Shown here: positions 1-44,041 of the stretch, in pieces | How the letters are laid out: every line of letters begins with the position of its first letter | Position numbering within the stretch: the stretch's first letter is position 1 | Origin: Phycisphaerae bacterium | GTDB lineage: Bacteria > Planctomycetota > Phycisphaerae > UBA1845 > PWPN01 | Length of the DNA stretch: 44,041 nucleotides | Assembly: GCA_012729395.1 (NCBI GenBank) | Contig: JAAYDF010000171.1 | Location: forward strand, 1 to 44,041 | Direction of reading: 5' to 3' | The notes under the pieces: model-generated | Database searches by the model: none | Seen by the model: the letters and a program-made list of their open reading frames with translations, nothing else | Told to the model about the DNA's origin: nothing | Made by a program: the position numbers and the translations under genes

Positions 1-106
1 GCCTAAGCCGAAATCATACGCGAACGCGAGGCTCAACACCAGCAGTGCGGCCTGCGCGAGCGGTTAAACTCCGCGCGTCATGACCCCTCGCCGCACGGCA
101 GTACCA

Positions 107-127
107 TTCATCCTGACACCATTTTTC
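107..127. repeat. Half copy of family-B repeat (TCATCCTGACACC...)
   Basis: This stretch holds TCATCCTGACACC followed by ATTTTTCC. It is the same arm found as inverted pairs at 35250-35343 and 43790-43875. Only one arm is recognisable here, about 170 bases upstream of the DUF1080 gene. I read it as a solitary or decayed copy. Confidence 0.75.
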
Positions 128-292
128 CGCTGGCACCTTTCTTTGCGTTGGCGCAGGATTACGGGGATACTAACGCGGCGGTGGGAGCGCTATGGTCCAT
201 CAACCGCGAAGGAGTCCATGATGTTCACGCGACAGGGTATGCGGCCGCGGTACTCGCCGATGAGCGGTTGTGTCCATCTCGGAGTCGGGGGG

Positions 293-1576
293 ATGATGCG
301 GGTTGCCGGCCTGGTCCTGGTTGTTGAGGCGTGTGTTTTGGCCGACCAGCCGGCCAGTGCTCCGGCCAGCCAACCGGCGTGGCAGTCGTTGTTTAACGGC
401 CGCGATTTGGCCGGCTGGCATGGTGTCGGCGGAGCCCGCTGGGCGGTGGCGGGCGGCGAGATTGTCGGGCAGACGGGTGACGGCTCGTATGGCTGGCTGG
501 TCACCGATCGGCCTTACGATGACTTTGTTTTCGAGTTTGAGTGTCGGCACGAAGTTGCGGGCAACAGCGGCATTCAATTCCGAAGTCACGTCGTCGATGG
601 TGTGATGTACGGATACCAGGCGGAGTTCGACCCGCGGCCTGAGCATGGCACCGGGGGTGTGTACGAGCAGGGTGGCCGAGGGTGGCTGCACAAGCCCGAC
701 GCCCGCGGTCTGGCGGCCATGAAGCCGATGGAATGGAACCGCTACCGCATTCGGGCCGTCGGCGATCACATCCAGTTGTTCGTCAATGACGTGCCGACGG
801 TGGACTTCCGCGACACCCAGGCTCGCGGCGGGATCATCGCCCTGCAGATCCACAGCGGGCAGCAGCCCATGACTGTCCGCTGGCGAAACCTGCGGATCAA
901 GGAGCTCAGCGAAGGCGGAGCATGGATGCCGATCTTCGATGGCCGGACGCTCAAGGGCTGGCATACCCAGGGCGAGCCCGACGTGTGGCGTGTGGAAGAG
1001 AAGGCCATTGTCGGCGAGTTGGTCAAGCCGTCGCCCTACGCTTACCTGGTGACCGACGCCTCGTTCGGCGATTTCGAGCTGAAGCTCCACATGCGTTACG
1101 AGACGAACAGCGGCAACAGCGGGGTATTTTTCTGGTCGACGTTCCCGCCGCAGTGCGCTCGATGCGAGGAGGTCGTTCGCGGTTTGCCGCGTGACGTGTC
1201 GGTGTTCAAGTGTCCCAAGTGCGGGCACGACAAGGCTGTGCCGCTTCCCCAGCGGGTGCACATTCACGGCCCGCAGGCGGAATTCGCTCCGCCGAGGCAG
1301 AACACCGGCGGTCTGTACGATGCGCGCATTGGCCGATGGATCAACGAGGACCAGTTCAACGAGATGATGCACAGGATGCATCGATTCGAGGAGTGGAACG
1401 AGCTGCGGATCATCGCGGCGGGCAAGGATGTGCTCGTCTACCTCAACGGCTACCGTGTGAGCGAGGTACGGGGTTACGACTTCCCCGAAGAGGGACAGAT
1501 TGCCTTGCAGCTTCACTCGGGCAACGCGATGCGAGTTCGTTTCAAGGATCTTCAAGTCCGCCGCCTGGGTTCGTAG
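293..1576 (+). CDS. Secreted protein with two DUF1080 (3-keto-disaccharide hydrolase-like) domains
   Basis: The protein is about 427 aa. It starts with a short MMR n-region and a hydrophobic stretch ending near VLADQPAS, so it is probably exported. The start at 293 is chosen because GGAG at 281-284 lies 8 bases upstream; the open frame runs back to 80 but adds an unlikely N-terminus. Two tandem jelly-roll domains follow, each opening with the family pattern (SLFNGRDLAGWHG and PIFDGRTLKGWHT) and each with a GNSGI/VFF block and a late ALQIHSG/ALQLHSG block. The family (PF06439) acts on 3-keto-glycosides or binds glycans and is much expanded in Planctomycetota. The second domain carries an inserted CxxC-x15-CxxC pair (1154-1222) that looks like a zinc ribbon. 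The gene is convergent with the BatA gene. Confidence 0.85.
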   Translation: MMRVAGLVLVVEACVLADQPASAPASQPAWQSLFNGRDLAGWHGVGGARWAVAGGEIVGQTGDGSYGWLVTDRPYDDFVFEFECRHEVAGNSGIQFRSHVVDGVMYGYQAEFDPRPEHGTGGVYEQGGRGWLHKPDARGLAAMKPMEWNRYRIRAVGDHIQLFVNDVPTVDFRDTQARGGIIALQIHSGQQPMTVRWRNLRIKELSEGGAWMPIFDGRTLKGWHTQGEPDVWRVEEKAIVGELVKPSPYAYLVTDASFGDFELKLHMRYETNSGNSGVFFWSTFPPQCARCEEVVRGLPRDVSVFKCPKCGHDKAVPLPQRVHIHGPQAEFAPPRQNTGGLYDARIGRWINEDQFNEMMHRMHRFEEWNELRIIAAGKDVLVYLNGYRVSEVRGYDFPEEGQIALQLHSGNAMRVRFKDLQVRRLGS

Positions 1577-1633
1577 CGATGGACCGTTGGGGGATCCTTC
1601 GCTATTTTGCTGGTTCACTTCGTCCATGGTGAA

Positions 1634-1653
1634 CCGGGGGTTGTCACCCCCGG
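1634..1653 (+). terminator. Terminator-like hairpin after the DUF1080 gene
   Basis: A perfect 8-bp stem, CCGGGGGT (1634-1641) with ACCCCCGG (1646-1653), closes a TGTC loop 57 bases after the stop codon and is followed by CTCGTTTG. The T-run is weak, so it may terminate poorly on its own. It lies between convergent genes and could serve both strands. Confidence 0.5.
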
Positions 1654-1673
1654 CTCGTTTGCGATTGCGATGA

Positions 1674-1709
1674 CTTGCTCACTTGTTGACTCGCTCAGTT
1701 GCTTGCTCA
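1674..1709. repeat. Short 8-nt satellite at the BatA 3' end
   Basis: Degenerate 8-base units (CTTGCTCA, CTTGTTGA, CTCGCTCA, then GTTG and CTTGCTCA) run directly up to the BatA stop codon at 1707-1709. They do not extend into the protein. No function is apparent. Confidence 0.5.
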
Positions 1710-3704
1710 GATGAAGACGCGTTTATTGTAGACGAACCACTCGATGAGCAGGACGACGCCGAGCAAGGCGAGGAGATAGGGCCATAGTGGGCGTTGCAGG
1801 TTCTCAGTGCCTTGGCCGGTTTGGACTTGGCCGCCGCCGATGTGGAAATCCAGGTGCGGAGCGATGAAGCTCTCTTCCTCGCCGAGCAGGCTGACGGCGC
1901 GGACCTCCTGCCCGGTCTGGGCGGCGGGGACACGATAAAAGCCGACCGAATCCGTCTGGCCATAGGTCGCCAGGCCGTCGGCCCGGATGGCGACCTCCTC
2001 CTCCCGGTTGTCGGGTCGCTTCACGACGGCGCGGGTCAGTCCGGGGCGTACGGGCACGCTGATCGCCTGTCCCGGCCGCGTGGGCGTCTGCCGACCGCCG
2101 GCGGTGTCGCCGGCAAGGTACCGCATGGTGTTGTGCATGAAGACCACCAGACCGACGTCGAAGACCCAGCTCGTATTGAGCATCTCGCGGCTCTCGTCGA
2201 AGAAGGTAAACGCGCAGATCAGGTACCGATGCCGTTCCTGCTGCAGGAGGCTGAGGACAGGGCCGTTGCTCGCCTCGATGAGTGTCGTCGCCTGAGCGGG
2301 GAGTTGCAGCTTATGCCAGGAGAACACCGACAGCGTGCCGACGGCCACGTGCCGGAGGACCGGATGCGTATCGTCCCAGTCGAGGATGATGTCGGTGTCG
2401 GTGATTGGGCCTTTCTCGACCTCGTCGATCAGCGGCACGCCGCCGAAGAAGAGGTAGTTACCAGGAGGCAACCGTTCCGTCGAGTGTCCGTCGAAGACGA
2501 CGACTTCATAACGGCACCGGCCGGCGTCGATGAGTTTGTCGGCCGGCGCGTTCTCGTACTCGTCGGGCGTCCACACGTCGTAGCCGGCCAAGGGTAGAGC
2601 GGCCATGAGGTTGCGCAAGTAGCGGTTGCCGGGCGTCACGAGCAAAGCGGACATGGCCCGCGGCGCGCCGACGACCGCGAAGGCCCGGTTGTCGATATCG
2701 AGATCGTCCGCACGAACCAAGCGGACTTCGATCTCCGCCGCGGTCTCGAACGTGAGGTCAAACGTCACCGCCGTGTCGCTGCCCTCGGCGGGCATGCCCG
2801 CGCCCGGCAGGCTGCCTAGTTGCTCGTCGCCGGCCATCGGAGCCAGATCACGCACCGTGCGCACGTCGCGAAGCCGGCCGTCCACGAACAGCGATACGTC
2901 CGTGGTCACGGGCGTACCACCGAAGTTACGAATGCGGGCCAGGACGCTGACCTGCTCCGGCCGTTCGTAGTGTCGGCGCACGTCGAGATCCACGATGCCC
3001 ACGTTGTCCTTCGCCTCACCGACGCGTAACACCTCCAGTCGCCCTCGCTGCACGACGACCTGGTCGGCGTCGGGCAGCCGGCCGTCGGTGAGCAGCAGGA
3101 AGCTCGACCAGGTGACGTCCGACGCCTCGGTGTAGGTATCCTCGCCGACGGGCGTCGAGTGGGCCTCGGCGAGCTGCATGGCCTCGTGCAGTCGGCCGGC
3201 GGCGTCGCTCTGGGTGATCGACTCGATCGCCCGGCGGAGTACCTGCTTGTCGTCGGTGAACGGGGCGAGCACGGCGGCGCGGTCGGCGAAGGTGATGATC
3301 ATGGCCCGGCTGGCGGTGCTCATGCCGTCGACGATTCGGCCGGCGTGCTCCTTGGCGATATCGAGGCGGCTGCGGTCGCCCTCTTCGCGGGCGGCCATGG
3401 ACGCCGACCGGTCGATGAGCAGCACGATGGACTGTTCCACGTCCGCCTTGCCGCCGCGGATGGGCTCACTGATGGCCAAGGCGGCCAGCAGGAGGACCAG
3501 TAGTTGCAGGATGAGCAGCAGGCTGGAACGCAACCGCTGGAACGGCGAGTTGACCCGCAGATCCTCGACCGCCCGACGCCAGAGCAAGGTCGAGGCGATG
3601 GGCAACTGCCGCCGCCTGAGCTTGAGGAAGTAGAGCAACACCAGCGGCGGCACGGTGGCCAGCAGCGCCGCCAACGGGATATACCACGGGGCCAGGAATC
3701 TCAT
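1707..3704 (-). CDS. BatA-family VWA membrane protein
   Basis: This 665-aa protein has the BatA N-terminus: a membrane segment at about 8-26, the juxtamembrane FLKLRRRQ motif, and a second membrane segment at about 61-80. A von Willebrand A domain follows with an intact MIDAS DRSAS motif (D98, S100, S102). A membrane segment close to the C-terminus ends in a short YNKRVFI tail. Proteins of this family work with MoxR AAA+ ATPases and DUF58 proteins in cell-envelope or stress functions (the Bat aerotolerance loci); the substrate is unknown. Its ATG overlaps the stop codon of the upstream DUF58 gene (ATGA, 3701-3704), which indicates translational coupling. No separate BatB, BatD or BatE gene is visible. 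Confidence 0.85.
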   Translation of the reverse strand: MRFLAPWYIPLAALLATVPPLVLLYFLKLRRRQLPIASTLLWRRAVEDLRVNSPFQRLRSSLLLILQLLVLLLAALAISEPIRGGKADVEQSIVLLIDRSASMAAREEGDRSRLDIAKEHAGRIVDGMSTASRAMIITFADRAAVLAPFTDDKQVLRRAIESITQSDAAGRLHEAMQLAEAHSTPVGEDTYTEASDVTWSSFLLLTDGRLPDADQVVVQRGRLEVLRVGEAKDNVGIVDLDVRRHYERPEQVSVLARIRNFGGTPVTTDVSLFVDGRLRDVRTVRDLAPMAGDEQLGSLPGAGMPAEGSDTAVTFDLTFETAAEIEVRLVRADDLDIDNRAFAVVGAPRAMSALLVTPGNRYLRNLMAALPLAGYDVWTPDEYENAPADKLIDAGRCRYEVVVFDGHSTERLPPGNYLFFGGVPLIDEVEKGPITDTDIILDWDDTHPVLRHVAVGTLSVFSWHKLQLPAQATTLIEASNGPVLSLLQQERHRYLICAFTFFDESREMLNTSWVFDVGLVVFMHNTMRYLAGDTAGGRQTPTRPGQAISVPVRPGLTRAVVKRPDNREEEVAIRADGLATYGQTDSVGFYRVPAAQTGQEVRAVSLLGEEESFIAPHLDFHIGGGQVQTGQGTENLQRPLWPYLLALLGVVLLIEWFVYNKRVFI

Positions 3705-4597
3705 TTGAGCAGCCCTCGCCGACGCAGGTAAGTGAGCACGAGCTGGTCGAACGGCACCTCGGTGCTCGTGAACAGGTACACGATGCCTCGCCGGCGGCAG
3801 AAATCCTGCAGCCCGCGACAGTAGGCGTTGAGGTTCTGCTTGTAGCGGTTGAGCAGGGCCCGGCTGATGGTGATCTCGGCGAGGTCGCCGTCCTCGACGT
3901 CGCGCAACTGCAGGTCGCCGGTCAGATCGGGGCTGATCTCCTGCGGTGAGAGCATCTGCACGACGTAGAGGTCATAGTGCCGGCCGATGAGGTAGCGCAA
4001 CCCCTCCTCATAGCCGCCCTTGTCCATGAAATCGCTGAGCAGCAGGACCACGCCGCGCTGCGGATGGCGGATCGCGAACTGGCGGCAGGCGGCGGTCATG
4101 TTGCCCGCGCCGCCGGTTTCGAGCGCGCTCAGGTGCCCGAGCACTTTCGAGACCAGGTGTCGGCCGCGGACACCGGCCAGCTCCGGGCCGAAGCGGTCCG
4201 ACCAGCCGCACAGCGTCACCCGGTTGTATTTGGCCAGCCCGATGTAGGCGATCGCCGCCGCCACCCGCTTGGCGTACCACAACTTGGCCGGCTCGCCGAA
4301 GTCCATCGACCCGCTGGTGTCCACCAGGACGCTGACGTGCAGATCCTCTTCCTCGAAGAACAGCTTAATGAACAGCCGTTCGAGTCGGCCGTAGATGTTC
4401 CAGTCCAGGAAGCGCAGGTCGTCGCCGACGACGTAGTTGCGGTAGTCGGCAAACTCGACCGACTGCCCTTTGCGTTTGGATCGCCGCTCGCCCTTCATCC
4501 GCCCGGCGAAGATCCGCCGCGACACGATGTCCAGGCGCTCCAGCCGCCCGATGAACTCGGGGTCGAGCAGGTCCGTCGATTTCGTAGCGCTTGCCAT
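3701..4597 (-). CDS. DUF58 domain protein (MoxR partner)
   Basis: The protein is about 298 aa, soluble, with the DUF58 signature LDWNIYGRLERLFIKLF followed by a VWA-like MIDAS (VDTSGSM) and a conserved VVLLLSDFMDKGGY segment. DUF58 proteins are VWA-like partners of MoxR ATPases. The start is set at the ATG at 4597 (MASATKSTDLLDPEF), where family homology begins; a GTG at 4627 is in frame but falls in repeat sequence. No strong Shine-Dalgarno is seen, so the exact start is uncertain. It overlaps BatA by 4 bases. A 195-base repeat-bearing gap separates it from MoxR. Confidence 0.87.
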   Translation of the reverse strand: MASATKSTDLLDPEFIGRLERLDIVSRRIFAGRMKGERRSKRKGQSVEFADYRNYVVGDDLRFLDWNIYGRLERLFIKLFFEEEDLHVSVLVDTSGSMDFGEPAKLWYAKRVAAAIAYIGLAKYNRVTLCGWSDRFGPELAGVRGRHLVSKVLGHLSALETGGAGNMTAACRQFAIRHPQRGVVLLLSDFMDKGGYEEGLRYLIGRHYDLYVVQMLSPQEISPDLTGDLQLRDVEDGDLAEITISRALLNRYKQNLNAYCRGLQDFCRRRGIVYLFTSTEVPFDQLVLTYLRRRGLLK

Positions 4598-4621
4598 CAC
4601 ATCACCGGGAAAGAAACGATC

Positions 4622-4817
4622 AACCACAGATGAACACAGATGAACACGGATGAAGAAGACACGTTAACTGATGGAACCATCACTTCCTCCGTCAACTCGC
4701 TTGTCTCAGGTTCGACTGTTCTCATCTACCTGTCCTCCCAAGCAGCCTCTCTGCGCAGCAACTCACAACATGCCTCTGCCCTGTCCGTTCTCATCCGTGT
4801 TCATCCGTGGTTCCTTC
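4622..4817. repeat. Inverted-repeat element (ACAGATGAACACGGATGAA family) between moxR and DUF58
   Basis: The left end (4622-4658) contains ACAGATGAACACAGATGAAC and then ACGGATGAAGAAG. The right end (4790-4817) is its approximate reverse complement, TCATCCGTGTTCATCCGTGG plus TTCCTTCTCC. They flank about 130 bases with no gene. A third arm lies at 39843-39870. The arrangement looks like a small non-coding mobile or REP-type element that split an originally tight moxR-DUF58 operon. It ends 5 bases before the MoxR stop codon. Confidence 0.7.
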
Positions 4818-4822
4818 TCCTC

Positions 4823-5842
<1,020 letters not shown>

Positions 5843-5894
5843 GAAACCGGTCTCCTGTGTATTGCCTCAGGCATAAGCCTTCGATCGTCGCACT

Positions 5895-5972
5895 CCGTAG
5901 CGGTCGCCCCCCGCGGCGACCGGTGTCCGTAGCGGTCGCCCCCCGTGGCGACCGGCGGCGACGCAGCCGCCG
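5895..5972. repeat. Two family-A REPs plus hairpin downstream of the RAYT gene
   Basis: Two near-identical 29-nt palindromic units (5895-5923 and 5927-5955) begin CCGTAGCGGTCGCC and end GGCGACCGG. A second hairpin follows, CGGCGGC (5953-5959) with GCCGCCG (5966-5972), ending one base before the transposase stop codon. The same two-hairpin arrangement recurs at 23915-23992. Confidence 0.9.
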
Positions 5973-6467
5973 TCATATCTCGACGAAAACCTTCGTCCAG
6001 GGCCAATCATCCCATTTCTCAACCAAACCAGCACGAACCGGACTATTCACGATGTACCGCGCAACATTCTCCACAGTCTCCGACGCACGGCAGACGTGGT
6101 CATTTGCCGAGCGCTGCCACAAAGGGGCATGGCCGCCCGTCTTCATGAACTCATGCGTGGTGAAGCTCTTGAAGGAATCCAACCACTTGGCGATGGGTAT
6201 TCCGGAGGCTCCCGGCGACAGAAGCACATGAAGATGGTCAGGCATGAGACAGTAGCAGAACAAGTCGTAACGCAGCCGGCAGCCGTAGAAGTCCACGTTA
6301 CCACAGATCACCTGTGCGAAAGCAGGATCGTCGGTGACGACGTATTCTGCGCAGATGGTCAAATGCGTCGGCACATCCGCAGCGTAATCGTGATCGGGCA
6401 GGCGCACCGCGTGACTCTTGTCGTAGGTGCGCCAGGCTTCCTGTGCGGGTCTGGAGGATCGACGCAT
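5973..6467 (-). CDS. REP-associated tyrosine transposase (RAYT, Y1/IS200-like)
   Basis: The protein is 164 aa. It has the HUH-type motif in CLMPDHLHVLLSP (H78, H80), the PLWQRS..DH segment, and the C-terminal RYIVNSPVRAGLVEKWDDWPW block in which Y138 aligns with the catalytic tyrosine of E. coli TnpA-REP. RAYTs are domesticated single-strand transposases that process REP hairpins. The ATG at 6467 (MRRSSRPAQEAW) is preferred; an in-frame GTG at 6497 lies inside a REP. The gene is bracketed by family-A REPs in opposite orientation, as expected for a RAYT with its cognate REPs. It interrupts the VWA-MoxR gene cluster. All key residues are present, so it may be active. Confidence 0.92.
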   Translation of the reverse strand: MRRSSRPAQEAWRTYDKSHAVRLPDHDYAADVPTHLTICAEYVVTDDPAFAQVICGNVDFYGCRLRYDLFCYCLMPDHLHVLLSPGASGIPIAKWLDSFKSFTTHEFMKTGGHAPLWQRSANDHVCRASETVENVARYIVNSPVRAGLVEKWDDWPWTKVFVEI

Positions 6468-6486
6468 ATCACAGTTCCCATTCTCG

Positions 6487-6513
6487 CCGGTCGCCACGGG
6501 GGGCGACCGCTAC
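6487..6513. repeat. Inverted family-A REP upstream of the RAYT gene
   Basis: This copy reads CCGGTCGCC...GGCGACCGCTAC, the reverse complement of the copies at 5895-5955. It starts 20 bases upstream of the transposase ATG and ends 3 bases before the stop codon of the VWA gene (TAG, 6517-6519). Confidence 0.9.
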
Positions 6514-6516
6514 CTT

Positions 6517-9500
6517 CTACTCCTTCTCCTCCCGGCCGCGGTCATCCAGCTCCTCGCGGGCACGCCGTTTGGCTTTGAGCAGTCGGGAGGTCACGTCGTC
6601 GGTTCGGCCGGGCTTACGGCCCTTGCCGGGCTCGCTGGCGGGATCCTGGGCGCTGGCGGCGGCGGTGCCCAGCGAACGGGTCAGATCCTCGGCCGGTTTG
6701 CCGGCCTGGGCATCGCCGACGTCGAAGCGAGCCTTGCGGTCCGCGACCGGTTCGAGCGGAATGGTCGTCGACTCGGTTGCCGGACGCTTGGCCGGCACGT
6801 CCATGTCCTCGCGCACCTTGTCCCGCACGCCCTTGAGCTGGGTGATGGACTCCGCACTGCGTTGCCCGACGCGTCCCAGCGCCGCCACGCTCGCGGTGAA
6901 GAACCGCACGGCCGGCACGATGTACTGATACCGAATCGCCCAACCGACGCTTTCCGCCAGAAGGAACGCGAGTCCCGCATAGAACGTCGCGGCCAGGAAC
7001 CCGGGCCACGTCGCCAGGTCGAATGGCCCGCGAGCCGTCCAGAGGACCGCCAGCGCAACCACCAGCACCGCCAGCTCGACATAGACGGACATCGCCAGCC
7101 ATGACGCCAGCCTTCGCCCGGCCACGTCCAGCAGGAACAGCGGCAGCAGGATCCACTGCACCACCCATCGCCACACCGGCTGCCGGGAGACCACCGGCGG
7201 CAAGTTGCGGCTGAAGACCTCCTCGGTGCGTGGTTCCAGGTCGGCGAAGACCCGCCCGCCGGTCCGCTCCGCCGTCTTGTAGAGCAGGCTCAGGTTCGTC
7301 CCGAGTTCGCGGAACTCGGGCGAATAGGGCAGGCTCAGGCCTGTGCGGATCATGCCGCGTTCGCGGTCCGGCGTGCTGTACTGCAGATTCACCAGGTAAT
7401 TGCCGTGCTCGGTGACGTCGAACGAGGCCTCGTAGCGTCCCGGGCCGGTCTGACTGAGGTACAGAGGCTTCTGCTCCATGCCCGGCGTCAGCAGCCGGCC
7501 GCCGATGCTGAGGAAGTTGAGGAACGACGCGTCGCGATTGAGGGCCTCGACCACCACGTATCCCCGGTTGCCCTCCAGTCGGGTGAGCACGTCGAAATCC
7601 GCGGAGGCCTCTTGCCGCGCGACCAGCCGCACCAACTGGGCCCAGAACCGTCCGAACTTCTCCCAGCCCACCCAGTTGCCGCCCCACTTGGGCCACCATC
7701 CGCTGGTGAAGACGGCCATGCGGCCCATCTCGTAATGCCAGTGGGCCAGCACGGGGTCATCGCCGTCGCTACCCCGGCGGAACATAGGCATGATGCAGTC
7801 GGGCTTGGCCTGCGTCATGACCAGACCGCCCAACTGTGGCACCTCCTGCGGGGCGATGCCCTGCGTCGCCTGCGAGAAGCCCGGCAACAACTGCGGGCTG
7901 AAAGGCTGGTCGTCGATCAACGGTCGGCGGACGACTTTGGCCTCCTTGACGAAGATCTGCGGGAGCTGCTTGGGGTTCTTGACCGCGTAGAACCGCCCTT
8001 TGGTCTGCCGGGCGATGTCCTTGAGCGGCTGCTCCAGCACGTGCGAGCCGTAGCCGATGCCCACCGTCGAGCAGGTGATCTGGTTGTCGACCATGGTCTG
8101 AATGACCGCGGAGGATGGCGGGGATGGATCGCCGTCGCTGATAATCACCATGTGCCGCTGGCTGGCGTCCTGCAGGCCCATCAGGCCATTGACCGCGATG
8201 CGCATGGTGCTGTCGAAGTCCGGCATGTCGCCGATCTGCATTTGCCGGATCTTGCGTTTGATACCCGCTTTGTCCGTCACCGCCGCGAGAGGCACATCCC
8301 AGTTCGGCCCGCCCACGCGGAACGAATAACACAGCACGCCCAGGTAATCGAGCGAGCTGATCGTATCCACACTGGCCATGGCCACCTGCTCGCCCCAGTA
8401 GTTGCCGCGTGAGATCTCGCAACTGTGCATGATGATGACCAGGGCCCCGCGCGGCATGATCTTCTTGTGCTTGACCTCGAAGGAGACGGGGCTGACCTCC
8501 TCGACCGGCGAGCCGATCCAGCCGCCCGCACCGAAGCCCTCGTCACCGCCGGTCATAATCAGCCCGCCCCCGAAGTCCCGCACATAGCTGGCCAGTGCCT
8601 CGTGCTGTTCACGGGTGAAGGTATCCGCCGAGATGTTGGCCAGCACCGTCACCCCGTACTCCTGCAGCTTGAGCAGGTCGATGTGGACCTCGTCCACCCC
8701 GCGGATCTCGGCATCGATCTTCTCGCGACGCAGGGCTTCGTACAACGACTGATCATCCGTGGCATTGGGACGCGTGACGATAAGCACGCGGCCCTGGTCA
8801 TCGACGAAGGTGAAGGCCGTCGCCCGGTTGTTCTCGGCGATGGCGTCGTCCGTGGGCACCAGCGGGGCGACCCGCGCATCGAAACGATGCACGCCGCCGG
8901 ACGGCAGCTCGATGGGGATGTCGAACCGATTGGGCTGCATGCCGCCGGCCAGCTCGATGATCGGGTCGGACAGTGGCACCTCTACGTCATTGTGGTACAG
9001 GGTCAATTTGGCCCGTGTCGGCCGCCGACTCTTGAGGATCATGCGGACCGGAATGGTCGTATCCCGGCCGGCCTGAGAGGGCACCACCAGCCGATCGAAC
9101 AGGATCTCCGCGTCGCGGCGGTACTGCAGCGGCAGCACGTCGACCACGATTCCGTTGGCGGCCGCGATCTCGACCTCGTCGGCCAGGTTGCCCGCGTTCT
9201 CGTTCCCGTCGCTCAGCAGCACGACCCGGCGGGCGAAGCCCTCGGGAAACGAGGCGATGGCCATGCGCAGACCTGCCGCCAGGTTCGTCCGGTCCGGCTC
9301 CTGGGCCATGCCGAACCCGAATACCTCGACCCCGCCGCGGCTGGGGATCATGTCCACGTCCGCCTGCCCGTCCGCACTGATGACGCCCACACGGTCGTCG
9401 CGCTCCGCCGAGGCCGCCACCTGCCTGATGTACTGCTGGGAGGCTTCCCGCAGGTCGTCCGGGATGCTCCGCGAGCGATCGAGCACGAACAACACCGCCA

Positions 9501-9714
9501 CGCGATCGTTGCGCCGCACGATCTCCACACGAGCCAAGGCCACCGCCAACGCCGCGATGACCAGACTACGCAGGATAACCGCCAGAATACGCCGCGGCCG
9601 TTCCAGCCCAGCCAGCGACCGCCGCGAGATCACCACCAAGACGGGGATGACCAGCAGCAGCCACAGCCACTCCGGGCGGTCAAACGAAATGGGCGAACTG
9701 ATGCCCAGCATCAT
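6517..9714 (-). CDS. Large membrane protein with VWA, GATase-like and second VWA-like domains
   Basis: The protein has 1065 aa. Two membrane segments (about 17-30 and 42-62) precede a VWA domain with MIDAS DRSRS (D79, S81, S83). A middle region (about 306-410, with FGGGLIMTGGDEGFGAGGW) resembles the class-I glutamine-amidotransferase-like fold of such proteins. A second VWA-like domain follows (about 423-590), but its MIDAS position reads HSCEIS, so metal binding is doubtful. Two or three membrane segments lie at about 855-960, then a charged cytoplasmic tail. This architecture is known in Planctomycetota gene clusters with MoxR. The start is 8 bases after the NHL-permease stop, with CGGAG before ATGATG, suggesting coupling. 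Confidence 0.85.
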   Translation of the reverse strand: MMLGISSPISFDRPEWLWLLLVIPVLVVISRRSLAGLERPRRILAVILRSLVIAALAVALARVEIVRRNDRVAVLFVLDRSRSIPDDLREASQQYIRQVAASAERDDRVGVISADGQADVDMIPSRGGVEVFGFGMAQEPDRTNLAAGLRMAIASFPEGFARRVVLLSDGNENAGNLADEVEIAAANGIVVDVLPLQYRRDAEILFDRLVVPSQAGRDTTIPVRMILKSRRPTRAKLTLYHNDVEVPLSDPIIELAGGMQPNRFDIPIELPSGGVHRFDARVAPLVPTDDAIAENNRATAFTFVDDQGRVLIVTRPNATDDQSLYEALRREKIDAEIRGVDEVHIDLLKLQEYGVTVLANISADTFTREQHEALASYVRDFGGGLIMTGGDEGFGAGGWIGSPVEEVSPVSFEVKHKKIMPRGALVIIMHSCEISRGNYWGEQVAMASVDTISSLDYLGVLCYSFRVGGPNWDVPLAAVTDKAGIKRKIRQMQIGDMPDFDSTMRIAVNGLMGLQDASQRHMVIISDGDPSPPSSAVIQTMVDNQITCSTVGIGYGSHVLEQPLKDIARQTKGRFYAVKNPKQLPQIFVKEAKVVRRPLIDDQPFSPQLLPGFSQATQGIAPQEVPQLGGLVMTQAKPDCIMPMFRRGSDGDDPVLAHWHYEMGRMAVFTSGWWPKWGGNWVGWEKFGRFWAQLVRLVARQEASADFDVLTRLEGNRGYVVVEALNRDASFLNFLSIGGRLLTPGMEQKPLYLSQTGPGRYEASFDVTEHGNYLVNLQYSTPDRERGMIRTGLSLPYSPEFRELGTNLSLLYKTAERTGGRVFADLEPRTEEVFSRNLPPVVSRQPVWRWVVQWILLPLFLLDVAGRRLASWLAMSVYVELAVLVVALAVLWTARGPFDLATWPGFLAATFYAGLAFLLAESVGWAIRYQYIVPAVRFFTASVAALGRVGQRSAESITQLKGVRDKVREDMDVPAKRPATESTTIPLEPVADRKARFDVGDAQAGKPAEDLTRSLGTAAASAQDPASEPGKGRKPGRTDDVTSRLLKAKRRAREELDDRGREEKE

Positions 9715-9722
9715 CGCTCCGG

Positions 9723-12323
9723 TTACCTGAGAACCTGAACGCGGTGGTTACCCGCGTCCAACACATAGACCCGACCGTCCGCCCCCAGGGCCACGCCCCA
9801 CGGACTAGCTAACGATCCGACCCGCCGGCCGGCCGTGCCCCAAGTACCCAGGCTATGACCCTGACGGTCAAACCGCTGAATGCGATTGTTGCCATACTCG
9901 CACACCAGCAGCGTGCCGTCCCCGGCGATGGCCAGATCGTAGGGGTACTGTAACTGGCCCGGCCCGCGCCCGGCAGTACCTAACGTGCCCAACAACCGCC
10001 CCTCGCGACTGAATCGGCACAGCCGATGGTGACAGGCATCCGCCACCCACAGTGAGCCGTCCGAGTCGAAGGTCATCGACTGCGGACGCGACAGTGCCGC
10101 AGGGCCGCTGTCCGCGGTGCCGAACGCGGCGATCGGCTCGAAATCGGGTGTGAATCGCGTAATCCGGTCGTTGCCGCCGTATTCACTCACGTACAGGAAA
10201 CCCTCGCGATCCACCGCGACGCTCGTCGGGTAGGTGAACTGCCCCAACTGCTCGCCGTACGAGCCGAACCGGGCCGACTCCTTGCCGTTGCGGTCAAAGA
10301 TCACCACGCGGTGGTAGTGCGTATCGGCCACCAACACCCGCCCTCGGTCGTCGACGCTGATGCCCGTGGGTTTGCCCGCCTCCCACTCCGGCATGCGCCA
10401 CGCGAGCTCATACTCACCGTCGGCGTTGAATCGCTGAATGCGGGCGAACATGTCCACCACAAACAGTCTGCCGTCCGGGGCCGTCGCCAGGGCACGCGGA
10501 TACACGAACTGCCCCGGCCCCAAGCCCTTCTCGCCGAATACCAGGACCGGCCGCCGCCCCTCCAACTCATGCCCACCGCACCCGCCGACGCCGGTCATCA
10601 CCAGGCCCGCACACAGGCTCACCGCCTTGCCGATCATCCGCCGCCGACCGCCTGGCCGAACCAGGAGCCACCCACACAGCAAGGTCAACACCAGACCCGC
10701 CCCACAGGCCGTCAGGCTCGTCGCGATCACCACGTCATCCCGTCCGTAGTGCATGTGGTTCAACAGCGTCAGCGACAATCCCTGAGATCCTACCGGCGAA
10801 ACCAGGTGAGTCACCACGACCTCGAACATGGCTAGCACCGCCACGATCAGCCCCGCGGCCGCCAGCGCCGGCGCGAACATCGGCAGCAGGATGTACGCCA
10901 GCACGCCGATGCTTCCCGCACCGTCCGAGCGGGCCTGCTCGACCGTCGACACGATCTGCCGACCGACCGCCAGCCACACCACCGCCACCGCCACGGCCGC
11001 GTAGCGAGCCACCAGACCCAACGACCATACCAGCGGCGTGTGGTCATACAACCACCCGGGCAGGCCATGGCGGTTGTACACGGTAATGAAGCCCACGCCC
11101 ACCGCCGCCGGAGGTACAACCGCCACCAGGACGCAAAGCAATGCCCCACACGTCGCCCACCGAGAGCAAGCTGCCTTCCCCAGCAGCACCGTGAACACCG
11201 CCAACGAGAGGGTCAAGACAGCCGCCAGCAGCCCGACCCCCAGTGACACTTTCCACTCGCGCGCGAATAGCCGCAAGGCCTGCCCCCAGGCCCCCCTATT
11301 CCGCATAGACGTGGCCAGAACAACCAGCGGCAACCCAACGGTCAGCAGCCAGACCCCCGCGGCTACACCGCAACCGATCCAACCGCTGCCCGGCCCACGG
11401 GCTGGCGACCCGCCGCCGCCGGCCAAGCCCTCGTCCCCACCCAACGACTGCCACTGTCGGGAACTCCACGCGCACCAGCCCGCCGCCCCGGCCAGCACGA
11501 CCGCCAGCGCGAGCACCTGTCCGGTCATGCGGATGACCTGACCGGCCGGGGCCCCCGCATCCACCAGCAAGAGCAGCTCCGTGGCCCACACTCGGGCCAT
11601 CGCCAGGTGCGGAATCGGATACTCGATCAACGTGACCGCGAAAACCACGCACGCCGACGCAGCCAAGTAGTTCCGCAGACTGGGCAGGGCCGCTCGCAGA
11701 AACGCTCGCGTCGAGGTCGTATCCAGGATCGCCAGCATGTAGGCCGGCCGACCCGCATAACGCCAGCCCGTCGCGATGATCAGGGCCACGATGGGCCACA
11801 ACCAGCCGGCCGAAATCAGCCCCGCACGCACCACGCTCCCGGTCGCGCCCAAGGCCGTCGTGGCCGGCAACAGACCCTCGAACGGCCCGCGCGGCCCCGT
11901 GGCCACCTCCCACGCATAGGCATAGACCTGCGGCGGAGTCAGCAACCCCGCCAAGAACAACCCCGTGACCACCGCTCGCCACCCGCCCCGCACCGACGCC
12001 AGCACCGCGGCCGGCCAGAGCCCCAGCAACAACGCCCCTCCCGTCGCCACCGCGGAGAGCAGTACACTCCGTGCCAACAAGACCGTCGCGGGCGGCACAA
12101 CGAGCGACGATGGCGAACCTTCGGCCTGCTGACCGGCGGTCAGGATGATGCCCGCCAGAGGAGCAACAAGCCCGCCGACCAGAACCAGCCCGCCAAGCAG
12201 GCAAAGGAGGATGGTCAAGCAAGAAGGAAGGTGCGATAGGCCACTGTTGAGAAGTGGAGAGGGCCGTCCCGCGCCGAAGGCACGGTCGGGCTTGGCCTCG
12301 CAAGCAGGTCTCTCACTTCTCAC
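9723..12323 (-). CDS. ABC transporter permease fused to a six-repeat NHL propeller
   Basis: The open frame encodes 866 aa. Residues about 1-560 form a two-module inner-membrane permease of the iron(III)/thiamine type (about 12 hydrophobic segments). Residues about 590-866 contain six NHL repeats (for example YPRALATAPDGRLFVVD and YPYDLAIAGDGTLLVCEYGNNRIQRF), predicted to fold as a six-bladed propeller. The junction (563-582) looks like a complete lipoprotein signal peptide, as if a lipoprotein gene had fused in frame. The solute-binding protein gene lies 17 bases upstream. The GTG at 12323 gives an unlikely hydrophilic leader, so the true start may be a few dozen codons later. No ATP-binding subunit is in the window. 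The fusion has no stop or frameshift. Confidence 0.8.
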   Translation of the reverse strand: MRSERPACEAKPDRAFGAGRPSPLLNSGLSHLPSCLTILLCLLGGLVLVGGLVAPLAGIILTAGQQAEGSPSSLVVPPATVLLARSVLLSAVATGGALLLGLWPAAVLASVRGGWRAVVTGLFLAGLLTPPQVYAYAWEVATGPRGPFEGLLPATTALGATGSVVRAGLISAGWLWPIVALIIATGWRYAGRPAYMLAILDTTSTRAFLRAALPSLRNYLAASACVVFAVTLIEYPIPHLAMARVWATELLLLVDAGAPAGQVIRMTGQVLALAVVLAGAAGWCAWSSRQWQSLGGDEGLAGGGGSPARGPGSGWIGCGVAAGVWLLTVGLPLVVLATSMRNRGAWGQALRLFAREWKVSLGVGLLAAVLTLSLAVFTVLLGKAACSRWATCGALLCVLVAVVPPAAVGVGFITVYNRHGLPGWLYDHTPLVWSLGLVARYAAVAVAVVWLAVGRQIVSTVEQARSDGAGSIGVLAYILLPMFAPALAAAGLIVAVLAMFEVVVTHLVSPVGSQGLSLTLLNHMHYGRDDVVIATSLTACGAGLVLTLLCGWLLVRPGGRRRMIGKAVSLCAGLVMTGVGGCGGHELEGRRPVLVFGEKGLGPGQFVYPRALATAPDGRLFVVDMFARIQRFNADGEYELAWRMPEWEAGKPTGISVDDRGRVLVADTHYHRVVIFDRNGKESARFGSYGEQLGQFTYPTSVAVDREGFLYVSEYGGNDRITRFTPDFEPIAAFGTADSGPAALSRPQSMTFDSDGSLWVADACHHRLCRFSREGRLLGTLGTAGRGPGQLQYPYDLAIAGDGTLLVCEYGNNRIQRFDRQGHSLGTWGTAGRRVGSLASPWGVALGADGRVYVLDAGNHRVQVLR
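10578..10637 (-). other. Internal lipoprotein-like signal at the permease-NHL junction
   Basis: Within the fused gene, Met563 (ATG at 10637) starts MIGKAVSLCAGLVMTGVGGC. It has a charged n-region, a hydrophobic core and a lipobox-like VGGC, with Cys582 at 10578-10580. A weak AGGCGG-rich stretch lies upstream of the ATG. It could be an internal translation start giving a free NHL lipoprotein, or merely the fossil of one. Confidence 0.45.
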
Positions 12324-12340
12324 CTCTCAATTCTCACTTT

Positions 12341-13363
12341 TCACGGCAGCAGGTGCTGTCGGGCCAACTGGATCGCTTTGTCCATCACTCCCGCCACCGC
12401 TTCGAAATCCACCTGGCTCTCCGGCGGCATGTCCATACCCAGCTCCTGGCGCAACGCCGCCCGCACCGGAATGTTCCGCGAATCGCTGCGGGCCAGCAGG
12501 TGTTCAACCTCGGCCGATACCAGGAAATCGATCAGCCGCCGGCCGCCCTCGGGGTTCGGCCCACCGGTAATCAAACCCACGGAACACGGAATGAACAACG
12601 TGCCGCCGTCCCCCATGTCCGGATAGACCATGTTCACCGGCTCGCGGTTGATTTGGCGAACGACCACATCATCGGTGTCCGTCGCACACAAAGCCAACTC
12701 GCCCCGCCCCACTCGCCGGGCCGCCGTCGCGTTGCCATCCTGCAATTGGCCGCCGAGGATTGGCCGCAGAGCCTGCAAAAAGGAGATATAATCCTCCTCG
12801 CCCCACAGTACGTACATGGCCGCGAGGTGCCCGCCCGTCGTGCCGAACTGCGGATCAGCAAGCCCCAGCCGGCCTTGCCACCGGGTGTCCGCCAGCTCAC
12901 GCCAAGAGGTGGGCAATTCCTCAGGCCGCACCACGGTCGTGTTGTACCCGATCACCCTCCCGCGCACCCCGAACGCCGTCCATCGGCCCTCGGGATCCTT
13001 ATACCGATCGGGGATCCCCTCGGCCGGCGGGCGGTATTCCGCCAGCAGCCCCTCTTTGGCGAGCAGAATCGTGTTGAACAGCTCGCTCGACCAAAACACG
13101 TCCGCCCGCGGCCGCGAGCGTTCCGCGCGGATACGACGCACCAGGCCCGTGGTCTTGCCCGCCTCGGCGTCGCCTTTCAGATCCACCCGGATGCCCGTCT
13201 TTCGCTCGAATGCGGCCACCACCTCACGAAGAAACGGCTCGTCAATGCTGGAATACAACACCACCGCCTCGGGGCTCGACTCCGATTTGCAGCCCCATGC
13301 CGCCAATCCAACCCATCCCGCCGCAAGAATCACCAGCCCGACGCCCAGACTCCGCCGTCGCAT
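12341..13363 (-). CDS. ABC transporter solute-binding protein, iron(III)/thiamine type
   Basis: The protein is about 340 aa. The start at 13363 has GAGAGG (13371-13376) 7 bases upstream and gives an Arg-rich n-region, a hydrophobic core and LAAWGC, a possible lipoprotein site. The mature part begins VVLYSSIDEPFLREVVAAF, the opening of type-2 periplasmic binding proteins of the FbpA/AfuA class. Later blocks include ADVFWSSELFNTILLAKEG, GYNTTVV and TLFIPCSVGLITGGPNPE. These proteins capture ferric iron or small anions for an ABC importer; the ligand cannot be read here. The fused permease follows 17 bases downstream. A 191-base gap separates it from the DUF4175-like gene upstream. Confidence 0.85.
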   Translation of the reverse strand: MRRRSLGVGLVILAAGWVGLAAWGCKSESSPEAVVLYSSIDEPFLREVVAAFERKTGIRVDLKGDAEAGKTTGLVRRIRAERSRPRADVFWSSELFNTILLAKEGLLAEYRPPAEGIPDRYKDPEGRWTAFGVRGRVIGYNTTVVRPEELPTSWRELADTRWQGRLGLADPQFGTTGGHLAAMYVLWGEEDYISFLQALRPILGGQLQDGNATAARRVGRGELALCATDTDDVVVRQINREPVNMVYPDMGDGGTLFIPCSVGLITGGPNPEGGRRLIDFLVSAEVEHLLARSDSRNIPVRAALRQELGMDMPPESQVDFEAVAGVMDKAIQLARQHLLP

Positions 13364-13554
13364 ACGCATTCCTCTCACAGTGTCATCCATCAGCCTCAAA
13401 CAGAGCCGCGCCCAACGAGCCGCAACGGATGGCTGATCTCCGCAGCGGCACAATCGCAAAGCCCGGCGCGTACTTCGGCCGCGTTGTCGGCGGCGGCCGG
13501 CCACCTGCGCCGATGAACAATCCGCCGGCTCAGGATACCTCTTATCTGCGCTTA

Positions 13555-15378
13555 TCAGCGCTCCTCGGCCTTCGTCGGCGAGTCACCACTCCCCGGCTCG
13601 GCGACGGTGTCCGCCGCGTTCGCCGGCAAGTCCCCTCCGGTACGAGTGAAGTAGTTTCTCACGCTGGAGTGGTACATACGCGGAACCTGTTCGCGAGTGA
13701 CCGCGTCGGTCGCGTCACGCTGGGCGGAGATCGCCGCCTCTACAAACTCCTGCGAGACCTCGCCCTTGTACTGCTCGCCGGACACGAATCGCTGCGAATT
13801 GATGCTGCCAGGCGTGGTATGCACCGGCGTCTTCCGCTGGACCAGTTGGAAGTCGGTCTGCTGCTGCGGAGCAACGCCGCCCTCGCCCTGCCCCATGTTC
13901 TGCCCCATGCCAGAGCCCTGGCCAGACCCCATGCCGGTGCCCTGGCACTTGCTGCACGGCTTGCCGCCCACTTGCCCCGTGCCCTGACAGGCAGAGCAAC
14001 CGTTGCCGAGCTCATCCTTGGCGGCATCGAGATCCGCCAGCGAGGCCCGCAACGACTGCATTTCCTGTTCGAGGGCCTCCATCTGCGAGAGTTGCTCCCC
14101 GGCGGCACTGAGCGCCGCACCGGCCGCCTCGGCACCCTGCTGGCCCTGCGTCGCCTGCCCCGCCGCCGTCGACAGACTGCTCGCCAACTTCCCCGCCGAG
14201 TTACACGCCGAGCAACGACGCTTCACATTCTGCATCACCTTGTCGACCTGCTCGCGCGAGAGCCCCTTCTCCGCAAGTTGCTTGGCGACCGCCTCGAAGT
14301 CCTCCTTGCTGAGGTTCTCCAGGGCCTTCTTGAGTTGTTCCTCCGTCATACCGGTCGCGGTCAACTGGTCCTTGATCCGCTGGTTGTCACGGGCAAGCTG
14401 ATCGATCTTCGCCGAGAGTTCCGCCAGTTGCTTGCGCAGCTCCTCGGACCGTTCCTTGGCCTGGGCATCCTCAGGCAGCTTGGCCAGTTGAGCGTTGATC
14501 GCCGCCATCGCGTCCTGGGCGGCCTTGAAATCCCCGCGAGCCAGTGACTGGGCCAGCTTGTGAACCTGGGATTCGCCGCCGCCCTGCATCTCCAGCCGCC
14601 GCATCATTCGCCGGAACTCCGTCGCGCCGGCCAGGTCCGGATTGTCCTGCTTCTGGCGGAGCTTGTCGCTGAGCTGCTCGATGCTCCGCATCGCCTGCCG
14701 CTGCACATCCAGCGGAGATCGCGCCAACGCCGTATCCAGGTTCTGCAACGCCTCCAGTTCGTCTTTGAGATCGGGGTTCTTCTCCTTGAGGCGCTCGTAA
14801 GTGCGATCGACCACGGGGCGGACCTGGACCTCGGCCCGCTGGACCATCTCCCGCCGTTCCTCTTCTTGCTTCTTCTCGGCAATTTGCCCGCCCAGATCGA
14901 GCGTCGGAAATACCAGCAAGACCAGCAGAGCAAGCACCGCACCCGCACCCGCCCAGTTCGCCGAACGCGGAACCGCCAGTGGCAAGTGCTGCCGCACAAC
15001 CAAGCCCTCGCCCGCCCGTTCCGCGTCCGCGACCACCGCACGGGCAAACGGATCCTGCTGAGCATCGCAGTAGAGCCCGCTGCTGAGCCGCTCCTTCAGG
15101 CCCGCCGCCTCATCCAGCCGAACGGCGGCAACCACGACCCCCTCGCGCGTCACCCACGTCCAGATCACCGCCGCGAGCACGGCCGCAACCGCCAGGCCAC
15201 TCAGCGATACCAGGTAGAACCAGCCTGAATCCTCCGCCCAATGCCAGCATCGCTGGCCGACCACCGCGCACGCGAAAAGCCCCGCCGCCGCGGCGAGCGT
15301 CCACCCCAGTGTGGCAAGCCCGCGCTGCAGCCAAAGACGATGTTGTGCCTGACGAACAGGTTGTTGGAGAGCGGACAT
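13555..15378 (-). CDS. DUF4175-like membrane protein with coiled coil and CxxC motifs
   Basis: The protein has 607 aa. Membrane segments lie at about 20-40, 52-76 and 141-160; the stretch between the last two (RLDEAAGLKERLSSGLY) resembles proteins of the DUF4175 type. A long Gln/Glu/Lys-rich helical region (about 170-460) follows. Three CxxC pairs are seen, C389-C392, C461-C464 and C475-C478, the last two as CxxCxGTG, the DnaJ zinc-finger pattern. The tail (about 560-580) has a REQVPRMYHSSVRNYF block typical of planctomycete MoxR-cluster proteins. The ATG at 15378 has GGGAG just upstream. It is the first gene of the minus-strand run leading to BatA. Function is unknown; an envelope scaffold is a guess. 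Confidence 0.7.
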   Translation of the reverse strand: MSALQQPVRQAQHRLWLQRGLATLGWTLAAAAGLFACAVVGQRCWHWAEDSGWFYLVSLSGLAVAAVLAAVIWTWVTREGVVVAAVRLDEAAGLKERLSSGLYCDAQQDPFARAVVADAERAGEGLVVRQHLPLAVPRSANWAGAGAVLALLVLLVFPTLDLGGQIAEKKQEEERREMVQRAEVQVRPVVDRTYERLKEKNPDLKDELEALQNLDTALARSPLDVQRQAMRSIEQLSDKLRQKQDNPDLAGATEFRRMMRRLEMQGGGESQVHKLAQSLARGDFKAAQDAMAAINAQLAKLPEDAQAKERSEELRKQLAELSAKIDQLARDNQRIKDQLTATGMTEEQLKKALENLSKEDFEAVAKQLAEKGLSREQVDKVMQNVKRRCSACNSAGKLASSLSTAAGQATQGQQGAEAAGAALSAAGEQLSQMEALEQEMQSLRASLADLDAAKDELGNGCSACQGTGQVGGKPCSKCQGTGMGSGQGSGMGQNMGQGEGGVAPQQQTDFQLVQRKTPVHTTPGSINSQRFVSGEQYKGEVSQEFVEAAISAQRDATDAVTREQVPRMYHSSVRNYFTRTGGDLPANAADTVAEPGSGDSPTKAEER

Positions 15379-15439
15379 GACATCTCCCCGTCACGGCGCC
15401 GAGCCGCGGCCCCACGAGCGACCGCTCGACCCTCACCGC

Positions 15440-15468
15440 ATTCTACCCTCCTTCCGTCACGCTGGCCA
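15440..15468 (-). promoter_or_regulatory. Possible promoter of the DUF4175-like gene
   Basis: On the minus strand a TAGAAT -10 (15445-15440) lies 17 bases after TGGCCA (15468-15463), a 4/6 match to TTGACA. The gene starts about 60 bases downstream. The -35 is weak, so the call is tentative. The rest of the 15379-15644 gap holds short GC-rich palindromes (CCGCAAG...CTTGCGG near 15476) and no gene. Confidence 0.3.
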
Positions 15469-15644
15469 GCGCTTCCGCAAGCCGCTTGCGGCCTCGCCCG
15501 ACCGCTTGCGGCTTCGACTGGCGGCGTCAGACCGACCGGCTATACACCATTGCCCTTCGCCGCCGTTTTCTTACACAACTCATCCCGATCGATCTGCCCG
15601 CACGCGAGGTGAACACCGATTCCGCGCCGATGCGCTTGCGTTTC

Positions 15645-16919
15645 TTACGGGACCGCCCCCGGCCCGACACGGCGCCCGGCAATATAGACGTGTTCGATCT
15701 GGTGCGGTCTCAAGGTGTACAGCAACGCGGAAATCCGCTGCTCCGGGGAAAGCTCCGCAATCCACTTCTCCGGCCGAACGACCAGGCAGTCCGCCTCCAT
15801 GCCCACCTCGACCGCCCCCACGCGGTCCTCGAGCCCCAGGGCCTCCGCACCGCCTCGTGTCAGCACCCACCATGCTTCGGCCGGCTTTGGCACCGCGTGG
15901 GAACCTCGCGGCAACGCGTGAACCTTGATCGTCTTGGCTGTATGCAACCCCTGAACCGCCACCTGCGGCATGAACAGCTCGTACCCCCCTGCCACACTGC
16001 TGCCCAACGCCATGCGGATACCCGCCGACCGATGGGCCACATAGTCCATCAGCCCGCTCTCCAAAAACACATTGGCCGTCGGACAATGCACCAACGCCGT
16101 CTGCGTGGCCGCCACCTGCTTGCGCTGGTGCTGATCCAACAACACGCCATGCCCTAGCAGCGTCTTCGGCGTCAGCAGACCCATCTCCGCGAACACGTCC
16201 ACGTCGTCCAGGTGCTCGGGGAAATGCTGCCGTACAGCCCGCACCTCGGCCTGAGACTCGGCCACGTGCGTCTGGATGTAGCAGCCCATCATCTTCGCCA
16301 GTGCCGCCGCACCCCGCATCAGCTTCGGGCTACAACACAACGGCATCCGCGGACTGAACGCATAGCTCAGCCGCCCCTGCTCCGCCCCATGCCACCGCAC
16401 CGCCAGGTTCCGCGAATCGTCCAACGCCTGGTCGCTCGGTTCGCACAGCTCCTTGGGCACATGCTCATCGTTGAGCATCTTCCCAAAAATCGCCCGGCAA
16501 CCGCGGCGGGCAAAGACCTGAAAAGCCCGATCCGTCGCCTCAGTGAACGGACTGCCGAACGCGGCAAACGTGGTCGTCCCGCACGCCACGAGCGCACTGA
16601 CGAAGGCTTCCGCCACCTCCTCGGCAAGCTCCCCGTCCGCACACCGGGCCTCCGCCGGGTACACCACCCGGTCATGCCAGTCGAACAGCGACAGCCCGTC
16701 GATCCCCCGATGGTCCCACTGCGGCAGGTGAAGGTGGGCATCCACAAAACCCGGCAAAATCCAACACCCCTCGTCGCCGATGACCTCGGCACCCCGAATC
16801 GCTTCGGTCGACACCTCCGCCACCCGACCATCGTCGGCAACGCGCACCCACACCCCGGAGACCAGCTCGCACTGTTCCGCCGACCGCGGTCGCAACAACG
16901 TACCATGGAGGATCGGCAT
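15645..16919 (-). CDS. Guanine-deaminase-like amidohydrolase lacking the conserved Asp
   Basis: The protein is about 424 aa. It starts at the ATG at 16919 (MPILHGTLLRP), which has GAGGAG 8 bases upstream; the GTG at 16928 overlaps that site. The guanine-deaminase pattern is clear: PGFVDAHLHLPQ, then SPRMPLCCS, THVAES, GHGVLL and HCPTANVFL, supplying the metal-binding His residues. Guanine deaminase converts guanine to xanthine in purine salvage. The expected GTDVAGG motif reads GSSVAGG, so the metal-site and catalytic Asp is Ser (S311 counted from the GTG). It may be inactive or use another substrate, so no gene symbol is given. The gene is divergent from etfB. Confidence 0.8.
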   Translation of the reverse strand: MPILHGTLLRPRSAEQCELVSGVWVRVADDGRVAEVSTEAIRGAEVIGDEGCWILPGFVDAHLHLPQWDHRGIDGLSLFDWHDRVVYPAEARCADGELAEEVAEAFVSALVACGTTTFAAFGSPFTEATDRAFQVFARRGCRAIFGKMLNDEHVPKELCEPSDQALDDSRNLAVRWHGAEQGRLSYAFSPRMPLCCSPKLMRGAAALAKMMGCYIQTHVAESQAEVRAVRQHFPEHLDDVDVFAEMGLLTPKTLLGHGVLLDQHQRKQVAATQTALVHCPTANVFLESGLMDYVAHRSAGIRMALGSSVAGGYELFMPQVAVQGLHTAKTIKVHALPRGSHAVPKPAEAWWVLTRGGAEALGLEDRVGAVEVGMEADCLVVRPEKWIAELSPEQRISALLYTLRPHQIEHVYIAGRRVGPGAVP

Positions 16920-17113
16920 GACGGTCACTCCTCAGACGCCCCGCACGGGCCCTGGAAATGAACAACCCATCCGTGAGACTCGCGGGCCTGATACACACAC
17001 CGGCTTGCCGCTTCGCGCGATCAACCCGACGCGAGCACAACCCGTCCCTCAGGTGACATGCGCCCGTAGCACCAAGGCTACTCTAGTCCGCCCCATCACC
17101 CCAGGCAAGAATC

Positions 17114-17142
17114 TTGACCTGCTTGGGGCGGGCCGCTAGCAT
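17114..17142 (+). promoter_or_regulatory. Sigma70-like promoter of the etfBA-ACAD operon
   Basis: TTGACC (17114-17119) and TAGCAT (17137-17142) are separated by exactly 17 bases, giving a predicted transcript start near 17149 and a leader of about 53 bases. The same TTGACC-17-TAnnnT layout precedes the NfeD-like gene. Confidence 0.65.
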
Positions 17143-17201
17143 GTGGCCCCTGCCGCGTGGGCGATTTTGAACCGTCATTCCCTCATCCAGGAGCTGACGA
17201 T

Positions 17202-18116
17202 TTGGGTTACGATTGCGTCGTTTGTGTCAAACAGGTCCCCGATACCGCGAATATCACCGGGGACGCGATGAAAGAGGACGGCACCGTCAACCGGGCGGCC
17301 CTGCCGACGGTCTTCAACCCCGAGGATCTGCACGCGCTCGAAGCCGCCCTGGACATCCGCGAACGGTTTGGCGGCACCGTCACCGTGATCACCATGGGGC
17401 CGCCGGCCGCATGCGAAATCCTGCGCGATTGCCTCTTCCGCGGCGCCGACCGTGCCGTGCTGGTCACCGATCGCCGGGCCGCCGCCAGTGATACGCTCGC
17501 TACCAGCTACATCCTCAGCCAGGCGGTGCGCCACCTGGAAAAATTCGACTTCGTCTTTTGCGGCCGGCAAGCCATCGACGGCGACACCGCCCAGGTCGGC
17601 CCCCAGTTGGCCGAGAAACTGGGCCTGCCGCAGATCACCTACTTCGAGCAGTTGATCGACCTCGACGCCCGGTCGGCGCGCATTCGCCGCAACGTCGGCA
17701 ACGGGTGGGAGATCCTCGAAACCCGGCTCCCGGTGCTCATCACCGTGCTCGACACGGCCAACGAACCCAGGCCCCCGGCCGCCCGGCGAATCATGCGCTA
17801 CAAGCGGGCTCAGGCTCCCGTCGAGCTGAGCAAAGCCGTCGCGGACGAGCTGCCCGATGCCGCCGACGCCCAGCGGGAGGAAGAGACCACCCGTCGCGTC
17901 AAGGCCCTGCGAGCCGCCGACCTGGCCATCGAACAGTGGGATCTCGACGATATCAAAGCCGACCTGCAGTGGTGCGGCCTCAACGGGTCGCCGACCAAGG
18001 TCTACCGCATCCAGTCCATCGTCCTGACCAAGGAAGGCCATACCGAGATCCCCGCCACCAAGGACGGCGTCCGCCGCATGATCCACGAACTGATCGTCGA
18101 CCATACCCTGGGATAG
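17202..18116 (+). CDS. etfB: Electron transfer flavoprotein subunit beta
   Basis: The protein is about 304 aa. A TTG start at 17202 (MGYDCVVCVKQVPDT) is chosen because AGGAG (17189-17193) lies 8 bases upstream and the family begins there; the GTG at 17157 adds unrelated residues. Seen are the KQVPDT opening, FNPEDLHALEAAL, VTVITMGPP and the signature CGRQAIDGDTAQVGPQLAEKLGLPQITY, with LNGSPTKVYRI near the C-terminus. EtfB binds AMP or a second FAD and pairs with EtfA to carry electrons from acyl-CoA dehydrogenases. The AIDGDTAQVGP style resembles the branch that includes bifurcating ETFs, but that is not proved. It is the first gene of the operon. Confidence 0.93.
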   Translation: MGYDCVVCVKQVPDTANITGDAMKEDGTVNRAALPTVFNPEDLHALEAALDIRERFGGTVTVITMGPPAACEILRDCLFRGADRAVLVTDRRAAASDTLATSYILSQAVRHLEKFDFVFCGRQAIDGDTAQVGPQLAEKLGLPQITYFEQLIDLDARSARIRRNVGNGWEILETRLPVLITVLDTANEPRPPAARRIMRYKRAQAPVELSKAVADELPDAADAQREEETTRRVKALRAADLAIEQWDLDDIKADLQWCGLNGSPTKVYRIQSIVLTKEGHTEIPATKDGVRRMIHELIVDHTLG

Positions 18117-18126
18117 AGATAACAGA

Positions 18127-19164
18127 ATGATTGAACCGAACCGAAAAGGTGAAGTCTGGGTCTTTGCCGAGCAGGAGGACGAGAGCCTTAACGACGTCTC
18201 GCTCGAGCTGTGCACCAAAGCGCGCGAACTGGCCGACCGACTGGGCGTGCAAATGGGCGCCGTACTCGCCGGGTGGAACGTCCGCGAGCTCTCCTACCGC
18301 CTCATCGCCCACGGGGCCGACCGCGTCTACCACGTGCACGACACCCGGCTCGAACACTACCGAACCATGCCCTATGCCCGGGTAATGTGTCAGCTCATCA
18401 CCCGCCATAGGCCGCAGATTGTGCTCTACGGCGCGACCCCCCTGGGCCGCGACCTCGCCCCGCGCATCGCTTCCGAGATGCGGGCAGGCCTCACCGCCGA
18501 CTGCACCGACCTCGACCTCGGCGACTACGAGGACAAACGAGCCAAGACCACGCACCACAACCTGCTGCTGCAGATTCGGCCGGCGTTCGGCGGGAACATC
18601 ATTGCCACGATCATCAATCCCGACCGCTGGCCCCAGATGGCTACCGTCCGCGAGGGCGTCATGCGAATGGGCGAGGGCGACGCCCGCCGCAGCGGTGAAA
18701 TCATCGACGAGAAAATCGCGTTCGACGACTTCGACTTGGCGGTCAAACTCATCGAACGCCACCGCGAGCAGCGCAAGGTCAATCTCAAGGGCGCCCGCGT
18801 CATCGTCGCCGGCGGCGGCGGTGTGGGCAGCAAGGATAACTTCAAGCTGGTCCACGAACTGGCCGGCGCGCTCGGCGGAGCCGTCGGGGCTTCGAGGGCC
18901 GCGGTCGACGGCGGGTTCATCGGCAAAGAGCACCAGATCGGGCAGACCGGCACGACCGTTCGGCCCGCACTCTATGTCGCCTGCGGTATCAGCGGGGCCG
19001 TCCAGCACCGGGCCGGCATGGAGGAGTCCGCCAAGATCATCGCCATCAACTGGGATAAGGACGCGCCGATTTTCTCCGTCGCCCACTACGGCATCGTCGG
19101 AGATATCGGCAAAGTCATCCCCATGATGATCGAGGCGATCCGCGAACGCGGGACAACGGATTGA
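18127..19164 (+). CDS. etfA: Electron transfer flavoprotein subunit alpha
   Basis: The protein has 345 aa and begins 10 bases after etfB. The N-terminal half is an adenine-nucleotide hydrolase-like fold (VWVFAEQEDESLNDVSLEL). The C-terminal FAD domain is complete: RVIVAGGGGVGSKDNF, GASRAAVDGGFIGKEHQIGQ, TVRPALYVACGISGAVQH, and IIAINWDKDAPIFSVAHYGIVGD. It holds the electron-carrying FAD of the ETF heterodimer. There is no N-terminal ferredoxin domain. The downstream acyl-CoA dehydrogenase gene is separated by a 228-base repeat cluster. Confidence 0.95.
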   Translation: MIEPNRKGEVWVFAEQEDESLNDVSLELCTKARELADRLGVQMGAVLAGWNVRELSYRLIAHGADRVYHVHDTRLEHYRTMPYARVMCQLITRHRPQIVLYGATPLGRDLAPRIASEMRAGLTADCTDLDLGDYEDKRAKTTHHNLLLQIRPAFGGNIIATIINPDRWPQMATVREGVMRMGEGDARRSGEIIDEKIAFDDFDLAVKLIERHREQRKVNLKGARVIVAGGGGVGSKDNFKLVHELAGALGGAVGASRAAVDGGFIGKEHQIGQTGTTVRPALYVACGISGAVQHRAGMEESAKIIAINWDKDAPIFSVAHYGIVGDIGKVIPMMIEAIRERGTTD

Positions 19165-19185
19165 CGCAAAGATTCGTTGCGTTTC

Positions 19186-19373
19186 TGTTTAGCCGTGTCG
19201 CTTGCGACATAGATCTTGTTTAGCCGTGTCGCTTGCGACACGGATCGGTGCCGCAAGCGGCACCGCTAAACAAACGATGCTAAACAAGCGACGCTGAACA
19301 GACGCTGCTGAACAAGCTCAACGAGCTGAACGAGCGGAACGATCTCAACGAGCGGAACGACCTGAACGAGGGT
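19186..19373. repeat. Composite repeat cluster between etfA and the acyl-CoA dehydrogenase gene
   Basis: Two direct 24-nt copies (19186-19209 and 19217-19240) start TGTTTAGCC and contain the palindrome TGTCGCTTGCGACA. An inverted tail (19247-19272) holds GGTGCC...GGCACC and GCTAAACA. Four 14-nt units follow (19265, 19279, 19293 and 19307; type GCTAAACAAGCGAC), then seven 9-nt units of the type AACGAGCGG (19311-19373). The array decays from a REP-like palindrome into a microsatellite. One frame reads Asn-Glu/Asp-Leu/Arg triplets to a TAA, but it has no standard start codon. Confidence 0.85.
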
Positions 19374-19392
19374 TCGGAATAAGGTAACCAGT

Positions 19393-21144
19393 ATGCCCAA
19401 CTTCTTCGACGATAACGAGGATATCCGTTTTCTGTTCGATCACCTGGATATCGCCAAGCTGGCGGAGATCCAGGAGGACGGATTCACCCGTAACAAAGGC
19501 CGGGGCAGCGAATACGCTCCCGTCAACGCCGCCGACGCGGTCGACAACTACAGCCGCATCCTCCAGGTCGTCGGAGACATCGCCGGCAACCACATCGCCC
19601 CGCGGGCCGAGCAGGTCGACCTCGAAGGCAACCAACTCAACGAGGACGGCACGGTTACCCTCGGCGAAGGCGTCCGCAAGAATCTCCAGAACCTGGCCCA
19701 GGCGGACCTCATGGGCTTCACCCTGCCGCGCGAGTACGGCGGGTTGAACTGCCCCAACCTGATCTACACCATGGCCGTCGAGATCATCAGCCGGGCCGAC
19801 GCTTCGCTGATGAATCTCTTCGGCCTGCAGGGCATCGCCGAGACCATCCACGCCTTCGCCGATCAGTCCATTCGTGACGAGTACCTGCCCCGCTTCGCCA
19901 ACGGCGAGGTCACCGGGGCCATGGTCCTCACCGAGCCCGACGCGGGCAGCGACTTGCAGGCGGTGGGCCTGCGGGCCTGGCAGGACGACGACGGCCAGTG
20001 GCGTCTCAAAGGCGTCAAGCGATTCATCACCAACGGCTGCGGCGAGATCCTGCTCACGCTGGCCCGCAGCGAGCCGGACAGTAAAGACGGCCGCGGGCTG
20101 AGCCTCTTCCTGGCCGAGCGATGCGACCGCATCAAGGTCCGCCACCTTGAGAAGAAACTCGGCATCCACGGCTCGCCGACCTGCGAGCTGGTCTACGACG
20201 ACGCACCCGCCAAACTCATCGGCGAGCGGCAACGCGGACTGATCACTTACGTCATGGCCCTGATGAACGGCGCCCGCGTGGGCATCGCCGCCCAGTCGCT
20301 CGGCATCGCCGAGGCCGCCTGCCGCATCGCCCGGCACTACGCACACACCCGCAAGCAGTTCGGCGTGCCCATCGAGAAGCTCCCCGCCGTCGCCGAGTTG
20401 GTCACCGATATGCGCGTGGCCGTCGAAGCCGCTCGGGCCTTGGTCTACGAGACCAGCACGGTCTGCGATCTCGAAAACAACAACCTCCGCGTACTCGAGA
20501 TGTACCCGTCTCTCGATCCCGACGAGGCCAAGCGACGCAAGGCCGAGTCTCGCAACCACAAACGGCTCAACGGCATGCTGACCCCCATGAGCAAGTACTA
20601 CGCCTCCGAGTTGTGCATCCGCATCGCCAATGACGCCATCCAGGTGCTCGGCGGATCCGGATACATGACCGACTACCCGGCCGAGCGATACCTCCGCGAC
20701 GCCCGCATCACCACCATCTACGAGGGCACCAGCCAGCTCCAGATCGTGGCCGCCGTCCGCGGCGTGTGCTCCGGGGCCTTCGAGAAACGCGTCGAAGAAC
20801 TCGAGCAGCGAACCTTCACCGACGAGCTGCTCATTCGCCTGCAGACGGACCTCGGCGAAGCGAAGAAGCTCGTGCTCCAGGCCATCAAGTTCGTCAAAGA
20901 ACGCGGTAACGAGTACATGGACCTCCACGGCCGCAAGCTGGTGGACAGCGCCGTCACCGTGCTCGTCGGACACCTACTGCTCAAGCAGGCGGCCGTCAGC
21001 GACCGCAAGAAGGCCGTCGCTCGCCGATTCATCGACACCGGCCTGCCCACCCTGCGCCGCGACGTCGAACTGATCTGCAGCGGCGACCAAACACCCATCG
21101 AGCAGTTCGACCTCATCGCAGGCCCGCCCGGCTCGGCTTCCTGA
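19393..21144 (+). CDS. Acyl-CoA dehydrogenase family protein
   Basis: The protein has 583 aa, longer than classic 380-aa members because of an extra C-terminal helical region. AAGG lies 8 bases before the ATG. FAD and substrate motifs are clear: VLTEPDAGSDLQAVGLRAW, KRFITNG, HGSPTCELVYDDAPAKLIGE, HTRKQFGVPIEKLPAV, QVLGGSGYMTDYPAERYLRDARI, and IYEGTSQLQ with the catalytic-type Glu. It oxidises an acyl-CoA to the enoyl-CoA and passes electrons to the ETF encoded upstream. Chain length cannot be read from sequence. The three genes form one functional operon. Confidence 0.92.
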   Translation: MPNFFDDNEDIRFLFDHLDIAKLAEIQEDGFTRNKGRGSEYAPVNAADAVDNYSRILQVVGDIAGNHIAPRAEQVDLEGNQLNEDGTVTLGEGVRKNLQNLAQADLMGFTLPREYGGLNCPNLIYTMAVEIISRADASLMNLFGLQGIAETIHAFADQSIRDEYLPRFANGEVTGAMVLTEPDAGSDLQAVGLRAWQDDDGQWRLKGVKRFITNGCGEILLTLARSEPDSKDGRGLSLFLAERCDRIKVRHLEKKLGIHGSPTCELVYDDAPAKLIGERQRGLITYVMALMNGARVGIAAQSLGIAEAACRIARHYAHTRKQFGVPIEKLPAVAELVTDMRVAVEAARALVYETSTVCDLENNNLRVLEMYPSLDPDEAKRRKAESRNHKRLNGMLTPMSKYYASELCIRIANDAIQVLGGSGYMTDYPAERYLRDARITTIYEGTSQLQIVAAVRGVCSGAFEKRVEELEQRTFTDELLIRLQTDLGEAKKLVLQAIKFVKERGNEYMDLHGRKLVDSAVTVLVGHLLLKQAAVSDRKKAVARRFIDTGLPTLRRDVELICSGDQTPIEQFDLIAGPPGSAS

Positions 21145-21179
21145 CAGAAGAACCAAAGGCAAGCAGCAGGGTTTGTCCC

Positions 21180-21317
21180 CGCCTTTTCACGAGAAGCGCC
21201 AGGGGTGATCGGAGCCTTGCCCGCGAGAAGGGCTGGGCTTCATTCCAGCTCTTTCCGCAAGAAGTGCCGGGCGGCACACCCACCCTTCTCCCGCAAAGCG
21301 CCGGGATAAACCCGGCG
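21180..21317. repeat. Four-unit 34-nt degenerate tandem array
   Basis: An A/G-rich core (GAGAAG, GAGAAG, AAGAAG, then AAAG) ends at 21196, 21230, 21264 and 21298, exactly 34 bases apart. Each unit then has its own GC-rich segment, three of them able to fold (GCTGG...CCAGC, TGCC...GGCA, and CGCCGGG...CCCGGCG at 21299-21317). A 34-nt period is not a codon multiple, so it is not coding. The rest of the gap 21145-21535 holds only the promoter and Shine-Dalgarno of the next gene. Confidence 0.7.
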
Positions 21318-21410
21318 ACTCGCCACGGGTGCGACTCGCTGGACAGCGCCGGCACTTCGCCGATCCGATCACGCCCCCACCCCCCGCCAACAGGTTGGTA
21401 ATCGGCCCGC

Positions 21411-21439
21411 TTGACCTTTGCCGACGGCCACCGTACTCT
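21411..21439 (+). promoter_or_regulatory. Sigma70-like promoter of the NfeD-flotillin operon
   Basis: TTGACC (21411-21416) and TACTCT (21434-21439) are 17 bases apart. Transcription would start near 21446, about 90 bases before the ATG at 21536. Confidence 0.6.
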
Positions 21440-21535
21440 GATTACACTCGCCGACCCCGGCGTGTGAGGATGCCCCGCTTCACCTCTGGGCACCCGCCGG
21501 CTGACCGCCAGGGGGCGAGCCAGGAGCCGACCGCC

Positions 21536-22135
21536 ATGGTGGACCTCTTCAAAGCACTCTTCGACTGGCAGGAGCTGACCACTTACGGCGTGGATGTCAT
21601 TATCTACCTGTTCATGGCCCTCGTTGGCACGCTCTTCTTCCTGCTTCGCCTTTTGCTCTCATTGTTTCTGGGAGCCGACAGCGACTTCGACATGGACGTC
21701 GACGCGGTGGTCGATTCCGACGTCAGCTTCTCGCTTTTCAGCACCCTCTCGATCCTCGCGTTCTTCATGGGTGCCGGTTGGATGGGCCTGACCTCCAGAG
21801 TAAGTTGGGAGGGCGGCCACTCGGGCTCCGCGTTCGCCGCGGTGGGCTTCGGTGCCGGCATGGCCCTGCTGGCCTCGGGCATGATGTACGGCGTCAAACG
21901 AATGAGCCTCCACGCCCACTACGATGTCAACACCGCGCTTGGAAAAACCGCCCGTGTCTACCTGACCATCCCCCCCAAGGGGCAGGGCCGCGGGCAGATC
22001 ATGACCAACGTATCCGGCAGAAGCAAGGTCATGTTCGCCCGTTCAGAAGCCCAGGAGCCCATCGCCGCGTTCGCCATGGTCCGCATCCTGCGGGTGGATG
22101 ATGATGAGACTTTCGTCGTCGAACCGGAAAGCTGA
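21536..22135 (+). CDS. NfeD/YuaF-like membrane protein
   Basis: The protein is 199 aa. The ATG at 21536 has AGGAG (21522-21526) 9 bases upstream. Three membrane segments (about 18-46, 64-86 and 98-121) are separated by an acidic DSDFDMDVDAVVDSDV loop. The soluble C-terminal part (about 134-197; GKTARVYLTIPP, GRGQIMTN, AMVRILRVDDDETFVVEP) looks like the OB fold of NfeD/YuaF proteins. In Bacillus, YuaF is encoded with the flotillin YuaG and acts in membrane microdomains. The flotillin gene follows 162 bases downstream, which supports the same role here. Confidence 0.8.
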   Translation: MVDLFKALFDWQELTTYGVDVIIYLFMALVGTLFFLLRLLLSLFLGADSDFDMDVDAVVDSDVSFSLFSTLSILAFFMGAGWMGLTSRVSWEGGHSGSAFAAVGFGAGMALLASGMMYGVKRMSLHAHYDVNTALGKTARVYLTIPPKGQGRGQIMTNVSGRSKVMFARSEAQEPIAAFAMVRILRVDDDETFVVEPES

Positions 22136-22297
22136 ACTACAGGATATCCTCGGAAATCACATGAGGGGTAAGACGTCGCACAGGCCTGGTACGCGTGACT
22201 CGCGAACGCCATCCGCGAGCGGTCTTGCCGCTTCGCTTGATTCACGCACAACGGACGGCTACACAACTCCGCGTTACTCTCGCAAAAGGAAACACAC

Positions 22298-23920
22298 ATG
22301 AACCTGCACCACCCCATGCTCGCGGTCACGCCCGACTTCGGCCCAATCACGCTGATCATCGTGCCCGTGCTGGTGATCGCGTTCATCCTCGCAATCGTCG
22401 TTCGGCAATACCGCCGCTGCCCCTCCAACCGCGTCATGGTGGTGTACGGCAAGGTCGGCGGACAGCAGGCGGCCCGATGCGTGCACGGCGGAGGCGTCTT
22501 CATCGTGCCGCTCTTCCAGAGCTACGCCTACCTGTCGCTCGAACCCATGACCATCGAGATCGACCTCACCGCGGCCCTGTCCAAGAAGAACATCCGCGTC
22601 AACGTGCCCTCCACCTTCACCGTGGGCATCTCGACCGACCCGGCGATCATGAACAACGCCGCCGAACGCCTCTTGGGCATGAATGACCGCGAGGTCACCT
22701 CCCAGGGCCGGGACATCATCCTCGGCCAGATGCGCCTGGTCATCGCCACCCTGACCATCGAACAGATCAACCAGGACCGCGAGACCTTCCTCGATTTGGT
22801 CAACAAGTACTGCGGTGCGGAGTTGAACAAGATCGGCCTGGAGGTCATCAACGTCAACATCCGCGACATCTCCGACGAGAGCGGCTATATCGACGCCATC
22901 GGGCGCAAAGCCGCCGCCGAGGCCATCAACCAAGCCAAGATCGAGGTCGCCGAGGCCAAGCGTCACGGCGACATCGGCGAAGCCACCGCCGACCGCGAGC
23001 GAGAGGTCCAGGTGGCCGATCAGATCGCCCAGGCGGAGATCGGCCGCAAACAAGCCCAGCGCAACCAGCGGATTCGCACCGCCCAGCTCGAAGCCGAGGG
23101 GATCGCCGGCGAAGCCGAGTCCCGTCGGTCCCAGGACGTGGCCACCGCTGAACAGGGAGCCAAGGCCATCCAGGGGCAGAAGACAGCCGAGGCCGAACAG
23201 CGTATCCGCGTCGCGGAGCTTGAAGCCGAGGCGGTGCGCGGGGAAAACGAATCCAAGGCCAAGGTCGTTGACTACGAGGCCACGCTGGCTGAAGCCCGCG
23301 CCGAAGCTCAACGACGCGGCGAAGTAGCCCTGGCCAACGCCGCCCGGGATGTGCTCCTGGCGGAGAAGGAACAGGAGATGGCCCGCCTGGAGAAGACCCA
23401 GGTCGTCCAGCAGTTGATCGAGCGGACGAAGGTCGAGATAGACGCCGAGGCCGAGGCCGAACGCCTGCGCCGCATCGCCAAGGGTGAAGCCGACGCCGTC
23501 CTCGCCAAGTACAACGCCGAGGCCGAGGGTCTCCAGAAAGTGCTCGAAGCCAAAGCCACCGGATACGAGCGAATGCTGAGCATCTGCGGCGAACGTAAGG
23601 ACCTGGCCCCCTCACTGCTGATCATCGAGAAGCTCCCCGAGCTCATCGCCGAGCAGGTCAAGGCCATCCAGAACCTGCGGATCGACAAGATCACCGTCTG
23701 GGACTCAGGTCAAAGCGTCGGCACCGACGGCACGGTCAGCACCGGCTCGACTGGCCAGTTCCTCCGGGGCCTGATCGGCGCCCTGCCGCTCATGCACGAG
23801 CTGGCCAAGCAGGCGGGCATCGACCTGCCGGGCGTCCTGGGCAAGGTGCAGGAAACCGAGGACGCCGCAGGCTCGGCCGGCCCCTCCAGCACCCGCAAAA
23901 TCCGCCCAACGCCCCCGTAG
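22298..23920 (+). CDS. Flotillin-family SPFH protein
   Basis: The protein has 540 aa, with AAAGGA 7 bases before the ATG. A membrane segment (about 17-35) leads to an SPFH domain (about 38-200; GGGVFIVPLFQSYAYLSLEPM, NVPSTFTVGISTDP, VNKYCGAELNKIGLEVINVNI). A long Ala/Glu-rich coiled-coil region follows (about 200-430), then the flotillin C-terminal segment (GYERMLSICGERKDLAPSLLIIEKLPELIAEQVKAI). Flotillins oligomerise and organise membrane microdomains; the NfeD-like protein encoded upstream is the usual partner. The stop codon TAG (23918-23920) is the TAG of a family-A REP (CCGTAG), so the repeat forms the end of the reading frame. Confidence 0.93.
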   Translation: MNLHHPMLAVTPDFGPITLIIVPVLVIAFILAIVVRQYRRCPSNRVMVVYGKVGGQQAARCVHGGGVFIVPLFQSYAYLSLEPMTIEIDLTAALSKKNIRVNVPSTFTVGISTDPAIMNNAAERLLGMNDREVTSQGRDIILGQMRLVIATLTIEQINQDRETFLDLVNKYCGAELNKIGLEVINVNIRDISDESGYIDAIGRKAAAEAINQAKIEVAEAKRHGDIGEATADREREVQVADQIAQAEIGRKQAQRNQRIRTAQLEAEGIAGEAESRRSQDVATAEQGAKAIQGQKTAEAEQRIRVAELEAEAVRGENESKAKVVDYEATLAEARAEAQRRGEVALANAARDVLLAEKEQEMARLEKTQVVQQLIERTKVEIDAEAEAERLRRIAKGEADAVLAKYNAEAEGLQKVLEAKATGYERMLSICGERKDLAPSLLIIEKLPELIAEQVKAIQNLRIDKITVWDSGQSVGTDGTVSTGSTGQFLRGLIGALPLMHELAKQAGIDLPGVLGKVQETEDAAGSAGPSSTRKIRPTPP

Positions 23921-23992
23921 CGGTCGCCCCCCGTGGCGGCCTCCCCCCGTAGCGGTCGCCCCCCGTGGCGACCGGCGGCTGTGTCACCGCCG
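23915..23992. repeat. Family-A REP pair between convergent flotillin and thymidine kinase genes
   Basis: One truncated unit (23915-23938) and one full unit (23947-23975) match the REPs around the RAYT gene. A second hairpin follows, CGGCGG (23973-23978) with CCGCCG (23987-23992). The cluster contains the flotillin TAG and, in the loop of the second hairpin, the thymidine kinase TGA. It may act as a two-way terminator. Confidence 0.9.
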
Positions 23993-24565
23993 CAGATGTG
24001 CCGGCGGGGGTTCGAAACACGCGGCACACCGCGGCTCGTAACTCTCCGCGCCGCCGATCATGCGAACCGTCTCCACCGGCGCCAGCCGCTGGGTGTACTC
24101 TGCCGGCGCTCCGCACCGCGCGCACACCGCCCGCGTCCGCGTCACCTCGTCGGCCAGTGCCGCCAATTCCGGCATCGGCCCGAAAGGCTCCCCCCACGAA
24201 TCCCGATCCAACCCCGCCACCAGCACCGTCCGCCCCGTCGCCGCCAAGTGTCGGCACACCGCCGGCAGGTCCGCATCGAAAAACTGGGCCTCGTCGATCA
24301 CGACTACCTCAGCCCCGCCGGCTCGCTCCACAATCTCGCGAGCCGAGGCAACCGGAATCGCCTCCGCCCGGCCGCCATCGTGCGCCACGATTTCTCCGGC
24401 CGCGTAGCGGTCATCGGACGCGTGCTTCAAGACCACGACCGCCAAACCCTGCTCGTGGGCTTGCCGCAGACGATCCAACAGGTACCGGCTCTTGCCGCTG
24501 AACATGCAGCCGGTGACTACCTCGATTCGACCACCGGCCCTGGATATCGACTCACTCGGCAACAT
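23984..24565 (-). CDS. tdk: Thymidine kinase
   Basis: The protein is 193 aa from the ATG at 24565, the usual length for type-II kinases; an ATG at 24631 would add 22 unrelated residues. The P-loop is GCMFSGKS (19-26), the catalytic Glu lies in DEAQFF (E92), and the zinc site is CxxC plus CxxC (C148, C151, C180, C183). The enzyme phosphorylates thymidine to dTMP in pyrimidine salvage. A GGGGTGA stretch upstream may serve as ribosome binding site. The stop codon and last residues lie inside REP sequence. Confidence 0.92.
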   Translation of the reverse strand: MLPSESISRAGGRIEVVTGCMFSGKSRYLLDRLRQAHEQGLAVVVLKHASDDRYAAGEIVAHDGGRAEAIPVASAREIVERAGGAEVVVIDEAQFFDADLPAVCRHLAATGRTVLVAGLDRDSWGEPFGPMPELAALADEVTRTRAVCARCGAPAEYTQRLAPVETVRMIGGAESYEPRCAACFEPPPAHLRR

Positions 24566-25069
24566 GCCCAAGTCACCCCACAGCCACCTAACACCGCTCG
24601 CGCGCTCATCATGCGGTAAGGCCCGGATCATGGCAACCAGCCCTCCGCCCGCGACCGCCTAGACCCAAACCACGCACCAACAGCTTCTCACATGTACTTG
24701 ACCGGCCGCCCTCGGCCAGGACCATCGCCCCAGCCCGCATGCTCGGCCGACGGAACCACGGGCCTTGCCCCCTTGTGCGATTCATCATGCCCCGGTCTTC
24801 TGTTGCCTGGGCACAAACGCCGTAATCTTCGTTGCGTCCTACAGTTACAGATCTTCTTGACCCGCCGACAACCGTCCGTCACGACAGCCCGCTACAGACC
24901 GCACAGACCGAACAGATCCACTACGCCCTCTAACATTCGCATCTACATAGGCTTAAGCCTGACATCGGCATGGCCATAAGCACGCCTGGGTGCAGGCACA
25001 CCCGCTGCCATTCTGAGGTCAGGGGCAACCCTTGTGTGGGTATGGGCAGGCCCGGAGGAGGAGAGACAA
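24566..25069. other. Gene-free divergent intergenic region
   Basis: About 500 bases separate the divergent tdk gene and the small protein at 25070. I see no convincing gene, RNA or riboswitch. Two things stand out: a perfect 12-bp palindrome AGGCTTAAGCCT (24949-24960), a possible operator, and several short hairpins close to the Shine-Dalgarno. A TTGACC at 24857-24862 has no -10 at the right distance. Confidence 0.5.
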
Positions 25070-25579
25070 ATGGATGGGGTTTCAGGTATCAACAGCGTTT
25101 ACAGCCCGGCGATCACCAGTCCATCGATGCCGGCGACATCCGCGGCCACAGCCCAGGGCGGCATGGTCGCCGAGACCACGCCAGCCCAAGCCTCCGCCAT
25201 CCAGTCGCAGGAATGGGCATCGCTCTCCAATCTGGCCATCAACCAATCTTCCGAGTCTCTGCTGGTCGCCGACAACGCATCCTCGGCAGCCGTCAGCAAT
25301 GAACTGCTCGGGGCCATCCTGCTCTTCTTGATTCTCGAGTACATGAAAAGCAGCAGCGAGGACGAGAAGAAGGATCTGCTCGGTCTGATGGGGACGATCA
25401 TGCAGATGCAGCAGACTTCAGAGAGCCAATCAAGCGTACTGATGTACTCCAGTTCGTCGCTCAGCATCGAGAGTACAGAGATGCAGGTTGGTTCGAGCAG
25501 TACCATTTACACCAACGCCGGCCTGGCCCAGAGCCACGCCGCCGACCCGGGTGCCGGCGGGCTCGACGTCACCGCCTGA
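25070..25579 (+). CDS. Small Ser-rich hypothetical protein with one hydrophobic helix
   Basis: The protein is 169 aa, starting MDGVSGINSVYSP. The start at 25070 is fixed by a very strong purine-rich ribosome binding site (GGAGGAGGAGAG, about 25054-25065). It has no Cys, a Ser/Thr/Ala-rich N-terminus, a hydrophobic helix NELLGAILLFLILEYMKS (about 78-94) followed by a charged SSSEDEKKDLLGLMG helix, and a Ser-rich tail. There is no signal peptide. I do not recognise the family. The helix-charge-helix layout could suit membrane association or self-assembly. It is followed by a strong hairpin and stands alone between convergent and divergent genes. Confidence 0.75.
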   Translation: MDGVSGINSVYSPAITSPSMPATSAATAQGGMVAETTPAQASAIQSQEWASLSNLAINQSSESLLVADNASSAAVSNELLGAILLFLILEYMKSSSEDEKKDLLGLMGTIMQMQQTSESQSSVLMYSSSSLSIESTEMQVGSSSTIYTNAGLAQSHAADPGAGGLDVTA

Positions 25580-25610
25580 CCGCTTACGGTTTCGCCTAGC
25601 CCAAAGCACA

Positions 25611-25632
25611 CGGCCGGGACTGAGCCCGGCCG
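25611..25632. terminator. Hairpin terminator shared by convergent genes
   Basis: A perfect 8-bp stem, CGGCCGGG (25611-25618) with CCCGGCCG (25625-25632), has the loop ACTGAG. It lies 32 bases after the stop of the small protein gene and 52 bases beyond the stop of the convergent EF-hand gene. No strong T-run follows on either side. Confidence 0.6.
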
Positions 25633-25683
25633 TATGCGTTTAGACTTCACACTTTGCGAGGAGCGCGGGTAGTTCGCGTCAGT

Positions 25684-26685
25684 TTACGGCCTTGCCGGGC
25701 CGCGTCGGCCTTCCCAGCCGCGCTCATCGCGAGGTCCGGGGCCCGGCCGATCCCAATCCCTGCCGGGTCCACCGAGTCGCGGACAATCCATCCCCTGCCA
25801 GCCGAACCCACCGCCCGGGCGACCGAATCCATAGGAATCTCTCGGCCCCGCGCCTTCCATCTGATCACGGTCCTCCATCCACGGACAGGGCCCCAGGCCA
25901 CGGCCCATTCGAGGCCTCAGGCCCCACCCCGGCCCCATTCCAAAGCCGGCATCTGGCCCGAGGCCCCATTGTGGTCCGGCCTGTCGGTTGCCGCGCCGGA
26001 GCTGAGCCCACGGCCGGCTCGCTTGACGGCCGCCACGCAATCCCTCTGCCCCCTGCCTTCCCGAACGAAGCGACCTACGGGTCTCCATGCGATCCCGCTG
26101 CCCTGCCCGCGGTCGATCGCCGAGCGCACGCTCTTTCATTCCCTCGCGAGGGCCTTCGCCTCTCTGTCGCAGACCGCGTTCGAGCCGCTCGCGCTGAGGC
26201 CGACCTTCTTGCATCTGGCCGGGTTCATCCCGCCCTCGCATCCGTTCACCCGTCATGGGCGGAAGTGGTTCCTTGAGATCGCGTCCAGGTTCCCGCTCTT
26301 GCATCATCTCACGTACACATTTTTCCACCATCTGGCGGATTCGCCTCTCCATTCCATCGCGCTGGGTTGCATCAGCGGCCGGCCCCTCGGGCCCGGGCCT
26401 GGGCTCAGAGGCCACACGCCGCGCGGGTGCCGCCGCCGGAAGATCTTCCGCCTGGCGCATCCGCTGCATCACCCGTGGCGCAAAGGCCTGGAACTCCTCC
26501 GGATCGATGAGCCCGTCTCCATTCCTGTCCATGTTCTGGAAGATCTGTTCTCCTCGCTCGGCTGCCGGCGGTGGGCCGGCCTGTCTACCCGCCGGCCGCT
26601 CAGGTCCCTCGGCCGCCCATCCCACGGACGCCATGCACAATGCCAAGCCCGCCACACACACGCACATCCGGTTTTTTCGGAACAT
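25684..26685 (-). CDS. Secreted EF-hand protein with Arg/Gly-rich low-complexity tail
   Basis: The protein is about 333 aa. The ATG at 26685 has GGAGAG upstream and gives a signal peptide, MFRKNRMCVCVAGLALCMAS to VGWAAE. One canonical EF-hand loop, DRNGDGLIDPEE (ligands D53, N55, D57, E64), predicts calcium binding. The remainder is rich in Arg, Gly, Pro, Met and Glu with repeated RGQ/GPG-type segments and no other domain; GFGMGPGWG-like runs mark the C-terminal third. Such secreted EF-hand proteins are common in Planctomycetota, but the role is unknown. Confidence 0.75.
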   Translation of the reverse strand: MFRKNRMCVCVAGLALCMASVGWAAEGPERPAGRQAGPPPAAERGEQIFQNMDRNGDGLIDPEEFQAFAPRVMQRMRQAEDLPAAAPARRVASEPRPGPEGPAADATQRDGMERRIRQMVEKCVREMMQEREPGRDLKEPLPPMTGERMRGRDEPGQMQEGRPQRERLERGLRQRGEGPREGMKERALGDRPRAGQRDRMETRRSLRSGRQGAEGLRGGRQASRPWAQLRRGNRQAGPQWGLGPDAGFGMGPGWGLRPRMGRGLGPCPWMEDRDQMEGAGPRDSYGFGRPGGGFGWQGMDCPRLGGPGRDWDRPGPGPRDERGWEGRRGPARP

Positions 26686-27093
26686 CACAATCTCTCCATT
26701 CACGAAGGTCCACGATACTCGCTCCCGAGGCCTCACCACCGACCTCGGCAGCGGTGGAGTCCTCTACGGACATGAGGTGAAACGGTCAATCGCCCGGTTT
26801 TATTGCCGGGAACGTCACGTCAAGCCGACATGCCCTCCGGAGCGATCAGGCAATCGGACAGGAAGGAGGGTCATGATCCCAAGAATGCAGGTCGAGCATG
26901 CAGGACACCACGCGGCATGATGTCGCGGGTGTTGAGATTCACGAGGCATTCATCGGTCATCGCGGGCCATGCACGCCGGTCGCCACGGCTCGGCTGTCTT
27001 CGAGGCTGAGCTCGCCGAAGTCAGCGGGTGACCGCTACGGGTGCGGGGTGACCGCTGCGCGTGATCGCGGGATGCGCGCCGGTTGGTTTCGGA
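26686..27093. other. Gene-free region with degenerate family-A REP
   Basis: No gene is seen in these 408 bases. A broken REP lies at 26976-27040: CCGGTCGCCACGG (26976-26988) and GTGACCGCTACGG (27028-27040) are the two ends of the family-A palindrome, separated by about 38 unrelated bases. A further partial copy (GTGACCGCTGCG) follows at about 27049-27060, just before the deacetylase stop codon. The rest is unremarkable leader sequence of the EF-hand gene. Confidence 0.6.
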
Positions 27094-28047
27094 TCAGCCC
27101 TTGCCGCCCAGCGCTTCGACATGTGCTTGCGTACAATCCGCCAAAGCTTCGAGGTGGTATCCGCCCTCGACGACGGTCACGAGTCGGCCGCCGCAGAGCG
27201 ACTCGGCCAGCGCACGGGTCTCGCGCGTCATCCACGCAAAAGACTCTGTCTGGAGGTTGATCTGGGCCAGTGGGTCACAGACGTGGGCGTCAAAGCCCGT
27301 CGAGACCAGGATGAACTCGGGTTTGAACTTGCTGATGGCCGGCAACACCTGCAAGTCAAACGCTTCGCGATACTCGTCGTCGCTCGATCCAGGCATGAGG
27401 GGGATGTTCATCGTCGCGTTGACTCCATCGCCAACCCCCGTTTCCTGGGCGAATCCGGTTCCTGGGAACAGGGTGTAGGGGTGCTGATGCAGGCTGATGA
27501 ACAACAGGTCGGGGTCGGCCTCGAAATGATGCTGCGTTCCATTGCCGTGGTGGACATCCCAGTCGAGGATGACCAGTCGCTGGAGGCCGTACCGGACGCG
27601 CAGATACTCGGCCCCGATGGCGATGTTGTTGAAGAAGCAGAATCCCATGGCGGCGCGGTACTCGGCATGGTGTCCGGGAGGCCTGACAGGACAGAAGGCG
27701 TTGACGCACCGGCCGGCCATGACCTGGTCGACGGCCGCGACCACGGCGCCGGCTGCCAGCCGAGCCGCGTCGAAGCTGATCGGGCAGATGGCACAATCGG
27801 ACGTGTCGATCGAGTGTCGTCCTTGTTCGCACGCCTCTTGGAAGCGGCCGATGTATTCGCCCGCGTGCACCCGCTCGACGAGGCTCAGGTCGACAGGCTC
27901 CGGAGTAATGACCCGGCAGCGAGTCAGCAGCCCCGTACTCGCAAGTCGATCGTGAATGCTTTGCAGACGCTCGGCGCGTTCAGGATGATGCGGCCCAGTG
28001 TCGTGCTGTAAGAAGACGTCCGACCAGACAATGCCGGTGTGATTCAT
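27094..28047 (-). CDS. HDAC-superfamily (class II-type) deacetylase
   Basis: The protein has 317 aa, full length for the bacterial acetoin-utilisation/HDAC family. Motifs are complete: HPERAERL near the N-terminus, RPPGHHAE (H126, H127), GFCFFNN, LDWDVHHGNGT (zinc ligands D164, H166), STGFDAH (D253), and VEGGYH with the late Tyr. It removes acetyl groups from lysine, polyamine or small-molecule substrates; the substrate cannot be deduced. The -10 box reaches to within 7 bases of the ATG and no Shine-Dalgarno exists, so the mRNA is probably leaderless. The secreted prenyltransferase-repeat gene ends 121 bases upstream on the same strand. Confidence 0.92.
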   Translation of the reverse strand: MNHTGIVWSDVFLQHDTGPHHPERAERLQSIHDRLASTGLLTRCRVITPEPVDLSLVERVHAGEYIGRFQEACEQGRHSIDTSDCAICPISFDAARLAAGAVVAAVDQVMAGRCVNAFCPVRPPGHHAEYRAAMGFCFFNNIAIGAEYLRVRYGLQRLVILDWDVHHGNGTQHHFEADPDLLFISLHQHPYTLFPGTGFAQETGVGDGVNATMNIPLMPGSSDDEYREAFDLQVLPAISKFKPEFILVSTGFDAHVCDPLAQINLQTESFAWMTRETRALAESLCGGRLVTVVEGGYHLEALADCTQAHVEALGGKG

Positions 28048-28053
28048 GATCGC

Positions 28054-28084
28054 ATTATAGTAAGCGCCCGGTTGCGAGGGTCAA
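28054..28084 (-). promoter_or_regulatory. Promoter of the HDAC-like gene, predicted leaderless transcript
   Basis: On the minus strand TTGACC (28084-28079) is followed by TACTAT (28062-28057; spacer 16) or TATAAT (28059-28054; spacer 19). Transcription would start at or within about 5 bases of the ATG at 28047. Confidence 0.6.
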
Positions 28085-28168
28085 AGAGCGGCGGGGACGT
28101 GCTGGCGACACGCGATCCGTGACCGAAGGGCGTGCGTCAGCGGCTGGACAGTGGTGATACGGACCGAT

Positions 28169-29419
28169 TCACCGGGCCTGCGTCGCCGGGACATGCCCCG
28201 GGGGCGACTCATGCAAAGCCGTCTGCAACGCGACGATGGCATACGCGGTGACCAGATCGGGGCTTCCCTCGTACCACCGGTCGGCCTCGTTGATCCAACT
28301 GCCGTCGGCACGCTGGCGTCGCAACAGGGCGGCACACAGATCGCCCCGCCAGTCGTGGGCGACGCCCGCCGCGTCGGTCACCTTGGGCTCGCCCCAGGCA
28401 AGCAGGGCCTTGGCGAATGTATGGTAGTAATAGTACAGACCCTCCTGTGTCTGGCTTTCGGGCATATTGGGGTTGGAGTCCAGCGTGTAGTGCCGCCCGA
28501 TCCATTCCCATGCCGCCCGCACCCGCGGGTCTTCGCGATCCACGCGAGCATAGAGCATGCTCTTGAAGCCGGCGTAGGTCATCGACCCGTAGGAGCGAAG
28601 GCGGACGCGCCCGTCGACCTCGATCGTCCCCGCCTTGCTCTCGCCGTCGTTGGCCGGCGAGTAGATGAACCCGCCGTCGCCCCCTTCCCGGGCGAAGGGC
28701 TGATCGTTCGTGCGGCTGAGCATCTGGCAGCGTGCGATGAAAACCAGGGCCCGCTGAAACGCGGGATCGTCGGCGGGCAAGCCGCTGGCGTACAAAGCCT
28801 CGATCATCATGTGGGTATTGGACAGGTCGGGCCGGCGTCCACGTCCATAACCCGCCCCGCCATACCACGCATGGTCCTTGTCGATCGGCCGGCCGTCGTC
28901 GTCCTTGCGGTTCTCGGTCCACTGTTCGTTGGTCAGGAACTTCTGCGCCCCGCGGATCACGGCCACCTGTTGGGGGTCCTTCAAGTCCGCCAGCATGGTC
29001 AGAACGATACTCGTGGTGTAGTTGGCGTATCCCGTCTGCGGGTTGTAGATGCCGCCGTCGGGCTGGCGGAATCGCAAAACGCAGGCGACGGCCCGCCGGG
29101 TGATCTCGTGACGCGATCCGTAGTTTGGGTGACAGATGAACCCTCTAGCTACCAGAGCGGTAATAGCCGGGTCGGATCCGGGAAACGGGCCGGCCCAGCC
29201 GCCGTCCTCGGCCTGCCGTTCGGCAAGAAAGACCATCGCTCGATCGATCGCCTCCGCGACCTGGAGCCTCGGTATCGAGGGTGCCTGCTCGCGGCCCTCA
29301 TCGCCAACGGCCCGCGTCGCCGCGGCCCCTGTATCCGCGGCGGCTACGTCCACACGCGTTCCGCCCGAGAGGAGCAGAGCTGCGCCACCCACGACGGCCG
29401 AAAGAATCAATGACCGCAT
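28169..29419 (-). CDS. Secreted prenyltransferase/squalene-oxidase-repeat protein
   Basis: The protein has 416 aa. The ATG has GAGGAGG 8 bases upstream and opens a signal peptide (MRSLILSAVVGGAALLLSGG). Several alpha/alpha-barrel repeats carry the QxxDGGW-type motif: RQAEDGGWAGPF, RQPDGGIYNPQ, GGDGGFIYSP and RQRADGSWINEADRW, plus NTHMMIEALYASGL. These are the repeats of terpene cyclases and prenyltransferases, but no DxDD or other cyclase motif is seen. A non-catalytic exported barrel protein is therefore more likely; this type is common in Planctomycetota. A large hairpin repeat lies between it and the upstream EF-G-like gene. Confidence 0.82.
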   Translation of the reverse strand: MRSLILSAVVGGAALLLSGGTRVDVAAADTGAAATRAVGDEGREQAPSIPRLQVAEAIDRAMVFLAERQAEDGGWAGPFPGSDPAITALVARGFICHPNYGSRHEITRRAVACVLRFRQPDGGIYNPQTGYANYTTSIVLTMLADLKDPQQVAVIRGAQKFLTNEQWTENRKDDDGRPIDKDHAWYGGAGYGRGRRPDLSNTHMMIEALYASGLPADDPAFQRALVFIARCQMLSRTNDQPFAREGGDGGFIYSPANDGESKAGTIEVDGRVRLRSYGSMTYAGFKSMLYARVDREDPRVRAAWEWIGRHYTLDSNPNMPESQTQEGLYYYYHTFAKALLAWGEPKVTDAAGVAHDWRGDLCAALLRRQRADGSWINEADRWYEGSPDLVTAYAIVALQTALHESPPGHVPATQAR

Positions 29420-29492
29420 CGTGCAGACCTCCTCGATGCGCCAGGATCAGCTGAGGCCAAGATACTCTTCAAAAGATCTAACAACCAGCAAG

Positions 29493-29546
29493 GCCGCGAC
29501 GGTAAGGGAGCGGAGTCCGCGAATACCGCTCCCTTACGGTCGCGGC
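29493..29546. repeat. Family-C REP: long hairpin around CGGTAAGGGAGCGG
   Basis: Arms of about 21 nt (29493-29513 and 29526-29546) fold with one mismatched position around a 12-nt loop; the stem includes GGTAAGGGAGCGG against CCGCTCCCTTAC. It sits 51 bases after the EF-G-like stop and before the next gene on the same strand, so it may terminate or stabilise that mRNA. Confidence 0.75.
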
Positions 29547-29596
29547 TCTGTTCGGCGCGGCTCAGTCCGGAGCGCTCCTGCGCTCGACACGCCGTC

Positions 29597-31633
29597 TCAG
29601 TGTGCGGCCCGAGCCTCTTCGCGAGCCTTCTTGGCCGCCTCGACAATCTGCTGCTGCACGTTGGCCGGCACCTGCTCGTAGTGCGACAATTCCATGGAGT
29701 AGCTGCCCTGGCCGCCGGTAATGCTCGATATCCGCGAGTGATAATCCGACATCTCGGACAACGGCACACGAGCGCTGATCACGCTCAGCCCGCCGGGCAG
29801 CATCTCCTGGCCCTCGGGCCGGCCGCGACGAGACGCCAGGTCGCCCTGGATATCGCCCACCTTGTCGTTGGGTACCGTGACTTCGAGCCGCACGATGGGC
29901 TCGAGCAGCACCGGCTTGCACATCATGAACGCCTTCTTGAAGGCCTCGCGTCCCGCGATCTGGAAGGCGATGTCCTTGCTGTCCACCGGGTGGGTCTTGC
30001 CGTCCGCGAGCCGCACGATCACGTCGACCACCGGATAGCCCGCGACCACGCCCTCCTTGAGCTGCGACTGGACACCCTTGTCCACGCTCGGCCGGAAGGA
30101 CTGATCGATCGACCCACCGAAGATCTCATCCACGAACTCATAACCCTTGCCTCGTTCGTTGGGCTCGACGTGGATGATGACCCGACCGAACTGCCCCGCG
30201 CCGCCGGACTGCTTCTTGTGCGTGTACTCGACGTCGCGCGCGCTGCCGGTGATGGTCTCGCGATAGGGGATCTTGGGCGGCTTGGTCTCGACTTCGAGCT
30301 TGAAGTGGTGTTGCATCCGGGAGAGGATCGTCCGCAGATGCAGATCGCCGATACCGTGGATGACCAACTCGCTGGTGACCGGATCGCGGTCGGCCAGGAA
30401 GCAGGGGTCTTCCTCGGTGAATTTCGCCAGAGCTCCGCTCACCTTGTCCGCGTCGCCGCGGCTCTTGGGCATGATCGCCAGGGCGAACATGGGATGCGGA
30501 AACTTGGGCATCTCGATCGTACCGCCGTCGCCGACGTGGAGCACATCGCCGATCCGCGTATCGAGTTTAGCCATGGCCACGATATCACCGGCGATGGCCT
30601 CGCCGATCTCGGGGTGCTCGGCACCCTGAAGCTTATAGAGCTGCCCGGGGCGCTGCGGCTTGCGCTCATCGCCGATGTGGATCGACCCGTCCGATCGCAG
30701 CGTACCGCTGTGCACGCGGCAAATGGTGTATTTGATGTTGCTGCGCGGGTCGGCAAAGATCTTGAACACTTGCCCGATGAACCGACCTGCCGGGTCGGGC
30801 TCAATCGGCGTGCTTTTGTCACCCTCGACCAACGCACGGCGAAACCCTTCCGCCGGGGACGGGCAGTAATCCGCGACGATATCGAGCAGTTCCTGCACCC
30901 CGACCTCGCCCCGGGCGTTGGTGAAGAGAATCGGGACGAACGAACCCGCGGCGATCGCCTTGCTGATCACGCCGGACAGCCTTGCCGGATCGATTTCGCC
31001 TTTTTCGAGGTACTCCTCCATGAGTGCTTCGTCCGCCTCGACGATCCGCTCGATCAGGGCGGTGTGGGTATCCGCCACGCTGCCGACGTCGGCCGACCCG
31101 TCGCTGTGGGCGAAGCAGTTGATGACCCCGCCACCTTTGTTGGTCGGCAGGTTCATCGGCTGGCACTCCTGCCCGAAGAGCTCCTGTAACCCGGCAATCA
31201 GACCCGCCAAATCAAGGTTGGAGTCGATCTTGTTGACCACCAGGATCCGGCCGATGCCGTAGCTCTTGGCCCGCTCCATCATCCGTCGGGTGTTGACCTC
31301 GATGCCCGCCGTGGCGGAGACCACGCAAACCGCGGTCTCCACACCCGCCAGCGCGGCAATGGCCGGCCCGGCAAAGTCCGGGGCCCCAGGGGTATCGATC
31401 ACGTTGATCTGCTTGCCCTTCACCGTGACGTGGCACAGGGCAGAGTCGATCGAGCACGCACGCGTCTTGGCCTCATCGGTGAAGTCCAGGTGGCTGCTCT
31501 GCGTATTCACATCACCCAACCGGTTGGTAACCCCCGTCACATGGAGAATGGCATCCGCCAACGAGGTCTTGCCCGACGATTGATGTCCCACCAGGGCGAT
31601 GTTACGAATGTCTGCGGTACTGTAACTGGCCAT
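29597..31633 (-). CDS. Elongation factor G-like GTPase (EF-G2 type)
   Basis: The protein is about 678 aa. The ATG at 31633 (MASYSTADIRN) has GGAGG 6 bases upstream. All EF-G domains appear present: GTPase, domain II, and domains III-V ending in SEMSDYHSRISSITGGQGSYSMELSHYEQVP. G motifs are G1 GHQSSGKTS (16-24), G3 DTPGAPDF (80-87) and G4 NKID (134-137). Canonical EF-G has AHIDAGKTT and DTPGHVDF; here the catalytic His is Ala84. This places it with EF-G paralogues rather than the main translocase, whose gene would lie elsewhere. The paralogue may act in recycling or in a stress response. Confidence 0.88.
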   Translation of the reverse strand: MASYSTADIRNIALVGHQSSGKTSLADAILHVTGVTNRLGDVNTQSSHLDFTDEAKTRACSIDSALCHVTVKGKQINVIDTPGAPDFAGPAIAALAGVETAVCVVSATAGIEVNTRRMMERAKSYGIGRILVVNKIDSNLDLAGLIAGLQELFGQECQPMNLPTNKGGGVINCFAHSDGSADVGSVADTHTALIERIVEADEALMEEYLEKGEIDPARLSGVISKAIAAGSFVPILFTNARGEVGVQELLDIVADYCPSPAEGFRRALVEGDKSTPIEPDPAGRFIGQVFKIFADPRSNIKYTICRVHSGTLRSDGSIHIGDERKPQRPGQLYKLQGAEHPEIGEAIAGDIVAMAKLDTRIGDVLHVGDGGTIEMPKFPHPMFALAIMPKSRGDADKVSGALAKFTEEDPCFLADRDPVTSELVIHGIGDLHLRTILSRMQHHFKLEVETKPPKIPYRETITGSARDVEYTHKKQSGGAGQFGRVIIHVEPNERGKGYEFVDEIFGGSIDQSFRPSVDKGVQSQLKEGVVAGYPVVDVIVRLADGKTHPVDSKDIAFQIAGREAFKKAFMMCKPVLLEPIVRLEVTVPNDKVGDIQGDLASRRGRPEGQEMLPGGLSVISARVPLSEMSDYHSRISSITGGQGSYSMELSHYEQVPANVQQQIVEAAKKAREEARAAH

Positions 31634-31686
31634 GCCGTCCTCCACGAATGGTTGGTGCCGAACACGTCGTCGGCCGTAACCGCGCT

Positions 31687-31714
31687 ATTGTATGGAGTTT
31701 TGGCGGCCGAACAA
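31687..31714 (-). promoter_or_regulatory. Promoter of the EF-G-like gene
   Basis: On the minus strand TTGTTC (31714-31709) and TACAAT (31692-31687) are 16 bases apart. The transcript would start near 31681 with a leader of about 48 bases. Confidence 0.55.
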
Positions 31715-31996
31715 GGGCCGGAGAGCCCCCACCGAGCGGCGCCAGGTGCATCCATCGAACCGTGGCGGCTGGCGGGGCTGGCACGCGCCGTCGTGTGCCA
31801 CTGCTGTATCAGCGTGCCTGTCCCAAGAAGAACACCGCTCACAGAGCAATGCCACACGGATCAGGCCTGCCCCTCAACAAAAGATGCACCCCGAGCGGCC
31901 TCTCGATCCGCCGCTTGGCGAATGGGCGTGGAAGCGATAATGGCCCCCGGTGGTGCGTGCGCGAGCCCGCCCGTGCTCCACTCATCTTGCCGGCTT
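31715..31996. other. Gene-free stretch upstream of the EF-G-like gene
   Basis: I find no gene, RNA or repeat here. Together with the promoter segment it makes a 363-base gap between the 1074-aa gene and the EF-G-like gene, which are therefore probably separate transcription units. Confidence 0.5.
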
Positions 31997-34900
31997 TCAA
32001 CCGTCGAAGAAGTCCCACCAGCCGGTATGGGTGAGGATTCGCCGCCCACGGATGATGTGCTTGCGTACCTCTGGATCGAGATCCTGGATGGTCTGGAGCG
32101 AAGACTTGAACAGCTCGCCCTTGTATCCCCCGCGTTTCAGCAGGGAGAACAGATCATAGGCCCGATCAAACGTCTCGGGGCAGGCGGTTTTGGCCACGGT
32201 GTAGTCGAAGATGACCAAGTCGTGGTAGCCCCTCAGTGGGCCCGCGAGCAGCTCAGCCTGGCTGCGAATCCGATAACTGCCCAGTCCGAACAACTGCGAG
32301 ACCGCCTCCATGAAAGCGTCTCCGTAAATCGCCTGCATCCGCAGGTAGTGGTTGGCCACATCCCGCCGCAACGACCCCAACTCATCCGTTGACAGCGATC
32401 TGATCTTGTGCAGGCCAAGCAGATTGGGCGGTGCCACCGCCAGGAACTGTTCCGCAAAATCCAACGGGACCAGTTCCTCGCCAAGTTGGTCGATCATCTC
32501 GACCAGCCGTTGCAGAGCGAACTGGCCCGGCGAATTGTGCAACGCCACCAGGATGCGATCGGGATCGTTCCAGTGAGCCATGTTCCGCAAGGCCATGTTC
32601 GGCGAATCGAAGAACTCGTCGTCGTACTCCAGCAGCGAACGCACCTCCACCATGAATCGGCTGCGGTAGCGCGAGGCAAGCGGCTGCTGGGAACCCGGGG
32701 AGTTATTGATGATCACGCGGTTCATGAGCAGACGCGTCATCGCGGTCTCATGAACATCCAGGTCGACGGTACCCAGCAGACTGTTTGGGTTAATCAGCTC
32801 GAACGGCTTCTTCACCCGGTCGCTCTGCAGCGTATCGAACATGAGCCCGACCCGCAGCTTGGCCAGTCGCTCCAGCGGATGCTCCGAACTGGACAGAAAG
32901 GGCAGATCGACCGCGCTGTGCGGCCGACGCCCCAACGGCAAGGTGAAGTAGCCGAGGTGACGCCCCTCATCGCGATCCCGCTGCTCTCGCTCCGCCGTTG
33001 GAAACCGCACCCGAATCACCAGGTGGGTCATTGTCTTCTCTTCCTCTGAACTCTCCCCCTTGCGAACCCCGGTCAGGGGAGAGGTGCCTTCCGCTCCGCT
33101 CGACGCCTTGGTGAAGAATGAGGAAATCGGCGTCACGACGTTGGGTTGGACCTCCGTGGTGAACGAGGTCAGGTCGTTCGCGTCCCCCAACTCGGTAGTG
33201 CCCGGGACACGGACGATGTTACCCTGGCTGGAGTAGAAGTTGAGCTTGATCCGCGAGTTCTGTTCCTTCTTCTCGATCCCGGCATCCTCCAGAGCGATCA
33301 TGGCGCGTCGGTCGTGAATGTCCTCGTAAATCGCCGCCAGGCTGCCCGACCGAATCGGCATGGTTCGGTACCCCTCGTACAGCGGTTCGGCCTCTCGCTC
33401 GAAGTCCTCCAGCGTCGGTGCCTCAACCAGCCGGGCCTTGACCTGGTTGGAGACCCGTGGGTCACGAAGCAACATAGTCAGGAGGACGCGAGCCCGGATC
33501 AGTCGCCGCTCCTCCTGCGTTAGATCGGTCGACGAGCCGGGGATCGGCTCGATCTCAAAATCCTGGATGATCAGCCAAGTGCCCGCCGTGGCCGACAGCC
33601 GGACCACTACCCCGCTATCCCCGGTGACCACGATCTCCTGGTTCTGCTGAGAAATCAGGGCGGCGATGCCCTTGAAGGTCCTCGCTGCCGGGCCGACCGG
33701 CACGGTGAAGTCAGATGGCGCATCGGTCTTCTTGATCTTATGAACGATCAGGTTGCGCTCGATGCGGTCCCAGAACTCGCGAAGGCTGTCTACCACATCG
33801 AGCGACAGCGTATGCGCCAGGCCATCCGGGCCGATGTAACTGAAACCATAGGATTGCTGACGGCCATCGAAGAAGATATCGTCGGCACCCACGGAGAAAT
33901 CGCCGCCCACGGTCGTCGAATCTCGGTCTACCTGAGCAGCCCCAAGCGTCAGCGGCGGCAACTGCAAAGCAGGTGAGCCGACCGGCAAGGCGCCTGAATC
34001 GACTCCCCGAAGGTTCGCCACCGCCAGTTGCCGGTTGGCCACCGCCAACAGTGAGTTGACCGAGAACTGCCTGATCGCTCGGTCGGTCGCCGCTCCACGT
34101 CGCATGTCGTGCACGCCCTGCGAGAGCACGCTGAGTCGAGAGGCGATGGCCCCGTTGATGATGTCGCGATCCGTGAGCCGAACTGCCTCGATGCTGATGA
34201 TATGATCCTCGGCCATGCGTTGTTCGAGGCGATCCGCCTGATCGAGGAAGCTTTCCATCATCGGCAGGGGCAGGAGAAGCTCCACGTCGCGCAGATCCGC
34301 GTCGAAGTGAATGCCCGGGGTTTCTCTGGAGCTTGGGGGCGAGAAGCCGGCCAGTTCGATCTCGCGGTTGATCTCGTCGACCAGCGGTTTGAGCCGGGCG
34401 ATGAACTCGCCCTCGCGAACCACGTAACTGAACCGTCGCGATTCTTTGGCCCAGTTAGGTGTGCCTTCGTAGACGTTCCGGGCCGAGTCGTAAATGCCCA
34501 GGGCTCGCCCGATCCGCTGCCGAGCGGCCTCGCGCGCCGCCGCCGCCGCTGCCGCCTGCTGTTCGCGAACAGCTGCCGCCTCAGCGCCCTGTTGCTGAGC
34601 CACCCGCACCTGGGCAACTTCCGCTTCCGCCAAGGCGTGCTTATGCACAGCGGAACGCCGATCCGCCGCCGGATCCCCACTGTCCAGCAGCAGCCGGGCA
34701 GTCTGCACCGCCCGGATCCCAATCTGCAGGAACGCTTCCTCGTCCAGATCATGCACGAGAAAGCCCAGAACCTCGTACACCGGGCCATCGTAAACCGGTG
34801 GAGCCAAGTCCGGCACTTGGAGCTGGATCCGCTCTTCGGGCGGAACCGGCTGAATAATCACGTCTCGCGACGGATCGAATCCCTTGCCATGCTCCTCGGT

Positions 34901-35221
34901 CAGGAACGGCGTGATCCGCTCAACCAGGGCACCCATCCCCACCCGGTCCACCACGTCCAGGTACACCTCCAATTGCCCTGGAAACTGAAACGGCAACGGC
35001 AGACTGTCCGCCCGCATGGTCAGCAAAGCCTTCAGCTCGTCACGGGTGAAACGGGCGGTGAAGCCCTGCGAGATGGCTGGCGCGGCCGTCGGCGCCGCCG
35101 GCAGCAGGCGGATGTTCAGCGACTGAGATTCCAGCCCATCCGACGGCACCTCCGGCGCCGGCTGGCTTGCTGACGACGTCAATCCAACCGCCAAAATGAG
35201 CGCGCAGACCGAAACTCCCAT
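31997..35221 (-). CDS. Large secreted protein of unknown family
   Basis: The protein has 1074 aa. It opens with a hydrophobic signal-like stretch (MGVSVCALILAVGLTSSASQ) that lacks the usual basic n-region, so the start could lie elsewhere. GAGGGA precedes the ATG. An Ala/Gln-rich helix (about 195-235) divides an N-terminal part from a long mixed region with no membrane segments. The VTGDSGVVVRLSATAGTWLIIQDFEIEP block and the C-terminal GYHDLVIFDYTVAK...GWWDFFDG block look well folded. I do not recognise the family. Only 28 bases separate its ATG from a family-B repeat that fills the gap to rsgA, so its expression may depend on rsgA read-through or on the repeat. Confidence 0.75.
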   Translation of the reverse strand: MGVSVCALILAVGLTSSASQPAPEVPSDGLESQSLNIRLLPAAPTAAPAISQGFTARFTRDELKALLTMRADSLPLPFQFPGQLEVYLDVVDRVGMGALVERITPFLTEEHGKGFDPSRDVIIQPVPPEERIQLQVPDLAPPVYDGPVYEVLGFLVHDLDEEAFLQIGIRAVQTARLLLDSGDPAADRRSAVHKHALAEAEVAQVRVAQQQGAEAAAVREQQAAAAAAAREAARQRIGRALGIYDSARNVYEGTPNWAKESRRFSYVVREGEFIARLKPLVDEINREIELAGFSPPSSRETPGIHFDADLRDVELLLPLPMMESFLDQADRLEQRMAEDHIISIEAVRLTDRDIINGAIASRLSVLSQGVHDMRRGAATDRAIRQFSVNSLLAVANRQLAVANLRGVDSGALPVGSPALQLPPLTLGAAQVDRDSTTVGGDFSVGADDIFFDGRQQSYGFSYIGPDGLAHTLSLDVVDSLREFWDRIERNLIVHKIKKTDAPSDFTVPVGPAARTFKGIAALISQQNQEIVVTGDSGVVVRLSATAGTWLIIQDFEIEPIPGSSTDLTQEERRLIRARVLLTMLLRDPRVSNQVKARLVEAPTLEDFEREAEPLYEGYRTMPIRSGSLAAIYEDIHDRRAMIALEDAGIEKKEQNSRIKLNFYSSQGNIVRVPGTTELGDANDLTSFTTEVQPNVVTPISSFFTKASSGAEGTSPLTGVRKGESSEEEKTMTHLVIRVRFPTAEREQRDRDEGRHLGYFTLPLGRRPHSAVDLPFLSSSEHPLERLAKLRVGLMFDTLQSDRVKKPFELINPNSLLGTVDLDVHETAMTRLLMNRVIINNSPGSQQPLASRYRSRFMVEVRSLLEYDDEFFDSPNMALRNMAHWNDPDRILVALHNSPGQFALQRLVEMIDQLGEELVPLDFAEQFLAVAPPNLLGLHKIRSLSTDELGSLRRDVANHYLRMQAIYGDAFMEAVSQLFGLGSYRIRSQAELLAGPLRGYHDLVIFDYTVAKTACPETFDRAYDLFSLLKRGGYKGELFKSSLQTIQDLDPEVRKHIIRGRRILTHTGWWDFFDG

Positions 35222-35249
35222 GGTATCCCTCGCCTTGTACTATCGGCCG

Positions 35250-35343
35250 AAAAATGGTGTCAGGATGATTTTTTCCGCGAAGGCAATCGCCGCCATCACC
35301 CCAGGCTCCTGGCGACGGAAAAATCATCCTGACACCTTTTTTC
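35250..35343. repeat. Family-B inverted-repeat element, complete copy
   Basis: The left arm (35250-35276) reads AAAAATGGTGTCAGGATG then ATTTTTTCC. The right arm (35317-35343) is its reverse complement, with AAAAATCATCCTGACACC. The 40-nt core is GC-rich. The right arm contains the rsgA stop codon and its last codons. The element is like a REP/BIME or very small MITE. Confidence 0.9.
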
Positions 35344-36481
35344 GGCGGACCTCGCTCAGTTCGTAGAAAAGCTCGACATAGCTGTCGTAGCGGGCAAGAT
35401 CGATTTGCCCGGACTCGACCGCGGCCTGGATGACGCATCCTTCCTCGTGGATGTGCACGCAATTGGGGAAGCGGCAGTGTTGAACCAGGTCGACAAACTC
35501 GACGAAGTGCATCTCCAACTCGTCCAACGGCACCATGGCGACATCAAGGGCCCGGATCCCGGGCGTGTCCACGACTGCGCCCCCGGCGGCCAAACGAAGC
35601 CACACCGCGGTGGTCGTCGTGTGACGGCCCTTCTCCGTCGCGGCCGACACGCAACCCGTCCGCAGGTTCAATCCCGGCTGCACCGCATTGAGCAGCGAAC
35701 TCTTGCCCACGCCGCTCTGCCCGGCGAGCAGCGTCGATTTCCCCGTCAGCAGTGTCCGGAGCTCGTCCACCCCGGCGCCGGTCACGGCACTGGCCGCCAA
35801 GGCAGGATAGCCCAAACGACGATATCGCTCGACGTGCGGGGCAACCTCGTTCTCCGCGTCGAGGTCAACCTTGTTGATGCAGATCGCCGCCGCCAGATGG
35901 CCGGCATGAGCAGCCACCAGGTAGCGATCGATCAGGTGCGGCTTGATCATCGGCTCGCGGATCGAGCCAATCACCAGCACTTGGTCGACGTTCGCGGCGA
36001 TGGTATGCATGCGGCGGCCGTCGGATCGCTGCAGACTGCTTCGGCGGGGCAGCACCTGCTCGATCACCCCTTCGCCAGCCGCCTCCCCGCCCTTGTTGAT
36101 GGCGAATCGCACTCGGTCGCCGGCCACGACGGGGCTGCGATCGCTGATCACCCGCGTGCGGAGCAACCGGCGAATCGTGCACAGCCACACTCGCCCGCCG
36201 TCGTCCACCTCAACAAACCGCCCACGCACCGCGACGGCTGTCCCTTCCCCCACACCCTCGACCGCGTCCACACTGCCGGCTTCCGCCTCGGTCACGGTGC
36301 GTTTCCTGGACAGGGCTCCCTTGGCGACCACCGCTTCCTGCTGGGGAGAATCCAGGTCGGCCTTGGCGGCGTCCTCGGGGTGGATGTCCCACTGCTTGCG
36401 CCGGGCGGGCTGTTGCCGGTTGCGCCGAAACGCCACCCGCCGATGCCCACGCCCGCCCTTGCCGCTGGGTTTCCTGGCCAA
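35324..36481 (-). CDS. rsgA: Ribosome small-subunit-dependent GTPase A
   Basis: The protein has 385 aa and a circularly permuted GTPase order: OB fold (about 80-145), G4 NKVD (203-206), G5 (about 231), G1 GQSGVGKS (254-261), G3 DTPG (305-308), then the zinc site C336, C341, H343 and C349. It releases or checks factors during 30S maturation. A TTG start at 36481 is used (GGAG 8 bases upstream). The first 70 residues are an extra, very basic and then acidic extension. The last residues (RKKVSG) and the TGA are encoded by the family-B repeat, so the native C-terminus may have been replaced. Confidence 0.92.
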   Translation of the reverse strand: MARKPSGKGGRGHRRVAFRRNRQQPARRKQWDIHPEDAAKADLDSPQQEAVVAKGALSRKRTVTEAEAGSVDAVEGVGEGTAVAVRGRFVEVDDGGRVWLCTIRRLLRTRVISDRSPVVAGDRVRFAINKGGEAAGEGVIEQVLPRRSSLQRSDGRRMHTIAANVDQVLVIGSIREPMIKPHLIDRYLVAAHAGHLAAAICINKVDLDAENEVAPHVERYRRLGYPALAASAVTGAGVDELRTLLTGKSTLLAGQSGVGKSSLLNAVQPGLNLRTGCVSAATEKGRHTTTTAVWLRLAAGGAVVDTPGIRALDVAMVPLDELEMHFVEFVDLVQHCRFPNCVHIHEEGCVIQAAVESGQIDLARYDSYVELFYELSEVRRKKVSG

Positions 36482-36623
36482 TGATCCATCTCCGCCGCGG
36501 ATACCGCCACGCCGTCCCGTCCACGGTCAGCGATTGTATCACCAACGCCTGGGCCGGCCATCCACCTATCCCGCGGTCCCCCAACAATCTCGCTAAAACA
36601 TCGGCTTTCTGCCATCTTCAGCC

Positions 36624-36652
36624 TTGCGGCCTGCCCATCCGGGGGCTAAACT
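36624..36652 (+). promoter_or_regulatory. Sigma70-like promoter of pyrF
   Basis: TTGCGG (36624-36629) and TAAACT (36647-36652) are exactly 17 bases apart. The transcript would start near 36659, about 55 bases before the GTG start of pyrF. Confidence 0.55.
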
Positions 36653-36713
36653 CACCTCCCAACCGTGCGGCTGCAACATGGTGGTGCACCGCCGCTTAAA
36701 AAAGGAACCTGTT

Positions 36714-37658
36714 GTGCCTGACAACTTCGCGGATCGCCTGCTTAAAGCGATCAAAGCCAAGAATGCCCCCGTCTGCGTCGGTATCGACCCCGTCTACGGT
36801 AAGCTGCCCGCGGAGATCACCGAGCATCGGGCGATGAACGACGAGACCGACTCGGAAGCGGCCCTGGACGCGGTGCTGGAGTTCTGCCGACGAGCCATCC
36901 GCATCGTCGCCCCGCTGGTGCCCGCAGTGAAGATCAATGCCGCCTTCTTCGAACGCTATTACTGGGAGGGTATCGAGGCCTACTACGAGCTGATCCAGGA
37001 GGCCAGCGACGTCGGTCTGCTGGTCATCGGCGACTGCAAACGAGGCGACATCGGCTCTACCGCCGAGATGTACGCCCGCAGTGCCCTGTCGGATCCGGAC
37101 TTCGGCAACCTCGACGATATGGTCGGCCCCGACGCGATCACCGTCTCGTCTTACTTCGGCTTGGACGGTCTGCAACCGTTCCTGGATGTCGCTCGTGACG
37201 AGGCCAAAGGTGTCTTCGCGCTGGTCCGGACCAGCAACCCCTCGGCGGACATCATCCAAAACGCCAAGCTCGAAGGCGGACTCACCGTCGCCGAGCACGT
37301 CGCACAACAGGTCGCCGCTTGGGGAAGTGATCCATCGCTGATGGGCAGCAGCGGGTACAGCCTCCTCGGAGCCGTCGTCGCCCCGACCGACGCAGACCAG
37401 ACAGTACGACTCCGCGGCATGTTGCCCAACGCCATTCTGCTCGTCCCCGGCTTCGGCGCTCAGGGCGGAACGGCCGCCGACATCGCCCCCTGCTTCAAGT
37501 CCGACGGCACCGGTGCCCTGATCTCCGCGTCCCGCAGTATCCTCTACGCCTTCGACGAAATGCGCTACATCGAGCGCTTCCCCTCCGAATGGGACAAGTG
37601 CATCGAACAGGCCTGCAAGGACTTCATCCGGGACGTGAACAGCGTCCGACCCAACTGA
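36714..37658 (+). CDS. pyrF: Orotidine 5'-phosphate decarboxylase (type 2)
   Basis: The protein is 314 aa. A GTG start at 36714 (MPDNFADRLL) has AAAGGA 7 bases upstream; the frame extends to 36624 but would overlap the promoter. Motifs are VCVGIDP (20-26), VPAVKINAAFFE (69-80), the catalytic GDCKRGDIGST (D107, K109, D112), and the late GSSGYSLLGAVVAPT block typical of the larger type-2 enzymes. It converts OMP to UMP, the last step of pyrimidine synthesis. It stands as a single gene, convergent with the toxin module. Confidence 0.95.
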   Translation: MPDNFADRLLKAIKAKNAPVCVGIDPVYGKLPAEITEHRAMNDETDSEAALDAVLEFCRRAIRIVAPLVPAVKINAAFFERYYWEGIEAYYELIQEASDVGLLVIGDCKRGDIGSTAEMYARSALSDPDFGNLDDMVGPDAITVSSYFGLDGLQPFLDVARDEAKGVFALVRTSNPSADIIQNAKLEGGLTVAEHVAQQVAAWGSDPSLMGSSGYSLLGAVVAPTDADQTVRLRGMLPNAILLVPGFGAQGGTAADIAPCFKSDGTGALISASRSILYAFDEMRYIERFPSEWDKCIEQACKDFIRDVNSVRPN

Positions 37659-37706
37659 CCCAGCGGCAAGCAACGAACCCAAGCCGGGCGATGCTTCAAC
37701 GGGAAA

Positions 37707-37910
37707 TCAAGGGCGTTTTCCATCATCCCCGTCGAGCTGAACTTCCGAGGGGGCCAGCCAGCACACTTTGCCGTCCACGTCGGCCGCGATCGGATTGCCC
37801 GCGCGGATGTGCTGTCGGATCGCTTCGCGAGTCGCCTGGGCGATGGCCTCGTCCATGAGCGTACCTTCAAGGAGGATTCTCTCTACCTCCTCGCGTGTCT
37901 TTCTGCTCAT
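37707..37910 (-). CDS. Small putative antitoxin-like partner of the zeta-toxin gene
   Basis: The protein is 67 aa. Its ATG overlaps the zeta-toxin stop codon (ATGA, 37907-37910). It has a helical MSRKTREEVERILLEG start, then EAIAQATREAIRQHIRAGNPIAAD and VDGKVCWLAP. Small proteins with an xHxxAGNPIaxxxxGKVxWxxP pattern commonly accompany zeta-toxin-like kinases, so a partner or neutralising role is likely by association. No biochemical role is proven. Unlike the toxin gene, its frame is intact. Confidence 0.7.
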   Translation of the reverse strand: MSRKTREEVERILLEGTLMDEAIAQATREAIRQHIRAGNPIAADVDGKVCWLAPSEVQLDGDDGKRP

Positions 37911-38521
37911 CGCCCAGCCTCCCGGATCAAATCCCAGCTCAACCGATCGACGACCTGGATATCCTTGCCACCTTGGCCGGCGGCCACCAACCTGGCAGGG
38001 GCGGTCTCAGGATTATCACAGACCCGCCAAGTCGTGGCCAGCGGCTGGTAGAGACCGAAGAAATTGCGTAGCCCCACCCGGTAGCGCCGCCGTATTGTTG
38101 CTTCGGGCACCGAGTGTCCCCCGAGTCGTACCCGCTGCGCAACCCGCCTGAACGCTGGCTCGGGACTCGAAAGCCAAAGAAAGCTCAGATGAATGTGATA
38201 ACCCAAGCCAGCCAGTTCCCGAAGCCAGACCGCATACGAGCGGCTGGCTCACGTCGTCTCGAAGGCGAAACTCCCTCGCTGGTCGGCGAGTCGGTGGATC
38301 CGCCGGAGCATCACTTCGCCCGCCTCCAGGGCAACTGCCTCTGGAGCAAAGCCCGATAGTCCCTGCGCGATCACGTCCGCGTTGACGAAGTCGTCAAGGT
38401 CCAGAAGACCCTTGAGCAGTCCGGGGGCCGCGGTCGACTTGCCCGCACCGTTGGGGCCCGCCAGGATGATGACCTGCGGCGTATCGCTTCCTGATCCTGA
38501 TGGACACGAATCGGTCGGCAC
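37907..38521 (-). pseudogene. Zeta-toxin-family kinase with in-frame TGA
   Basis: A single reading frame runs from GTG at 38521 (GGGGAG 8-9 bases upstream) to 37907. It contains QVIILAGPNGAGKST (Walker A), DFVNADVIAQGLSGF, SFAFETT, then TGA (38249-38251, codon 91), and continues in the same frame with ASRSYAVWLREL, YHIHLSFLWLSSPE, RVAQRVRLGGHSVPEATIRRRY and NFFGLYQPLATTWRV. The TGA occupies the position where the family has a residue such as Leu (FETTLASR). Zeta toxins phosphorylate UDP-N-acetylglucosamine or related sugars. The gene is disrupted, recoded, or the stop is a sequencing error. Length without the stop is about 203 aa, normal for the family. Confidence 0.82.
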
Positions 38522-38550
38522 GCGCAAAGCTCCCCACAGTATCTTGCTCT

Positions 38551-39621
38551 CTAGGTGTACCGGTCCTCGTGCAGGGTGCGGACTTTCTGGACCAGATCCT
38601 TGATGTGCTGGGCGTCTTCCTTACGGCAAACCAGGGTCACGTCGTCGGCGTGCACGACGATCAGCCCTTCGACGCCGACGGCGGCCACGAGGTGGTCCGA
38701 CTCGCTGACCAGGATATTGCGGGCCGCGTTGAGCGCGACGACGTTCGGAGCGGCGACTACGTTGCCGGCCGCGTCCGGGGTGAAGACCTCACCCAGAGCG
38801 GTCCAAGATCCGACATCGAGCCAATCGCAGGGCATCTCAACAGCGATGACCCGATCCGCACGCTCCATCACCGCGAAGTCGATCGAGATTCGGGGCAACT
38901 CGGCAAACCGCGCGCGGACCGCGTCCGCGGCGTCTGCGTCGGGCAAATGGGCGGCCACCTCACGCAGGCCCGCGTGAATCCTCGGCTGGTGCTTGGCGAT
39001 CTGCCCGATGATCGTCGGGATGCGCCAGGCGAACATGCCGCTGTTCCAGTAGTACTCGCTGCTGGCGAAATACTGCTCCGCAGTCGGGGGATCGGGCTTC
39101 TCGACGAACTGCTGGATCTCGTAGATCCCTTCCCTGAGCCGGGCCCCGCGGTAGATGTAGCCGTACCCGGTGTGCGGTGAGCGCGGCGTAATCCCGAAGG
39201 TCACCAACGCGTCGGCGAAGCGCTCGGCCGCGTCAAAGCCTTTCTCCAACGTGCGGCAGAATACCTCCATCGGTTTGATGATGTGGTCTGCGGTGAAGAC
39301 GCCCATGGTGCCCTCGGGGTCGCGGGCAGCCAGCAGGTGCGCTGCCAACCCGACCGCGTTGGCGGTATCCCGCGGGCAGGGCTCAGCCAGGAAGTTCTCC
39401 GCCGGCAGCTCCGGCAGCTCGGCGCGCATGGCGGGCATGTAATCGCCCGCGGTGACGACATAAATCTGCTCCGGCGGCAATAGCCCCCGCAGCCGCTCGT
39501 ATGCCTGCCGCAGCAACGACCGGCCCTCGAAGATGTGGAGCAGTTGCTTGGGCTTGACCTCGCGGCTTAAAGGCCACAGCCGCGTGCCAGATCCGCCCGC
39601 CATAATCACCGCGTGTCGCAT
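38551..39621 (-). CDS. manC: Mannose-1-phosphate guanylyltransferase
   Basis: The protein has 356 aa. Motifs are MAGGSGTRLWPLSREVKPKQL at the N-terminus, VTAGDYMPAMRAELPELP, FLAEPCPRDTANAVGLA, FTADHII, TGYGYIYRG, FVEKPD, WNSGMFAWR and DWLDVGSW. It makes GDP-mannose from mannose-1-phosphate and GTP for polysaccharide synthesis. The C-terminal isomerase domain of bifunctional enzymes is absent. GGGAG precedes the ATG. It lies in the same direction as pgi upstream; both serve fructose-6-phosphate/mannose metabolism. Confidence 0.93.
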   Translation of the reverse strand: MRHAVIMAGGSGTRLWPLSREVKPKQLLHIFEGRSLLRQAYERLRGLLPPEQIYVVTAGDYMPAMRAELPELPAENFLAEPCPRDTANAVGLAAHLLAARDPEGTMGVFTADHIIKPMEVFCRTLEKGFDAAERFADALVTFGITPRSPHTGYGYIYRGARLREGIYEIQQFVEKPDPPTAEQYFASSEYYWNSGMFAWRIPTIIGQIAKHQPRIHAGLREVAAHLPDADAADAVRARFAELPRISIDFAVMERADRVIAVEMPCDWLDVGSWTALGEVFTPDAAGNVVAAPNVVALNAARNILVSESDHLVAAVGVEGLIVVHADDVTLVCRKEDAQHIKDLVQKVRTLHEDRYT

Positions 39622-39658
39622 GAGTCACTCCCGGGGCAGAATGTCGAATATCCAAGGC

Positions 39659-39752
39659 CCAATGACCAATCAACGACCAAGTCCGAAACCAGAACTCCGG
39701 CTGCGGTTTGGGGACGTTTGTCATTCGTCATTCGGATTTGATTGGTCATTGG
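39659..39752. repeat. 15-nt inverted repeat between pgi and manC
   Basis: CCAATGACCAATCAA (39659-39673) is the exact reverse complement of TTGATTGGTCATTGG (39738-39752). Further CATT/GGTC-type partial repeats lie between and after them. It looks like a small non-coding element. Confidence 0.75.
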
Positions 39753-39842
39753 TGCTTCGCCATTGGTCCTTGTGCCCCGCGGGCGTCGAGGTACGCCCGA
39801 ACCGCAAAGCATCCGACCGCACGGAGCTTTGCTTCGGCGTTT

Positions 39843-39870
39843 TCTCTCATCGGTGTTCATCCGTGTTCAC
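39843..39870. repeat. Solitary arm of the 4622-4817 repeat family
   Basis: The sequence GTGTTCATCCGTGTTCAC with preceding TCTCATC matches the right end of the element at 4790-4817. With the inverted repeat at 39659-39752 it fills most of the 304-base gene-free gap 39622-39925. Confidence 0.7.
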
Positions 39871-39925
39871 TTGTCTCGGCGTAGCAAGGCGAAGCCGGAT
39901 CAGTGGTTCCACTATCTTCTTGCCC

Positions 39926-41503
39926 TCAGCCGGCCGCGACGAACGTCGCGGATGCGGGGTCTGTCCCGGAAACCTGCCGCGCCCGTCCATTGGCCGTCAT
40001 GTGCTCGAGCAAAGCGTATACCGTCTCCGCCGCGTCGGGCGAACCGATCGCCTCGGCCACCTGCTCTGCACTGTGCGGATCCGCACTCAATGCACCGGCA
40101 ATCCGCGTCTGCAAGTCCAGCACCGCCGCGGCCGCCTTCTTGCCCGCCTCCACGCCCGGCTGGTGGTACGCGTTGATGCCGATCAACGACGCATACAACC
40201 CAACCGCCCGCTCGAACAACGCGATCAGCACGCCGATGGTCCGCGCATCCACTCGCCGCACCGTGAGGGCCATCGACTGCCGGTCGTTGGCGAACAGGGC
40301 CTCGCGCGTGCCAAGCAAAAAACCGTGCAGGTAATCGCCTGCGGTGATGCCCGGCTCAACCTCGACACGCTCGCCCCCGGACTCCAGCACCCGGATGAAC
40401 GTCACGAAGAAGTTGTCCACGCCGTCGCGCAACTGCTGCACATACGCGTGCTGGTCCGTCGAGCCCTTGTTGCCGTACACCGTCAGCCCCTGGTCGACCC
40501 GCTCGCCCAGCAGGTTGAGCCGCTTGCCCAGCGACTCCATCACCAGTTGCTGCAAGTACCGGCTGAACAGCAGCAGCCGGTCCTTGTACGGCAGAACCAC
40601 CATGTCTTTCGCGCCCCGGCCCTCGGTGGCATGATACCACATCAGGGCCATCAATGCCGCAGGATTCCGCATGGTGTCCCGACAGCGCGTCGCCTCGTCG
40701 CATGCCGCGGCCCCCACCAGCAGCTCATCAATGTCCAAGCCCTGCAGAGCCGCCGGCAGCAAGCCCACCGCGCTCGTCTCGCTGGTCCGCCCGCCGACCC
40801 AGTCCCACATCGGAAACCGCGCCAGCCAGCCCTCCGCCTGCGCCTGCCGGTCCAGCTTCGATCCCGCACCCGTGATCGCCACCATTTGCCGGGCGGGATC
40901 GAGCCCCGCCCGCCGAAACGCCGCCACGGTGTACAACATCCCGTTGCGTGTCTCGGGCGTCCCCCCGCTTTTGCTGATGACCACGCAGAGCGTCTCGGCC
41001 CAACGGTCGGCCAACATGGCCAAAGTCCTCGCCAAGCCGTCGGGGTCCGTGTTGTCCAGCACCTGCACCGCCATGCGATCGCGGCCCGGCTCGGCCAACG
41101 CGTCACTGACGAACATCGGCCCCAAAGCCGAGCCCCCGATCCCGATCACCAGAACCTGCGTGAACCGCTGAGCCTTGGGTGGCTTGACCCGGCCGGAATG
41201 AACATCCGCCGCGAAAGCCTTGATCCGGGCAACAGTCTGCTCGATCTCAGTCCGGATCTCCGCCGACGGGGCCAGCCGCGGAGCCCGCAGCCAATAGTGC
41301 CCCACCATCCGTTGCTCGTCTGGATTCGCGATCGCCCCCTGCTCCAGGGCCTCCATCGCCGCATACGCCGCCGCCATCGCCGGCGCCATGCGATTCAAGA
41401 AAGCCTCATCGAACGCCATGCGGCTCACGTCCAGCGCCAACTCGATGCCCGGCACCGAACACAGATACCGCTGGTAACGTTCCCACAGTTGTCTCGTGTT
41501 CAT
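39926..41503 (-). CDS. pgi: Glucose-6-phosphate isomerase
   Basis: The protein is 525 aa from the ATG at 41503 ([14 protein letters not shown]), which has AAAGGA upstream. Family motifs are [20 protein letters not shown], the sugar-phosphate SKSGGTPET block, [14 protein letters not shown], and the signature [20 protein letters not shown], followed by [17 protein letters not shown]. It interconverts glucose-6-phosphate and fructose-6-phosphate. The helicase gene ends 72 bases upstream on the same strand. Confidence 0.95.
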
Positions 41504-41575
41504 CCTGATTCCTTTAGAGTGTCCATGGCGGGCTGCCATCCCATCAGAGCCGCCACACACTGCGATACAACCAGC

Positions 41576-43738
41576 TCAATCCAACTCGTCCGTATCCACC
41601 AGCTCCAGCGGCGCATGCTTGAGAGCCAGCGTCTTCTGGCCGCAGTCGCTAAAGGTCACACCCGCGTACAGCCCGCCCGTCCGCGGCTGGATCCACTGCA
41701 CCCGGCCCAAACCGTACTCCGCGTGCCGCACCAGTTGCCCCTTACGCCACGACGCGTACTCCACCGCCTCGGGCGGCATGACCACCTCGCGCGGCCCCCC
41801 ATCCGCCCCCGTACCTTCCGCGCTCAACGTCGTCCGCTCGACGCCTTCGCGCGGCAGCTCCGTCAAGAACAACGACGTCGTCCGCCGCTCGAACCGCCCC
41901 TTCACCGCACGCCACCGCGCACAACTCAGCGTCAACTCCCGCCGGGCACGAGTCATCCCCACGAATAGCAGCCGCCGCTCCTCCTCGACGTCCGCCAACT
42001 CCTTGTTCCCTCGCTCATGCGGCAGCAAACCGTGCTCGACGCCCGCGACATAAACCACGTCGAACTCCAACCCCTTGGCCGCGTGCAACGTCATCAACGT
42101 CACCGCCCCCGCACCTTCCTCGATCGCGTCCACATCGCTGACCAGGCTGACCTGCTCCAGCCAGCCGGTCACCGAGCCGCCCTCGACGTGCTGCCGATCG
42201 TACTCCGCTGCCGCGTTGATCAACTCGTTGACGTTCTCCAACGCGTCGTTGCCTGAATCCCCGTCCCATGTCGCAATCAATCCGCTGTGACGAGTGACAT
42301 ACTCCACCGCATCCTTGACGCTCGGCCCCTCCGCCGCCCGTCGAATGCCGCACATCAGCCCGGCAAACGAACGTAACGCCGCCCCAGCCTTCTTGGTTCC
42401 GGGGATGCTGTCGGGATCAGCCAGGACCTGCAGCACCGGCCGACCCGTCTCATACACCCGAGCCAGCACCCGCTCGACCGTCACCTTGCCCAGCCCTCGC
42501 GCGGGTACGTTGATGATCCGCTTGAATGCCGCCAGATCCTGCGGGTTGGCCGCCAGCCGCAGGTACGCCAGCACGTCCTTGATTTCCTTACGCTGGTAGA
42601 ATGCCACCCCGCGGGCGATCTGGTACGGCACCCGGGCATCGAGCAACGCGCCCTCCAGGCTCCGCGTCAACGCGTTCACCCGGTAGAAGACCGCCACGTC
42701 GCGGTAACTGCCGCCCTGCTCTGCGTGCTGAACGATCTGGCTCGCGATATACGCGGCCTCCGCCCTCTCGTCCTCGCATTCCACCACCCACACCGCCCGG
42801 CCGTCCCCCTTCGTCGTCAACAACGCCTTGACCTTGCGGCGACGATTGTGGGTGATCAAGGCACCGGCCGCCCCCAGAATCTGCGGAGTCGATCGGTAGT
42901 TCTCCTCCAGCCGCACCACCCGCGCCGCCGGGAAATCCTCCTCGAACGCCAGGATGTTGCCAATGTCCGCACCCCGCCAGGCATAAATCGACTGGTCCGG
43001 GTCGCCGGTCACACATAGATTGCCCCGCTCCAGGCACAACCCGCGGGCGATCAAATACTGCGCCCGGTTCGTGTCCTGGTACTCGTCCACCAGCACATAG
43101 CGATACCGATCTTCCAGCCGCTCACGCAACTCCGGGTGCTCGCCCAACAGCATCGCCGCCTTGACCAGCAGATCGTCGAAATCGACCGCGTTCTGCTCGG
43201 TCAGGACCTTCTGGTAGGTGTCGAAGATGTCCGCGATCTTGCGATCCTGCCAGCCTTGGCGCTGGGCGCGGAACTCGGCCGGCGTGCACATCTCATTCTT
43301 CGCCCGACTGATCGCGCCCAGTACCGCACCCGGCGTGAAGTTCTCCGACGACAAGTCCAGCCGGGCCAGCGCCTCCCGCATCGCCCCCACCTGGTCGCCG
43401 TCGTCGTAGATCGAGAAGTTCGCCCCCAGCCCCGCCTGCTCGTGGTAGATCCGCAGCAACCGGGCACAGAACGCGTGGAACGTGCAGCAGGTCACCCCCC
43501 GCCCCAGGCCCAGCCCGGCCATCCGCTCGGCCATTTCGCCGGCCGCCTTGTTCGTGAAGGTGATGGTCAGAATGTGCTCCGGCCCCGTCGCCGTGCACGC
43601 CAAGTACGCCGCCCGGTGCGTAATCACCCGCGTCTTGCCGCTGCCCGGCCCAGCCAGGACGAGCAATGGGCCGTCGCGATGCATCACCGCTTCCCGCTGC
43701 GGCTGCGTCAGGCCTTCAAGCAGTCTCTCCGGCGACAT
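41576..43738 (-). CDS. UvrD/PcrA-type superfamily 1 DNA helicase
   Basis: The protein has 720 aa, typical of UvrD/PcrA. Motifs in order are LTQPQREAV (Q motif), GPGSGKT (I), TFTNKAAGEM (Ia), VDEYQDTN (II), VTGDPDQSIYAWRGA (III), RLEENYRST (IV), MTLHAAKGLEFDVVYVAGVE (V) and EEERRLLFVGMTRARREL (VI). The C-terminal VRHAEYGLGRVQWI block is the small PcrA/UvrD Tudor-like domain. It unwinds DNA 3'-5' in repair and replication. AAGGAGG precedes the ATG and a TATAAA -10 candidate lies at 43764-43759. A family-B repeat begins about 50 bases upstream. Confidence 0.95.
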   Translation of the reverse strand: MSPERLLEGLTQPQREAVMHRDGPLLVLAGPGSGKTRVITHRAAYLACTATGPEHILTITFTNKAAGEMAERMAGLGLGRGVTCCTFHAFCARLLRIYHEQAGLGANFSIYDDGDQVGAMREALARLDLSSENFTPGAVLGAISRAKNEMCTPAEFRAQRQGWQDRKIADIFDTYQKVLTEQNAVDFDDLLVKAAMLLGEHPELRERLEDRYRYVLVDEYQDTNRAQYLIARGLCLERGNLCVTGDPDQSIYAWRGADIGNILAFEEDFPAARVVRLEENYRSTPQILGAAGALITHNRRRKVKALLTTKGDGRAVWVVECEDERAEAAYIASQIVQHAEQGGSYRDVAVFYRVNALTRSLEGALLDARVPYQIARGVAFYQRKEIKDVLAYLRLAANPQDLAAFKRIINVPARGLGKVTVERVLARVYETGRPVLQVLADPDSIPGTKKAGAALRSFAGLMCGIRRAAEGPSVKDAVEYVTRHSGLIATWDGDSGNDALENVNELINAAAEYDRQHVEGGSVTGWLEQVSLVSDVDAIEEGAGAVTLMTLHAAKGLEFDVVYVAGVEHGLLPHERGNKELADVEEERRLLFVGMTRARRELTLSCARWRAVKGRFERRTTSLFLTELPREGVERTTLSAEGTGADGGPREVVMPPEAVEYASWRKGQLVRHAEYGLGRVQWIQPRTGGLYAGVTFSDCGQKTLALKHAPLELVDTDELD

Positions 43739-43789
43739 CCATCCTCCTTGCGACCGCCTTTATACCCCGCCCCGCCCCGCGAATCGAGC

Positions 43790-43875
43790 AAAAATGGTGT
43801 CAGGATGATTTTTCGGGGGGCGCGACTCGCCGCCCGGGCCAAACACCCCCCAAAAAAGTCATCCTGACACCTTTT
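43790..43875. repeat. Family-B inverted-repeat element upstream of the helicase gene
   Basis: The left arm (from 43790) reads AAAAATGGTGTCAGGATG then ATTTTTCGGGGGG. The right arm (43845-43875) is its near-exact reverse complement, ending ATCCTGACACCTTTTC. The copy at 35250-35343 has the same arms but a different core. Confidence 0.9.
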
Positions 43876-43919
43876 CTCTGCCGCCCGCAACTCGCCGAAC
43901 CACAATGGGTTACAACGGG

Positions 43920-43947
43920 TTGACATTCTCCCGGTTTCCGCTATCCT
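43920..43947 (+). promoter_or_regulatory. Promoter of tRNA-Glu
   Basis: A perfect -35 TTGACA (43920-43925) lies 16 bases before TATCCT (43942-43947). The start point would be near 43954, 15 bases before the mature tRNA. Confidence 0.7.
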
Positions 43948-43968
43948 ATACGCCGTCCGTGCTGAACT

Positions 43969-44041
43969 GCCCCCATCGTCTAGTGGTCTAGGATATCAGG
44001 TTCTCATCCTGAAGACACGGGTTCGAGTCCCGTTGGGGGTA
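43969..44041 (+). tRNA. tRNA-Glu (anticodon CTC)
   Basis: The 73 nt fold as a standard tRNA: acceptor GCCCCCA with TGGGGGT (1-72 as G-U), anticodon stem TCAGG/CCTGA with loop TTCTCAT (anticodon CTC), T arm CGGGTTCGAGTCCCG, and discriminator A at 44041. The window ends at the discriminator base, so an encoded CCA cannot be judged. Confidence 0.95.

Follow-up and report, generated by a model that had tools for sequence, protein, structure and literature searches.

An ABC-type permease and an NHL propeller joined in one reading frame through a lipoprotein-type signal: a candidate planctomycete polyprotein

Background

In Bradyrhizobium, FbcH is a cytochrome b/c1 precursor in which a many-helix protein is joined to an exported protein, and an internal signal is cut after translation. 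FbcH is the closest precedent in principle for the gene described here, which likewise encodes a membrane protein and an exported protein in one frame with a putative internal cut signal. However, FbcH uses signal peptidase I, whereas the conserved site in the present gene is a lipobox, the site for Lgt and LspA.

The permease, the lipoprotein signal and the NHL propeller that make up this gene are known kinds of parts. Type I ABC importer permeases (the ModB, PhnU2 and PF00528 group) likewise have two six-helix modules, an EAA-type loop and an adjacent binding protein, but the permease examined here falls far below the family cut-offs, lies in a cluster without an ATPase gene and carries a C-terminal lipoprotein. 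The propeller has its fold in common with the NHL propellers of Thin, TRIM71, Brat and the PknD sensor domain, although it is found without the RING, kinase or RNA-binding contexts of those proteins. MoxR, VWA and propeller are encoded together in the MoxR-vWA-beta-propeller ternary systems, in which the VWA protein itself bears a C-terminal propeller and MoxR frequently has the P-loop GXXXTAKS (PMC7159879, section 22). The present locus likewise encodes all three, but its propeller is a separate lipoprotein and its P-loop reads GVPGLGKT.

Results

A single open frame encodes a permease and a propeller

The DNA analysed is a 44,041-nucleotide stretch from a Phycisphaerae bacterium, hereafter the window; its contig (C138) belongs to an assembly of 370 contigs that is 99.6% complete. 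Positions 9723-12323 of the minus strand form a single frame of 866 aa with no stop from end to end (Table 1), which bears out an earlier reading of the sequence alone in which a permease was described as fused in frame to an NHL propeller. The start of the permease is uncertain, and may be GTG at 12323 or TTG at 12218; the first ~35 residues counted from the GTG are poorly supported, and homologue alignments begin at about aa 35, near the TTG. Short repeated CTCTCACTTCTCAC-like units occupy the border between the binding protein and the permease (12280-12345), where this uncertain start codon lies.

Table 1. Features of the fused gene and its neighbours in the window
Feature	Position	Strand	Remarks
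ABC-type permease part	10638..12323	-	aa 1-562; two modules, six predicted helices each
Junction, MIGKAVSLCAGLVMTGVGG	10581..10637	-	aa 563-581; 13th hydrophobic helix / type II signal
Cys582, lipobox cysteine (VGGC)	10578..10580	-	kept in 68/68 fused frames, preceded by G/A/S
NHL six-bladed beta-propeller and stop codon	9723..10577	-	aa ~593-866
Extracellular solute-binding protein (lipoprotein)	12341..13504	-	directly upstream; SBP_bac_6
VWA / glutamine-amidotransferase-like membrane protein	6517..9714	-	directly downstream; conserved neighbour
607-aa conserved protein	13555..15378	-	upstream of binding protein; Cys-rich DnaJ-like zinc-ribbon region
MoxR AAA+ ATPase	4823..5842	-	P-loop GVPGLGKT
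DUF58 protein (3701-4627) and BatA/VWA protein (1707-3704)	1707..4627	-	rest of MoxR cluster

The six NHL repeats proposed from the sequence are confirmed by a match to Pfam PF01436 (E = 1e-37) and by an AlphaFold model in which aa 589-866 form a high-confidence six-bladed propeller (pLDDT mostly 80-95). In Foldseek, the propeller model matches the NHL propeller of Thin, 6xg7 (E = 3e-24, TM-score 0.91 over the target), and it also matches the NHL domain of TRIM71.

The permease is weakly related to named families

We found no match at all between the window permease and Pfam, and its best matches in NCBIfam, ModB (3.9e-7) and PhnU2 (3.2e-6), are both far below cut-off. Among homologues, PF00528 is matched by two of 14 fused sequences, and matches to ModB go down to 7.8e-13. 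The neighbouring binding protein is nearest in NCBIfam to PhnS, the 2-aminoethylphosphonate binding protein, again below cut-off. As the permease is so weakly related to named families, the label 'ferric-type' that it had been given is unsupported.

The two-module organisation, by contrast with that label, holds: hydropathy averaged over 68 fused frames (see below) has 12 peaks, corresponding to two sets of six helices that span aa ~36-562, and a thirteenth at the junction. Across the same 68 frames the counts of Lys plus Arg alternate between high and low, placing the N-terminus and the loop between helices 12 and 13 inside and the propeller outside; averaged hydropathy and charge together put the propeller on the outer side of the membrane, a placement that the sequence-only reading had proposed to check. 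The AlphaFold model of the permease part is of low confidence and too poor to use.

An EAA-type loop is found at about aa 462-482 (EQARSDGAG...ILLP in the window), in which G468 is kept in 40 of 42 split and 54 of 67 fused sequences and P481 in 52 of 67 fused sequences. From 14 sequences, the EAA motif of the fused clade had been suspected to be degenerate, which did not hold over 67. Across the permease and junction of the 68 fused frames, only two columns are invariant, Cys582 and His525. The latter (10749-10751) lies in the permease's final outside loop, and is fully or almost fully conserved whether the permease is fused, split or ATPase-linked; an NHL-specific role of a conserved M-H-Y motif was rejected, as His525 is present in the six ATPase-linked permeases too.

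The junction carries a conserved lipobox

Residues 563-582, MIGKAVSLCAGLVMTGVGGC, run from an ATG at 10637 to the Cys codon at 10580-10578 and have the positive n-region, h-region and lipobox of a lipoprotein-type signal (RRRMIGK-AVSLCAGLVMTG-VGGC). The proposal of such a signal at this place is upheld across the fused frames, as the Cys is kept in 68 of 68 and in every one directly follows a G, A or S. The signal is internal to the 866-residue chain rather than at its N-terminus, unless translation starts at ATG563. AlphaFold places a helix at 562-579, with low confidence. Separate NHL genes have the lipobox too, both beside a permease (42/45) and without one (39/41), and the window's genome encodes LspA and Lgt. 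Neither a plain 13th helix nor a simple tether would need a Cys; its conservation therefore argues for cutting at the lipobox.

The fusion recurs across the class

Alignments of four, then fourteen, fused frames were run over the phylum and class. Beyond the window, 67 further one-frame fusions were found, and the 68 together represent 12 family-level groups. The resulting catalogue holds 68 fused loci, 45 split permease-NHL pairs and a further 41 loci with an NHL gene without a permease directly upstream, although the proportion of fused loci needs to be read cautiously and is not an unbiased frequency, as the absence of a stop was in part the basis for selecting the fused set. The fusion is also present in genomes assembled into one or a few contigs, for example G508 (a single contig) and G477. 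Given 67 further one-frame loci across the class, the permease-NHL fusion is a real and recurrent architecture, and much of the class has the fused form throughout. A search of a plasmid collection gave no full-length match, and one of a phage collection no permease match.

The sequence-only reading had regarded homologues whose parts are separated by a stop codon as evidence against the fusion. Such a stop was found in the closest homologues (53-54% identity, among 150 relatives), which have a TGA between both parts, but the 67 further fusions of the wider class lack it; within the window's own order, the two parts are mostly separate neighbouring genes. Split operons (relatives G002, G011, G007 and about 40 more) encode the 607-aa protein, the binding protein, the permease, the NHL lipoprotein, VWA and MoxR; they share the window's gene order and the lipobox before the propeller, but their permease and NHL parts are separated by a stop codon or a change of frame. 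In the nearest relatives both genes are in the same phase, with the TGA seven codons ahead of the first ATG, where the window has CGG.

In a tree of 109 rows, the fused/split label changes at least seven times, against a mean of 33.5 for shuffled labels; this minimum could be one lower, as L174 was counted as split though it is partly in a fused-looking frame. The window nests, strongly supported, in a clade made up of split genes, beside L034 and L035. This nested position suggests that its fusion is probably a later, secondary re-fusion.

The propeller belongs to a MoxR-VWA cluster

The genes of the window follow one another on the same strand in the order 607-aa protein, binding protein, fused gene, VWA/GATase-like protein, MoxR, DUF58 and BatA. 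A VWA neighbour is present at 62 of 68 fused and 41 of 45 split loci, and a binding-protein neighbour at 60 of 68 and 30 of 45, respectively. At the 41 loci where no permease was recognised immediately upstream of the NHL gene, a VWA gene is nearby in 29. As the NHL gene mostly keeps its VWA neighbour at these loci, the propeller is part of the MoxR-VWA cluster, of which the binding protein and permease form an optional part.

An ABC ATPase inside the cluster was considered and rejected: of 113 permease loci, 112 have none within 7 kb, though the EAA loop is kept. Only L186, one of the 41 loci above, has an ATPase gene, between its permease and its NHL gene. This locus (genome G168, of another class) has a fuller layout: a 607-aa-type protein, binding protein, permease, ABC ATPase and NHL lipoprotein, followed by VWA, MoxR, DUF58 and BatA. 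Elsewhere in the window's genome, near nusA/infB, a UgpC-type ATPase is encoded without a recognised permease beside it (G000 C279, L284:5221-6363), and we infer that it could serve the permease in trans.

Membership in the MoxR-vWA-propeller ternary systems was also rejected on their defining features, namely the P-loop and the propeller-bearing VWA protein: the VWA protein of the window has VWA and GATase domains only, with no propeller of its own. The MoxR protein of the window scores above the bpMoxR cut-off (39.1 vs 27 bits), and AAA_3 fits it far better.

Two further features of the neighbourhood were observed. The 607-aa protein, beside the MoxR-VWA cluster, has DnaJ-like CxxC zinc-ribbon repeats. 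Between the VWA and MoxR genes lies a Y1 (IS200-like) transposase gene (5973-6497, minus strand) flanked by perfect 29-nt inverted arms (5929-5957 and 6485-6513), with a second copy at 5897-5923; the region 5897-6513 looks like a REP-associated transposase with REP sequences.

Discussion

A lipobox conserved in the middle of a chain suggests that two proteins are obtained by cutting one. On the sequence evidence, we think it reasonably probable that the window encodes a real translational fusion of neighbouring operon genes, made as one chain and cut at its internal lipobox by Lgt and LspA. We put at about even chances the broader claim of a polyprotein widespread among planctomycetes, in which Lgt and LspA part a 12-helix transporter from a lipoprotein at an invariant lipobox within their common chain. 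The ribosome would produce a single 866-aa chain, whose helices 1-12 would form the ABC-type permease and end in the cytoplasm. Residues 563-581 would cross from inside to outside as a 13th helix, doubling as an internal lipoprotein (type II) signal, so that the propeller would be exported. Lgt would then lipidate Cys582 and LspA would cut before it, which would leave the permease free in the inner membrane and yield, at the same place and in the same amount, an NHL lipoprotein; the two products would correspond to the two separate proteins of the relatives. The permease would presumably still transport, probably with an ATPase encoded elsewhere, and the role of the propeller probably lies with the MoxR-VWA cluster and not in transport.

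The sequence-only reading had raised the possibility of two proteins from one frame, which comes close to our preferred reading, but it attributed them to internal initiation, which we consider less likely than cutting at the conserved Cys. Under internal initiation, the lipoprotein would have a start codon of its own, in this gene ATG 10637, and the missing stop after the permease would be near-neutral, leaving the permease with a dispensable tail or as a minor read-through fusion. In the window, ATG563 and Lys566 precede a good h-region, and separate initiation there could supply the lipoprotein; an ATG followed by K/R is found in 38 of 68 fused frames and some ATG, GTG or TTG in 62, and the separate gene of the closest relatives starts at the matching place. 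However, the other six frames have no usable ATG, GTG or TTG before the lipobox, and two of them (L219 and L179) lack every kind of start codon in that stretch, so that internal initiation cannot be the general rule. Starts are also not clearly enriched, with an ATG density of 3.1% vs 2.3% in the permease background, and the stop-free, in-phase state is kept across deep divergence and in many families, whereas separate pairs are spread over the three phases (17/16/12, n = 45) as expected without constraint. We therefore regard this explanation as unlikely.

A chain that stays whole, with the propeller held outside on the 13th helix so that the importer gains a sensor or docking domain, appears less likely still. 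The fusion itself would fit such an arrangement, as would the topology, which puts the propeller on the same side as the binding protein, and in other proteins, for example PknD (structural match 1rwl), NHL propellers are sensor domains on the outside. The invariant lipobox Cys and the small residue before it speak against an uncut tether, as do related genomes that keep the propeller gene without a permease next to it. The sensor-transporter that had been proposed for this gene accordingly has no specific support and is unproven, as the propeller belongs to the MoxR-DUF58-VWA cluster and also occurs without a permease.

That a missed stop or a sequencing error joins two ordinary genes is very improbable: the assembly of 370 contigs, the in-phase TGA of the three nearest relatives and the nesting of the window among split genes would allow it, but no frameshift at ~10640 is needed with both parts already in the same phase in those relatives, their TGA, aligned on the ATG, faces a CGG two substitutions off in a junction that differs at many other places, and a genome-wide artefact is ruled out by the same architecture in 67 other loci, finished contigs included.

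The reading that we favour, a polyprotein cut at its internal lipobox, would if true mean that a lipoprotein matures from an internal stretch of a many-helix membrane protein. Our search of the literature, mostly outside subscription journals, yielded no description of the present fusion, nor of any multi-helix protein with an internal lipobox. Lipoprotein signals are looked for at the N-termini of proteins, and an internal one conserved throughout a class would escape standard annotation. If cut, the internal lipobox would show Lgt and LspA acting on a helix inside a multi-helix protein, and the fused and split versions found in related genomes are a simple test system for why two genes join.
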